Positions 1 to 50,361 of a DNA stretch of 50,361 bases are shown in pieces (within the stretch, counting starts at the first letter, position 1; every line of letters begins with the position of its first letter). The stretch covers positions 1 through 50,361 of the forward strand of contig JAQSWV010000056.1 of assembly GCA_029266455.1 (NCBI GenBank). Reading direction: 5' to 3'. The stretch comes from Nocardioidaceae bacterium (GTDB lineage Bacteria; Actinomycetota; Actinomycetes; Propionibacteriales; Nocardioidaceae). Both the position numbers and the translations under genes were made by a program. The notes below the pieces were generated by a model, which was not told where the DNA came from, did not search any database, and saw only the letters and a program-made list of their open reading frames with translations.

Positions 1-51
1 ACCTTCGACCCGTCGTTCTCCTTCCGGATGTGGATGATCAGCAAGTCCTGA
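1..51 (+). CDS. C-terminal end of an ABC transporter substrate-binding protein (partial)
   Basis: The first 16 codons of the window form an open frame ending in TGA at 49-51, with the C-terminal residues TFDPSFSFRMWMISKS. The frame runs off the left edge. The next genes encode an oligopeptide permease and its two ATPases, and in such operons the family 5 extracytoplasmic solute-binding lipoprotein usually comes first. The identity is therefore inferred from position; 16 residues are too few to prove it by sequence. Confidence 0.6.
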   Translation, partial: TFDPSFSFRMWMISKS

Positions 52-68
52 GCGACGGTGTAGCGTCC

Positions 69-103
69 GGGGACGCCGGCAGCCGGGCTGCCGGCGTGTC
101 CCC
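69..103 (+). terminator. Strong stem-loop between the binding-protein gene and the permease genes
   Basis: GGGGAC (69-74) and GCCGGCAGC (75-83) pair with GCTGCCGGC (87-95) and GTCCCC (98-103). The loop is CGG and a 2-nt GT bulge lies on the right side. No T-tract follows. In oligopeptide transporter operons such a hairpin commonly stabilises the upstream message or attenuates transcription so that the binding protein is made in excess. That role is inferred here. Confidence 0.65.
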
Positions 104-129
104 GCCTCGACGAAGGGACCCGCAGTCCA

Positions 130-1152
130 ATGGCACGATCCGGCGGTTCGCTGGGTGCCTACGCTGTCTCCAGGCTGGTCCTCACCCTGCCCATGGTGCT
201 GATCCTGCTCACCATGGTGTTCCTGCTGATGCGCGTGGCGCCGGGCGACCCGGTGCAGAGCGCGGTCGGCGGGCGGCTGCCACCGGATCAGATCGCCGAG
301 ATCAGGGCGAACGCCGGCTTGGACGAGCCGCTTGTCGTGCAGTACTTCGACTATCTCGGCGACGTCGCCACGCTGGACTTCGGCGAGACCATCACCGACA
401 ACCGTCAGGTCACCGACGTCATCGTCGAGAGCGGTGGCGCCACCCTCACGCTGTCCCTGGCAGCGCTGCTGGTGGCGGTGGGCCTGGGGTTGCCGCTCGG
501 CCTGCTGGCGGGGCGGTACCGCGACACCGCGCTGGACGCGTCACTGCGCATCTTCGGGATCCTGACCTACGCGGCCCCGGTGTTCTTCGTCGGGCTGCTG
601 GCCCAGCTGCTGTTCGGGAGCATCCTCGGCTGGCTGCCCACGTCCGGCGAGGCCGACCCTGTCACGTTCGTTCCGGAGGTCACGCACATCCTGCTCATCG
701 ACGCGCTTCTCGCTGGGGACCTCGAGGCGTTCCAGGACGTGCTGCTGCATCTGATCCTGCCGGCGGTGACGCTGGGGCTGCTCCTCACCGGCGTGTTCCT
801 CCGGCTGACGCGGGTCAATGTCATGCAGGCATTGCAGGGCGACTACATCGAGGCCGCACGGGCGCGGGGGATCGGTGAGCGGTCCGTCGTGATCCGGCAC
901 GCGTTCCGCAACGCCCTGGTCCCGGTGATCACCGTGATGGGGCTGCAGGTGGCCCTGCTGCTGTCCGGCGCGACGCTCACCGAGATCACGTTCGACTGGC
1001 CGGGGCTGGGCTCTGAGCTGTTCGCCTACCTGAACGAGCGTGACTACATCGCGGTCCAGGGCCTCATCACCGTCTTTGCGCTGGTCGTCGTGGTGGCGAG
1101 CATCGTGATCGACCTCGTGACCGCGATGATCGACCCGAGGGTGCGGTACTGA
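130..1152 (+). CDS. dppB: Oligopeptide/dipeptide ABC transporter permease, DppB/OppB type
   Basis: 340 residues, the usual length for a DppB-type inner-membrane permease. An N-terminal membrane helix lies at about residues 12-35. It is followed by the family-typical VAPGDPV segment, a periplasmic part, and about five further hydrophobic helices. The cytoplasmic EAA loop that contacts the ATPase subunits reads EAARARGIGERSVVIRHAF at about residues 238-256. It should form the membrane channel with the DppC-type partner, which starts at the stop codon of this gene (ATGATG-like junction at 1152). The substrate, whether di-, oligopeptide or other, cannot be told from the sequence, so the symbol gives the family only. 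Confidence 0.85.
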   Translation: MARSGGSLGAYAVSRLVLTLPMVLILLTMVFLLMRVAPGDPVQSAVGGRLPPDQIAEIRANAGLDEPLVVQYFDYLGDVATLDFGETITDNRQVTDVIVESGGATLTLSLAALLVAVGLGLPLGLLAGRYRDTALDASLRIFGILTYAAPVFFVGLLAQLLFGSILGWLPTSGEADPVTFVPEVTHILLIDALLAGDLEAFQDVLLHLILPAVTLGLLLTGVFLRLTRVNVMQALQGDYIEAARARGIGERSVVIRHAFRNALVPVITVMGLQVALLLSGATLTEITFDWPGLGSELFAYLNERDYIAVQGLITVFALVVVVASIVIDLVTAMIDPRVRY

Positions 1153-2156
1153 TGACCGTGACCACTGGCCCGCAGAGCAAGGCGTCCGCCGACGGGCCGG
1201 AACAGCGGCAGTCGAGGATCGGCCGGACCCTGAAGCCGTTCCGCGACGCGCAGGGCCAGGCGAGGTGGCTGCTGTGGACCGGGGTGACCCTCACCATCGC
1301 GTTCATCCTGGTGGCGGTGTTCGCGCCCTGGCTGGCGCCGTACGACTTCAACCAGGTCTCGGATGGCAGTGGGCGATTCCCCAAGCAGGCGCCCCCGTCC
1401 GCGGACCACTGGTTCGGGACCTCGGTACGGAGCGAGGACGTGTTGTCGCGGGTGATCTACGGCGCCCGCACCGCCGTGGAGGTGACCGCACTGGCGGTGA
1501 TCGTGTCGCTGACCGTTGGCGTGCCACTCGGCCTGATCGCCGGCTACTTCGGGGGTTGGCTCGACCGCGTGCTGGTGCTCATCGCCGATGCGCTGTTCGC
1601 CTTCCCCTACCTGCTGCTGGCGCTCGTGATCGCGTTCCTGCTCTCGGACGCGATCGGCGGAGGCGTCATCACGGCAGCGCTGGCGATCACGGTCGTGTAC
1701 GTGCCGCAGTACTTCCGGGTGGTGCGCAACAGCACGTTGTCGGCACGCGAGGCCACGTACGTGGAGGCGGCCCGCGCGTTGGGCGCCAGACCTCGCACCA
1801 TCATAGGCCGGTACATCTTCGGCAACGTCATCCACAGCGTCCCGGTGATCGCCACCCTGAACGCCGCTGACGCCATGCTCACCCTCGCGGGGCTCGGCTT
1901 TCTCGGCTACGGCATCCAGCCGACAGAGGGGGCGGAGTGGGGCTATGACCTGCAGCGTGCGATACCGGACATCCCCGCCGACATCTGGTGGACCGGAGTG
2001 TTCCCCGGCATGGCCATCGTCATGTTCGTCGTCGCGCTCACCCTCCTGGGTGAGGGCCTCAACGACACGCTCAACCCGACCCTTCGCAAGCGGCGCATCG
2101 AAGCGGTCCACATCCCACCGCGATCGGCCGGCGGCGACGAGCGGACCGACGCATGA
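1152..2156 (+). CDS. dppC: Oligopeptide/dipeptide ABC transporter permease, DppC/OppC type
   Basis: 334 residues. The N-terminal cytoplasmic tail (about 40 residues) leads into a first membrane helix and then the DppC-like periplasmic segment ending in DHWFGTSVRSEDVLSRVIYG, the family hallmark (HxFGTDxxGRDxxSR in the general pattern). Four to five more helices follow, with an EAA loop VEAARALGARPRTIIGRYI. The gene overlaps the upstream permease stop and the downstream ATPase start (ATGACG at 2153), so translation is probably coupled through the operon. It forms the second half of the channel. Confidence 0.85.
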   Translation: MTVTTGPQSKASADGPEQRQSRIGRTLKPFRDAQGQARWLLWTGVTLTIAFILVAVFAPWLAPYDFNQVSDGSGRFPKQAPPSADHWFGTSVRSEDVLSRVIYGARTAVEVTALAVIVSLTVGVPLGLIAGYFGGWLDRVLVLIADALFAFPYLLLALVIAFLLSDAIGGGVITAALAITVVYVPQYFRVVRNSTLSAREATYVEAARALGARPRTIIGRYIFGNVIHSVPVIATLNAADAMLTLAGLGFLGYGIQPTEGAEWGYDLQRAIPDIPADIWWTGVFPGMAIVMFVVALTLLGEGLNDTLNPTLRKRRIEAVHIPPRSAGGDERTDA

Positions 2157-3217
2157 CGACGCCACCGCGCTCAGGGTCCCTCTCCGGGGAAGCCGAACAC
2201 GACGCGTTGTCGGTGCGCGACCTGCGCGTCTGGTACGGCACCGAGCGCGGCCCCGTCCGCGCGGTCGATGGCGTCAACTTCAACCTGCGCCCGGGGGAGA
2301 TCCTCGGTCTGGTCGGCGAGTCCGGCTGCGGCAAGTCGACGCTCGGCCGGGGGGTGCTGGGACTCCTGCCTCCCGGCGCCAAGGCGGCAGGGGAGGTGCG
2401 CTTCCGCGGGGAGAACCTGGTCGAGCTGTCCCAGAAGCAGATGCAGAGCAGGCGCGGACCCGAGATCGGGCTCATCTTCCAGGAGCCGATGACCCGGCTG
2501 AACCCGCTGATGCGGATCTCCCAGCACTTCGAGGAGACGTTGCGGGTCCACGAGCCCGACATCTCCACGGCAGAGGCCAAGCACCGCGCGCTCGAGGCCC
2601 TGCGGGGGATGGGCATCCCTCCCACCCGCTACCGCAACTACCCGCACGAGTTCTCCGGCGGGATGCGGCAGCGGCTGATGATCGCGCTGACGCTGGTGCT
2701 CCGACCGTCGTTCATCGTCGCCGACGAGCCGACCACGGCGCTGGATGTGCTGGTCGAGGCTCAGATCATCCGGATCCTGCACGACCTGCGGCGTAACTTC
2801 GACACCGCGATGCTGCTGATCACTCACAACCTGGGCATCATCGCCGAGGCGTGCGACCGGGTAGCCGTGATGTACGCCGGACACATCGTCGAGGAGGGGA
2901 AAGCCCGGCAGGTCTTCTCATCACCCGCTCACCCGTACACCCGGGAGCTGCTGCGCTCGACGATCTCGCTGCGCACCACTGGTCTGCACTACATCCCTGG
3001 CGCTCCCCCTGACCTTGTCGACGCTCCCAGCGGGTGCACCTTCCATCCCCGCTGCCCCGACGCCATGCGGGTCTGCCCCGACCAGGACCCCGTCGAGGTC
3101 TACCCCACCGGCAACCAGCGGGTGTCCTGCTGGCTGCACGGGCCGGAGGACCGGATCCCCGAAGGCGGGCGGGAACCCCTTGCGCGACAGGAGATCGATC
3201 TTGCCGACGAAGCGTGA
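2153..3217 (+). CDS. dppD: Peptide ABC transporter ATP-binding protein, DppD/OppD type
   Basis: 354-residue ABC ATPase. Walker A GESGCGKST lies at residues 55-63, the signature FSGGMRQRL at about 167-175, and Walker B FIVADEP with the D-loop TALD at about 187-196. The H-loop histidine is in LLITHNLG. The C-terminal oligopeptide-transporter domain ends with a cysteine-containing stretch (CTFHPRCPDAMRVCPDQ) typical of OppD/OppF proteins. The start ATG overlaps the previous gene by 4 bp. It powers the importer together with the next gene's product. Confidence 0.88.
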   Translation: MTTPPRSGSLSGEAEHDALSVRDLRVWYGTERGPVRAVDGVNFNLRPGEILGLVGESGCGKSTLGRGVLGLLPPGAKAAGEVRFRGENLVELSQKQMQSRRGPEIGLIFQEPMTRLNPLMRISQHFEETLRVHEPDISTAEAKHRALEALRGMGIPPTRYRNYPHEFSGGMRQRLMIALTLVLRPSFIVADEPTTALDVLVEAQIIRILHDLRRNFDTAMLLITHNLGIIAEACDRVAVMYAGHIVEEGKARQVFSSPAHPYTRELLRSTISLRTTGLHYIPGAPPDLVDAPSGCTFHPRCPDAMRVCPDQDPVEVYPTGNQRVSCWLHGPEDRIPEGGREPLARQEIDLADEA

Positions 3218-4535
3218 CACCGGCTCCGCCCTCGACCGCGACGCCGTCAACGGTCCCGAGCCCCTGCTCGCGGTCCGTGACCTCGAGGTGCACTTCGCCC
3301 TGCAGGGCAACTTCGTGCAGCGGCTGCTGAGTCGCGAGACAGGCACGGTCAAGGCGGTTGACGGCGTGAGCTTCGACGTGCAGCCGGGTGAGGTGCTCGC
3401 GGTCGTGGGGGAGTCCGGCAGCGGCAAGACCACCCTCGGGCGCGCCCTGACGGGCCTGGTTGCGACCTCCGACGGCAGCATCCGCTACCGAGGGCAGGAA
3501 GTCGCCGACATGTCCGACCGGTCGTTCCGGCCGCTGCGTCGCAAGATCCAGATGGTGTTCCAGGATCCGCATGCCTCCCTCAACCCCGCCATGGACCTGG
3601 AGACAGCACTGGCTCACCCTTTGCGCATCCACGGTGTGGCGGATCGCGCGGAGACCCACCGACTGGTACGGGACGCTCTCGAGCGGGTCGGTCTGAGCCC
3701 GGTCGAGCGGTTTCTCGGCAAGCTTCCCGGGGACCTGTCCGGCGGACAGAAGCAGCGTGCCGTCATCGCGCGAGCCATCATCCTCGGCCCGGACCTCCTG
3801 GTGGCCGACGAGCCGGTGTCGATGCTCGACATGAGCGTTCGCGCGAAGATCCTGCAGCTGATGCTCGACCTCAAACGCGACCTTGATCTCACCTACGTCT
3901 ACATCACACACGACCTGGCCACTGCGAAGTTCTTCTGCGACCGCGTGGCGATCATGTACCTCGGCAGGGTCGTCGAGATCGGGCCGACGTCACAGATCTT
4001 CGCGGACCCCAAGCATCCGTACACAAGGGCGCTGCTGGCGGCCATTCCCGACCCCGACCCCGAGCGGTCCCTGCCGACCGACCTGCCCCGCGGCGAGATT
4101 CCCGACGCGGCCGAGCCGCCCAGCGGCTGCGCGTTCCATCCTCGCTGCCCGGCCGCCTTCGACCGCTGCGGCTGGGAGGGACGGGACCTTCGCTCCCTGC
4201 TCGAGTCGCACTGGCTGACCGTCGACGAGGAGGTGTACGAACGTGAGCGTGCCGTCGTCGGAACGCTCGACGAGCTGAGCGCACCGGGAGCAACCGCCCG
4301 CATCTCTCCACAGGGCGGTCACTCCGTCACCGACGTGCGATCGGTGCTCGACCGAGTGCGTGCCGCTGACCCGGACGAGCCGTTCTGGAGCGGCGTCACG
4401 TCGATCGACGACGACGGCTCAGCGGTGACCGTGCACTTCGCGGCAGGTGAAGACCCCGCGCTGCGGACATCCGGCGGCGTAGAGGTGGCCTGCCTGCTCT
4501 ATGAGCCCGAGGGTCAGGGCCAGGACACCCGCTAG
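3201..4535 (+). CDS. dppF: Peptide ABC transporter ATP-binding protein, DppF/OppF type, with C-terminal extension
   Basis: I place the start at TTG 3201, with AGGAG about 7 nt upstream and a 17-bp overlap with dppD; the frame is open further upstream but that part lies inside dppD. The 444-residue protein has Walker A GESGSGKTT, the signature LSGGQKQRAVIARA, Walker B LLVADEPVSMLD and H-loop ITHDLA. The oligopeptide-binding C-terminal motif (GCAFHPRCPAAFDRC) follows. After that motif there are roughly 85 extra residues, including a long acidic stretch, beyond the usual end of OppF proteins. No known domain was recognised in this tail. Confidence 0.85.
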   Translation: MPTKRDTGSALDRDAVNGPEPLLAVRDLEVHFALQGNFVQRLLSRETGTVKAVDGVSFDVQPGEVLAVVGESGSGKTTLGRALTGLVATSDGSIRYRGQEVADMSDRSFRPLRRKIQMVFQDPHASLNPAMDLETALAHPLRIHGVADRAETHRLVRDALERVGLSPVERFLGKLPGDLSGGQKQRAVIARAIILGPDLLVADEPVSMLDMSVRAKILQLMLDLKRDLDLTYVYITHDLATAKFFCDRVAIMYLGRVVEIGPTSQIFADPKHPYTRALLAAIPDPDPERSLPTDLPRGEIPDAAEPPSGCAFHPRCPAAFDRCGWEGRDLRSLLESHWLTVDEEVYERERAVVGTLDELSAPGATARISPQGGHSVTDVRSVLDRVRAADPDEPFWSGVTSIDDDGSAVTVHFAAGEDPALRTSGGVEVACLLYEPEGQGQDTR

Positions 4536-4544
4536 CGTGGGAGA

Positions 4545-5687
4545 GTGAGCGACCCCGTTCCCCCCGGCGGTGTGCCCGGGGGGCGGCCGCCCGGTGTCAT
4601 CCGCCTCGGCGCCATCGGCGGCGTGCCCGTGCACGTGCGCGCCAGCTGGTTCGTGGTGGCCGCGCTGATCGCCGTGGTCATGGGGCCCCGCATCGAGGTG
4701 GCCGCACCCGGGCTCGGCAACCTCGCCTACGTCGCCGGTGCCGCCTTCGCAGTGCTGTTGTACCTCTCGGTACTGCTGCACGAGGTGTCGCACGCGCTGG
4801 CCGCCAAGTTCTTCGGCATGACGGTGCGCTCCATCGAGCTGCACTTCCTCGGCGGTGTCACCGCGATCGAGGAGGAGGCGACCACCCCACGCCGCGAGGC
4901 CGTCATCGCGGCCGTGGGGCCGCTGACGTCGCTAGCGGTAGGAGGCGTCTGCTGGGCGGCCGCACCGCTGGCTGCGGATGGCCTGCTGCGCTTCGCCGTG
5001 CTGAGCCTCGCCGGGGCGAACCTCCTCATCGGGGTGCTCAACCTCGTGCCTGGTCTCCCCCTGGACGGGGGGCGCGTCCTGCGGGCGGCGGTCTGGGGCG
5101 CCACCGGCCGGCCGCTGACCGGGAGCCTCGTCGCCGGCTGGGCCGGCCGCGGGGTCGCCTGTCTGGCCCTGACCTACCCGCTGCTGGTCGCCTCCCTGAC
5201 GGGCACCGGCGTACGTCTCCTGGACGTGGCGCTGGCCCTCGTGCTCGCCGCCTTCTTGTGGGGTGGCGCCAGCCAGGCGCTGTCGGTGGCGCGGATGCGC
5301 GCCAGGCTGCCCCGGCTGCAGGCGCGGACCCTCGCCCGCCGGGCGCTGGTCGTGCCGCACGACCTCCCGCTCGGGGAGGCGGTCCGCCGGGCCCAGGAGC
5401 ACCGGGCCGGAGGACTGGTGGTGCTGGCCTCCGACGGCCGCCCGACCGGCATCGTCGACGAGCGGGCGGTGCAGGCGACGCCCTCGGAGCGCCGGCCCTG
5501 GATGGACTCCGGTTCGTTGGCCCGGACGCTCGAGCCAGGGCTGCTGCTGTCGGCGGACTTGGCCGGTGAGGCCCTGGTGCGGGCGATGCAGCGGACACCG
5601 GCCAACGAGTACGTCCTCGTCGAGTCGGACGGGTCGGTCTTCGGGGTGCTGGTGAGCTCCGACGTCGACCGGGCGTTCGCCCAGTGA
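4545..5687 (+). CDS. Site-2-type zinc metalloprotease (M50) with C-terminal CBS domains
   Basis: 380 residues. The membrane-embedded zinc site is HEVSH at residues 79-83, and the third ligand lies in the NLVPGLPLDGGR motif at about 165-176, as in the SpoIVFB/Rip3-like branch of site-2 proteases. About six hydrophobic helices span residues 34-255. The last roughly 120 residues resemble a pair of CBS domains, which in this branch bind adenine nucleotides and may gate the protease. The family cuts membrane-tethered anti-sigma factors or other membrane proteins; the substrate here is unknown. GTG start at 4545, 9 bp after dppF; its stop overlaps the trmI start. Confidence 0.85.
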   Translation: MSDPVPPGGVPGGRPPGVIRLGAIGGVPVHVRASWFVVAALIAVVMGPRIEVAAPGLGNLAYVAGAAFAVLLYLSVLLHEVSHALAAKFFGMTVRSIELHFLGGVTAIEEEATTPRREAVIAAVGPLTSLAVGGVCWAAAPLAADGLLRFAVLSLAGANLLIGVLNLVPGLPLDGGRVLRAAVWGATGRPLTGSLVAGWAGRGVACLALTYPLLVASLTGTGVRLLDVALALVLAAFLWGGASQALSVARMRARLPRLQARTLARRALVVPHDLPLGEAVRRAQEHRAGGLVVLASDGRPTGIVDERAVQATPSERRPWMDSGSLARTLEPGLLLSADLAGEALVRAMQRTPANEYVLVESDGSVFGVLVSSDVDRAFAQ

Positions 5688-6652
5688 CCGGGTGGCGGTC
5701 CGAGCCGTCGGCCGGAGAGGTCCCGCAGCCCCCCGTCGCCTGGGCCGGCGTGCGGCACGGCTGCCTGGCCGCGGGCGACTGGGTGCGCCTCACCGATGCC
5801 AAAGGTCGGCGCCACAACATCCGGCTGGGTGCGGGGGAGCAGTTCTTCACCTCCAAGGGGTCGATCGAGCACGACGACCTGATCGGTGGCCCCGAGGGGG
5901 TCGTCGTCACCTCGAGCAAGGGCACCCAGTACCTCGCGTTCCGACCGCTGCTCTCGGAGTACGTCGTCTCGATGCCCCGCGGAGCGGCGGTCGTCTACCC
6001 CAAGGACGCGGCGCAGATCCTCACCTCGGCCGACATCTTCCCCGGCGCGCACGTGGTGGAGGCCGGCGCCGGCTCGGGGTCGCTGAGCGCCTACCTGCTG
6101 CGGGCCGTGGGCCCGACCGGTCGGGTGTCGTCGTACGAGCGGCGTGCCGACTTCGCAGAGATCGCGAGACGGAACGTCGAGCAGTTGTACGGCGGCGAGC
6201 ACCCTGCGTGGCAACTGTCGGTCGCCGACCTGACGGAGGCGCTGCCCGCGTCCACCGACAGGGACGTCGACCGGGTGGTTCTGGACCTGCTGGCCCCCTG
6301 GGAGTGCGTCGACGTGGTGGCCGACGCCTTGACCCCTGGGGGGATCGTGTGCGCCTACGTCGCCACGACCACCCAGCTCGCCCGTGTGGTCGAGACGCTG
6401 CGCGTGCACGGTGGCTTCACCGAGCCGCACGCGTGGGAGACGATGGTGCGTGGGTGGCACGTGGAGGGCCTTGCGGTGCGTCCCGAGCACTCGATGGTCG
6501 GGCACACCGCGTTCCTGGTCACGGCCCGCCGGATGGCACCCGGCCAGAGCCCACCGACGCGTCGCCGGCGGCCCGCGCCGGGCTCGTACGGTCCTGACTA
6601 CACCGGCCCCCGCCCCGCAGAGTCTCGTGACGGTCCCGCGACGTCCGCGTGA
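5684..6652 (+). CDS. trmI: tRNA (adenine-58-N1)-methyltransferase TrmI
   Basis: 322 residues. A small N-terminal beta domain (about 25-95) precedes a class I SAM-dependent fold with motif I EAGAGSGSL at 126-134 and the acidic SAM-binding end of beta 2 at SSYERR. A motif resembling the catalytic loop appears as VVLDLLAPW. The enzyme methylates N1 of A58 in the T-loop of tRNA as a homotetramer. The gene lies immediately before the proteasomal ATPase gene, the usual actinobacterial arrangement. Its GTG start overlaps the protease gene by 4 bp. The C-terminal 30 residues are Arg/Pro-rich and probably disordered. Confidence 0.9.
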   Translation: MTGWRSEPSAGEVPQPPVAWAGVRHGCLAAGDWVRLTDAKGRRHNIRLGAGEQFFTSKGSIEHDDLIGGPEGVVVTSSKGTQYLAFRPLLSEYVVSMPRGAAVVYPKDAAQILTSADIFPGAHVVEAGAGSGSLSAYLLRAVGPTGRVSSYERRADFAEIARRNVEQLYGGEHPAWQLSVADLTEALPASTDRDVDRVVLDLLAPWECVDVVADALTPGGIVCAYVATTTQLARVVETLRVHGGFTEPHAWETMVRGWHVEGLAVRPEHSMVGHTAFLVTARRMAPGQSPPTRRRRPAPGSYGPDYTGPRPAESRDGPATSA

Positions 6653-6730
6653 CGATCCCGACACGTGCCGATCAACCCATGGGGCGGCCCCGGTCGCCGG
6701 GGTATGGTCGGAAAACCTGGAGGTGGTCCT

Positions 6731-8350
6731 GTGAGCGAGCCCGAGGAGACCCGTTCGCCGGCTGAGCTGGCGAGCGAGATCGCCTACCTGCGTGCGGAGG
6801 TCGACCACTTGCGCCGCCGCGCGTCCGGCGGGTCGGTCGAGGTTCGCGCGGTGGAGGCCCGGCTTGCCGAGACCCAGGCGCGACTCGCGTCGGTGTCCAC
6901 GCAGAACGACCGGCTTGCCAGCACGCTGCGCGAGGCGCGCGACCAGATCACGACCCTCAAGGAGGAGGTCGACCGGCTGGCGCAGCCGCCAGCCGGCTAC
7001 GGAACCTTCCTGGAGACCCACGACGACGGCACCGTCGACGTCTTCACCGGTGGCCGCAAGATGCGGGTGTCGGTCAGCCCCACCGTGGACCTCGACGCGC
7101 TGGCGCGGGGCCAGGAGGTCATGCTCAACGAGGCGCTGAACGTCGTCGAGGCCTGCCGGTACGAGACGGTGGGCGAGGTCGTGATGCTCAAGGAGGTCCT
7201 GGCCGACGGCGACCGTGTGCTGATCATCGGCAACGCCGACGAGGAGCGTGTGGCCCGCATCGCCGCTCCGCTGCGGGAGGTGAAGCTGCGCGCCGGAGAC
7301 TCGCTGCTGCTCGACGTCCGCGCCGGATACGTGTACGAGAAGGTGCCGAAGTCGGAGGTCGAGGAACTCGTTCTCGAAGAGGTGCCCGACATCGACTACA
7401 CCAGCATCGGCGGCCTCACCGGGCAGATCGAGAGCATCCGCGACGCCATCGAGCTGCCGTACCTGCACCCTGACCTGTTCACCGAGCACCAGCTCAAGCC
7501 GCCCAAGGGCATCCTGCTGTACGGGCCGCCCGGGTGTGGCAAGACGCTGATCGCCAAGGCGGTCGCGAGCTCGCTGGCCAAGCAGGTCGCTGCCAAGACC
7601 GGGCAGGAGGGAAGGAGCTTCTTCCTGAACATCAAGGGCCCCGAGCTGCTCAACAAGTACGTGGGTGAGACCGAGCGGCACATCCGGCTGGTGTTCCAGC
7701 GAGCGCGCGAGAAGGCCAGCGAGGGCACCCCCGTCATCGTCTTCTTCGACGAGATGGACTCGCTGTTCCGCACCCGTGGCTCCGGGGTGTCCTCCGACGT
7801 CGAGAACACCATCGTTCCCCAGCTGCTCAGCGAGATCGACGGTGTCGAGGGCCTCGAGAACGTCATCGTGATCGGCGCCTCGAACCGCGAGGACATGATC
7901 GACCCCGCGATCCTGCGGCCCGGCCGTCTCGACGTGAAGATCAAGATCGAGCGGCCGGACGCCGAGTCGGCGCGCGACATCTTCAGCAAGTACCTGCTGG
8001 CCGAGCTGCCCCTGCACGCGGACGACCTGGGCGAGTTCGGGTCCGACCGGCAGGCCTGCGTGTCCGCGATGATCCAGCGCACGGTGGAGCGGATGTACAC
8101 CGAGTCGGAGGAGAACCGCTTCCTCGAGGTCACCTACGCCAACGGTGACAAGGAGGTCCTGTACTTCAAGGACTTCAACTCCGGCGCGATGATCCAGAAC
8201 ATCGTCAGGGGCTTCGGGTGCAGCACCTCCTGCAGGCGTGCGTCGACGAGTTCAAGGAGAACGAGGACCTCCCCAACACCACCAACCCCGACGACTGGGC
8301 GCGGATCTCCGGCAAGAAGGGCGAGCGCATCGTCTTCATCCGCACGCTGA
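6731..8350 (+). CDS. mpa: Proteasome-associated AAA ATPase Mpa/ARC, frameshifted near the 3' end
   Basis: GTG 6731 is chosen because GGAGGTGG lies just upstream and the Mpa-like N-terminus begins there. A Pup-binding coiled coil spans about residues 12-84 and the tandem OB region about 88-215. The AAA module has Walker A GPPGCGKT at 265-272 and Walker [10 protein letters not shown] at 335-343. The protein follows the family to NIV at residue 492 (codon 8204), then changes frame. The remaining 47 residues to the stop at 8348-8350 are a low-complexity Arg/Ser/Thr/Pro tail unlike Mpa. From my memory of mycobacterial and Streptomyces Mpa/ARC, about 17 residues are missing here, equivalent to a loss of about 49 bp (3n+1). 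Mpa normally recognises pupylated proteins and threads them into the 20S core, docking through its C-terminal GQYL, which this frame lacks. Confidence 0.85.
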
Positions 8351-8421
8351 TCTCCGGCAAGCAGGGCAGCGAGCCCGGCCGCTCGATCGACACTGTCGCC
8401 AACACCGGGCAGTACCTCTAG
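8209..8421 (+). pseudogene. Out-of-frame C-terminal fragment of Mpa carrying the GQYL docking tail
   Basis: In the frame one base behind mpa, the sequence from GGG 8209 reads [15 protein letters not shown] and continues as a clean match to the Mpa/ARC C-terminus, including [20 protein letters not shown] and the terminal GQYL before the stop at 8419-8421. The penultimate tyrosine of this tail is what opens the 20S gate in mycobacteria. A GTG at 8218 could start translation of a 67-residue peptide, but no ribosome-binding site stands out. The simplest reading is the severed 3' end of mpa, from a genuine deletion or a sequencing/assembly error. Confidence 0.8.
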
Positions 8422-8473
8422 GGCGATCGACGGGGAGGAGCGCCGGGACGGGCCCCGCCCTTGTGTCGCCCCA

Positions 8474-8502
8474 GTGCGGCCCTTGTGCGGCCCTTGTGCG
8501 GC
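8474..8502 (+). repeat. Short tandem repeat, 11-bp unit
   Basis: The unit GTGCGGCCCTT occurs at 8474-8484 and 8485-8495, followed by a partial copy at 8496-8502. It lies in the gap between mpa and the acetyltransferase gene. It is too short for a functional guess. Confidence 0.6.
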
Positions 8503-8549
8503 ATGGACCGCGTCGGCGGGTGCACTGGCCCGGCGCCTAGCCTGGTCGG

Positions 8550-9044
8550 GTGCTGCCGACGTGCCTGTGCGTGGTGGGCTACGACCACCCCGACGTCGCC
8601 CCCCTGGTCCAGGAGGTGCAACAGGAGTACGTGCGCCGCTACGGCGGCGAGGACTCCACGCCCTTGGCAACGGACATGTTCGTGCCTCCGACCGGGCTCT
8701 TCTTCGTGGTCTACGACCACGGGGCAGCCGTCGCCATGGGCGGTTGGCGCCGCCACGACGAGACGCGTGACGGCTCGGTGCCCGGGGTCCGGGCGGCGGA
8801 GGTCAAGCGCATGTACGTCACCCCACGCGCTCGAGGCAGGGGGCTGGCGCGTGCCCTGCTGGTCCACCTCGAGCGGACCGCGTCCGAGGCCGGCTGCGAC
8901 ATGATGGTGCTGGAGACGGGGCGGGTCCAGCCCGAGGCGCTGGCGCTCTATCGGTCCGCCGGTTACGCCGACATCGCGCCTTTCGGCCACTACACCGAGT
9001 CCGAGCTCAGCGTGCACCTGGGAAAGCGTCTGCTCCCATCCTGA
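8550..9044 (+). CDS. GNAT-family N-acetyltransferase
   Basis: 164 residues with the GNAT fold. The acetyl-CoA pyrophosphate-binding motif A appears as VTPRARGRGLARALL (R/Q-x-x-G-x-G/A pattern), preceded by a strand ending VKRMYV and followed by the family's LETG and ALALYRSAGY (motif B) elements. The substrate is unknown. It stands alone between the mpa remnant and a convergent DUF3054 gene. The GTG start at 8550 is tentative, because the upstream region lacks a strong Shine-Dalgarno. Confidence 0.8.
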   Translation: MLPTCLCVVGYDHPDVAPLVQEVQQEYVRRYGGEDSTPLATDMFVPPTGLFFVVYDHGAAVAMGGWRRHDETRDGSVPGVRAAEVKRMYVTPRARGRGLARALLVHLERTASEAGCDMMVLETGRVQPEALALYRSAGYADIAPFGHYTESELSVHLGKRLLPS

Positions 9045-9070
9045 AGCCCAACGGACTCCCCCCGGCGCCG

Positions 9071-9451
9071 TCACCCAGGGCGACGGGGGAGCCGGACGAG
9101 CAGCCGCCAGCCGGTCAGGCCCACGCCGAGGGTGACCGTCGCCACGACGGCGAACGTCAGCGGAGGAGGGTTGCCGGCGACCGCCCGCAGGGCCAGGCCG
9201 CCGGCAACCGTGGCACCCCAGACGACAGCCCCGGTGGACAGGGAGCCGGGCTGCCGCCACGCGCGCGTCAGCAGCCAGCCCGCCACCGTGCCGGCCAGAA
9301 ACGGTGCGGCGGTGCCGGCGACCCCGCTGACGTTCAGGCCCTCCGCGTGGCTGCTGCGGCCGATGGCCGCGAAACCCACCACGGTCGCGACGTCCAGCAG
9401 CAGCAGCGACGGCCGCCTCACGCCGGTGGCCGCCACGACAGGCTGTCTCAC
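9071..9451 (-). CDS. DUF3054 family small membrane protein
   Basis: About 126 residues from GTG 9451; a longer form starting at ATG 9481 is possible but would leave only 14 bp before the divergent dop start. It has four hydrophobic segments and the FAAIGRSSHAEG motif that typifies DUF3054 (a conserved Gly-Arg-x-Ser-His after the first helix). The function of the family is unknown. It is transcribed divergently from dop, so the short 9452-9495 interval must hold both promoters or their 5' ends. Confidence 0.75.
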   Translation of the reverse strand: MRQPVVAATGVRRPSLLLLDVATVVGFAAIGRSSHAEGLNVSGVAGTAAPFLAGTVAGWLLTRAWRQPGSLSTGAVVWGATVAGGLALRAVAGNPPPLTFAVVATVTLGVGLTGWRLLVRLPRRPG

Positions 9452-9495
9452 GCGCCTACCGTAGAGGGCGTCGTCGCCCACCGTAGGCTGGCGGC

Positions 9496-11007
9496 ATGAG
9501 CGTGCACCGGGTCATGGGCACCGAGGTGGAGTACGGCATCTCCGTGCAGGGACAGCCGACCGCGAACCCGATGCTCGCCTCGACCCAGGTCGTCAACGCC
9601 TGGGCAAACGCCGGGGCGCGCGCACGGCGAGCCCGTTGGGACTTCGAGGAGGAGAACCCGCTTCGCGACGCCCGGGGCTTCGAGCTGGGCCGTGACGTCG
9701 CTGACAGCACCCTGCTGACCGATGAGGATCTGGGCCTGGCCAACGTGATCCTCACCAACGGGGCCCGGCTGTACGTCGACCACGCCCACCCCGAGTACTC
9801 GACTCCGGAGTGCACCGGCCCGCGCGACGTCCTGGTGTGGGACAAAGCCGGCGAGATGGTGATGCGGCGTGCGGCCGCGCTGGCCTCGGCGCAGCCGAAC
9901 ACGCCGCCGCTGCTGCTGTACAAGAACAACGTCGACAACAAGGGCGCCAGCTACGGTGCGCACGAGAACTACCTGATGGAGCGGGCGACGCCGTTCGGCG
10001 ACATCGTGGCGCACCTGATCCCGTTCTTCGTGACGCGCCAGGTGATGTGTGGGGCAGGTCGGGTCGGCCGCCGCCAGGACGGCAGCGAGTCGGGGTTCCA
10101 GATCAGCCAGCGGGCGGACTACTTCGAGGTCGAGGTGGGGCTCGAGACGACGCTCAAGCGGCCGCTGGTCAACACCCGTGACGAGCCGCATGCCGACCCG
10201 CAGAAGTACCGGCGACTGCACGTCATCATCGGTGACGCGAACCTGGCCGAGATCTCGACGCTGCTCAAGCTAGGGACCACTGCACTGGTGCTGCGCATGA
10301 TCGAGGACCGGGTGCTGCCGGGCGGGCTCGCGCTGGAGCGCCCCGTCCGCGAGCTCCGGGACGTCTCCTACGACGCCTCGCTCACGCACCTGCTCCGGCT
10401 CAAGGACGGCCGGGAGATGACGGCCGTACAGGTGCAGTGGGAGTACCTCGAGCACGCACGCAAGCACGTCGAGCGCACGCTCGGCAGTGACGTGGACGCC
10501 GAGACCGCGGAAGTGCTGCAGCGCTGGGAGTCGGTACTGACCCGGCTGGAGACCGATCCCATGACCTGCAAGGACGAGCTCGACTGGGTCGCCAAGCTCG
10601 CACTGCTGGAGTCTTACCGCGACCGTGACGGGATCGACTGGGACCATCCCAAGCTGGCGTTGATCGACCTCCAGTACTCCGACGTTCGTCCGGACAAGGG
10701 CCTGTACCACCGCCTTGTCCGTCTGGGGCGGATGCAGCGGCTGGTCGACGAGTCCGAGGTGGAGGCGGCGGTGACCCATCCACCCGGTGACACCCGGGCG
10801 TACTTCCGGGGCCGTTGCCTGGCCAAGTACCCCGAGCAGGTGGCTGCGGCGTCGTGGGACTCGGTGATCTTCGACCTGCCGGGGCGTGACTCGCTGCAGC
10901 GGGTGCCCACGCTCGAGCCGCTGCGCGGCACCCGCGAGCACGTCGGGGCGCTGCTCGACCGCTGCGACACGGCCGAGCAGCTGTTCGAGGCCCTGACCCG
11001 GCGCTGA
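9496..11007 (+). CDS. dop: Deamidase/depupylase of Pup, Dop
   Basis: 503 residues, the family's usual length. It belongs to the glutamine-synthetase-like carboxylate-amine superfamily: the ATP/Mg-binding start reads GTEVEYGI at residues 8-15, and the catalytic-region aspartate is D95 in [19 protein letters not shown]. The segment of about 40-80, including the basic/acidic stretch [20 protein letters not shown], corresponds to the Dop-specific loop that separates Dop from PafA. Dop deamidates the C-terminal Gln of Pup to Glu and also removes Pup from substrates. ATG 9496; the next gene is pup. Confidence 0.95.
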
Positions 11008-11067
11008 CCCGGCTGATCGACCCGCCGGCGGCTAGGGTCATGACCGAGCGGAGAGGTGGTGGAGCTG

Positions 11068-11277
11068 ATGGCACGCGAGGGCGGACAGCAGCACCGCACG
11101 GGCAAGCGCGCCGACGAGCGTGAGGAGGCGGCCGAGGCCGAGGCCGGCTCCGACGTCGCCGAGCGCAAGGACCGCTTGGACGAGGACGTCGACGCGATCC
11201 TGGACGAGATCGACGACGTGCTCGAGGAGAACGCCGAGGACTTCGTTCGTAGCTTCGTGCAGAAGGGTGGCCAGTGA
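11068..11277 (+). CDS. pup: Prokaryotic ubiquitin-like protein Pup
   Basis: 69 residues from ATG 11068; a GTG four codons upstream is an alternative start. The N-terminal half is charged and disordered-looking. The C-terminal half carries the Mpa-binding helix [20 protein letters not shown] and ends [11 protein letters not shown]. The final Gln means it must be deamidated by Dop before PafA can attach it to lysines. The prcB GTG overlaps the Pup stop by 4 bp, so pup, prcB and prcA are likely co-translated. Confidence 0.97.
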
Positions 11278-12107
11278 CCGCGGGAGACAACGGGCGGCTG
11301 CCGGGCTCCTATCTGGTGCCCGGCTCGTCGTCGTTCGCCGACTTCGTCGCCGAGCAGGCCCCTGATCTGCTGCCGGCGCGGCGTACGCCCCCGCCAGCGG
11401 GCGTGGAGGCACCGCACGGCACCACGATCGTGGCCGCGACGTTCGACGGTGGCGTGGTGATGGCTGGCGACCGGCGGGCGACGATGGGCAACATCATCGC
11501 TCAGCGCGACATCGAGAAGGTCTACCCCGCCGACGAGTACTCGTGCGTGGGGATCGCCGGCACCGCCGGGCTGGCCGTCGAGATGGTGCGACTGTTCCAG
11601 ACCGAGCTGGAGCACTACGAGAAGATCGAGGGCATCCCGCTGTCGCTCGACGGCAAGGCCAACCGGCTCGCCACGCTCATCCGCGGAAACCTCGGCATGG
11701 CCATGCAGGGCCTGGCGGTGGTACCGCTGTTCGCCGGCTACGACCTTCGCCACGAGGGTGGGCGCATCTTCAGCTACGACGTGACCGGTGGTCGCTACGA
11801 GGAGCAGGCGTTCTACTCCGTGGGCTCGGGGTCCCTGTTCGCGCGCGGCTCGCTGAAGAAGCTCTACCACGAGTCCATGCCCGAGGACGACTGCGTGACT
11901 GCTGTCGTGCAGGCCCTGTACGACGCCGCCGACGACGACTCGGCCACCGGCGGTCTCGACCTGACCCGTCGGATCTTCCCGGTGGTGGCCATCGTCACCG
12001 CCGACGGCTACCGCCGGGTCGCCGACGCCGACGTCGCCGAGCTCGCCGACCGCATCGTGGCTTCCCGGATGGTGCGGCCCGACGGGCCCGCCGCCTCGCT
12101 CACCTGA
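11274..12107 (+). CDS. prcB: 20S proteasome beta subunit PrcB
   Basis: 277 residues with a 49-residue propeptide that is cut autocatalytically before T50 in HGTTIVA. Catalytic residues in mature numbering are Thr1 (T50), Asp17 (D66 in AGDRRATMG) and Lys33 (K82 in DIEKVYP), all present. The product forms the two inner heptameric rings that cleave unfolded pupylated substrates. It overlaps pup by 4 bp, and prcA follows after 10 bp. Confidence 0.97.
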
Positions 12108-12117
12108 AGGGACGCCA

Positions 12118-12816
12118 GTGACCACGCCGTTCTACGTTTCGCCCGAACAGCTGATGAAGGACCGGGCCGACTTCGCGCGCAAGGGCATCGGGCGCGGTCG
12201 CAGCGTCGTCGTGGTCCAGTACGCCGACGGCATCTGCTTCGTGGCGGAGAACCAGAGCCAGGCGCTGCACAAGATCTCCGAGATCTACGACCGCATCGCC
12301 TTCGCTGCCGTCGGTCGTTACAACGAGTTCGAGAACCTGCGCATCGCCGGCGTGCGTCTCGCCGACCTGCGTGGCTACTCCTACGACCGGCGTGACGTGA
12401 CCGGGCGCGGGCTGGCCAATGCGTACGCGCAGACGCTCGGCACCATCTTCTCCTCGGGCGGGGAGAAGCCGTACGAGGTGGAGATCTTCGTCGCGGAGGT
12501 CGCCGACGAGTCGGCCGATGACCAGGTCTACCGCCTCACCTACGACGGCTCGGTCGCCGACGAGCACGGCTTCGCCGTGATGGGCGGCTCGACCGAGCGG
12601 TCGACGTCCTACCTGGCGGAGCACTACACCGAGGGGTTGGACCAGACCGCGGCGATCCGGCTCGCGGTGGCTGCCTTGGCGCACGACTCCGAGCCCACCC
12701 GGGAGATAGCGGCCAACCAGATCGAGGCCGCGGTGCTCGACCGGACCCGTACGCTCAGCCGCAAGTTCAGACGGCTACCGGCGCAGACAGTGCGTGCGGC
12801 GCTCGCGTCAGGTTGA
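12118..12816 (+). CDS. prcA: 20S proteasome alpha subunit PrcA
   Basis: 232 residues. The start [24 protein letters not shown] matches the N-terminal gate segment of actinobacterial PrcA. The [23 protein letters not shown] stretch and the VMGG..E motif of proteasome alpha subunits follow. Alpha rings cap the core and form the pocket for the Mpa C-terminus. GTG 12118 has an AAGGG element upstream. A hairpin begins 10 bp after the stop. Confidence 0.96.
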
Positions 12817-12826
12817 GCGGTGCACG

Positions 12827-12852
12827 CGCCCAGCGAGGACCCTCGCTGGGCG
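12827..12852 (+). terminator. Perfect inverted repeat between prcA and pafA
   Basis: CGCCCAGCGAGG at 12827-12838 and its exact reverse complement at 12841-12852 are separated by 2 nt, giving an 11-bp stem with a 4-nt loop. It starts 10 bp after the prcA stop. No T-run follows, as is common for actinobacterial terminators. It probably ends or attenuates the dop-pup-prcBA transcript before pafA. Confidence 0.6.
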
Positions 12853-12957
12853 GCGGGGTGGTCGGGCCCGGTCGACGCCACGGCGCCACGGCATTCCGGC
12901 GCGCCATGGTGCCGTGCTCTCCGTACGCGGCCGGTCATCGCCGCATAGGGTGGGGAC

Positions 12958-14319
12958 GTGGACCGCCGGATCTACGGCATCGAGAACGAGTACGGCGTCA
13001 CCTGCACCTTCAGAGGGCAGCGGCGCCTGTCTCCGGACGAGGTCGCTCGCTACCTGTTCCGGCGCGTCGTCTCCTGGGGACGCAGCTCGAACGTCTTCCT
13101 CCGCAACGGCGCACGGCTGTACCTCGACGTCGGGTCACACCCCGAGTACGCCACCCCCGAGTGTGACGACGTCCGTGAGCTGGTCGCCCACGACAAGGCG
13201 GGGGAGCGGATCCTCGAGGGGCTCGTCGTCGACGCGGAGCGCCGGCTGCGCGACGACGGCATCGTCGGCGACGTCTATCTGTTCAAGAACAACACCGACT
13301 CGGCCGGGAACTCCTACGGGTGTCACGAGAACTACCTGGTCACCCGGCAGGGCGAGTTCGGACGGCTGGCCGACGTGCTGATCCCGTTCCTGGTCAGCCG
13401 CCAGATCACCTGCGGCGCCGGCAAGGTGCTGCAGACGCCCCGCGGGACCGTCTATGCGGTCAGCCAGCGCGCCGAGCACATCTGGGAGGGGGTCTCCAGC
13501 GCGACCACGCGTTCCCGACCGATCATCAACACGCGCGACGAGCCACACGCCGACGCCGAGCGCTACCGGCGCCTGCACGTCATCGTCGGCGACTCGAACA
13601 TGAGCGAGGCCACGACGCTGCTCAAGGTGACCTCGACCGACCTGGTGCTGCGCATGGTCGAGGAGGGGGTGGTCATGCGTGACCTCACCCTGGAGAACCC
13701 GATCCGTGCCATCCGGGAGATCTCCCACGACATGACCGGGCGCCGGCGAGTGCGGCTGGTGAACGGCCGCGAGGCCAGCGCCCTGGAGATCCAGAGCGAG
13801 TACCTGGCGCGGGCCCGCGACTTCGTCGACCGCCGGGGCATCAGCACGCCTGTCATCGCCCAGGTCCTGGACTTGTGGGAGCGCGGCCTCAAGGCGGTCG
13901 AGTCCGGTGACCTGTCACTGGTCGAGCGTGAGCTCGACTGGGTCATGAAGTACACCCTCATCGAGCGCTACCGCGAGCGCCACGGTCTCAGCTGGGGAGA
14001 CCCGCGCATCGCCCAGCTCGACCTCGCCTACCACGACATCAACCGTGAGCGCGGCCTGTACTACCTGCTGCAGCGCCGTCACGCGGTGGCCCGGATCGCC
14101 ACCGACCCCGCCATTTTCCGCGCCAAGTCGGTGCCGCCGCAGACGACCCGGGCCCGCCTGCGCGGCGAGTTCATCAAGCGGGCACAGGAGCGCCGGCGAG
14201 ACTTCACTGTCGACTGGGTGCATCTCAAGCTCAACGACCAGGCGCAACGCACGGTGCTCTGCAAGGATCCGTTCCGGTCCCACGACGAGCGGGTGCACCG
14301 GCTGATCGAGTCGATGTAG
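12958..14319 (+). CDS. pafA: Pup-protein ligase PafA
   Basis: 453 residues, matching the usual length. The nucleotide/Mg-binding start reads [10 protein letters not shown] (E9 and E11), and the catalytic aspartate is D57 in [20 protein letters not shown]. It lacks the extra Dop loop, which separates it from the dop product upstream. PafA activates the C-terminal Glu of Pup as a gamma-glutamyl phosphate and couples it to substrate lysines. It starts at GTG 12958 after a 141-bp gap containing a hairpin, so it may have its own promoter. Confidence 0.96.
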
Positions 14320-14418
14320 ACCCCGTTCGGCGCCGGGAGGCACGGGCGACGCTCAGGGAACGCTCAGGGCCAAGGGCTAACCTGACCGCTGCTCTGCTCC
14401 CGACGTGAGGACATTTTT

Positions 14419-15381
14419 GTGCGCCGCCCGCTTCTCGCGATGACCGCCGTGCTGTTGCTGGTCGTCACCGCCTGCGGATCCGACAGCTCCGACGGATCCG
14501 GCACCCCGTCCACCGAGGCGTTCCCCGGGGTGACGGTCTCCGGCGCCACGGACGAGAAGCCCGAGGTCACCATCGACGAGCTGCCGTTCTCGGTGGACAA
14601 GACCGGGACGGAGGTCGTCGAGGAGGGTGACGGCGACACCGTCCGCGAAGGCGACCAGGCGCAGTTGCAGTACCTCGGGATCAACGGTCGCACGGGGGAG
14701 GAGTTCGACAGCTCATGGTCCCGCGGAGAAGACCCCGTGACGTTCGCGCTCGAGGAGGGCGGGCTCATCCCGGGCTTCCTCGACGGGCTGATCGGGCAGA
14801 AGTACGGGAGCCGCGTGGCGATCGCGATACCGCCTGACGAGGGCTACGGGCCCGCCGGCGGGCAGCCGGACGCCGGCATCGAGGCCGACGACACGCTGGT
14901 GTTCGTCGTCGACCTGCTGGAGGCGGCGCCGGCACCACTGTCCATGGCCGAAGGGGAGGAGCAACCCGCTCCGGCGACCCTGCCGAAGCTGCAGACCGAT
15001 GCCGACGGCGTACCGACCGGCTTCAAGGCCACGTCACGGACCCCGAAAGCGGTCGACGAGCTGGTCGTCGCGCCCGTGATCGTCGGTGACGGTCCTGAGC
15101 TCGCCGTGGGCCAGACCGCCACCGTCCACTACGTCGGCCAGCTCTACCCTGATGGCAAGGTCTTCGACGAGTCCTGGGGCAGCGGCCAACCGGCGCAGTT
15201 CCCGCTGACCGAGGGCGGGCTCATCCCGGGCTTTCTCGACGGCCTGACCGGGCAGACCGTCGGAAGCCGGGTGATCATCGCCATCCCCAGCGAGCAGGGC
15301 TATGGCGCCGCCGGTTCGCCTCCCGCCATCCCCGAGAACGCCGACCTCATCTTCGTGGTGGACATCCTGGCCGCCAGCTGA
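14419..15381 (+). CDS. Lipoprotein with two FKBP-type peptidyl-prolyl isomerase domains
   Basis: 320 residues. A short signal peptide ends in the lipobox VTAC with the lipidated Cys at residue 19, followed by a Ser/Asp/Gly linker. Two FKBP domains follow at about 60-170 and 205-320. Both show the FKBP hallmarks GLIPGFLDGL and the VAIAIPPDEGYG / VIIAIPSEQGYG loop, so this looks like an internal duplication. It should act in folding of exported proteins at the outer face of the membrane. An FKBP gene between pafA and pafB is typical of actinobacteria. Start GTG 14419 with GAGG about 10 nt upstream. Confidence 0.88.
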   Translation: MRRPLLAMTAVLLLVVTACGSDSSDGSGTPSTEAFPGVTVSGATDEKPEVTIDELPFSVDKTGTEVVEEGDGDTVREGDQAQLQYLGINGRTGEEFDSSWSRGEDPVTFALEEGGLIPGFLDGLIGQKYGSRVAIAIPPDEGYGPAGGQPDAGIEADDTLVFVVDLLEAAPAPLSMAEGEEQPAPATLPKLQTDADGVPTGFKATSRTPKAVDELVVAPVIVGDGPELAVGQTATVHYVGQLYPDGKVFDESWGSGQPAQFPLTEGGLIPGFLDGLTGQTVGSRVIIAIPSEQGYGAAGSPPAIPENADLIFVVDILAAS

Positions 15382-15427
15382 CGCGCCGGGAGGGGGCGGA
15401 GGCGGCCGTCGGGTAGCGTCCGGTGGC

Positions 15428-16411
15428 GTGACCACGACGGTGACGACGCGCAAGGCCGAGCGGCTGATGAACCTCGTGATCTGCCTGCTGGTCACCAGGG
15501 GGTACGTGTCGAAGGACCGCATCCGGAAGGTGGTCGACGGCTACCGCGACCAGACGCCCGACGCGTTCGAGAAGATGTTCGAGCGCGACAAGGAGGAGCT
15601 CCGCGAGATCGGGATCCCGATCGAGGTGGGCAGCCACGAGGCGCTGTTCGACGACGAGCCCGGCTACCGGATCCGGCGCGGCGCCTTCGAGCTGCCGGAG
15701 ATCACGCTGGAGCCGGACGAAGCCGCCGTGGTCGGGCTGGCGGCCCGGGTCTGGCAGCATGCAGGACTGGCCCGCCAGACCACCGACGCGTTGGTGAAGC
15801 TGCGGGCGGCCGGTGTCGCCGTCGACCGTGACGCGCTGTCCATGGTGGAGCCACGGCTGGCTGCCTCGGAGCCCGCCTTCGAGCCGCTGTGCGACGCGGT
15901 CGTCACCCGTACACCGGTGCGGTTCGGCTACCGCCGCCCGGGCAGGGAACCCGCCGAGCGGGTCCTCGAGCCCTGGGGAGTGCTGTCGTGGCGTGGGCGC
16001 TGGTACGTCATCGGGCGTGACCGCAACCGCGACGCCCCCCGCATGTTCCGGCTGTCACGGGTCACCACCACCGTGCGCAAGGCGGGCCGGGCCGGCTCCT
16101 ACCGCGTACCCGAGGGCACCGACCTGAGGACGCTGGCCCGGACGCTGCTGCCACCGCCTCCGGCGGGCACAGCCGTGGTTCGCGCCCGCGCCGGCGCGGG
16201 GAACGCGCTCCGCCGGAGGGCGACCGCCGAGCGTGCCGACAGCGAGGGCTGGGACCGGCTGGACCTGCCGCTCACCCACGTCGACGAGCTCGCCGAGGAG
16301 GTCGTGTCCTACGGCGCCGACGTCGTCGCGGTCGACCCGCCCGAGTTGCGGCAGGCCGTGGTCGCCCGGTTGCAGCGGCTCGCCCGGCTCGGCGACGGGG
16401 TGTCCGGGTGA
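15428..16411 (+). CDS. pafB: WYL-domain transcriptional regulator PafB
   Basis: 327 residues from GTG 15428, where the conserved start (TTRKAERLMNLVICLLVTRGYVSKDRIR) begins. An N-terminal winged HTH (about 10-70) is followed by a WYL domain with the strand GVLSWRGRWYVIGRDR and a C-terminal WCX-like extension. PafB pairs with PafC as the activator of the mycobacterial LexA-independent DNA-damage response, sensing single-stranded DNA. pafC starts 4 bp inside the stop of this gene. Confidence 0.9.
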   Translation: MTTTVTTRKAERLMNLVICLLVTRGYVSKDRIRKVVDGYRDQTPDAFEKMFERDKEELREIGIPIEVGSHEALFDDEPGYRIRRGAFELPEITLEPDEAAVVGLAARVWQHAGLARQTTDALVKLRAAGVAVDRDALSMVEPRLAASEPAFEPLCDAVVTRTPVRFGYRRPGREPAERVLEPWGVLSWRGRWYVIGRDRNRDAPRMFRLSRVTTTVRKAGRAGSYRVPEGTDLRTLARTLLPPPPAGTAVVRARAGAGNALRRRATAERADSEGWDRLDLPLTHVDELAEEVVSYGADVVAVDPPELRQAVVARLQRLARLGDGVSG

Positions 16412-17382
16412 GCGACCGCGCGCGCGACCAGGTGCGCCGGATGCTGGCGCTGGTGCCCTACCTGCAGGACCAGGGCGGCGTACCCGTCGAGCAGGTCGCC
16501 CAGGACTTCGGGGTCGACCGGCAGACCATCGTCAACGACCTCAACGTGCTGTGGTTCTGCGGGCTGCCCGAGGCCGTGACCGGCGACATGATCGACGTGG
16601 ACATGGAGATGCTCGAGGCCGACGGCGTGGTCCGGCTGGACAACGCGTCGTACCTGCAGCGACCGCTGCGCCTGACCGCGCGCGAGGCGCTCGCGCTGAT
16701 CGTGGCGCTGCGAACGCTCCGGGAGACCGTCGACCAGGGAGCGGCCGACGCCGTCGACAGGTCGCTGGCCAAGCTCGAGTCCGCGGCCGGCGACGCAGCC
16801 GCCGCAGCCGACTCCGTGGAGGTGCTGAGCGCGGCGCCGGTGGACCCTGGCGTGCGGGCCACGGTGCAGGAGGCGCTCACTGCCGCGAGACGGGTGCACC
16901 TGCGCTACCTCGTGCCGTCGCGGGACGAGACGACCGAACGCGACGTCGACCCGATGCGGCTGCTCAGCGCCGAGGGGCACAGCTATCTCGAGGGCTGGTG
17001 CCACCGCGCCGAGGACGTGCGACTGTTCCGGCTCGACCGGGTCGTCGACGTGGCCGTGCTCGACGCCGCCGCGGACCCCCCAGAGCAGGCGCGTCCGCGC
17101 GACCTGTCTGCGGGGCTCTTCCAACCCGGCGGCGACGACCTCGAGGCGGTGCTCGAGCTGGCCCCCCCGGCCCGGTGGGTCAGCGAGCACTACCCGGTGG
17201 AGAGCACCGAGGAGGCCGCCGACGGGCGCCTGCTGGTGCGGATGCGGGTGGGCGACCCTGCCTGGCTGCGGCGGCTGGTCCTGCGCGGGTCGGGCAGCGT
17301 GACCGTGCTGGAGCCCCCCGCACTGGCCGCCGAGGTCCGCCAGGTGGCCCGCATGGCCCTGCAGGAGTACCCGTCCGGATGA
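16408..17382 (+). CDS. pafC: WYL-domain transcriptional regulator PafC
   Basis: 324 residues: an N-terminal HTH (QGGVPVEQVAQDFGVDRQTIVNDLNVL, about 20-50), a WYL region with the arginines of the EGHSYLEGWCHRAEDVRLFRLDRV segment, and a C-terminal domain. It overlaps pafB by 4 bp. Together the pair forms a PafBC heterodimer. The gene lies between pafB and tatA as in other actinobacterial Pup loci. Confidence 0.9.
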   Translation: MSDRARDQVRRMLALVPYLQDQGGVPVEQVAQDFGVDRQTIVNDLNVLWFCGLPEAVTGDMIDVDMEMLEADGVVRLDNASYLQRPLRLTAREALALIVALRTLRETVDQGAADAVDRSLAKLESAAGDAAAAADSVEVLSAAPVDPGVRATVQEALTAARRVHLRYLVPSRDETTERDVDPMRLLSAEGHSYLEGWCHRAEDVRLFRLDRVVDVAVLDAAADPPEQARPRDLSAGLFQPGGDDLEAVLELAPPARWVSEHYPVESTEEAADGRLLVRMRVGDPAWLRRLVLRGSGSVTVLEPPALAAEVRQVARMALQEYPSG

Positions 17383-17431
17383 GGATGCCGGACCGCCGGG
17401 GCGCCCGGTTCTCGACAGCACGATGCCCGCG

Positions 17432-17437
17432 TACAGT
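17432..17437 (+). promoter_or_regulatory. Candidate -10 element upstream of tatA
   Basis: TACAGT at 17432-17437 lies 31 nt before the preferred tatA start and fits the TANNNT pattern. A -35 is not convincing: TTCTCG lies 17 nt upstream. Weak support. Confidence 0.3.
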
Positions 17438-17468
17438 GAGAAACGTTGGTCCAACCTAGGAGATGCGC

Positions 17469-17762
17469 ATGGGCAGCCTCGGCCCCACAGAGATCATTCT
17501 CATCATCCTCGTGATCGTCCTGCTGTTCGGCGCGAAGAAGCTCCCCGAGCTCGCCCGCGGATCCGGACGCGCGCTACGCATCTTCAAGGCCGAGACCAAG
17601 GGCCTGACCGATGACGAGGACGACCCCCCCACGACCACCACCACCGACGCGCACGGCCGCCCGCTGCCCCCCGGGACCGCGGAGATCACGCCGCCGGCGA
17701 CGACCCGGCCCGAGCCCAGCCGCGAGCCGGTGCAGGACAGCACCCCGCGCGACCAGACCTGA
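17469..17762 (+). CDS. tatA: Sec-independent translocase subunit TatA
   Basis: 97 residues from ATG 17469. I prefer this over ATG 17463 because AGGAG at 17458-17462 is then 6 nt away. The N-terminal membrane helix ([26 protein letters not shown]) with the FGxxKLPEL hinge and an amphipathic helix is diagnostic. A long polar Pro/Thr-rich C-terminal tail follows. Oligomers of TatA form the pore for folded twin-arginine proteins. tatC is the next gene. Confidence 0.93.
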
Positions 17763-17773
17763 CCCGCGGGGCC

Positions 17774-18676
17774 GTGGCCTTCGCGCTGCGTCGCTCGTCC
17801 CGGAACGGCGGCGATCCCACGCCGCCGCCGTCCGAGGACGGGGCGATGACCCTCCTGGAGCACCTGCGTGAGCTCCGGGGACGGATGTTCAAAGCTGTGC
17901 TGGCGATCGTGGCCGTGGCGATCGTCTCGGCATTCTTCTACGACCAGCTCTTCCACCTGCTCACCGACCCGTTCAACAAGACCGTGCAGCGGCTCGCCGC
18001 GGAGCGCAATCTCAACGCTGAGCTGACCATCAACGACGTCGCCGGCCCGCTCATGCTCCAGCTGAAGGTGTCGTTGGTGGCGGGCCTGGTCATCGCCAGC
18101 CCGATCTGGTTGTGGCAGCTGTGGGCTTTCGTCGTGCCCGGCCTGCACGCCCACGAGCGCAAGTGGTCGCTGCTGTTCGCCGCCGTCGCCGGCCCCCTGT
18201 TCATGTCCGGCGTGCTCCTCGGCTACTACGTGCTGCCCAAGGGCATCGGGATCCTGCTCGACTTCACGCCCGAAGACGTCTCGAACCTCATCGAGGTCGA
18301 CCGCTACCTCACGTTCATCCTGCGGATGCTGTTGGTCTTCGGTGTCGCGTTCGAGATCCCGCTGTTCGTCGTACTGCTCAATCTTGCCGGTGTGGTGTCC
18401 GGCAAGACGCTGGGACGCTACCGCCCCTGGATCATTCTCGGCACGTTCGTGTTCGCGGCGGTCGCCACGCCGTCGACCGACCCCATCAGCATGCTGTTCC
18501 TCGCCGCCCCGATGACGGGGCTGTTCCTCGTCTCCGAGGTGATCGCCCGGCTGATCGACCGGCGACGGGCTCGCCGGGAGCCCGAGTACGACCAGTTCGA
18601 CGACGACGAGATCTCGGACCTCGAGGTGTCGCCCGATCCTTACGACGACCGTCCCAGCCGCCTCGACGATGACTGA
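17774..18676 (+). CDS. tatC: Sec-independent translocase subunit TatC
   Basis: 300 residues from GTG 17774. It has six membrane helices starting at MTLLEHLRELRGRMFKAV (the TatC N-terminal signature with the EHLxELR motif), a P-rich first periplasmic loop and the conserved glutamate in VAFEIPLFV. The C-terminus is an acidic cytoplasmic tail. TatC is the receptor for twin-arginine signal peptides. The stop overlaps the start of the next small gene. Confidence 0.94.
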   Translation: MAFALRRSSRNGGDPTPPPSEDGAMTLLEHLRELRGRMFKAVLAIVAVAIVSAFFYDQLFHLLTDPFNKTVQRLAAERNLNAELTINDVAGPLMLQLKVSLVAGLVIASPIWLWQLWAFVVPGLHAHERKWSLLFAAVAGPLFMSGVLLGYYVLPKGIGILLDFTPEDVSNLIEVDRYLTFILRMLLVFGVAFEIPLFVVLLNLAGVVSGKTLGRYRPWIILGTFVFAAVATPSTDPISMLFLAAPMTGLFLVSEVIARLIDRRRARREPEYDQFDDDEISDLEVSPDPYDDRPSRLDDD

Positions 18677-19067
18677 CGCCCGTGTCGCCGACCCGTTCGA
18701 CCTCCCGGACTGGATCGGAGCGGGCGACACCACTTGGACGGCCCTGGGCTCGGTCGGGGACCCCCGCATCGCCGGCCTGCTCACGGGCGAGACGGGCTCC
18801 GACGACCCGTGGCAGGACGCCGTGTCGCTCACCGTGCTCGCCGCGGACGTGGCATACCCGACCGCCGCGCTCCGGGAGGACGTCCGCCGCCAGGCGCATC
18901 AGGCCTGGGTGCACGGCGAGGTCCTGCTGATCTGCCAGAACGGCCGGTACCTGCTGGCGGTGCCCGGGACCACGCTGGACGCCGGTCTGCTGTGCGAGGC
19001 GATCCGGCGCTTCGCCCGCTCCCTCGGCAGTGGCCCCGAGCACATGACGGTCGCGCTGCGCCTCTAG
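18669..19067 (+). CDS. Conserved-looking hypothetical protein between tatC and helY
   Basis: 132 residues, ATG 18669, overlapping tatC by 8 bp, which suggests translational coupling. No signal peptide or membrane helix. The protein is a balanced alpha/beta sequence with one Cys in ICQNGRYLLAVPG and a C-terminal amphipathic segment. I recognise no family. In many actinobacteria this slot between tatC and the helicase holds a diacylglycerol kinase or a small unknown gene; this one does not resemble a kinase. Confidence 0.7.
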   Translation: MTDARVADPFDLPDWIGAGDTTWTALGSVGDPRIAGLLTGETGSDDPWQDAVSLTVLAADVAYPTAALREDVRRQAHQAWVHGEVLLICQNGRYLLAVPGTTLDAGLLCEAIRRFARSLGSGPEHMTVALRL

Positions 19068-19106
19068 TCAGCGGCTGCTGGGCCGACCGACCCGTACCCT
19101 GACGAC

Positions 19107-21989
19107 ATGTCCACGCCGGCCGGTCGGTATGCACAGTTCCGCGCCGACCAGGAGCGGCCCGCACTGGCGGAGTTCCGCGGCCTGTACGACTTCCCCTTCG
19201 ACGACTTCCAGCGCGACGCTTGCGCAGCCCTCGAGGACGGCCACGGCGTGCTGGTCGCCGCGCCGACGGGCTCGGGGAAGACGCTGGTGGGCGAGTTCGC
19301 CGTGCACCTGGCCCTGCGGAAGGGCCTCAAGTGCTTCTACACCACCCCGATCAAGGCGCTGTCCAACCAGAAGTTCGCAGACCTGACCCGTCGCTACGGT
19401 CCCGGCAGCGTCGGTCTGCTGACCGGCGACAACTCCGTCAACGGCAACGCCCCGATCGTCGTGATGACGACCGAGGTGCTGCGCAACATGCTGTATGCGG
19501 GGTCAGGCACCCTCGCCGGGCTCGGCTATGTGGTGATGGACGAGGTGCACTACCTCGCTGACCGGTTTCGCGGTGCCGTGTGGGAGGAGGTCATCATCCA
19601 CCTCCCGGACAGTGTGTCGGTGGTGTCGTTGTCCGCGACCGTGTCCAACGCCGAGGAGTTCGGCCAGTGGCTGTCGGAGGTGCGGGGCGACACCGTGACG
19701 GTGGTCGAGGAGCGCCGGCCGGTGCCGCTCTACCAGCACGTCATGGTGGGTCGCCGCCTGCTCGACCTGTTCGTGGACGGCCAGGACCGCCAGCACCACG
19801 GGCCCGACTCCGGGCCGCACTCCGGGCTGCTCTCCGGGCAGGACTCCGGGCTGGGCTCCGGGCCCGATCAGCGCCGCCCGACCGCACAGCGGAGCGGTCG
19901 CGACGGCTCGGCCAGGGTCAACCCCGAACTGGAACGGATCGCGCGCGACGACTGGCGGGCCGAGAGGCAGCATCGGGGACGCGACGGAGGCCGCCAGGGA
20001 CGGGGTGGGCGCCGGGGCAACAGCTATCCCCGTCGCACGGGCGGGCGGAACTACACCCCGTCGCGCGTCGAGGTGAACGAGCGACTCGATGCCGCGGCGC
20101 TGCTGCCGGCGATCGTGTTCGTGTTCAGCCGGGCCGGGTGCGCTGCGGCGGTCGAGCAGGTGCTCAGCTCGCGGCTGCGGCTCACCACCCCACAGGACGC
20201 TGCCGCCATTCGCGCGCACGTCGAGCAGCGCTGCGCCCACATCCCCGACGCCGACCTTTCGGTGCTCGGGTACGCCGACTTCCTCGAGGGCCTCACCCGT
20301 GGTGTCGCCAGCCACCACGCCGGCATGCTCCCCACGTTCAAGGAGGTGGTCGAGGAGCTGTTCACCGCCGGCCTGGTCAGGGTCGTCTTCGCCACCGAGA
20401 CATTGGCACTCGGCGTCAACATGCCGGCTCGCTCGGTGGTGATCGAGCGTTTGTCGAAGTGGAACGGCGAGACCCACGCCGAGATCACGCCGGGGGAGTA
20501 CACCCAGCTCACCGGACGTGCGGGTCGGCGAGGGATCGACGTCGAGGGACACGGGGTGGTGCTGTGGCAGCCCGGACTCGACCCAGGCGCGGTCGGCGGT
20601 CTCGCCTCCACCCGCACCTATCCGCTGCGCTCCAGCTTCCGCCCCTCATACAACATGGCGGTCAACCTGGTGCGGCAGGTCGGGCGTACCCCGGCACGGT
20701 CGTTGCTGGAGCAGTCCTTCGCGCAGTTCCAGGCTGACCGTGGCGTGGTCGGGCTGGCCAGGCAGCTGCACAAGGCGGAGGAGGCACTCGAGGGGTACGC
20801 CCAGGCAGCGACCTGCGACCGCGGCGACTTCCTCGAGTACGCGCAGCTGCGCCGGGCGATATCCGACCGCGAGTCCGAGCTGTCCAAGAGCCGACGCCGC
20901 GTCGACCGGGAGGAGGTGGTGGGGTCGTTGGAACGGCTGCGGACCGGTGACGTCATCTGGGTGCCGGCCGGACGGTGGGCCGGTCCCGCCGTGGTCGTGG
21001 ATCCGGGGATGCGCTCGGACCGTGACGGCCCCCGCCCCCTGGTGCTCACCGTCGAGCGTCAGGCGCGACGGCTGGCTCTGACCGACTTCCCCAGCCCGGT
21101 ACGGGCGTCGACCCGGATGCGGGTGCCCAAGTCGTTCAACGCCCGCAACCCGCAACAGCGGCGCGATCTTGCCTCGTCCCTGCGACGGATCGTCGCCGAC
21201 GTACGAGGGCCGTCCGACAAGCAACGGCGGGTGCGGGGCAACGGTGCGTCGGCCGATGATGAGCAGCTGCTCGTCCTCCGCGAGCGGCTTCGCGCGCACC
21301 CCTGCCACGGGTGTCCCGATCGCGAAGACCACGCCCGCTGGGCCGAGCGCTGGGTCAAGCTCGACCGCGACACAGCGGGTCTGCGGAACAGGATCGAGCA
21401 GCGCACGAACACGATCGCCCGCGAGTTCGACCGGGTGTGCGAGGTGCTCGACCGGCTCGGCTACCTGTCCGGTGACGAGGTCACCCCCGACGGGGCCAGG
21501 CTGGCCCGGATCTACGCTGAGCTCGACCTGCTGGCCGCTGAATGCCTGCGCGAGGGGGTTTGGGACGGCCTCACCCCGGCCGAGCTGGCGGGGTGTCTCT
21601 CGGGGCTGGTCTACGAGGCTCGGTCGCCCGACGAGGCCGAGCATCCGCGGCTGCCGCGAGGCCGGGTGCACGAGGTGGTCGGGCGCACCACCTCGCTGTG
21701 GGCGGGCCTGGAGCGGCTCGAGCGCGACCACCGGCTGTCCTCGCAGCATCGCCCCGACTTCGGCTTCTGCTGGGCCGCCTGGCGCTGGGCGTCCGGCGCC
21801 TCGCTCGACGACGTGCTCAGCGAGACCGACATGGCGGCCGGAGACTTCGTCCGCTGGATCAAGCAGCTCCTCGACCTCGCCGACCAGGTCGCGGACGCGG
21901 CCGGTGACGGCCCCCTGCGCCGCACCGCCCGCGAGACCGTCTCGGCCCTCCGCCGCGGCGTCGTCGCGTACTCCTCCGTGAGCAGCTGA
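19107..21989 (+). CDS. helY: DEAD/DEAH (Ski2-like) RNA helicase HelY
   Basis: 960 residues. Walker A APTGSGKT lies at 52-59 and motif II DEVH at 145-148, with SLSATVSN (motif III) after. The C-terminal RecA domain contains the VFATETLALGVNMPA and QLTGRAGRRGID motifs, followed by Ski2-like DSHCT sequence. A low-complexity insertion sits between the RecA domains: five 4-residue repeats at residues 234-253 (DNA 19806-19865), then an Arg/Gly-rich stretch at about 285-315. HelY homologues are implicated in actinobacterial RNA metabolism. At 960 it is longer than the roughly 906 I recall for M. tuberculosis HelY, consistent with the insertion. Confidence 0.9.
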   Translation: MSTPAGRYAQFRADQERPALAEFRGLYDFPFDDFQRDACAALEDGHGVLVAAPTGSGKTLVGEFAVHLALRKGLKCFYTTPIKALSNQKFADLTRRYGPGSVGLLTGDNSVNGNAPIVVMTTEVLRNMLYAGSGTLAGLGYVVMDEVHYLADRFRGAVWEEVIIHLPDSVSVVSLSATVSNAEEFGQWLSEVRGDTVTVVEERRPVPLYQHVMVGRRLLDLFVDGQDRQHHGPDSGPHSGLLSGQDSGLGSGPDQRRPTAQRSGRDGSARVNPELERIARDDWRAERQHRGRDGGRQGRGGRRGNSYPRRTGGRNYTPSRVEVNERLDAAALLPAIVFVFSRAGCAAAVEQVLSSRLRLTTPQDAAAIRAHVEQRCAHIPDADLSVLGYADFLEGLTRGVASHHAGMLPTFKEVVEELFTAGLVRVVFATETLALGVNMPARSVVIERLSKWNGETHAEITPGEYTQLTGRAGRRGIDVEGHGVVLWQPGLDPGAVGGLASTRTYPLRSSFRPSYNMAVNLVRQVGRTPARSLLEQSFAQFQADRGVVGLARQLHKAEEALEGYAQAATCDRGDFLEYAQLRRAISDRESELSKSRRRVDREEVVGSLERLRTGDVIWVPAGRWAGPAVVVDPGMRSDRDGPRPLVLTVERQARRLALTDFPSPVRASTRMRVPKSFNARNPQQRRDLASSLRRIVADVRGPSDKQRRVRGNGASADDEQLLVLRERLRAHPCHGCPDREDHARWAERWVKLDRDTAGLRNRIEQRTNTIAREFDRVCEVLDRLGYLSGDEVTPDGARLARIYAELDLLAAECLREGVWDGLTPAELAGCLSGLVYEARSPDEAEHPRLPRGRVHEVVGRTTSLWAGLERLERDHRLSSQHRPDFGFCWAAWRWASGASLDDVLSETDMAAGDFVRWIKQLLDLADQVADAAGDGPLRRTARETVSALRRGVVAYSSVSS
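19806..19865 (+). repeat. In-frame minisatellite inside helY, five 12-bp units
   Basis: Five consecutive 12-bp units of the form NNCTCCGGGCNN encode (D/H/L/G)-S-G-(P/L/Q): GACTCCGGGCCG, CACTCCGGGCTG, CTCTCCGGGCAG, GACTCCGGGCTG, GGCTCCGGGCCC. They add a Ser-Gly linker to the insertion between the helicase domains. Confidence 0.85.
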
Positions 21990-22017
21990 CGCCTACCTCC
22001 CGCGACCCTCCCGCGAC

Positions 22018-22155
22018 GATCCGCGAGTTGTGCAGGGGAGCGCCTGCACACGAGTCGCCGACGATCCGCGAGGTGCCGCCCACCCACCCCACGATCCGCG
22101 AGTTGTGCAGGGAGCGCCTGCACACAAGTCGCCGACGATCCGCGAGTTGTGCAGG
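22018..22155 (+). repeat. Cluster of dispersed repeat copies (19-bp core, about 45-bp composite unit)
   Basis: The core GATCCGCGAGTTGTGCAGG occurs at 22018-22036, 22093-22111 and 22137-22155, with a truncated copy (GATCCGCGAGGTGCC) starting at 22063. Two copies share a longer unit of 44-45 bp (22018-22062 and 22093-22136). In it the core is followed by GAGCG and CCTGCACAC, so that TGTGCAGG pairs with CCTGCACA as a small hairpin. Confidence 0.85.
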
Positions 22156-22273
22156 GGAGCGCCTGCGTGAGTCGAGGATCCCTGCGGCGGGGGAGGGGGC
22201 AGGGGGCAGGGAGACGCGGGCCGGAGGGGGCCATGTCGCTGCCCCTGCATCGGCGCCGCCCCACCCACCCCAC

Positions 22274-22292
22274 GATCCGCGAGTTGTGCAGG
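22274..22292 (+). repeat. Dispersed repeat copy
   Basis: Exact copy of GATCCGCGAGTTGTGCAGG preceded by CCACCCACCCCAC, the same left flank as the copy at 22093. Confidence 0.85.
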
Positions 22293-22372
22293 GAGCGGCT
22301 CACGGTCTCGCCGCCTCGCGTACAACCGACCGCACTCCCGGTCGAGACCGCCACGTCGGCGTGTTTGCCTGC

Positions 22373-23227
22373 CTACTGCTGGCGGGCACGATCGGTGCCA
22401 TCACGATGCTGTCGGTCATCACGTGCGTCGTGGTGGCGGTGGAGGAACTCGGTGATGACCTGCGCCGCCGGTTCGGGGTCTTGCTCGACGGGATAGTGGC
22501 CGGCTGGGTCGAGGACGATGCCGGTGACCTCGTCCGCCAACAGGCGGGCTGCGTCCGTCACGGCGGTGCCCATCGCGTAGCCTCCTCCGACCGCCAGAAC
22601 GGGCGCTGCGATCGGGTTCGCGAGGAGTCGGTGCACGTCTTTGACGTCGGCGCTGCGGGTCCGGTAGTAGGCGAGTCCTGCCTCGAGGACACCCGGGGCC
22701 GTGTATGCGGCGGCATAGCAACGGACGACGTCGGGGTCCAGACCAGCGGGGCCGGCGCTTTGCCGGAGAAACAGGCCGTAGTAGGCATTCTCGCGACCGG
22801 GGACGAGCTGCTCGGCGAGGCCGGGGGCGCGGTTGAACGGTCCGTGCCATGACGGATAGTGCTCATTGCCCGGTGCGGGGACGTCGACATCGATCCCTGG
22901 TGGGATCTCCTCTTCGATGACAAGCGCCGTCACGGCCGCGGGTATGGAGGCAGCGAGCAGAACGGCGACGGTGCCGCCCCAGTCATGACCTATCACCGCG
23001 AACTGCGTGACCCCCTGTCTCGTGAGCTGGTCGTGCACCCAGTCGGCGAGGTCGGCCTTCCGGAAGCTGTAAGCCTCGTCCGGGGAGGAACCGAGTCCGG
23101 GCAACGTGAGGGGGACAGGGGCGAACCCGGCCCGTCGGAGGGGTGGCAGCAGATGTCGCCAGTGCGCCTGCGTGACGGGCCATCCGTGCAGCAGCACAAC
23201 GGGTTGGCCACGCCGCCTGGTGCTCAT
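22373..23227 (-). CDS. Alpha/beta-fold hydrolase (epoxide hydrolase / haloalkane dehalogenase-like)
   Basis: 284 residues. The oxyanion-hole motif is HGWP near residue 15, the nucleophile elbow is GHDWGG (Asp nucleophile, as in epoxide hydrolases and dehalogenases), and the catalytic His is in DPAGHYPVEQDPE near the C-terminus. The EEEIPPGIDVDVP segment belongs to the cap region. The substrate cannot be inferred. No signal peptide. The gene is convergent with helY, with repeat copies in between, and divergent from the exonuclease gene. Confidence 0.8.
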   Translation of the reverse strand: MSTRRRGQPVVLLHGWPVTQAHWRHLLPPLRRAGFAPVPLTLPGLGSSPDEAYSFRKADLADWVHDQLTRQGVTQFAVIGHDWGGTVAVLLAASIPAAVTALVIEEEIPPGIDVDVPAPGNEHYPSWHGPFNRAPGLAEQLVPGRENAYYGLFLRQSAGPAGLDPDVVRCYAAAYTAPGVLEAGLAYYRTRSADVKDVHRLLANPIAAPVLAVGGGYAMGTAVTDAARLLADEVTGIVLDPAGHYPVEQDPEPAAQVITEFLHRHHDARDDRQHRDGTDRARQQ

Positions 23228-23310
23228 CGCTTCATGATGCCTGCTTCAGGCCACGTCCAGGTTCGCGTGCCGGCGCCCTGCCTGGGGAGCTGCTCTGACA
23301 TCCTCTGGCC

Positions 23311-24252
23311 ATGACTGAGCAAGGGCGAAGGTTGCTACTCATGGACACCGCCTCGCTCTATTTCCGGGCGTTCTTCGGCGTGCCAGACAGCATCACTGCC
23401 CCGGACGGCACCCCGGTCAACGCGGTTCGCGGCCTACTGGACTTCATCGCCCGGCTGGTCACTGACAGGGAGCCGGACCGACTGGTGTGCTGCTGGGACG
23501 ACGACTGGCGACCGGCCTGGCGGGTCGACCTGCTGCCGTCGTACAAGGCCCACCGAGTGGTCGAGGAGCAGGCCGGTCTCCCCGACATCGAGGAGACGCC
23601 GGACCCGTTGTCGGCGCAGGTTCCGGTGATCGTCGAGGCTCTCGAGTTGCTGGGCGTGCCCGTGGTGGGGGCCGCGGAGCACGAGGCTGATGACGTCATC
23701 GGGACGCTGGCCACGGTGTGGCCCGGACCGGTCGACGTGGTGACCGGCGACCGGGACCTGTTTCAGCTGGTCGACGACGAGGCCCGCGTCCGCGTCCTCT
23801 ACACGGCCCGTGGCGTCGGGCGGCACGAGGTGGTCGATGCTGCGTGGGTGCGCACCAAGTACGGCGTGGAGCCGCAGCAGTACGCCGACTTCGCTGTGCT
23901 GCGAGGCGACCCGTCCGACGGGCTGCCGGGTGTGTCCGGTATCGGCGACAAGACGGCCCAACGGCTCCTCGACGCGCATGGTGACCTCAACGGCATCCTC
24001 CGCGCGGCCGCCCGCGGCGAGGGCCCGGCGGCCAAGCAGGCCCAGCGGCTGGCAGCGGCGGGTGACTACCTGGCGGTGGCGCCTCGGGTGGTGCGCGTCG
24101 TCCGTGACCTGGTGCTCGGCGACGTGGACGGTCGTATCGGTGCCTGGGACGACGCGGCAGCATCCCGGTTCGAGGAGTTCTCCCGTACGTGGGGTCTCGG
24201 CTCCAGTGCCGAAAGGGTCACCGCCGCCCTGGCGCCCCTCCGTACGGCCTGA
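23311..24252 (+). CDS. 5'-3' exonuclease (PolI N-terminal-like flap nuclease)
   Basis: 313 residues resembling a free-standing 5' nuclease domain of DNA polymerase I. The metal-binding acids lie in LLMDTASLYFRAFF (start), WDDDWRPAWR, EHEADDVIGTLA and VTGDRDLFQLVDD. The helix-hairpin-helix reads GDPSDGLPGVSGIGDKTAQRLL. Such proteins are common in actinobacteria beside the full-length PolA and probably process RNA primers or flaps. ATG 23311. The repeat-built hairpin at 24283-24329 follows 31 bp after the stop. Confidence 0.88.
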   Translation: MTEQGRRLLLMDTASLYFRAFFGVPDSITAPDGTPVNAVRGLLDFIARLVTDREPDRLVCCWDDDWRPAWRVDLLPSYKAHRVVEEQAGLPDIEETPDPLSAQVPVIVEALELLGVPVVGAAEHEADDVIGTLATVWPGPVDVVTGDRDLFQLVDDEARVRVLYTARGVGRHEVVDAAWVRTKYGVEPQQYADFAVLRGDPSDGLPGVSGIGDKTAQRLLDAHGDLNGILRAAARGEGPAAKQAQRLAAAGDYLAVAPRVVRVVRDLVLGDVDGRIGAWDDAAASRFEEFSRTWGLGSSAERVTAALAPLRTA

Positions 24253-24282
24253 CCGCCCCCGTTCTGCGGGGCTTATACCCGC

Positions 24283-24329
24283 GATCCGCGAGTTGTGCGG
24301 GGCTAGTCGGCCTGCACAACTCGCGGATC
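24283..24329. terminator. Inverted pair of dispersed repeats forming a long hairpin
   Basis: A forward core copy at 24283-24301 (ending TGCGGGG instead of TGCAGGG) is followed by an inverted copy at 24311-24329. The 16-bp arms GATCCGCGAGTTGTGC and GCACAACTCGCGGATC are exact complements around a GC-rich loop of about 15 nt. It lies just after the exonuclease gene and is well placed to end transcription before the M24 peptidase gene. Confidence 0.8.
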
Positions 24330-24367
24330 GTGGGGTGGGGGCGTTGGTGCGTTGCGGGGCTGCGCGG

Positions 24368-24386
24368 CCTGCACAACTCGCGGATC
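24368..24386 (-). repeat. Dispersed repeat copy, inverted orientation
   Basis: CCTGCACAACTCGCGGATC, the reverse complement of the core, followed by GTGGGGTGGG as in the copy at 24311. It lies 33 bp upstream of the M24 peptidase start. Confidence 0.85.
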
Positions 24387-24419
24387 GTGGGGTGGGGTGG
24401 GCGCCGCTAGCCTGGCGGC

Positions 24420-25568
24420 GTGACGCGCCCCGCAGAAGCCACCACGGGCACGACGAGCACACCTCAGGATCGCCTCGACCGCGCCCGACTCCAGGCTCGG
24501 GCTCTCGGGATCGACGCGCTGCTGGTGACGCCGTCGGCCGACCTCCGCTATCTCACCGGCTACGACGCCAAACCGCTCGAGCGGCTGACGTGCCTGGTGC
24601 TGCCCGCGGACGGCGACCCGGTTCTCGTGGTGCCCGCGCTCGAGCGAGCCGCAGCCCTTGCCTCCCCGGTCGGCGCGACGGGCCTCGAGGTGGCGGCGTG
24701 GCAGGAGACCGACGATCCGTACGCGCTGGTGACCGAGCTGCTCCCGGCGGCTGCCCGGACCGGCACGCTCGCGGTGGACAACCGCATGTGGGCCGAGAAG
24801 GTGCTGGCTCTGCGCACGGCCGTGCCCGACGCGCGCCAGGTGCTGGCCGATCCCGTGCTCAGTGCGCTGCGCATGCGCAAGGCGCCGGACGAGGTCCAGG
24901 CGCTGCGTGCGGCGGGCCAGGCGGTCGACCGGGTGCACCGGCGCATGGGGGAGTGGCTGCGAGCGGGGCGCACGGAGCGCCAGATCGGACGCGACATCGC
25001 CGCGGCGATCGTTGCCGAGGGTCACGTCAGCGTCGACTTCGTCATCGTCGGGTCGGGTCCGAACGGCGCGTCACCGCATCACGACCTCTCCGACCGCCTG
25101 ATCGAGCCGGGCGACCCGGTGGTCGTCGACATCGGCGGGACCATGGAGTCGGGATACTGCTCGGACTCCACGCGCACCTACGTCGCCGGCCACTCGCCGC
25201 CGGACGACTTCGCGCGCTACTACGAGGTGCTGCGTACCGCTCAGGACCGTCAATGCGCGTACGCCCGGCCGGGGGTCAGCGCGGAGGCGCTGGACGCGGT
25301 CGGCCGCGACGTCATCACGGCCGCGGGCTACGGGAAGGCGTTCCTGCACCGCACGGGTCACGGCATCGGTATGGAGACCCATGAGGAGCCCTACATCGTT
25401 GCCGGCAACCACCTGGTCCTCGAGCCGGGGATGGCGTTCTCCATCGAGCCGGGCATCTACCTCCCCGGGCGGCACGGTGCGCGGATCGAGGACATCGTGG
25501 TGTGCACCGACGAGGGCGCCGAGCGCCTGAACACCACGAGCCGCGAGCTGACCGTGCTGGCCGGGTGA
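24420..25568 (+). CDS. M24-family aminopeptidase (Xaa-Pro dipeptidase/aminopeptidase, PepQ/PepP-like)
   Basis: 382 residues. The N-terminal creatinase-like domain (about 18-150) precedes the pita-bread metallopeptidase domain. The five metal ligands are in place: D in VVVDIGG, D in YCSDSTRT, H in GHGIGMETHEEP, E in FSIEPGIYL and E in ARIEDIVV. It should remove N-terminal residues before proline or split Xaa-Pro dipeptides in the cytoplasm. GTG 24420 lies shortly after the repeat copies. The Lrp/AsnC regulator gene follows 4 bp after its stop, so the two may form an operon. Confidence 0.9.
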   Translation: MTRPAEATTGTTSTPQDRLDRARLQARALGIDALLVTPSADLRYLTGYDAKPLERLTCLVLPADGDPVLVVPALERAAALASPVGATGLEVAAWQETDDPYALVTELLPAAARTGTLAVDNRMWAEKVLALRTAVPDARQVLADPVLSALRMRKAPDEVQALRAAGQAVDRVHRRMGEWLRAGRTERQIGRDIAAAIVAEGHVSVDFVIVGSGPNGASPHHDLSDRLIEPGDPVVVDIGGTMESGYCSDSTRTYVAGHSPPDDFARYYEVLRTAQDRQCAYARPGVSAEALDAVGRDVITAAGYGKAFLHRTGHGIGMETHEEPYIVAGNHLVLEPGMAFSIEPGIYLPGRHGARIEDIVVCTDEGAERLNTTSRELTVLAG

Positions 25569-25572
25569 GGAC

Positions 25573-26061
25573 ATGGTGACGGGACCTGTCCACGCCACCG
25601 TCCTGGAGCCACTGGACGCCAGGATCGTCCGCCTGCTGGCCGAGGACGGTCGCCTGTCGTTCGCCGAGCTCGGCCGGCGGACCGGCCTGTCCACCTCGGC
25701 GGCGCACCAGCGGGTTCGCCGGTTGGAGGAGCGCGGGGTCCTCACCGGTTACGCGGCCCAGGTCGATCCCGCCAAGCTGGGTCTCGACATCACTGCCTTC
25801 GTGTCGATCCGGCCCATGGACCCGAGCCAGCCCGACGACTCGCCGGAACGGCTGGCCCACCTGGAAGAGATCGTCTCGTGCTACTCGGTGGCCGGTGACG
25901 AGAGCTACATCCTGCAGGTCAGGGTGGCGACCCCGCTGGCCCTGGAGGACCTGCTCGCGCGCATCCGCGCAGCCGGCAACGTCTCCACCCGGACCACGAT
26001 GGTCTTGTCGACGCCGTACGAGAACCGGCCGCCGGCGGCGCCCGTCGGGCGTGAGGCATAG
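25573..26061 (+). CDS. Lrp/AsnC-family transcriptional regulator
   Basis: 162 residues: an N-terminal AsnC-type HTH (LDARIVRLLAEDGRLSFAELGRRTGLSTSAAHQRVRRLEERGVLTGY, about 14-60) and a RAM effector domain with the VAGDESYILQVRV core. Members bind amino acids. The gene sits 4 bp after a peptidase gene and about 3.5 kb from the lysine aminomutase genes, so a role in amino-acid or lysine catabolism is plausible but unproven. Confidence 0.9.
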   Translation: MVTGPVHATVLEPLDARIVRLLAEDGRLSFAELGRRTGLSTSAAHQRVRRLEERGVLTGYAAQVDPAKLGLDITAFVSIRPMDPSQPDDSPERLAHLEEIVSCYSVAGDESYILQVRVATPLALEDLLARIRAAGNVSTRTTMVLSTPYENRPPAAPVGREA

Positions 26062-26112
26062 CACGTACCCGTGTCCGCGATGCTGCTCATCTCGAGCGTC
26101 GCGGGGGCTGCC

Positions 26113-28020
26113 TCACCCCTGGGCCGCGAGCGCTGCCTCCCCCGCTGCCTCCCCGGCGGCCTGGGAGTCGAACTGGGTGTCGTGCAGGTCTGTGTAGCGC
26201 CCTCCCGCGGCCAGGAGCTGCGAGTGGGTTCCCCGTTCGACGACTCGGCCGTCCTCGACGACCAGGATCAGGTCGGCCGCCCGCACCGTTGACAACCGGT
26301 GTGCGATGACGATCGCGGTACGCCCGACCAACGCCTCGCTCAGCGCCGCCTGAACGGCCTGCTCCGAGGTCGAGTCCAGGTGCGCGGTCGCCTCGTCGAG
26401 CAGGACCACCCGGGGGCGGACCAGCAGCAGCCGCGCGATCGTCAACCGCTGCCGCTCGCCGCCGGACAGGCGGTAGCCGCGCTCGCCGACGATGGTCTCC
26501 AGCCCGTCGGGCAACGACGTCACCAGCTCCTCGAGCCGCGACCGCCGCAGGACCTCCCACAGCTCCTCGTCGGAGGCGTCCGGGCGCGCCAGCAGCAGGT
26601 TGGCGCGGACGGACTCGTGGAAGAGGTGACCGTCCTGGGTGACCATCCCGACCGTCTCGCGGATCGACTGGGCGGACAGGTCGCGCACGTCGACGCCGGA
26701 GAGCCGTACGGCGCCGCTGTCGACGTCGTACAACCGTGGCACCAGCGACGCCAGCGTGGACTTGCCGGCCCCGGACGAACCCACCAGGGCCACCATCGCC
26801 CCCGGCTCGGCGACGAAGGAGATGCCGTGCAGCACCTCGACACCTGCGCGCGCATCAAGGGTCGCCACCTCCTCGAGCGAGGCGAGAGAGAACGTGTCGG
26901 CCGCCGGGTAGGCGAAGTGCACGTCGTCGAACTCCACGGCCACCGCGCCGTCGGGGACCGCCAGAGCGTCCGGTCGCTCGGTGATCAACGGCTTCAGGTC
27001 GAGCACCTCGAAGACGCGCTCGAAGCTGACGAGGGCGCTCATCACCTCGACCCTGGCGCTGGCCAGGGCGGTGAGAGGGGCGTACAGCCGGGTGAGCAGA
27101 AGCGCCAGCGCCACGACGTCGCCGGGGTCGAGGCGCCCGACCAGGGCGTAGTAGCCGCCGAGGCCGTAGACCAGGGCCAGGGCCAGCGCGGACACCAGGG
27201 TCAGGGCGGTGATGAACACCCACTGCAGCATCGCCGTGCGCACGCCGATGTCGCGGACCCGGCCGGCTCGCGCGGCGAACTCGGCGGACTCCTGCTCCGG
27301 GCGGCCGAACAGCTTGATCAGGGTCGCGCCTGGCGCGGAGAAGCGCTCGGTCATCTGGGTCCCCATGACCGCGTTGTGGTTGGCGGCCTCACGCTCCAGC
27401 TGGGCCAGCCGGGAGCCCATCCGCCGCGCCGGCAGCAGGAAGACGGGCAGCAGCACCAAGGCGAGCAGCGTGACCTGCCACGAGAGGTCGATCATCACCA
27501 CCAGGGTGAGAACCAGCATCACCAGGTTGCTGACGACTCCGGACAGCGTGTCGCTGAAGGCGCGCTGGGCGCCGATCACGTCGTTGTTGAGGCGGCTCAC
27601 CAGGGCGCCGGTGCGGGTGCGGGTGAAGAACGCGATCGGCATCTTCTGCACGTGGTCGAACACGGCCCGGCGCAGGTCGAGGATCAGCTCCTCCCCGATG
27701 CGCGCCGACAGCCCTCGCACCAGCAGTCCCAGACCGGCCTCGACGATGGCGACGAGGGCGATCACACCGGCAAGACCCAGGATCACCTCGACGGCCTTGC
27801 CCGCGAACATGGCGTCGATCACCTCGCCTGCCAGCAGCGGAGTGGCCACGGCCAGCACCGCGGTCGCCACGCTGAGCACGAGGAACTGACCCAGCTGCCG
27901 GCGGTGCGGACGAGCGAACGCCCAGATGCGCCGCAGCGTGGCCCGCGAGAACGGACGCCTGTCCTCCTGCTGGTTCATCGCGTGGTACAGCGAGGACCAG
28001 GCTGTGAACTCCATGCTCAT
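26113..28020 (-). CDS. ABC multidrug/lipid exporter, fused permease-ATPase
   Basis: 635 residues. Six membrane helices (about 40-330) belong to the exporter TMD. The nucleotide-binding domain has Walker A GSSGAGKST, signature LSGGERQRL, Walker B VVLLDEATAHLD and H-loop IVIAHRLST. It would work as a homodimer or with a partner encoded elsewhere. The substrate is not predictable. The stop is convergent with the Lrp gene. A second in-frame Met (MNQQEDRRPF) 14 residues in is a possible alternative start. Confidence 0.87.
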   Translation of the reverse strand: MSMEFTAWSSLYHAMNQQEDRRPFSRATLRRIWAFARPHRRQLGQFLVLSVATAVLAVATPLLAGEVIDAMFAGKAVEVILGLAGVIALVAIVEAGLGLLVRGLSARIGEELILDLRRAVFDHVQKMPIAFFTRTRTGALVSRLNNDVIGAQRAFSDTLSGVVSNLVMLVLTLVVMIDLSWQVTLLALVLLPVFLLPARRMGSRLAQLEREAANHNAVMGTQMTERFSAPGATLIKLFGRPEQESAEFAARAGRVRDIGVRTAMLQWVFITALTLVSALALALVYGLGGYYALVGRLDPGDVVALALLLTRLYAPLTALASARVEVMSALVSFERVFEVLDLKPLITERPDALAVPDGAVAVEFDDVHFAYPAADTFSLASLEEVATLDARAGVEVLHGISFVAEPGAMVALVGSSGAGKSTLASLVPRLYDVDSGAVRLSGVDVRDLSAQSIRETVGMVTQDGHLFHESVRANLLLARPDASDEELWEVLRRSRLEELVTSLPDGLETIVGERGYRLSGGERQRLTIARLLLVRPRVVLLDEATAHLDSTSEQAVQAALSEALVGRTAIVIAHRLSTVRAADLILVVEDGRVVERGTHSQLLAAGGRYTDLHDTQFDSQAAGEAAGEAALAAQG

Positions 28021-28066
28021 GTCACTGACGGTACGACCTCACGCGGACATGAGGTCCAGACCAGGC

Positions 28067-28113
28067 CGGTCAGGCGCCGGCCTGCAAGGCGAGGTCGGTC
28101 AGGCGCCGGCCTG
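28067..28113. repeat. Short direct duplication overlapping the 3' end of kamA
   Basis: CGGTCAGGCGCCGGCCTG occurs at 28067-28084 and 28096-28113, with a 29-bp period. The right copy includes the last codons and stop of kamA, so the gene's 3' end has been partly duplicated into the gap. Confidence 0.7.
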
Positions 28114-29535
28114 GACGGCGGCCGCCTCCCGGCTGATCCGGGCAGCCTCCGCAGCGGCGTCGTGCTGGGCGGCACGGTTCGGCCCGGTGTGCTGGTGCCA
28201 CCACTCCTGACCCGCGGCCGGCAACGTGTGGATCGGGTCGTAGTACTCGTACCTGCGATCGAGAGCTGACGTGTCGTCGCTCTCGATCGACGTGCGGTAG
28301 TTCTTGGTCCAGTAGGAGATGCCGTGCACGCGGTCGTACTCGGCCAGCTGGTGCACCCAGCGCTTGCCCACGAACGGCACGTCGCAGACGATCCGCGGAG
28401 TGGCGAAGCCGGGCAGGTACCCCATCAGCCCGTGCTGCAGCTGCTGGGCCTTGTCGACCGAGACCCGCCAGTGCTCACTGAACGGGATCATGTCGCACAT
28501 GTAGAAGTAGTACGGGAGGATCTCGGCGCCGTCGCTCAGCGCGAAGCACAGGTCCAGCAAGGCGTGCGGGTCGGCGTTGACGCCCTCCATCAGCACGCCC
28601 TGGTTGCGGACGTCGCGGATCCCGGTGTCGAGCATCGCCCGGGTGGCGCGGGCCACCAGCGGGGTGACCGAGTTGGCGTGGTTCACGTGCGTGTGGATCG
28701 CGATCTGCACGCCCCGCTGCCGTGCTGTCGTGGCGAGCCGCTCCATGCCGGCGCGCACGTCGTCCTGCAGCCAGTGCTGGGGCAGGCCCATCAGTGCCTT
28801 GGTGGCCAGCCGGATGTCACGGATGTTCTCGATCTCCAGCAGCCTGGCGAGGAAGGCCTCGAGGTTCTTGAACGGCATGTTGGCCACGTCACCGCCGGAC
28901 ACCACGACGTCACGGACTGCGGGGGTCGCCCGGAGATAGTCGATCATCTTGTCGTAACGGTCGACGGGTTTGAGGTCGAACTTGAGCTTGTCGATGACCG
29001 GCGTCGAGTTGCCGACCAGGTCCATGCGGGTGCAGTGCCCGCAGTACTGCGGGCAGGTCGGCAGCAGCTCGGCGAGCACCTTGGTCGGGTAGCGGTGCGT
29101 CAGCCCCTCGGCGACCCACATGTCGTGCTCGTGCAGGGAGTCCCGGGTCGCGTACGGGTGGCTGGGCCAGTCGGTGCGCCGGTCGCTGAAGACCGGCAGC
29201 ATGTAGCGGCGCACCGGGTCGGCGAACAGCGCGTCGGTGTAGCCGGCCTCATCCGGGGCGAGGTGCGGCACGATCGTGTTCAGCATCTGCGGTGGCAGCA
29301 GCATCGACATCGTGGCCCGCTCGGCCTGGTCGCGCTCGAGGTCGGTGAAGAAGCGCTCCTCGACGCCGGGCCCCAGCACGCTCCGCAGCTGGCGGAGGTT
29401 CTTCACGCAGTGCGCCCGCTGCCACTGCGCGCTCTCCCACTGCTCGGTCGTGACATCGGCCCAGCCCGGCAACCGGGTCCAGTCCGGCTCCACCAGGTCG
29501 CGCTGGACGTAGACATAGGGCTGCACTGTGGTCAT
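28099..29535 (-). CDS. kamA: Lysine 2,3-aminomutase (radical SAM, PLP)
   Basis: 478 residues from ATG 29535; an upstream in-frame ATG at 29580 is less likely because a promoter-like pair lies between them. The radical-SAM [4Fe-4S] motif is CPQYCGHC (C161, C165, C168). The two aspartates that hold the lysine side-chain amine in the clostridial enzyme appear as D348 (MCDMIPF) and D385 (IVCDVPF). K391 in VPFVGKRW aligns with the PLP lysine, although the clostridial PGGGGK motif is replaced. The reaction is L-lysine to L-beta-lysine (3,6-diaminohexanoate), the first step of the aminomutase lysine pathway. The gene is divergent from the other pathway genes. Confidence 0.85.
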   Translation of the reverse strand: MTTVQPYVYVQRDLVEPDWTRLPGWADVTTEQWESAQWQRAHCVKNLRQLRSVLGPGVEERFFTDLERDQAERATMSMLLPPQMLNTIVPHLAPDEAGYTDALFADPVRRYMLPVFSDRRTDWPSHPYATRDSLHEHDMWVAEGLTHRYPTKVLAELLPTCPQYCGHCTRMDLVGNSTPVIDKLKFDLKPVDRYDKMIDYLRATPAVRDVVVSGGDVANMPFKNLEAFLARLLEIENIRDIRLATKALMGLPQHWLQDDVRAGMERLATTARQRGVQIAIHTHVNHANSVTPLVARATRAMLDTGIRDVRNQGVLMEGVNADPHALLDLCFALSDGAEILPYYFYMCDMIPFSEHWRVSVDKAQQLQHGLMGYLPGFATPRIVCDVPFVGKRWVHQLAEYDRVHGISYWTKNYRTSIESDDTSALDRRYEYYDPIHTLPAAGQEWWHQHTGPNRAAQHDAAAEAARISREAAAVQAGA

Positions 29536-29542
29536 ATCCGCT

Positions 29543-29572
29543 AGAGTACGGAAGAACTGATCGTCAGTCCAA
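29543..29572 (-). promoter_or_regulatory. Candidate kamA promoter with palindrome in the spacer
   Basis: On the minus strand, TTGGAC (29572-29567) and TACTCT (29548-29543) are 18 nt apart. The expected start of transcription falls at or next to the kamA ATG (29535), suggesting a leaderless message. Between the two hexamers lies the inverted repeat ACTGA-3-TCAGT (29556-29568), a possible operator. Confidence 0.5.
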
Positions 29573-29595
29573 CCGTCCACCGGAGAAGTTCCCGC

Positions 29596-30507
29596 GTGGG
29601 CGGCAGATCAACGGAGGTTGTCTCGTGCCCGTGCCAGCTCCGCGAGGAGCACGGCAGCGGGAGCGCAGTGCGCTCGGCCGTGCTGGAGATCGTCGGCCGC
29701 CGCGGCAAGATGCAGAACCCCGTGACCGGGTCGGGCGGGATGCTGGTCGGCACCGTCGAGGCGGTGGGCCCGCGCTCCCCGCTGGGCCTGGCGCCGGGTG
29801 ACGTCGTGGCCACGCTGGTCTCGCTGTCGCTCACGCCGCTCGTGGTCGATGACGAGCTGGCGGGCTGGGACGGCTGCAGCGAGCAGGTGCCCTGCTCGGG
29901 CTACGCGATTCTCTTCGGCCGCAGCATCGCCGCGCGGCTGCCGGGCGACCTTCCGCAGGAGCTGTCCTTGGCCGTCATGGATGTGTGCGGTGCGCCAGCC
30001 CTCACCGCGCGGGTGGTCGCCGGCTACCGCGAGCCGACCGTCTGCGTCGTCGGCGCCGCCGGCAAGAGCGGGTCCCTCGCCTGTGCCGGGGCCCGCCAGG
30101 CGGGGGCCGGGCGGGTGCTGGGCGTGGTGCCGGTGCAGCACGAGGCCGACGCGCTGGCCGCGGCCGGTCTCGCCGACGAGGTGGTGGTCGCCGACGCCCG
30201 GGACCCGGTGGCGCTCTCGCGGGCGGTCACCGCGGCGGGGGGACCGGCGGACGTGACCGTGGTGTGCGTGGACGTCCCCGGGTGCGAGGGCGGCGCGCTG
30301 CTGTCGACCGCCCAGGGCGGCACGATCGTCTTCTTCTCGATGGCCACGTCGTTCACTGCCGCGGCGCTGGGGGCCGAGGGGCTGGCCGCCGACGTGACCA
30401 TGCTGGTCGGCAACGGCTACGTGCCCGGGCATGCCGACTACGCGCTGCGGCTACTGCGTGACGTTCCGGGCGTCGACGCCCTGATCCGTGCGAAGGTGGC
30501 GTCGTGA
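29596..30507 (+). CDS. kdd: L-erythro-3,5-diaminohexanoate dehydrogenase, N-terminally short
   Basis: 303 residues. The diagnostic Kdd segment RGKMQNPVTGSGGMLVGTV is at about residues 35-53, and the Rossmann motif VVGAAGKSGSL follows at about 150. In the clostridial and fusobacterial enzymes I remember, the RGKM segment lies near residue 85, so about 45-50 N-terminal residues are absent here. The frame is closed upstream by TAG at 29542. GTG 29596 has GGAGAA 8 nt upstream. The intact enzyme oxidatively deaminates 3,5-diaminohexanoate to 3-keto-5-aminohexanoate with NAD(P). Whether the short form is active is uncertain. The gene overlaps kamD by 4 bp. Confidence 0.78.
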   Translation: MGGRSTEVVSCPCQLREEHGSGSAVRSAVLEIVGRRGKMQNPVTGSGGMLVGTVEAVGPRSPLGLAPGDVVATLVSLSLTPLVVDDELAGWDGCSEQVPCSGYAILFGRSIAARLPGDLPQELSLAVMDVCGAPALTARVVAGYREPTVCVVGAAGKSGSLACAGARQAGAGRVLGVVPVQHEADALAAAGLADEVVVADARDPVALSRAVTAAGGPADVTVVCVDVPGCEGGALLSTAQGGTIVFFSMATSFTAAALGAEGLAADVTMLVGNGYVPGHADYALRLLRDVPGVDALIRAKVAS

Positions 30508-32126
30508 CCCCGGCCGGTAGCGACCCCAGGCGGCGGTCCGGGACCACGTCCACCAGGGCGCGCCGCCCCAAGCTCGACCTCGACCCGGTCACGGTCCGCC
30601 GGGCGCGCACGCTGGCGCGCAAGGTCGGGCGACCGATCGTACGGCTGGCCGAGCAGCACACCACCGTTTCGGTCGAGCGGGCGACGCTGCGCATGGCCGG
30701 GCTGGTCGGCGCCGACCCCGAGGGCACGCCCTGGGCCAACAGGCTGCTCGACTCCGTGCGCGGTGACGTCGGCCTCGAGCACGGGGTGGCCCTCCCGGTC
30801 TGGGACGCGCTCGTGCGCGGCGCCGCCGGGGACCTCGGCGAGCTGGCCCAGAAGGCGGCCGTCGGCTCCGTACGCTTCCGGCTGCCCGAGGGACGCGATG
30901 CCACCCGAGCCGCAGCGGCCGCGAAGAAGTCGGTCGGGGCCGGTCTCCGCCGCATCGACGCCCGCCGCCGGGAACGGGAGCGGTTGATCAAGCGCCACGG
31001 CGACCCTTCGCAGACGCCATGGATCTACCTGATCGTGGCCACCGGCGACATCTACGAGGACATGCCGCAGGCCCAGCAGGCCGCCCGCGAAGGCGCCGAT
31101 GTGATCGCCGTCATCCGCTCGACCGGGCAGTCGCTGCTCGACTTCGTGCCCGAGGGGGCGACGCGTGAGGGCTACGCCGGCACCTACGCCACCCAGGAGA
31201 ACTTCCGGCTGATGCGGGCCGCACTGGACGAGTCGAGCAAGGAGCTCGGCCGCTACGTACGGCTCACCAACTATGCGTCCGGCCTGTGCATGCCGGAGAT
31301 CGCCACCCTGGCGGGTCTCGAGCGGCTCGACATGATGCTCAACGACTCCATGTACGGGATCCTCTTCCGGGACATCAACCCCGTGCGCACGTTCGTCGAC
31401 CAGCGCTTCAGCCGACAGGTGCACGCGCGTGCCGGCATCATCATCAACACCGGCGAGGACAACTACCTGACCACCGCGGACGCCGTCGAGGCGGCGCACA
31501 CGGTGACGGTCAGTCAGCTGCTGAACGAGTACTTCGCCAAGGAGGCAGGTCTCGCCGACTGGCAGCTGGGTCTCGGCCATGCGTTCGAGATCGACCCCGA
31601 CGTCCCGGAGAGCTTCCGGCTGGAGCTGGCGCACGCGCTGCTCGCGCGTCAGCTGTTCCCGAAGGCGCCACTGAAGTGGATGCCCCCGACACGGCACATG
31701 ACCGGCGACGTCTTCCGCGGCTACCTGCTCGACGGCTTCTTCAACCTGGCCGGGATGATGACCGGCCAGGGCATCCTCCTGGTGGGGATGATGACCGAGG
31801 CGGTCGTGACGCCGTGGCTGTCCGACCGCGACCTGGCCCTGCAGAACGTCCGCTACGTCCGCAGTGCCGCGGGGGGCCTGGCCGAGGACTTCCAGCCCGC
31901 GCCCGACGGCCTCATCGCCCGGCGCGCCCAGCAGGTGCTGGCCGAGAGCATCGACCTGCTCACGCGGATCGTCGAGCACGACGACGGGCTGCTCGACGCG
32001 ATCGCCGACGGGACGTTCGGGCTGATGCGCCGCCCAGCCGACAAGGGACGTGGACTCGACGGCGTGGTGCCCCTCGCTCCCGGCTACGCCAACCCGGCCC
32101 GAGAGCTGCTGGAGGCCCGCACATGA
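30504..32126 (+). CDS. kamD: Lysine 5,6-aminomutase alpha subunit
   Basis: 540 residues. After a basic, probably disordered N-terminus of about 20 residues, it carries the KamD TIM-barrel sequence. Typical segments are TPWIYLIVATGDIYEDMPQAQQAAREGADVIAVIRSTGQSLLDFVPEGAT and LKWMPPTRHMTGD. With KamE it forms the adenosylcobalamin/PLP enzyme that moves the terminal amino group of beta-lysine (or D-lysine) from C6 to C5. It starts 4 bp inside kdd and overlaps kamE by 4 bp. Confidence 0.9.
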   Translation: MTPAGSDPRRRSGTTSTRARRPKLDLDPVTVRRARTLARKVGRPIVRLAEQHTTVSVERATLRMAGLVGADPEGTPWANRLLDSVRGDVGLEHGVALPVWDALVRGAAGDLGELAQKAAVGSVRFRLPEGRDATRAAAAAKKSVGAGLRRIDARRRERERLIKRHGDPSQTPWIYLIVATGDIYEDMPQAQQAAREGADVIAVIRSTGQSLLDFVPEGATREGYAGTYATQENFRLMRAALDESSKELGRYVRLTNYASGLCMPEIATLAGLERLDMMLNDSMYGILFRDINPVRTFVDQRFSRQVHARAGIIINTGEDNYLTTADAVEAAHTVTVSQLLNEYFAKEAGLADWQLGLGHAFEIDPDVPESFRLELAHALLARQLFPKAPLKWMPPTRHMTGDVFRGYLLDGFFNLAGMMTGQGILLVGMMTEAVVTPWLSDRDLALQNVRYVRSAAGGLAEDFQPAPDGLIARRAQQVLAESIDLLTRIVEHDDGLLDAIADGTFGLMRRPADKGRGLDGVVPLAPGYANPARELLEART

Positions 32127-32947
32127 GCACCCCGGCCGCCGACACGATCGCCACCACCGGTCAGGCCGACCTCGTCGGGCCGCCGGGGGAGCCGGCGACC
32201 CCGGCGAGGATCCTGCGTCCGTACGGCGACACCACCGGCGACGGCATGGTGCAGATGTCCTTCACCCTGCCCATGGCCCACGGCAAGCTCGCGGAGGGGG
32301 CGGCACTGCAGCTGGCGCAGAAGATGGGCATGGACCCCGCGATGGTGGTGCATGCCAAGGCGATGGGCCCCGGCTACTGCTTCTTCGTGGTGTACGGGCG
32401 AGTGCACCATCTCGTCGACACCAGCGCCATCACCGTGGTCGAGCGTGACTACCCGCTGCTGTCGCCCAAGGAGGCCAACCTCGCCGTGCGCAAGGGCCTG
32501 CGCCGGCGCATGACCGTGGTCGGGGCCTGCATCGGCAGCGACGCACACACCGTAGGGATCGACGCCATCCTCAACATCAAGGGTTTCGCCGGCGAGAAGG
32601 GGCTCGAGTACTACCGCGAGATCCGGGTGGTGAACCTCGGTGCCCAGGTGTCGGTCCCCCAGCTGGTGGCCAGCGCTCAGGAGGTGACCGCCGATGCCGT
32701 CCTGGTCTCGCAGGTGGTGACGCAGCGCGACGCGCACGTCCTCAACACGCGAGAGATGTCAGCGGCCTTCCGCGAGGCCTACCCGGCGGACCGGCGTCCT
32801 GTCCTGGTCGTGGGTGGGCCACGCTTCGACGAGTCGATGGCCGACCAGCTGGGAGTCGACCGGGTGTTCGCCCGCGGCACCACACCGGCCGAGGTGGCCA
32901 GCTTCCTCGTCCACGCCCTGGTGACCCGCCGGAAGGCGGCAGCATGA
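32123..32947 (+). CDS. kamE: Lysine 5,6-aminomutase beta subunit (B12- and PLP-binding)
   Basis: 274 residues. The cobalamin lower-ligand motif DAHTVG has H142. K153 in NIKGFAG is the PLP Schiff-base lysine, and the 11-residue spacing between them matches the H133/K144 pair of the clostridial enzyme. A Rossmann-like B12 domain follows to the C-terminus. It overlaps kamD by 4 bp and the next gene by 4 bp, so all four genes from kdd to the ammonia-lyase should be one transcript. The cell must supply adenosylcobalamin. Confidence 0.92.
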   Translation: MSTPAADTIATTGQADLVGPPGEPATPARILRPYGDTTGDGMVQMSFTLPMAHGKLAEGAALQLAQKMGMDPAMVVHAKAMGPGYCFFVVYGRVHHLVDTSAITVVERDYPLLSPKEANLAVRKGLRRRMTVVGACIGSDAHTVGIDAILNIKGFAGEKGLEYYREIRVVNLGAQVSVPQLVASAQEVTADAVLVSQVVTQRDAHVLNTREMSAAFREAYPADRRPVLVVGGPRFDESMADQLGVDRVFARGTTPAEVASFLVHALVTRRKAAA

Positions 32948-33396
32948 GCGGCGGCAGCTCCGGCCCTGGCCGCCGGCCGGAGACGTCGGCGATCGACCCT
33001 GCCGACGTCGCGCCGGTGGTGCACCGCCGGTACGTGCCCTACAGCCATGCCCACTACGCCGGTGACCTCGTCGACGGGGCGTACGTGCTCGGGCTCTTCG
33101 GCGACGTGGCGACCGAGATGTGCATCCGCACCGACGGGGACGAGGGCTTGTTCGCCTCGTACTCCGACGTGCAGTTCCTGGCACCGGTGCGTGCCGGCGA
33201 CGTGGTGGAGGTCGAGGCATCGCTGCAGCGGGCGGGTAGGCGCAGCCGCGAGCTGCGGTTCGTCGCTCGAGTGGTGTGCCGGGGGCGAGCGGGGGCGGCT
33301 GCGGACGGTTCGGTGGGCGCTGCGGAGGTGTTCCCGGAGCCCCTGGTGGCCACCACGGCAACAGGTACCGTCGTCGTGCCCGTACCGACTGGCTGA
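32944..33396 (+). CDS. kal: 3-aminobutyryl-CoA ammonia-lyase (hot-dog fold)
   Basis: 150 residues of the hot-dog thioesterase fold. The stretch VPYSHAHYAGDLVDGAYVLGLFGDVATEM and the LFASYSDVQFLAPVRAGD strand match beta-alanyl-/3-aminobutyryl-CoA ammonia-lyases rather than ordinary thioesterases. In the lysine pathway Kal converts L-3-aminobutyryl-CoA to crotonyl-CoA plus ammonia. It overlaps kamE by 4 bp. A strong hairpin begins 5 bp after its stop, marking the end of the operon. The C-terminal residues are Ala/Val-rich and less conserved-looking. Confidence 0.85.
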   Translation: MSGGSSGPGRRPETSAIDPADVAPVVHRRYVPYSHAHYAGDLVDGAYVLGLFGDVATEMCIRTDGDEGLFASYSDVQFLAPVRAGDVVEVEASLQRAGRRSRELRFVARVVCRGRAGAAADGSVGAAEVFPEPLVATTATGTVVVPVPTG

Positions 33397-33400
33397 CCCG

Positions 33401-33430
33401 CAGCGGCGTGTCGACCACGACACGCCGCTG
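33401..33430 (+). terminator. 13-bp perfect hairpin at the end of the lysine operon
   Basis: CAGCGGCGTGTCG (33401-33413) and CGACACGCCGCTG (33418-33430) are exact complements with the loop ACCA. It lies 5 bp after the kal stop. There is no T-run, but stem strength and position make a terminator the best reading. Confidence 0.75.
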
Positions 33431-33474
33431 ACTGCATGACGCGCCTTGGAATGCAGGCGAGGGCGGCAGGTCGC

Positions 33475-33509
33475 CTGACCTGCGCAGGAGCGGTGTCCTC
33501 GCAGGTCAG
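33475..33509. other. Inverted repeat with interrupted stem
   Basis: CTGACCTGCG (33475-33484) pairs with CGCAGGTCAG (33500-33509). Inside, AGGA pairs with TCCT around a 6-nt loop, with one bulged C on the left. It could be a second terminator, an RNA element or a dimeric binding site. Confidence 0.5.
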
Positions 33510-33665
33510 AGGCCGGTTGACACCGACGACCCGGCTGGGCACAGTCGGTCCCTGTTGCCCCCTCGAAGGTCTGGTCGGAACGGCTACCGGTGGTAGGGGC
33601 GCGCGGGTCTGAACCATGATCGCGTTGCGCTCAACGGAACGGTGCCGTGCCTCGTCGGGGGGCGC

Positions 33666-33759
33666 GCACGCGGAGAGCCCGGCGTCACTAGACAACGGCC
33701 GCGGGCCCGTCGCCAGCGGGTCCGTCGCCGGACCGAAGGCCGCCGGGCTCTCTGCGTGC
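33666..33759. other. Long inverted repeat enclosing a smaller hairpin upstream of lnt
   Basis: The arms at 33666-33684 and 33741-33759 pair over 19 bp with one G/T position; the longest exact part is GAGAGCCCGGCG with CGCCGGGCTCTC. The 56-nt interior contains the exact hairpin GGTCCG-tcgc-CGGACC (33719-33734) and further GC-rich pairing. The element ends 35 bp before the lnt ATG and may be a structured leader RNA or a terminator. Confidence 0.5.
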
Positions 33760-33794
33760 ACGGATCGCCTTGTGGTGCCTGGAACAATGGCGGC

Positions 33795-35366
33795 ATGCCT
33801 CCCGCCCTGCGCCTCGCTGCGCGGGTGGCGGCGGCGGCCGGATCTGGTGTGGCGGTCGCCCTGTCCTTCCCGCCGTACGGCTGGTGGCTGCTGCTGGTTC
33901 CGGCGCTGGCCGGTCTGCTGGCGGTCCTCGAGGGGCAGCGACCGGGTCGAGGGGCGCTGCTGGGCGGCGTGTTCGGGTTCGTGCAGATGCTGTGCATGCT
34001 GCCGTGGGTACGCGTCATCGGGCCCGACGCCTGGGTGGCGCTGTCGCTGCTGCAGTCCGTGTTCTTCGCCGCTTTCGGCTGGGCCGTGGTCAGAGTGCGA
34101 CCGTTGGTCTGGTGGCCGGCGGCGGTGGCAGCCTTGTGGGTGCTGCTCGAGCTGGGCCGCAGCCAGGTGCCGTTCACGGGCTTCCCGTGGGGCCGGCTGG
34201 CCTTCGCCCTCGCCGACGCCCCGCTGGCGCCGTACGTGCGCTGGATCGGCGTGCCCGCCCTCAGTGGCCTGGTGGTGCTGCTGGCCGCGCTCGCCTGGTG
34301 GGCCCTGCTGCGCGTGCCTCACGCTCCGCGCCAGGCGGGAGCTGCCCTGCTCGGCGGGGTCGCCGTTGTGGCTGCGGGTGCGGTGCTGCCGGTGGGAGTA
34401 GCGGGCCAGGTGGGGACCGTCCGCGTGGCCGCAGTGCAGGGGGGCGTGCCTGGCACCGGCGCCGACGGCCTCTCCCAGCAGCGGGAGGTCGTGGACAACC
34501 ACGAGGTGGCCACGGTCGACTTCGCGGCCGACGTGGCTGCCGGCCGTGCCGAACCCGTCGACGTCGTGGTGTGGCCCGAGAACTCCACGGACATCGATCC
34601 GCTCACCGATCCCGGCACCTACCAGGCCATCCAGCGTTCGGTCCGGGCGGTGGGAGTTCCCCTGCTGGTCGGTGCGCTGACTGCCGGCTCCGACGACGAC
34701 CACCTGCGCAACGTGGGCATCGTGTGGGACCCGGAGACGGGCCCCGGCGAGGGCACCCACAAGGTCTACGTGAAGCGCAACCTGGTGCCGTTCGGGGAGT
34801 ACATCCCGATGCGCGGCCTGCTGGCGCCGGTGTTCGGTCGGCTGGACGAGATCCCGCGCGACTTCGAGGCCGGTAGCAGGCCGGGCGTCCTGGACCTCGG
34901 TCCGGTCGTCGTCGGGGACGCGATGTGCTACGACGTGGCCTTCGAGGGTGTGGTGGCTCCGAGCGTCCGCGAGGGCGCGGAGCTGCTGGTGGTGCAGACG
35001 AACAATGCGACGTACCTCGGCACCGGGCAGCCGGCGCAGCAGTGGGCGATCTCCCGCCTGCGCGCGCTCGAGTCCGGGCGCGACCTGGTGGTCGCGTCGA
35101 CGAACGGCATCAGCGGCTTCGTCGCCGCGGACGGGACGGTGCTGCAGCGCACCAGCTCCTCCGAGCCGGTGGTGTTGACCGACACCGTCCGCCGCGCGAG
35201 CGGACTCACGCTCGCGGTCCGCATCGGCGGCCTGTTGGAGTGGCTCCTGTCCGGGCTGGGTGCGCTGGCCGTCGTCCTCGCCGTGCTCCAGGACCGGCGC
35301 GACCGTCGGCAACGCGCGGGCGACGACGGGGAGCCGACCCACCAGCTCACCGCGGCCGGTCGATGA
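33795..35366 (+). CDS. lnt: Apolipoprotein N-acyltransferase Lnt
   Basis: 523 residues from ATG 33795; the frame is open upstream to 33642, but the conserved protein starts here. About six N-terminal membrane helices (to about residue 200) are followed by a nitrilase-like domain with the catalytic triad: Glu in VWPENSTDID, Lys in YVKRNLVPFGEY and Cys in GDAMCYDVAFEG. A C-terminal helix anchors the end. Lnt N-acylates the lipid-modified Cys of lipoproteins outside the membrane. In actinobacteria it is typically linked to a polyprenol-phosphate mannosyltransferase, here the next gene with a 4-bp overlap. Confidence 0.9.
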   Translation: MPPALRLAARVAAAAGSGVAVALSFPPYGWWLLLVPALAGLLAVLEGQRPGRGALLGGVFGFVQMLCMLPWVRVIGPDAWVALSLLQSVFFAAFGWAVVRVRPLVWWPAAVAALWVLLELGRSQVPFTGFPWGRLAFALADAPLAPYVRWIGVPALSGLVVLLAALAWWALLRVPHAPRQAGAALLGGVAVVAAGAVLPVGVAGQVGTVRVAAVQGGVPGTGADGLSQQREVVDNHEVATVDFAADVAAGRAEPVDVVVWPENSTDIDPLTDPGTYQAIQRSVRAVGVPLLVGALTAGSDDDHLRNVGIVWDPETGPGEGTHKVYVKRNLVPFGEYIPMRGLLAPVFGRLDEIPRDFEAGSRPGVLDLGPVVVGDAMCYDVAFEGVVAPSVREGAELLVVQTNNATYLGTGQPAQQWAISRLRALESGRDLVVASTNGISGFVAADGTVLQRTSSSEPVVLTDTVRRASGLTLAVRIGGLLEWLLSGLGALAVVLAVLQDRRDRRQRAGDDGEPTHQLTAAGR

Positions 35367-36133
35367 CCGATCGTGGTCCGGTCCTCGTGGTCATCCCCAC
35401 CTATGACGAGGTGGACAATGTCGAGCCGGTCGTTCGCGGCGTCCGCGCCGCTGTGCCTGGGGCCGACGTCCTGGTGGTCGACGACGGGTCTCCGGACGGG
35501 ACCGGCGACCGTGCTGAGGCGCTGGCTGCGACCGACCCCCACGTGCACGTGCTGCACCGCCAGGACAAGGCGGGGCTGGGCGCCGCCTATCGGGCCGGGT
35601 TCGGCTGGGGACTGCCTCGCGGCTACGCGGTGCTGGTGGAGATGGACGCCGACCTGTCGCACCAGCCCCACCAGCTGCCGGCCGTGCTGGCCGGCCTCGA
35701 CACAGGCGCAGACCTGTCCTTGGGATCTCGATGGATTCGCGGGGGCGCTGTGCGCAACTGGCCGCGGCACCGCAGATGGCTGTCGCGGGGAGGGAACGCC
35801 TACGTGCGCCTCGTGCTCGGCGTGCCCGTCCATGACGCCACCGGCGGCTTCCGGGCGCTCCGGCGCGGCACGCTCGAGGTCATCGGCATCGACCAGGTGG
35901 CCTCGCAGGGATACTGCTTCCAGGTCGACGTCGTCCGCCGGGTGGTCGCCGCCGGCTTGTCGACCGTCGAGGTCCCCATCGAGTTCGTGGAGCGTGAGCG
36001 GGGATACTCGAAGATGGACGCGGCGATCGTGGCCGAGGCGTTGTGGCGGGTGTCCGCGTGGGGCGCCGCCCGGTTGGCCGGCGCCGTCGTGAGCCGGGCA
36101 CGGTCCGGGATCAACCGGCTCCAGGAGAGGTGA
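35363..36133 (+). CDS. Polyprenol monophosphomannose synthase, Ppm1-like (GT2)
   Basis: 256 residues from ATG 35363, overlapping lnt by 4 bp. The GT2 nucleotide-binding region reads VVIPTYDEVDNVEPVV, VVDDGSPDGTG and the catalytic DXD-type motif EMDADLSHQP. Ppm1 transfers mannose from GDP-mannose to polyprenyl phosphate, the donor for extracytoplasmic mannosylation and lipoglycan synthesis. Mycobacterium carries the lnt-like and Ppm1 domains in one protein; here they are separate adjacent genes. Confidence 0.88.
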   Translation: MTDRGPVLVVIPTYDEVDNVEPVVRGVRAAVPGADVLVVDDGSPDGTGDRAEALAATDPHVHVLHRQDKAGLGAAYRAGFGWGLPRGYAVLVEMDADLSHQPHQLPAVLAGLDTGADLSLGSRWIRGGAVRNWPRHRRWLSRGGNAYVRLVLGVPVHDATGGFRALRRGTLEVIGIDQVASQGYCFQVDVVRRVVAAGLSTVEVPIEFVERERGYSKMDAAIVAEALWRVSAWGAARLAGAVVSRARSGINRLQER

Positions 36134-36138
36134 GACAG

Positions 36139-36543
36139 ATGGTGCGCGTGCTCGTCGTCGCGTTCCTCGTGGTGCCGGTGATCGAGATCGCCGTGATCGT
36201 GCAGGTGGGTAGCTGGATCGGCGTCCTGCCGACGGTCGCGCTGTTGCTGCTCGAGAGCCTGCTGGGTGCGTACCTGCTCAAACGGGAGGGCCGGCGCGCA
36301 TGGGTGGCGTTGCGGGAGACCCTCGCCAACGGCGTGATGCCCGACGTGGCGCTGCTCGACGCCGCGCTGGTGGTGGTGGGCGGCACGCTGCTGCTGACGC
36401 CAGGATTCGTGACCGACATCGTCGGCTTCGCGTGCGTGCTGCCGTTCACCCGCCCGGCGATCCGCAGACTCGTCACCAGGCTGATCGTGCGGCAGGTCGG
36501 AAGCACCCGCCTGATCCATAACCGCCGCGTCGACGGGCTCTGA
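36139..36543 (+). CDS. fxsA: FxsA-family membrane protein
   Basis: 134 residues from ATG 36139, with AGGAGAGG about 8-16 nt upstream. Two to three membrane helices and the family sequence VIEIAVIVQVGSWIGVLPTVALLLLESLLGAYLLKREG are present, followed by the GVMPDVALLDAALVVVGGTLLLTPGFVTDIVGF segment. In E. coli FxsA interferes with F-exclusion of phage T7. The role in actinobacteria is unknown. Probably part of the lnt operon. Confidence 0.88.
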   Translation: MVRVLVVAFLVVPVIEIAVIVQVGSWIGVLPTVALLLLESLLGAYLLKREGRRAWVALRETLANGVMPDVALLDAALVVVGGTLLLTPGFVTDIVGFACVLPFTRPAIRRLVTRLIVRQVGSTRLIHNRRVDGL

Positions 36544-36576
36544 CGGTGGGCCGGTTGGCTGGGCCCGTTCTGCGGG

Positions 36577-36960
36577 TCAGGCGGAGCGGCGCCGTGAGCG
36601 GGTCGGGCGGTGCAGGTGCGCTGGGCCGATGCTTCCGGCGCGGAGCAGCTCCAGGCGCTCGGTGAGGATGTCCTCGAGCTCCGGCAGCGAGCGACGCTCG
36701 CGCAGCATGTCCCAGTGCGTGCGCACCGGCTTCTCCTTCTTCGCCTCCGGCTCGGTCCCGCCCACCAGGCGGCCGACCTCGCCGGTCTGGGGCGACTCCC
36801 ACTCGTACGGGATCTCCGCCTCGGCCGACAGGGTCAGGTGGAACTCGTGGCCGCTCTCGGTGAGGTAGGACACCTGCTGACGAGGGGCCATCTCGACGCC
36901 GCGCTCGTCCTCGAAGCTCTGCGTGCCGAGACGGCTTCCGCGAAGTGCGCGGTCGGACAT
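36577..36960 (-). CDS. rbpA: RNA polymerase-binding protein RbpA
   Basis: 127 residues from ATG 36960, with GGAGG about 6 nt upstream; an ATG 12 codons earlier is not preferred. The N-terminal core-binding tail MSDRALRGSRLGTQSFEDERGVEMAPRQ is followed by the core domain and the sigma-interaction domain KPVRTHWDMLRERRSLPELEDILTERLELLR. The zinc-binding cysteines present in Streptomyces RbpA are missing, as in the mycobacterial form. RbpA stabilises the open complex of primary-sigma holoenzyme. A TTGACC at 37030-37025 with TGATCC 16 nt further on (37008-37003) is a weak promoter candidate. Confidence 0.93.
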   Translation of the reverse strand: MSDRALRGSRLGTQSFEDERGVEMAPRQQVSYLTESGHEFHLTLSAEAEIPYEWESPQTGEVGRLVGGTEPEAKKEKPVRTHWDMLRERRSLPELEDILTERLELLRAGSIGPAHLHRPTRSRRRSA

Positions 36961-37095
36961 GGAACCCTCCACACGGTCGTTGTCGGTCTTCATCAAGGGT
37001 TCGGATCACAGCCCTGTACGGATTGGTCAACGAACGGGAGCCGGTGGAGATTCCCGGGCAGCGTCTCGAGACGGCTGCTCCATGCCGGAACCGGC

Positions 37096-38487
37096 TCACA
37101 CGACCCTGGGCTGCTCGTTGCCCGCCTGCGCGATGCCCAGGCGCGCGTCCACGCGTGCGAGCAGCACGAGGCCGACCACGAAGAACAGGACCAGGGCGAG
37201 GATCGCGGGCCGGTAGGAGCCCGTCAGCTGGTAGATCAGCCCGAAGACCAGCGTGCCCAGCCAGCTGGTTCCGCGCTCGCAGGCCTGGTAGAGGCTGAAG
37301 TACTCGGCCTCGCGTCCGTGCGGCACCAGCTGGCTGAAGAACGAGCGACTCAGCGCCTGGGTGCCGCCCAGGACCACGCCGATGGCCACCCCGAGGGCCA
37401 GGAAGGGAGCCAGCATGCCGGCGGGGAGCACGAACGCCAGGCCAACGATCGCGACCCAGCCGAGCAGGCCCGCCAGGATCGTCCGCTTGCTCCCCAGCCG
37501 GGCGGCCACCCGGCCGAACACCAGTGCCCCGGCGAATGCGACGAACTGGACGACGAGCGTCAGTGCGAGCAGCACCGACCGGCTGAACCCCAGCTCTTCC
37601 TGGCCGTACACCGCCGCGGCGACGATCACCGTCTGGATGCCGTCGTTGTAGAACAGGTACGCGGCCAGGAAGGTCAGCGCGATGGGGTAGTGGCGCAGGT
37701 CGCGCAGGGTCGTGGCCAACTGGTGGAAGCTCGCCCGGACCAGGCTGTCGCTGGGCATCTCGTCCTCGGCCGGGAGCGCGCGCGGTGGCCGGTCGTGCAG
37801 CCGTCGGTACGGGATCACGGTGAACCCGGCCCACCACAGCCCCGCACCGGCCAGGCAGATCCGCACCGCCCAGCCGGTGGCCAGGCCGCCGGGCTGCTCG
37901 GCGTAGACCACCAGCGCCAGCTCGGCCGCGAGCAACAGTCCGCCGCCCAGGTAGCCGAATGCCCAGGCGCGCGACGAGACCCGGTCGCGCTCGTCGGGGC
38001 CCGCGACGTCGCAGAGGAGCGCGTCGTTGACCACGAGACTGCATGCGAGCGACACGTTGGCGACCAGGAGCAGGCCTGCACCGAGCTGCCAGTTCGTCCC
38101 TGCGACCAGCACCATGGCGGTTGCGGCGGCCGCTCCGGTCCATGCGTACCGGGCCAGCAGCCGTCGCCTGCTCGGGCTGCGGTCGGCAGCAGCACCCACG
38201 ACCGGGAGCACCAGCGCGGACAGCACCGTGGTGATCGTGATGACGTAGAAGGCCAGCGAGCCCGGTGAGACCGGCAACCCGAGCACGGACAGGTCGCGTC
38301 CGCAGTCGGCGACCTCTCCGCATGCGGCCCGCTCGGCGATGCTGGTCAGGTACGGCGCGAACAGCACCGTGCCGGTGGTGGTGACGTAGGCGGAGTTGGC
38401 CCAGTCGTACCAGGACCAGGCCCGCTGCTCGTCCCGGTCGCCCGGCCGGCCGGCCCGCCGCCCGGAATCCACCCCGGGTCGGCTCAC
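37096..38487 (-). CDS. MFS transporter of the UMF1/Atg22-like family
   Basis: 463 residues from GTG 38487, which overlaps the stop of the upstream phosphodiesterase gene by 4 bp (GTGA). About twelve membrane helices are present, with the start WSWYDWANSAYVTTTGTVLFAPYLTSIAE characteristic of UMF1/Atg22-like permeases, and central loop SRRRLLARYAW. Yeast Atg22 exports amino acids from the vacuole; the bacterial substrate is unknown. The linked phosphodiesterase suggests a transporter for a phospholipid-derived or other small metabolite, which is only a guess. Confidence 0.85.
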   Translation of the reverse strand: MSRPGVDSGRRAGRPGDRDEQRAWSWYDWANSAYVTTTGTVLFAPYLTSIAERAACGEVADCGRDLSVLGLPVSPGSLAFYVITITTVLSALVLPVVGAAADRSPSRRRLLARYAWTGAAAATAMVLVAGTNWQLGAGLLLVANVSLACSLVVNDALLCDVAGPDERDRVSSRAWAFGYLGGGLLLAAELALVVYAEQPGGLATGWAVRICLAGAGLWWAGFTVIPYRRLHDRPPRALPAEDEMPSDSLVRASFHQLATTLRDLRHYPIALTFLAAYLFYNDGIQTVIVAAAVYGQEELGFSRSVLLALTLVVQFVAFAGALVFGRVAARLGSKRTILAGLLGWVAIVGLAFVLPAGMLAPFLALGVAIGVVLGGTQALSRSFFSQLVPHGREAEYFSLYQACERGTSWLGTLVFGLIYQLTGSYRPAILALVLFFVVGLVLLARVDARLGIAQAGNEQPRVV

Positions 38488-39278
38488 CGCTGGGGCTCGT
38501 CGAGCCGGGCGAGGACGTCGGCCAGCACGTCGATGCGGTCGCTGATCAGCCCGTCGACGCCGAGGTCGAGCAGCGCCCGGATGGTCTGCTCGTCGTCGAT
38601 CGTCCACACGTGCACCTGCAGCCCGGCCTCGTGCGCCCGGGTGACGAACCGCTCGGAGACGACACGGACGCCACGGCTGCGGCGCGGCACCTGCACGCTG
38701 CTGGCACCGCGGCGGCGGCCGGTCGCGCGGAGCCACCGCAGCGGGGACAACAGCACCAGCACGACCTCCCACGCGCTGCAGGAGGTCGCCACCCGAGGAC
38801 CGGCCAGTCGCCGTATCCGGCGGACACGGCGGTCCGAGAACGACGCCAGGCAGACCCGCTCCTCGGCGCCGGCGGCCCGGACCGCTGCCACGGTCGGGGC
38901 CACTGCGTCGTCACTCTTCACGTCGATGTTGAGCCGCGCCTCGGGGAAGGCGGCCAGCAGCTCGGCCAGCGTCGCCACCGGTTCGCGGTCACCGACCCGG
39001 ACGGCCCGCAGCTCGGCCCAGGTCAGGTCGGCGACGGCGGTGGGAGTGCCGGCGAGCCGGTCGAGGGTGAGGTCGTGGACCAGCACCGGCACGCCGTCAC
39101 GGGTGGCACGGACGTCGGTCTCCAGGTACCGGTACCCCTGCGCCACCGCGCCACGGAAGGCCGCCATCGTGTTCTCGAGCCCGCGGTTCGGGGGATAGGT
39201 GGCCCCGCCACGATGCGCCATCAGCAACGGCCAGGGGGCGTCGAGATAGGGCGGCAGCCGGTCGGCGGGGGCGGGCAC
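38484..39278 (-). CDS. Glycerophosphodiester phosphodiesterase
   Basis: 264 residues from GTG 39278. The GDPD catalytic elements are present: MAHRGG, RGLENTMAAF, LETDVRATRDGVPVLVHD and NIDVK, with the C-terminal GLQVHVWTIDDEQTIRALLDLGVDGLISD. It lacks a signal peptide in this frame, so it is probably cytoplasmic. It hydrolyses glycerophosphodiesters to glycerol-3-phosphate and an alcohol. A 4-bp overlap with the downstream permease gene suggests the two act together. Confidence 0.9.
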   Translation of the reverse strand: MPAPADRLPPYLDAPWPLLMAHRGGATYPPNRGLENTMAAFRGAVAQGYRYLETDVRATRDGVPVLVHDLTLDRLAGTPTAVADLTWAELRAVRVGDREPVATLAELLAAFPEARLNIDVKSDDAVAPTVAAVRAAGAEERVCLASFSDRRVRRIRRLAGPRVATSCSAWEVVLVLLSPLRWLRATGRRRGASSVQVPRRSRGVRVVSERFVTRAHEAGLQVHVWTIDDEQTIRALLDLGVDGLISDRIDVLADVLARLDEPQR

Positions 39279-39402
39279 CTGGCCAGTATCGACCGGACAC
39301 GGTCGCGGCGGCAGGCGGAGCCGGCTGCTGGAAATCCCGCGGAGGCCGCCACCGGGCCAACCCTGACGGAGCACGAGCGGTGCTCGTGGGTACCGTGCTC
39401 GT

Positions 39403-39669
39403 GTGGAGCCGATGACCTGTCCTTCCTGCCAGCAGCAGATGCACATCCACGACCGCAGCGGGGTCCCGGTCGCCCAGTGCGACGCCTGCCGGGGGATATT
39501 CCTGCAGCGATCGAGCCTGGCCGACCTGGTGGATGCCGAGACCTCGTGGCACGGCAGCGCTGGTCAGTACACCCAGCCTCTGCCCCGGATCACCGAGGAC
39601 ATGACCGAGCCCCCGCGCCCCACGGGATCGCTGCCGAAGCGCTCGTTCGTGGACACTCTGTTCGGCTGA
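39403..39669 (+). CDS. Small zinc-ribbon protein (TFIIB-type, zf-TFIIB)
   Basis: 88 residues from GTG 39403; ATG 39412 (MTCPSC) is equally possible. Two zinc knuckles, CPSC (residues 5-8) and CDAC (about 26-29), followed by the GIFLQRSSLADLV segment, match the TFIIB zinc-ribbon family of small bacterial proteins of unknown function. The rest is Pro/Thr-rich. It is a single gene between the divergent phosphodiesterase gene and the convergent C45 gene. Confidence 0.85.
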   Translation: MEPMTCPSCQQQMHIHDRSGVPVAQCDACRGIFLQRSSLADLVDAETSWHGSAGQYTQPLPRITEDMTEPPRPTGSLPKRSFVDTLFG

Positions 39670-39759
39670 GGTAGGTCGGCCTCTCGTCGCTGACCCGCCC
39701 GCCGGCTGTGAACTGCTCCGCCGGCCCCTGGCCCGCCCGGTCAGGTCGGGGGGCGAACG

Positions 39760-41001
39760 TCACGGCGACGTCCACCAGCCGTCGGCATCGACCTGGCACG
39801 GACGCCCGGCGTGCACGTGCATGCGGCCGTCGGCGGGCTCGGTCACCACGACAGCCAGAGTGGCGCTGCGCTGGCCGACCGGGGCATCGGGGAAGCCGTG
39901 GACGCACACGCTGCGCGGCCCGAGATCGTGGGTCGCGAGCCGGGCGGCCGCCGCCTCTCGGTCGGCGGGTGGGGGGTCGCCGGCCGCGACGGCGCAGACC
40001 CGGTCGAGGCGCTCGTGGGTGGTGGAGACGACCGAGGCGACCTGCTCCTCCTGGGTGACGTCGTCGGCCACGAAGTGGTTGGCATGGGCCAGCCAGCCGT
40101 CGCGGGCCCGCACCAGCGACGGACCGCCGGGACGCAGCTCGATCGTGCACGAGGACCAGCCACCGTCTCCGTCGCCCGGCTTTCCGGTGACGGTGACGGC
40201 GGCGGAGGCGCTGACGTCGGCCTCGGCAGCGAGCGCGACCGCCGAGGCGACGTCCGAGGCCTCGTCCAGGATGCGGCGGGCCACCACGTGGACCGGGACG
40301 CCGCCCGTGCCGGTGTCAGCCACGTGCCGCATCGCGTTGAAGTGCACCGACACGGCGGACCCGACCTCAGCGGCGCCGACCTCAGCGGCCCCGACCTCAG
40401 CCGCCCCGCTCACCGCCCCGACCCCAGGGCAGCCCACACCGATCTTGCCGACGATGCCGTACTCGGTGAGGGTGCTGACCTGTCGGCCGTCGGCGCGGCG
40501 CAAGGTCCAGCAGAACCAGGAGTCGGCCAGCGGGGTGTGCCAGTCCCAGGTCTGGGCGGTGAGCGGGCCGGCCGAACGCCCGGTGGTGGCGGGGGTGTCC
40601 ACCCGCACCGCCAGCGAGCACTCCGACAGCCCCTCGCCAGGCAGCTTTCCGGCGGCCACCAGCCGCTGGTCACCCAGCGCCAGCAGCTCGGTGCGGGCGT
40701 TGAGCGCCCCCACCTCGTTCTCTGCCAGGCCGCTGCCGGCGGCCAGGCCCGCCATCTCGGCGCGCAGGTCCGGCGCGAAGGTCGCGGTCGGATCGAGTAC
40801 GGCCGTCCCGACGGCCAGGATCTCGTCGTCGCGCACACCGAACGCCGCCCACAACCGCCGGTACGCCGCCAGGGTGGTGCGGATCTCGTCGGCGCAGCCT
40901 GCCCCGAGCTCGCGTCCCCGGGCGTACGGGTCGGTGGCGGAGGTGGTGAAGGTGCGCACGGCGCCGGCCGCTGGCGGACCGCCGATCGGTGGGCGCGTCA
41001 C
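39760..41001 (-). CDS. C45-type NTN hydrolase / acyl-CoA:6-APA acyltransferase-like protein
   Basis: 413 residues. The pattern fits the peptidase C45 / isopenicillin-N acyltransferase family: an N-terminal prosegment, a candidate autocatalytic Cys at C128 in the SECSLAV segment, then QTWDWHTP and an NTN-type core ending with VHGFPDAPVGQRSATLAVVV. Such enzymes self-cleave before the Cys and hydrolyse or form amide bonds. The loop at residues 199-214 is an in-frame repeat (GAAEV x3). The substrate is unknown. Same strand as the HTH-MurA gene upstream. Confidence 0.75.
   Translation of the reverse strand: MTRPPIGGPPAAGAVRTFTTSATDPYARGRELGAGCADEIRTTLAAYRRLWAAFGVRDDEILAVGTAVLDPTATFAPDLRAEMAGLAAGSGLAENEVGALNARTELLALGDQRLVAAGKLPGEGLSECSLAVRVDTPATTGRSAGPLTAQTWDWHTPLADSWFCWTLRRADGRQVSTLTEYGIVGKIGVGCPGVGAVSGAAEVGAAEVGAAEVGSAVSVHFNAMRHVADTGTGGVPVHVVARRILDEASDVASAVALAAEADVSASAAVTVTGKPGDGDGGWSSCTIELRPGGPSLVRARDGWLAHANHFVADDVTQEEQVASVVSTTHERLDRVCAVAAGDPPPADREAAAARLATHDLGPRSVCVHGFPDAPVGQRSATLAVVVTEPADGRMHVHAGRPCQVDADGWWTSP
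40363..40407 (+). repeat. In-frame minisatellite inside the C45 hydrolase gene, three 15-bp units
   Basis: Three 15-bp units GACCTCAGCGGCGCC, GACCTCAGCGGCCCC and GACCTCAGCCGCCCC (plus-strand reading) encode GAAEV repeats on the minus strand. Confidence 0.85.
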
Positions 41002-41028
41002 GCCACCAGGGTGGCAGACAGGCGGCGG

Positions 41029-42558
41029 TCAGATGTCACGGAAGGTCTCGATCTGGGCGCCCAGCGCGTTCAGCCGCTCGGCCAGGTCCTCGTACCCGCG
41101 ATTGATGACGTACACGCTGCGCAGCACCGACGTGCCCTTGGCGGCCAGCATGGCGAGCAGGATGACCACCGCCGGCCGCAGAGCGGGCGGGCAGATCACC
41201 TCGGCTCCGCGCCAGCGGGTCGGGCCCTCGATGAGCACCCGGTGCGGGTCCAGCAGCTTGACCGTGGCGCCGAGCTTGTTCAGCTCGGTCAGGTAGATGG
41301 CGCGGTTCTCGTACACCCAGTCGTGGAGCAGGGTCGACCCGTTGGCCGCGGCGGCGATGATCGCGAAGAACGGCAGGTTGTCGATGTTGAGCCCGGGGAA
41401 CGGCATCGGGTGGATCTTGTCGAGCGGCGCGTGCAGGACTGACGCATGGGTGACGACGTCGACGAGCCGGGTGTGGCCGTTGTCCGCGAGGTACTCCTCG
41501 GTGCGGTCGTAGGAGAAGCCCATCTCCTCGAGCAGCGCCAGCTCGATCTCCATGAACTCGATCGGGACGCGTCGGACGGTGATCTCGGATCCGGTGACGA
41601 TGGCGGCCGCCACCAGGCTCATCGCCTCGATCGGGTCGGGGCTGGGGGAGTAGGTCACGTCGCGGTCGACGTCGTCGAGACCGTGCACGGTCAGCGTGGT
41701 CGTGCCGATCCCGTCGATGCTGACGCCGAGCTCCACGAGGAAGAAGCACAGGTCCTGGACCATGTAGTTGGGGCTGGCGTTGCGGATCACCGTGCGGCCG
41801 GGGTGACGGGCCGCGGCCAGCAGTGCGTTCTCGGTCACGGTGTCGCCGCGCTCGGTGAGCACGATCGGCCGGGTCAGCTCGACGGAGCGGTCGACGGTGG
41901 CGTGGTAGCTGCCCTCGGTGGCCTTGACCTCCAGACCGAAGTGGCGCAGAGCGGCCATGTGCGGCTCGACCGTGCGCGTGCCCAGGTCACAGCCGCCCGC
42001 GTACGGCAGCTCGAAGCTGTCGAGCTGGTGCATCAGCGGGCCAAGGAACATGATGATGCTCCGGGTGCGTCGGGCGGCCGCTGCGTCGATCCGATCGAGC
42101 TGCAGCTGCGCCGGAGGCACGATCTCGAGGTCGTTGTCGTCGTTGAGCCACGTGGTCTTGACCCCGATCGAGTCGAGAACCTCCAGCAGCCGGTTGACCT
42201 CCTCGATCCTCGCCACCCGGCGGAGGACGGTGCGGCCGCGGTTGAGCAGCGAGGCCGCCAGCAGGGCGACGCCGGCGTTCTTGCTGGTCTTGACGTCGAT
42301 GGCCCCCGACAGCTGGGTACCGCCGACCACCCGCAGGTGCAGGGGACCGGCTGCCCCCAGTGAGACGATCTCGGAGTCGAGAGCCTCACCGATGCGGGCC
42401 AGCATCTCGAGGCTCAGGTTCTGATGGCCGCGCTCGATCCGGTTGACGGCGCTCTGGCTGGTCCCGAGCTGTTCGGCGAGATCGGTCTGGGTCCACCCCC
42501 GATGCTTGCGGGCGTCCCGGATGAGTGCTCCGATCCGGTGCAGATAGTCCTCGCTCAT
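41029..42558 (-). CDS. HTH-domain fusion of UDP-N-acetylglucosamine 1-carboxyvinyltransferase (MurA paralogue)
   Basis: 509 residues. An XRE-type HTH (about 8-61, including HRGWTQTDLAEQLGTSQSAVNRIERG) precedes a full MurA domain. The MurA N-terminal pair SKN is at K93-N94, and the PEP-binding-loop Cys is C190 in GGCDLGTR, corresponding to Cys115 in E. coli. The inside-out beta-alpha fold continues to RGYEDLAERLNALGAQIETF. I recall a similar HTH-MurA paralogue in Streptomyces, so the fusion is a known actinobacterial form. It could be both a peptidoglycan-precursor enzyme and a DNA-binding regulator. A palindrome lies immediately upstream. Confidence 0.88.
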   Translation of the reverse strand: MSEDYLHRIGALIRDARKHRGWTQTDLAEQLGTSQSAVNRIERGHQNLSLEMLARIGEALDSEIVSLGAAGPLHLRVVGGTQLSGAIDVKTSKNAGVALLAASLLNRGRTVLRRVARIEEVNRLLEVLDSIGVKTTWLNDDNDLEIVPPAQLQLDRIDAAAARRTRSIIMFLGPLMHQLDSFELPYAGGCDLGTRTVEPHMAALRHFGLEVKATEGSYHATVDRSVELTRPIVLTERGDTVTENALLAAARHPGRTVIRNASPNYMVQDLCFFLVELGVSIDGIGTTTLTVHGLDDVDRDVTYSPSPDPIEAMSLVAAAIVTGSEITVRRVPIEFMEIELALLEEMGFSYDRTEEYLADNGHTRLVDVVTHASVLHAPLDKIHPMPFPGLNIDNLPFFAIIAAAANGSTLLHDWVYENRAIYLTELNKLGATVKLLDPHRVLIEGPTRWRGAEVICPPALRPAVVILLAMLAAKGTSVLRSVYVINRGYEDLAERLNALGAQIETFRDI

Positions 42559-42566
42559 GGGCCCTC

Positions 42567-42588
42567 ACCCTATCTCATATGTGAGATA
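42567..42588 (-). promoter_or_regulatory. Operator-like palindrome upstream of the HTH-MurA start
   Basis: TATCTCA (42571-42577) and TGAGATA (42582-42588) form a 7-4-7 inverted repeat whose near edge is 12 nt upstream of the ATG at 42558. On the minus strand TAGGGT (42572-42567) resembles a -10 and abuts the palindrome; no good -35 was seen. Self-binding by the HTH domain of the adjacent gene is a natural hypothesis. Confidence 0.55.
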
Positions 42589-42704
42589 TCCAGCCGCACA
42601 GGGGTGGATGTCGCCGGCATCTTTCCGGTACGACGCGCGCCTGGCCGGGCCGGTTCCGGCCGCCGAGCAGCCGGGGGGCGGCGACCGTGGTCGCCGCCTA
42701 AGGT

Positions 42705-43676
42705 GTGCGCGTGCCTGCACCTGATCCCCGCCCCCTGGGCAGCTCCGGACTTCTCGTCAGCAGGGTCGGTCTCGGCTGCAACGCCTTCGGCCGGCGGATC
42801 GACCGCGACCAAACCAGGGCGGTCGTCCGTGCGGCCCTCGACGCGGGAGTGACGCTCTTCGACACCGCCGACATCTACGGTGACGAGCCGGGGGCCAGCG
42901 AGACGCTGCTGGGGGAGATGCTGGCGGATCTGCCTCCCGGTGAACGTGCGGACGTCGTCGTGGCCACGAAGTTCGGCATGGACATGACGGGCGCCAACGG
43001 GACCGACCATGGCGTCCGTGGCTCGCGCCGCTACATCCGCCGGGCCGTCGAGGCCTCCCTGCGCCGGTTGCGCACCGACCACGTCGATCTCTACCAGCTG
43101 CACGAGCCCGATCCGGTGACACCGATCGAGGAGACCCTCGCAGCACTGCACGACCTGGTCACCGAGGGCAAGGTGCGCTACCTCGGATCGTCGAACTTCG
43201 CCGGCTGGCAGGTGGTCGACGCCGACTGGGTGGCGCGAAGCGCCGGGGGCACGCCGTTCGTGTCGGCGCAGAACAAGTACTCGCTGTACGACCGCTCCGC
43301 CGAGACTGAGCTGGTGCCGGCCTGCCAGCACGTGGGGGTGGGGCTGCTGCCGTTCTACCCGCTCGAGTACGGGCTGCTCACCGGCAAGTACAAGCGTGGT
43401 GAGCAGGCGCCCGAGGGATCGCGGCTGAGCATCCAGACCTCCCGGCTCGAGGGGGCGGACTTCGACCGGATCGAACGGTGCGAGGCGTACGCCGCCGAGC
43501 GTGGGCTGACGATGCTGCAGGTGGCCATCGGCGGTCTCGCGGCGCAGCCGGCGGTCGCGTCGGTGATCGCCGGGGCCACCACGCCGGAGCAGGTGGTCGC
43601 GAACGTCGAGGCCGGCGGCTGGGAACCCACCAGCGACGACCTTGCGGCGCTGGACGACGCAACCTCGCCGTCGTGA
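42705..43676 (+). CDS. Aldo/keto reductase
   Basis: 323 residues. The AKR catalytic tetrad can be traced: Asp in LFDTADIYG, Tyr in ADIYGDE, Lys in VVVATKFGM and His in LYQLHEPDPV. The C-terminal NADP-binding segment reads GLLTGKYKRGE and SVIAGATTPEQVVANVEA. The family reduces aldehydes and ketones with NADPH; the substrate is unknown. GTG 42705 or the in-frame GTG 42711 could be the start. The adenosine deaminase gene begins 4 bp inside the stop. Confidence 0.87.
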   Translation: MRVPAPDPRPLGSSGLLVSRVGLGCNAFGRRIDRDQTRAVVRAALDAGVTLFDTADIYGDEPGASETLLGEMLADLPPGERADVVVATKFGMDMTGANGTDHGVRGSRRYIRRAVEASLRRLRTDHVDLYQLHEPDPVTPIEETLAALHDLVTEGKVRYLGSSNFAGWQVVDADWVARSAGGTPFVSAQNKYSLYDRSAETELVPACQHVGVGLLPFYPLEYGLLTGKYKRGEQAPEGSRLSIQTSRLEGADFDRIERCEAYAAERGLTMLQVAIGGLAAQPAVASVIAGATTPEQVVANVEAGGWEPTSDDLAALDDATSPS

Positions 43677-44686
43677 CCGCTCTTCAGGACTGGCTCGGCG
43701 GCCTCCCCAAGGTCGAGCTGCACGTCCATCTGGTGGGGTCCGCGTCGGTGCCGACGGTGCTGGAGCTGGCGCGTCGCCATCCCGACAGCGGCGTTCCCAC
43801 CGAGGAGGCGGCGCTTCGCCAGTTCTACGCCTTCACCGACTTCGCCCACTTCATCGAGGTATACATCGCGGTCGACGCGCTCGTGCGCACCGCCGACGAC
43901 GTGGCGGCCATCGCCTCCGGTGTGCTGGCCGACCTGGCGGCCCAGCAGGTGCGTTACGTCGAGCTGACGGTGACTCCTGACAGCCACCTGCTGAAGGGCA
44001 TCGCGCCGGACGGGCTGGCCGAGGCTCTCGTGCGCGCTCGGGATCGGGCCTGGCAGAAGCATGGCCTGCTGGTGGGTTGGGTCTATGACATACCCGGCGA
44101 GCTCGGCCTGGAGTCGGGGGAGCGGACCATCGACTGGGTGGAGCGGTGGGCGCCCGAGGGCTCGGTCGGCTTCGGGCTCGGAGGGCCGGAGATCGGCGTA
44201 CCCCGACCGCAGTTCGCCGACGTGTTCGCGCGGGCCCGGGCGCTGGGTCTGGCGAGCCTGCCGCACGCCGGTGAGACCACTGGGCCGCAGACGGTGTGGG
44301 ACGCCGTGCACGTGCTCGGCGCCCAGCGCATCGGGCACGGCCTGGCCGCCGCTCAGGACGAGGCACTCCTGCAGCACCTCAGCGAGAACCGGATCGCGCT
44401 CGAGGTGTGCCCCACCTCCAACCTGCGCACGCGTGCCGTGGCAGACCTGGCCGACCACCCGTGGCACACCTTTCGCGACGCCGGGGTGACCGTGACCCTC
44501 AACTCCGACGATCCTGGGATGTTCGACACCTCGTTGACCCGCGAGTGCACCGTCGCCGCCCAGGCGTTCGAGCTGGGTCGTCCGGAGCTCGCAGACCTGA
44601 TGCGCACCGCGCTCGATGTCTCGTACGCGCCGGATGCGGCCCGTCAGCGGGTGCGTGCGGAGGTCGACGCCTACCCCCTGGGCTGA
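43673..44686 (+). CDS. add: Adenosine deaminase-family amidohydrolase
   Basis: 337 residues from GTG 43673. The metal and catalytic residues are H17 and H19 (ELHVHLVG), the HAGE motif, RIGHG and the NSDDP motif. It should hydrolyse adenosine (or a related aminopurine nucleoside such as an aminodeoxyfutalosine-type compound) to inosine plus ammonia. The usual HLEG is HLVG here, and that residue contributes to substrate fit, so adenosine specificity is not certain. It overlaps the aldo/keto reductase gene by 4 bp. Confidence 0.85.
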   Translation: MTALQDWLGGLPKVELHVHLVGSASVPTVLELARRHPDSGVPTEEAALRQFYAFTDFAHFIEVYIAVDALVRTADDVAAIASGVLADLAAQQVRYVELTVTPDSHLLKGIAPDGLAEALVRARDRAWQKHGLLVGWVYDIPGELGLESGERTIDWVERWAPEGSVGFGLGGPEIGVPRPQFADVFARARALGLASLPHAGETTGPQTVWDAVHVLGAQRIGHGLAAAQDEALLQHLSENRIALEVCPTSNLRTRAVADLADHPWHTFRDAGVTVTLNSDDPGMFDTSLTRECTVAAQAFELGRPELADLMRTALDVSYAPDAARQRVRAEVDAYPLG

Positions 44687-44782
44687 CCGGCCCGGAAGAT
44701 CGCGACGAATGCGGACGACACCGACGGTCGGGGAGGATTAGTCTGCAACGCAGCGGGCTCGGCTGAGAAGGGAAAGCCTCCC

Positions 44783-46465
44783 ATGCGTCGTCCACTGATC
44801 CTGGCGGTTGACGGGGACCAGCCCGCGCTCGAGCGGCTGCGTCATGAGCTGGACCGCCGCTACGGCTGTGACTACCGGGTGGTCGGGCACAGCAGCGGTA
44901 CCGCCGCGATGAACGAGCTCGGCGACTACCACCGCCGTGGTGACGCGGTGGCCCTGGTCCTGGTCGCCGAACAGATGCCCGACATGGCGGGCGTCGACCT
45001 GCTGGCGAAGACCCGCAGCCTGCACGGCGAGGCCCGGCGAGCGATCTTGATCTCATGGGGCGACTGGGCGAACCGCGACACGGCGGATGCGATCCTGCAG
45101 GCGATGGCGGCGGGCCACGCCAACTACTACGTGCTCAAGCCGTGGTCGTCACCTGACGAGCTGTTCCACCGTACGGTCGCCGAGTACCTGCAGGACTGGT
45201 CTCGCAACGAGGTCGAGTCGAGGCGCGAGGTGCTGGTTGTCGGCGACCGGCGCTCGGCGCGCGGGCACGAGGTGCGCGATCTGCTGACCCGCAACGGGAT
45301 CCCCCATGCCTTCCACGACCGCGAGTCCTCCCGCGGGGAGGGCGTGCTCGCCCGCACCGGTCATGCGCGCTCTGATGTCCGCCTGGTGGTCTGGATGCCC
45401 GCCCTGGGCGGTCAGGCACTCGCCGATCCGACCGACGCCGAGATCGTCGAGGCTTGGGGGATTCCCACCTCGCTGCCCGAGGACGACCGTACGTTCGACC
45501 TCCTGGTCGTCGGCGGCGGGCCTGCGGGTCTCGCGGCTGCCGTGTACGGCTCTTCCGAGGGCCTGCGCACCCTTGTGGTCGAGCGATCCGCCATCGGCGG
45601 CCAGGCGGGGGCAAGCTCGTTGATCCGCAACTATCTGGGCTTTGCGCGCGGGCTGAGCGGAGCCGAGCTCGGCCAACGGGGCTTCCAGCAGGCGTGGGTC
45701 TTCGGCGCCCGGTTCGTGCTCACCCGCGATGTGGTGGCGCTCCGCCCCGACAACGGCGGCTGGGCCGCCGACGTCAGCGGGATCGGCACCGTGCGGGCCC
45801 GGGCGGTGGTGCTCGCGTGCGGCGTGACCTACCGCCGACTCGAGATCCCGACACTCGAGTCGCTGGCCGGGGCCGGGGTGTTCTACGGGGCCAGCGTGTC
45901 CGAGGCCCAGGGTCTCGTGGGCCGGACGGCAGTGGTGGTGGGAGGCGGGAACTCGGCCGGCCAGGCGGCGTTGCACCTCGCCCGCTACGCGGCGCGTGTC
46001 CACCTGGTCGTCCGCGCGGCAGATCTGGGGAGCGGCATGTCCGACTACCTGGTGCGACAGATCGCCGCCACGGACATCGATGTGCGCACCGGTGCGGAGG
46101 TCGTCGACGGTGGGGGAGAAGCGGCCCTGGACTGGGTGACCGTGCAGGACAGGGCCAGCGGGCGACTCGACCGGTTGGTGGCCGACGGGCTGTTCGTGAT
46201 GATCGGCGCCCGGCCGGGGACCGGCTGGCTCCCGTCCGACGTGGCACGCGACGCCCACGGCTTCGTGCGGGTCGGCAACGACCTGCAGGGTGCGTGGTCG
46301 CTCGACCGGCCGCCGCAGCCGTACGAGACGTCAGCGCCGGGACTGTTCGCCGTCGGCGACGTCCGAAGCGGGTCGGTGAAACGGGTGGCCTCGGCCGTGG
46401 GTGAGGGATCCGTGGTGGTCTCGCAGGTGCACAGCCATCTCAGCCGGGAGGCGGTGCGGGTGTGA
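44783..46465 (+). CDS. Receiver-like domain fused to a thioredoxin-reductase-like FAD oxidoreductase
   Basis: 560 residues. Residues 1-135 fold like a response-regulator receiver: the acidic pair is reduced to D10 and D12, the phosphoacceptor position is A62 in LVAEQMPDMAG, and K119 in LKPW is kept. A middle segment (about 148-210) resembles a glutaredoxin-like domain without cysteines. The C-terminus is a two-dinucleotide-fold flavoprotein (FAD GGGPAG at 244-249, NADPH GGGNSAG at 387-393). The active-site CxxC of thioredoxin reductase is replaced by FYGASVSEA (367-375). So it lacks the receiver phosphosite and the dithiol, suggesting a sensory role. The next gene overlaps it by 4 bp. Confidence 0.85.
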   Translation: MRRPLILAVDGDQPALERLRHELDRRYGCDYRVVGHSSGTAAMNELGDYHRRGDAVALVLVAEQMPDMAGVDLLAKTRSLHGEARRAILISWGDWANRDTADAILQAMAAGHANYYVLKPWSSPDELFHRTVAEYLQDWSRNEVESRREVLVVGDRRSARGHEVRDLLTRNGIPHAFHDRESSRGEGVLARTGHARSDVRLVVWMPALGGQALADPTDAEIVEAWGIPTSLPEDDRTFDLLVVGGGPAGLAAAVYGSSEGLRTLVVERSAIGGQAGASSLIRNYLGFARGLSGAELGQRGFQQAWVFGARFVLTRDVVALRPDNGGWAADVSGIGTVRARAVVLACGVTYRRLEIPTLESLAGAGVFYGASVSEAQGLVGRTAVVVGGGNSAGQAALHLARYAARVHLVVRAADLGSGMSDYLVRQIAATDIDVRTGAEVVDGGGEAALDWVTVQDRASGRLDRLVADGLFVMIGARPGTGWLPSDVARDAHGFVRVGNDLQGAWSLDRPPQPYETSAPGLFAVGDVRSGSVKRVASAVGEGSVVVSQVHSHLSREAVRV

Positions 46466-47856
46466 GCCAGCAGCGAACGTCGACCGCGCGCCTCGTCGCT
46501 GCAGGGCTCGCCCTCGCGCTGCCGCTGCTGGGTTTCGGCCTGCTGCTGGCCGAGCCGTCGCTCGACCTGATGTGGGCGCACGAGCCGTCGCACTTCTGGC
46601 TGGTTCTGACGGTGGCGGCGCTCAGCTCGCTGCTGGCGTACGGGACCGGGGTGGCCGCCCAACGACGTGCTGACGTCCGCGTCTTCGTGGTGTCGCTGGC
46701 GTACCTGGCGTCGGCCGGCTTCCTGGGCCTGCACGCACTGGCCACACCCGGAGTCCTGCTGGAGGCCACGAACCCGGGCTTCGCGATGGCGACACCTGTG
46801 GGCCTGACCCTCGGTGCGGTGTTCGCCGCGCTGTCATGCGTCGACGTGCCCGCTGACCGGGCGCAGTCAGCCCTGCGCGCGGCCCGGACCGCCCGGTGGG
46901 TGCTGCTGGCCACCATGGCCGCCTGGGCGGTGGCATCGCTGGCGAAGCTGCCGCCGCTCGACGGGTCGCGCGCCGTCGAGCGGGCCTCCGGTCCGCTCGT
47001 GGTCCTGGCCGTCCTGGCCATCGGTCTGTACGCAGTGGCGGCCCTGCGGTACCTGGTGCTCGGGCTTCGGCGTCGGGCGACCATGTTGTTGGGAATGGCC
47101 GCCGCGTTCACCCTCCTCGGTGAGGCGATGGTGGCGGTGGCCTTCGCCCGCAGCTGGCACGTCAGCTGGTGGGAGTGGCACGTGCTCATGCTTGCGGCCT
47201 TCGCGTTGGTGGCCTGGAGTGCACAGCAGCAGTGGCACGAGGAGCGGTTCGCCGAGCTCTACCTGGACGACACCCTGGCGGGCAGCCGGGACATGAGCGT
47301 CCTGTTCGCCGACCTGCAGGGGTTCACCAGCTACTCCGAGACCCACAGCGCCGGTGAGGTGACGGCGATGCTCAATACCTACTTCGAGCAGGTCGTGCCC
47401 GTGACCGTGCACCGGTACGGCGGCGAGGTGGACCGGCTGATCGGCGACGCCGTGCTGGTCACGTTCAACCGACGTGGTGACAGGCCGGACCACGCGGAAC
47501 GCGCGGCGGCTGCCGGACTGGCCCTGCAGGAGGCGGCCGCGGAGGTGAGCCGGGTGCATCCCGACTGGCCGCGCTTCCGGGTGGGCATCAACTCCGGAGA
47601 GGTGTCGGTGGCGGTGCTGGGCGCAGCCGGCGGGCGGACCCACACGGTGATCGGTGACACCGTGAACACTGCCTCCCGGCTCGAGGGCAAGGCTCCCGTA
47701 GGTGGCGTCGCCATCAGCGCCGAGACCGCCGCCCGACTGGCGGGGGCGCGTACCCAGCCGCTGGGCCTGTTGGAGCTGAAGGGGAAGACAGAGCCGCTGC
47801 AGGCCTTCCATCTGCTCGGGCTCGATGGCGCCGACGGCGGGGGTGGCCGGTCCTGA
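46462..47856 (+). CDS. Membrane-bound class III nucleotidyl cyclase
   Basis: 464 residues. About eight membrane helices in residues 10-255 form an unrecognised N-terminal sensor domain. The class III catalytic domain begins at DMSVLFADLQGFT: metal-binding D284 and D329, the transition-state pair N402 and R406 in VIGDTVNTASRLE, and D399 at the adenine-specifying position. The lysine that normally reads the base is R325 (VDRLIGDA). GTG 46462 overlaps the flavoprotein gene by 4 bp, so the two are co-expressed and may communicate. Adenylate is more likely than guanylate cyclase because of D399. Confidence 0.88.
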   Translation: MSQQRTSTARLVAAGLALALPLLGFGLLLAEPSLDLMWAHEPSHFWLVLTVAALSSLLAYGTGVAAQRRADVRVFVVSLAYLASAGFLGLHALATPGVLLEATNPGFAMATPVGLTLGAVFAALSCVDVPADRAQSALRAARTARWVLLATMAAWAVASLAKLPPLDGSRAVERASGPLVVLAVLAIGLYAVAALRYLVLGLRRRATMLLGMAAAFTLLGEAMVAVAFARSWHVSWWEWHVLMLAAFALVAWSAQQQWHEERFAELYLDDTLAGSRDMSVLFADLQGFTSYSETHSAGEVTAMLNTYFEQVVPVTVHRYGGEVDRLIGDAVLVTFNRRGDRPDHAERAAAAGLALQEAAAEVSRVHPDWPRFRVGINSGEVSVAVLGAAGGRTHTVIGDTVNTASRLEGKAPVGGVAISAETAARLAGARTQPLGLLELKGKTEPLQAFHLLGLDGADGGGGRS

Positions 47857-47889
47857 GCCGGGCACCCTCGAGACCGCCCGCACGCCGTG

Positions 47890-48996
47890 TCACGCGGTCC
47901 CGGCGGCCGCCCGCTCCAGAGCGGTGCCGGCGTCGGGGAGCGCCGCCCGGACCCGCCGGGAGAAGGTGGAGAACGGTGTCGCCTCGATGGTCCCCCGCGG
48001 CGGGCGGCGGGTGCGCCGCCAGGTGCCGACGATCCGTCCGCCGTCCACGACGGTGCCCAGGAACATGCCGTTCCCGCCCGGGCAGACGCGCGGCGAGAGC
48101 TCCGCGGCCAGTGCTGCTGTGCGGTCGGCGTAACCGAGAACGAATTCGTCGAAGCCGGGCAGCAGGACGACCCCACGCGCCTCTCGACCGGCGGCGGCCA
48201 GCGTGTCGGGAGTCGCGGGGTCCATCAGGTACTCGTTGCCGTCCACGCGGAGCGACTCGAGACACGGGCGCGCCAGAGCCACCGCTGCCCTCACGTCGGC
48301 GGCCAGCAGCCTGGTCCACCACGTGAAGTCCTTGACGGTCGCCGGCCCGTGGCTGCGGAAGTACCGCAGCGCCCACTCGGCCAGCGCCTGCTCGCGGTCG
48401 AGGTCGTGACCGAGGCGCCTCGGCGCCGGAATCCACTCGTCGACCAGAACGAGGCACTGACGACCGTGACGTACCGGGCCGTGGCAGATCACGCCGGTCA
48501 TCGCCAGCTGCGAGATCAGGTGGCTGCCCCGCTGGCCGGCGGTCGGCTGCCCGGACGCGCTCCAGTGGCTCAGCAGGTCGGCGCGCTCGAGCGCGACACC
48601 TCCGGCGAGTGCCTCCTGCGTGCTCGCCCGGACGATGTCGAGGTCGGCGTCGGAGATGCCGAGGTCGCGTCGTCGCTTGGCGGTCGCCGCGATCGTCCGG
48701 GGAGCTCCGAGTGCGAGCAGCCAGTGCAGGTCGCGGGCCGGGACGAAGTGCAGAGTGCCGCGCATGGGCCACGACCGCACCACGGCGCCGGAGTCCAGCG
48801 CCGCCTCGACGGTGCTGCGGCTGCCGTCGCGGACGCGGAGCGCGATGGAGGTCAGGGCGCCACCGAAGTCCTGCGCCTGCACACACGTGAGCCGGTCCAC
48901 CGCGTCCGCAGCAGTCGCGAAGCCCTCGCCGACGATGCCCTGTGCGGCCATCCGCAGCAGGGCCAGCCGCCGGAGCGCGGTCGCGGACGCGGTCAT
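47890..48996 (-). CDS. Winged-helix DNA-binding domain-containing protein (HTH_42 family)
   Basis: 368 residues from ATG 48996; the frame is open further upstream but the conserved start MTASATALRRLALLRM fits here. Features of the YcaQ-like HTH_42 family can be seen, such as LTCVQAQDFGGALTSIALRVRD, VVRSWPMRGTLHFVPARDLHWLL and the central GRQCLVLVDEW. Some relatives are DNA interstrand-crosslink glycosylases, but the motif for that activity was not confirmed here. Convergent with the cyclase gene. Confidence 0.8.
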   Translation of the reverse strand: MTASATALRRLALLRMAAQGIVGEGFATAADAVDRLTCVQAQDFGGALTSIALRVRDGSRSTVEAALDSGAVVRSWPMRGTLHFVPARDLHWLLALGAPRTIAATAKRRRDLGISDADLDIVRASTQEALAGGVALERADLLSHWSASGQPTAGQRGSHLISQLAMTGVICHGPVRHGRQCLVLVDEWIPAPRRLGHDLDREQALAEWALRYFRSHGPATVKDFTWWTRLLAADVRAAVALARPCLESLRVDGNEYLMDPATPDTLAAAGREARGVVLLPGFDEFVLGYADRTAALAAELSPRVCPGGNGMFLGTVVDGGRIVGTWRRTRRPPRGTIEATPFSTFSRRVRAALPDAGTALERAAAGTA

Positions 48997-49009
48997 CGAG
49001 CCGGAGCCG

Positions 49010-49432
49010 TCAGCTGCTGAGCTCGACCGAGCCGTCGTCGCGCAGTCGCCAGAACGGGTTGTGCGCGACCTCCCAGGGGTGCTCGTCAAGGTCGACGAAC
49101 AGGCCGGAGTACCCGCCCCAGAACGTCGTGGCACCGGTGCGCCGCACGTCGCCTCCTGCCGCGCGTACCCGCTCGAGCACGGTGTCGACCTCCTCGGGCG
49201 ACCGGACGTTGTGGGCCAGGGTGATGCCGCCCCATCCGCCGGAGTCGGTCACCATCGAGTCCTCGGCCAGCAGCGCGCGGTCCCAGAGGGCGACCACCAT
49301 GCAGCCCGCCTGGAAGAACACCACGTCGTCGGCCCCGGGGTCGGCCGGCGCCCAGCCGAGCGCCTCGTAGAAGTTCCGCGCCCGGTCGAGGTCGGTGACA
49401 CCGAGCGTGACGAGGCTGAGTCTCTGCTCCAT
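49010..49432 (-). CDS. Glyoxalase/VOC-family protein
   Basis: 140 residues from ATG 49432 (MEQRLSLVTLGVTDL). Two beta-alpha-beta-beta-beta repeats of the VOC fold: TLGVTDLDRARNFYEALGW at the start, and ITLAHNVRSPEEVDTVLERVRAAGG with WGGYSGLFVDLDEHPWEVAHNP in the second half. The second-half Glu of the typical metal site is present; the first-half metal ligand is not obvious, so it may be a non-catalytic binder. It shares strand and a 13-bp spacing with the winged-helix gene. Confidence 0.85.
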   Translation of the reverse strand: MEQRLSLVTLGVTDLDRARNFYEALGWAPADPGADDVVFFQAGCMVVALWDRALLAEDSMVTDSGGWGGITLAHNVRSPEEVDTVLERVRAAGGDVRRTGATTFWGGYSGLFVDLDEHPWEVAHNPFWRLRDDGSVELSS

Positions 49433-49482
49433 GCCGGCGATGTTATGCAGCCGCACTGACAACGCGCCTGCACGCAGCGCGC

Positions 49483-50229
49483 TCAGGTGCGACGCGGCGT
49501 GCGTGCATCGACCGGGCGGCCGAACCGCACCTGCACGCCGGGGCTGAACAGCACCTGGTCAGGGTCTCGACCGGCCACCCCGTGGAAGCCGGCCGCGGCC
49601 AGCAGGCCGTCGTCGAGAGCCACCAGCTCGGCCCGGTGCAGTGGCCAGGGCTCGTGGTCGTTGGGGATGTACCACGTGCGACCCCACCACCGCACATGCA
49701 GGCCCCAGCGCGCGCTGACGAATCGTGCCAGCTCGGTGCCGCCACCGGGCATGGGCCCGAGGTCGCGGACGACGATCCGGCTGGTGTGTCCCACCCGCCC
49801 CGGACGGCGACCGGTCAGCCCGTACTCATGCTCGGTCCCCGCGGCCGTCGACCGGGCGACGTAGCGCATCCGCGCCCACCGGTACGGCAGGCCGAACACC
49901 GCGCGCGCACCAGCCACGACGGCCAACCGGTCGGTGTCGAGGCTGCAGAACACCACACCGCGTCGCCCCGTCGCGTCGACGGAGTAGAGCCGGACGTTGG
50001 TCTCCAGGAAGCTGCCCAGCCACGGCACCGGCGGCCCGACCGGCAGACCGGCGTCGACCATCCGGAAGGGGAGCAGCCCGACGAACGTCCGACCGTCCAG
50101 CAGGTCAGGGACGGTACCCGGGGGCAGCATCGGGGCGACCAGCGCCGGGTCGACCGCCCAGTGCAACGAGGCGAGGTCACGCCACGACTGCCGCATGATG
50201 ACCGGCAGTGGCAGCTCCGGCGCGTCCAC
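49483..50229 (-). CDS. DUF2071 family protein (YqjF-like)
   Basis: 248 residues from GTG 50229, with AGAGAGG 6 nt upstream. The longer frame to 50316 would translate a repeat copy and is rejected. Family elements: MRQSWRDLASLHWAVDPALVAPMLPPG near the start, WLGSFLETNVRLYSVDATGRRGVVFCSLDTDRL, and the GLPYRWARM / WYIPNDHEPWPLHRAEL strands of the DUF2071 barrel (acetoacetate-decarboxylase-like fold). Function unknown. Confidence 0.85.
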   Translation of the reverse strand: MDAPELPLPVIMRQSWRDLASLHWAVDPALVAPMLPPGTVPDLLDGRTFVGLLPFRMVDAGLPVGPPVPWLGSFLETNVRLYSVDATGRRGVVFCSLDTDRLAVVAGARAVFGLPYRWARMRYVARSTAAGTEHEYGLTGRRPGRVGHTSRIVVRDLGPMPGGGTELARFVSARWGLHVRWWGRTWYIPNDHEPWPLHRAELVALDDGLLAAAGFHGVAGRDPDQVLFSPGVQVRFGRPVDARTPRRT

Positions 50230-50294
50230 GCTCACCCTCTCTGCCACCTCCCCAGTGTGCGTCCCCGCCGTGCCCGCCGCCCCCCCAATGCGCC

Positions 50295-50354
50295 GATCCG
50301 CGAGTTGTGCAGGCACCCCCGCCCGCCCGTACGGCGATCCGCGAGTTGTGCAGG
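50295..50354 (+). repeat. Two dispersed repeat copies at the right edge
   Basis: Exact cores at 50295-50313 and 50336-50354, each followed by CACCCCC, 41 bp apart. They lie upstream of the DUF2071 gene and run to the window edge, so the cluster may continue. Confidence 0.85.
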
Positions 50355-50361
50355 CACCCCC

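Follow-up and report, generated by a model that had tools for sequence, protein, structure and literature searches.

Low-Mr thioredoxin reductases (TrxR; TIGR01292) share their FAD and NAD(P) domains, with the glycine motifs that go with them, and their fold with the flavoprotein studied here, which differs by the absence of the redox-active CxxC and by additional receiver-like and glutaredoxin-like domains, and which scores 173 bits against the TIGR01292 equivalog cut-off of 343. The actinobacterial receiver-TrxR-like fusions have the same three-part architecture and likewise miss the CxxC. Their typical paralogs carry a canonical receiver and lie by kinases or other genes, whereas the clade described below combines a pseudo-receiver with a cyclase. 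The P2CS database lists receiver-TrxR fusions only as a probable response-regulator enzyme class, EC 1.8.1.9 (PMC2716373). A third type, found at locus L037, fuses a cNMP-binding domain to the same TrxR-like core and is thereby also tied to cyclic nucleotides, but there the input domain sits on the same chain, and here the cyclase is a separate protein. Actinobacteria commonly encode thiol-free TrxR homologues with a receiver or cNMP-binding domain fused to them, six in the genome analysed here, and we found no description of their function in the open-licence literature.

On the cyclase side, the Rv1625c-type class III enzymes are built from a membrane domain, a linker and a catalytic domain, as is the cyclase of this locus, and their membrane domains have been argued to be receptors (PMC12505454). 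Rv1625c has six membrane helices, however, and the cyclase considered here has eight, in a MASE3-like arrangement, together with an arginine (R325) in the base pocket and a dedicated flavoprotein partner. HD-GYP proteins scoring against MASE3 (PF17159) carry a homologous membrane domain, although the cyclase itself has no match to this family and its relatives only weak ones. The component families are known. In the open-licence papers searched, we found no description of the pair, of the pseudo-receiver clade or of the link between the membrane domain and MASE3-like sensors, and nothing relevant on MASE3 or on flavoprotein-regulated class III cyclases. The initial annotation likewise named no described system with this exact pair.

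The pair lies in a window of 50,361 nucleotides from a 3.43-Mb draft genome in 128 contigs. The flavoprotein ORF (44783-46465, + strand, 560 aa, ATG start) is immediately followed on the same strand by the cyclase ORF (46462-47856, 464 aa, GTG start), the cyclase start and the flavoprotein stop sharing the four bases GTGA (46462..46465). Positions and overlap are exactly as first annotated. Judging from the overlap, both genes would be read from a single mRNA; promoter and terminator scans gave no signal above chance. The neighbours of the pair in the window encode an adenosine deaminase, upstream, and an AlkZ-like protein.

Conservation and co-inheritance of the pair

In the named collections, the closest relatives come from the Nocardioidaceae and from further actinobacteria. 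Among 80 cyclase loci from named genomes, 60 have the flavoprotein directly upstream, with an overlap of 8 bp in 30 pairs and 4 bp in 19, these exact values being approximate since the choice of cyclase start favoured sites near the flavoprotein stop. The flavoprotein is absent upstream at the other 20 loci, several of which are near contig ends. Among 57 relatives, six genomes have a flavoprotein ortholog (59-65% identity); these six and no others also have a full-length cyclase ortholog exceeding 60% identity (61-67%), and the pair is adjacent in all of them. Two more relatives have the membrane domain (G025, 45%; G056, 48%) without a flavoprotein neighbour. In the order-level set, the window included, 29 of 30 loci carry the pair. 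About 28 lower-scoring flavoprotein paralogs in this set have no cyclase nearby within the flanking DNA covered. Random association in relatives is ruled out by these counts, and the survey of gene neighbourhoods proposed with the initial annotation thus finds the pair conserved across many genera, always with the flavoprotein upstream. No third conserved gene family surrounds the pair across genera; the upstream adenosine deaminase was considered as a member of the unit and discarded, as it is not conserved.

The phylogenies point in the same direction. The paired cyclases group in a single clade (SH-aLRT 97, and 99 in a larger set) with few losses, and the paired flavoproteins do likewise, with a support of 93. 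Distances between the partners correlate at 0.92 over 54 pairs and, with one row per genus, at 0.81 compared to a shuffled maximum of 0.40; relatedness of the species adds to this correlation.

A second flavoprotein occupies the same position in another lineage. At loci L142 and L112, the gene directly upstream of the cyclase, with a 4-bp overlap, encodes a Pyr_redox_3-type protein of 491 aa that has no receiver, the L112 copy being truncated by a contig end. A class-wide search around L142 brought the number to seven distinct genomes of Thermoleophilia type (L142, L112, L216, L218, L226, L227 and L233; L214 and L215, which are L142 and L112 again, were counted once), five of which show the 4-bp overlap. 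The cyclases concerned fall into two groups outside the clade paired with the receiver-TrxR protein, and receiver-TrxR pairs were found in the same class. Some cyclases from this search have altered active-site motifs, and inspection of other unpaired Thermoleophilia cyclases revealed no flavoprotein upstream. The Pyr_redox_3-type partner is a member of a different family within the same broad oxidoreductase superfamily, not an unrelated fold. That different FAD/NAD(P) proteins were repeatedly recruited to one position speaks more strongly than any other finding for a role of flavin redox in this cyclase. The initial annotation had proposed a redox-sensing unit in which the flavoprotein controls cyclic-nucleotide output at the membrane; conservation, co-inheritance and this second partner support that proposal in so far as it places a redox flavoprotein in a functional unit with the cyclase.

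Domains of the flavoprotein and the cyclase

The flavoprotein combines receiver-like, glutaredoxin-like and TrxR-like (FAD/NADP) parts, as indicated by Pfam and NCBIfam matches, an AlphaFold2 model built from an input of 56 orthologs (pLDDT 89.0) and fold matches to TrxR. The N-terminal pseudo-receiver spans residues 1-143 (44783..45211), with the receiver fold at residues 5-142 in the model, and its Response_reg match is sub-threshold (27.4 bits for a cut-off of 30.2). Compared to the features of a phospho-accepting receiver (an acidic pair, the phosphoacceptor Asp, a Thr/Ser and a Lys), the window protein has D10 without an adjacent second acid, A62 at the phosphoacceptor column (codon 44966..44968), a replaced Thr region, and K119 kept. 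Of 16 paralog receivers examined for comparison, the majority retain the D-D pair, the D, the T and the K. The loss of the phosphoacceptor, which had been noted at first, is real in the window but lineage specific, 48 of 56 paired flavoproteins having D at this position, which excludes A62 as a mark of the system. The receiver is nevertheless degenerate throughout the paired clade, as annotated, by other losses: the second acidic residue is replaced by A, H, P and others, and the Thr region is swapped for an invariant W-G-x-W-like motif (W92-G-D-W95, 45056..45067 in the window) whose two Trp are present in 56/56 paired proteins and absent from canonical paralog receivers. The paired receiver has exchanged its phospho-chemistry for an invariant Trp surface.

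The middle domain (residues 148-228, 45224..45466) has no redox Cys. Its segment 150-225 shows a β-α-β-α-β-β-α order in the model and is read as glutaredoxin-like, a reading consistent with a weak PF00462 match in the own-genome paralog L069. The TrxR-like module (residues 236-556, 45488..46450) has a Pyr_redox_2 match (1.7e-29) and aligns with TrxR structures with Z scores of 32.5 (5vt3) and 32.4 (1f6m). Both cofactor motifs that had been reported as kept are present: GGGPAG for the FAD dinucleotide (residues 244-249, 45512..45529; G244, G246 and G249) and GGGNSAGQ, including GGGNSA, for NAD(P) (residues 387-394, 45941..45964). Their glycines are invariant in the flavoprotein alignment, and the protein is accordingly predicted from these motifs to bind FAD and NADPH. 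The CxxC of TrxR is indeed lost, with GASVS in its place (residues 369-373, 45887..45901) and only two Cys in the whole window protein. This loss is not special to the pair, however: every compared paralog also misses the CxxC, so the loss is older than the pairing and is excluded as its hallmark. Of the two forms of Lactococcus lactis TrxR, the model is much closer to the flavin-reducing conformation (5mh4; rmsd 2.3 over 299 positions) than to the flavin-oxidising one (5mjk; rmsd 6.4 over 296), although the conformer chosen by AlphaFold2 is only a weak, suggestive pointer to the resting state.

The cyclase model has eight membrane helices, in agreement with the first description (residues 8-30, 43-69, 72-92, 105-124, 131-160, 177-204, 207-228 and 232-255; mean pLDDT 90.9). 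They make up a domain of residues 8-255 (46483..47226) that had been called unassigned. This holds for Pfam, which gives no match on the membrane half, MASE3 included; the domain is nonetheless related to MASE3-like sensors by way of HD-GYP proteins. MASE3 matches weakly in 27 of 74 cyclase relatives (best 5.6e-5), and the membrane-domain profile recovers HD-GYP proteins, one of which exceeds the MASE3 cut-off (43.8 bits versus 31). The hhalign comparison of the two membrane domains gives a probability of 99.3 and an E value of 4e-20 over 257 columns. From these profile matches, the membrane domain is read as a putative, distant MASE3-like sensor that HD-GYP proteins also have. Residues shared with the HD-GYP domains are D35, H44, H91, a TPG motif, N104, the WW of SWWEWH, and H240. 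Three invariant histidines are among them, namely H44 at the outer end of TM2 (46591..46593), H91 at the outer end of TM3 in the motif LHALATPG (46732..46734) and H240 of the SWWEWH motif in TM8 (47179..47181). With eight helices and the C-terminus inside, the shared residues are located at or near the predicted outer face, where they may form a ligand or metal pocket. No solved structure was found for the membrane domain by its sequence profile. The PDB matches of the fold searches were taken up by the catalytic and TrxR domains.

Downstream of TM8, the linker WHEERF (residues 258-263, 47233..47250) carries W258, E260 and R262, which 59/59 paired cyclases have and which usually differ in unpaired cyclases. 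It leads into the class III catalytic domain (residues 275-455, 47284..47826), with Guanylate_cyc (PF00211) as the sole Pfam match of the protein (residues 277-445, 1.5e-23, 83.7 bits for a cut-off of 21.9) and CyaB (3r5g) matched by the model with a Z score of 26.6. In addition to this fold, the domain has the two metal Asp (D284, D329) and the transition-state Asn and Arg (N402, R406) that place it in class III, all four invariant in 74/74 aligned cyclases; judged by these residues, the active site is intact. A Lys at the base-selecting position is associated with adenylate cyclases and a Glu with guanylate cyclases. Here T395 is present in the base pocket, but the Lys of the adenylate-cyclase pattern (Lys plus Asp/Thr) is R325 (47434..47436), and R is found in 58/59 paired cyclases. 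Where a lineage has no receiver-TrxR partner, the residue is K, H, Q, R or S. With R325 at this position, the cyclic-nucleotide product cannot be named from sequence. Among the fold-search matches of the cyclase there is also a KDA-to-EGY entry, available for comparison on base selection. Pairing is accompanied by differences in both the linker (W258, E260, R262) and the base pocket, and these pairing-marking residues lie where a partner could act.

Proposed regulation of the cyclase and competing explanations

The reading that we favour, at roughly even odds, is that the flavoprotein docks as a regulator on a sensor cyclase and that its NADPH/flavin state modulates messenger output. Both genes would then give rise to one membrane-attached signalling unit. 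The invariant His, Trp and Asp of the MASE3-like domain would form the ligand or metal pocket on the outer face, while the catalytic domain would make a cyclic nucleotide inside the cell. The flavoprotein, presumably translated from the same mRNA, would dock on the cyclase through its pseudo-receiver, which has lost the phospho-switch chemistry, onto the linker between TM8 and the catalytic domain. NADPH would reduce its FAD; without a CxxC and without a redox Cys in the glutaredoxin-like part, electrons could not pass to thioredoxin, and the signal would then be the state of the flavin module, either its redox state or its bound nucleotide, with rotation of the reductase domain raising or lowering cyclase output. 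We infer the physical complex, the docking site, the direction of control, NADPH as the input and which cyclic nucleotide is made. A bolder formulation, held more tentatively, is that of a flavin-redox-gated cyclase, in which an NADPH-reading, thiol-free TrxR homologue would be the regulatory subunit of a MASE3-like class III cyclase, an outside signal would be integrated with the cytoplasmic NADPH/flavin state, the product might not be cAMP, and the arrangement would have evolved repeatedly with different flavoproteins.

Against regulation by the flavoprotein, the flavin module looks like an output rather than a sensor in relatives of the protein, and numerous related cyclases that share the membrane domain do without a flavoprotein neighbour. 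In the flavoprotein family, the N-terminal domain serves as input: L069 and L070, from the same genome, have canonical receivers and lie next to histidine kinases, the kinase adjoining L070 has a cNMP-binding domain of its own, and L037 is the cNMP_binding-TrxR fusion. Control may thus run in the reverse direction, the cyclase acting as the sensor, for which it has a membrane domain of its own, and an outside signal or the cyclic nucleotide switching the NADPH-dependent reductase of the flavoprotein toward some acceptor. Cyclic-nucleotide links are also seen around GAF-containing relatives of the cyclase (Micromonosporaceae, Paractinoplanes, Nocardia), which overlap or abut a downstream Crp-family gene. 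The Crp neighbours, L070 and L037 make this reversal a serious rival, though we consider it rather doubtful: the paired flavoprotein bears a pseudo-receiver and no cNMP-binding domain, a diffusible messenger has no need of an overlapping gene, and a second flavoprotein family in the same place is hard to square with one specific enzymatic output. That same repeated pairing, along with the invariant His triad and the Trp-rich stretch of the membrane domain, would suit a flavoprotein that passes NADPH electrons to a heme, metal or quinone held by His and Trp of the membrane domain and so sets cyclase activity. Such delivery is unlikely, however, as the three His are in the predicted outer half, far from the cytoplasmic flavoprotein, the pocket residues are also kept in flavoprotein-less cyclases and HD-GYP proteins, and no known cofactor-binding family was matched.

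It appears quite unlikely that the two proteins merely belong to the same stress response and are co-expressed without contact. Gene overlap by itself speaks of co-expression and not of contact, and cyclases of the wider family have other neighbours (Crp genes in L136, L141 and L149) or stand alone, but against shared regulation alone stand the constant gene order with its tight overlap, trees that match and show few losses, the lack of a third partner, and changes in the receiver that occur together with those in the cyclase linker. A remnant of a Pycsar-like anti-phage nucleotide system is very improbable. PADLOC PycC models do match the catalytic domain (best 3.4e-20), and R325 precedes the second metal Asp by four residues, the spacing of R142 and D146 in the cytidylate cyclase EaPycC (PMC11224242). 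Related Lys-type cyclases, however, score at least equally well against these models, which shows the match to be generic, and the Pycsar assignment was rejected; moreover, there is no adjacent cNMP-binding TM or TIR effector, the neighbours being the adenosine deaminase, the flavoprotein and the AlkZ-like protein.

If the flavoprotein does regulate the cyclase, the pair points to an undescribed tie between the intracellular NADPH/flavin state and second-messenger signalling, and the conserved pairing offers a first testable role for the thiol-free TrxR homologues. The membrane domain, for its part, would represent a sensor with an outward His/Trp pocket common to cyclases and HD-GYP proteins. 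Paired cyclases, unpaired cyclases and cyclases with the other flavoprotein constitute a natural test set.

Flavoprotein paralogs and cyclic-nucleotide-binding domains

Besides the flavoprotein paired with the cyclase, the genome holding the window (G000) encodes five more receiver-TrxR-like paralogs on contigs C55, C104, C98, C21, and C111 (loci L066-L070), and no adjoining cyclase was seen in the DNA examined around each of them. The paralog on C111 (L070:7937-9772) overlaps a histidine kinase gene (L070:6447-7940) whose product contains a cNMP-binding domain, which links flavoproteins of this family to cyclic nucleotides in yet another way. At another locus (L037:823-2733), a single protein combines a cNMP_binding domain with a CxxC-free TrxR-like core, as in the family of the paired flavoprotein.

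Gene neighbors of the cyclase and its relatives

A Pyr_redox_3-type FAD/NAD(P) protein, unlike the window flavoprotein, is encoded upstream of the same cyclase at L142 (1984-3459), L112 (101-1045), L216, L218, L226, L227, and L233, with a 4-bp overlap in five of these seven loci. Genes for Crp-family regulators (L136:7995-8663, L141:8043-8711, and L149:7947-8606) either overlap or directly adjoin those of cyclase relatives that contain a GAF domain. Within the window, an adenosine deaminase gene (43670-44686) lies 96 bp upstream of the pair on the same strand; at other loci the pair shows no conservation of this neighbor.

Interrupted flavoprotein and shared membrane domain

In the draft genome of a close relative (L009/L058, on contig G022:C296, and L072), an in-frame stop, reflecting either an assembly error or decay, breaks the flavoprotein; the cyclase there is intact. 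The eight-helix membrane domain of the cyclase type is also found in HD-GYP proteins at L203, L204, L207, and L208, one of which passes the MASE3 threshold.
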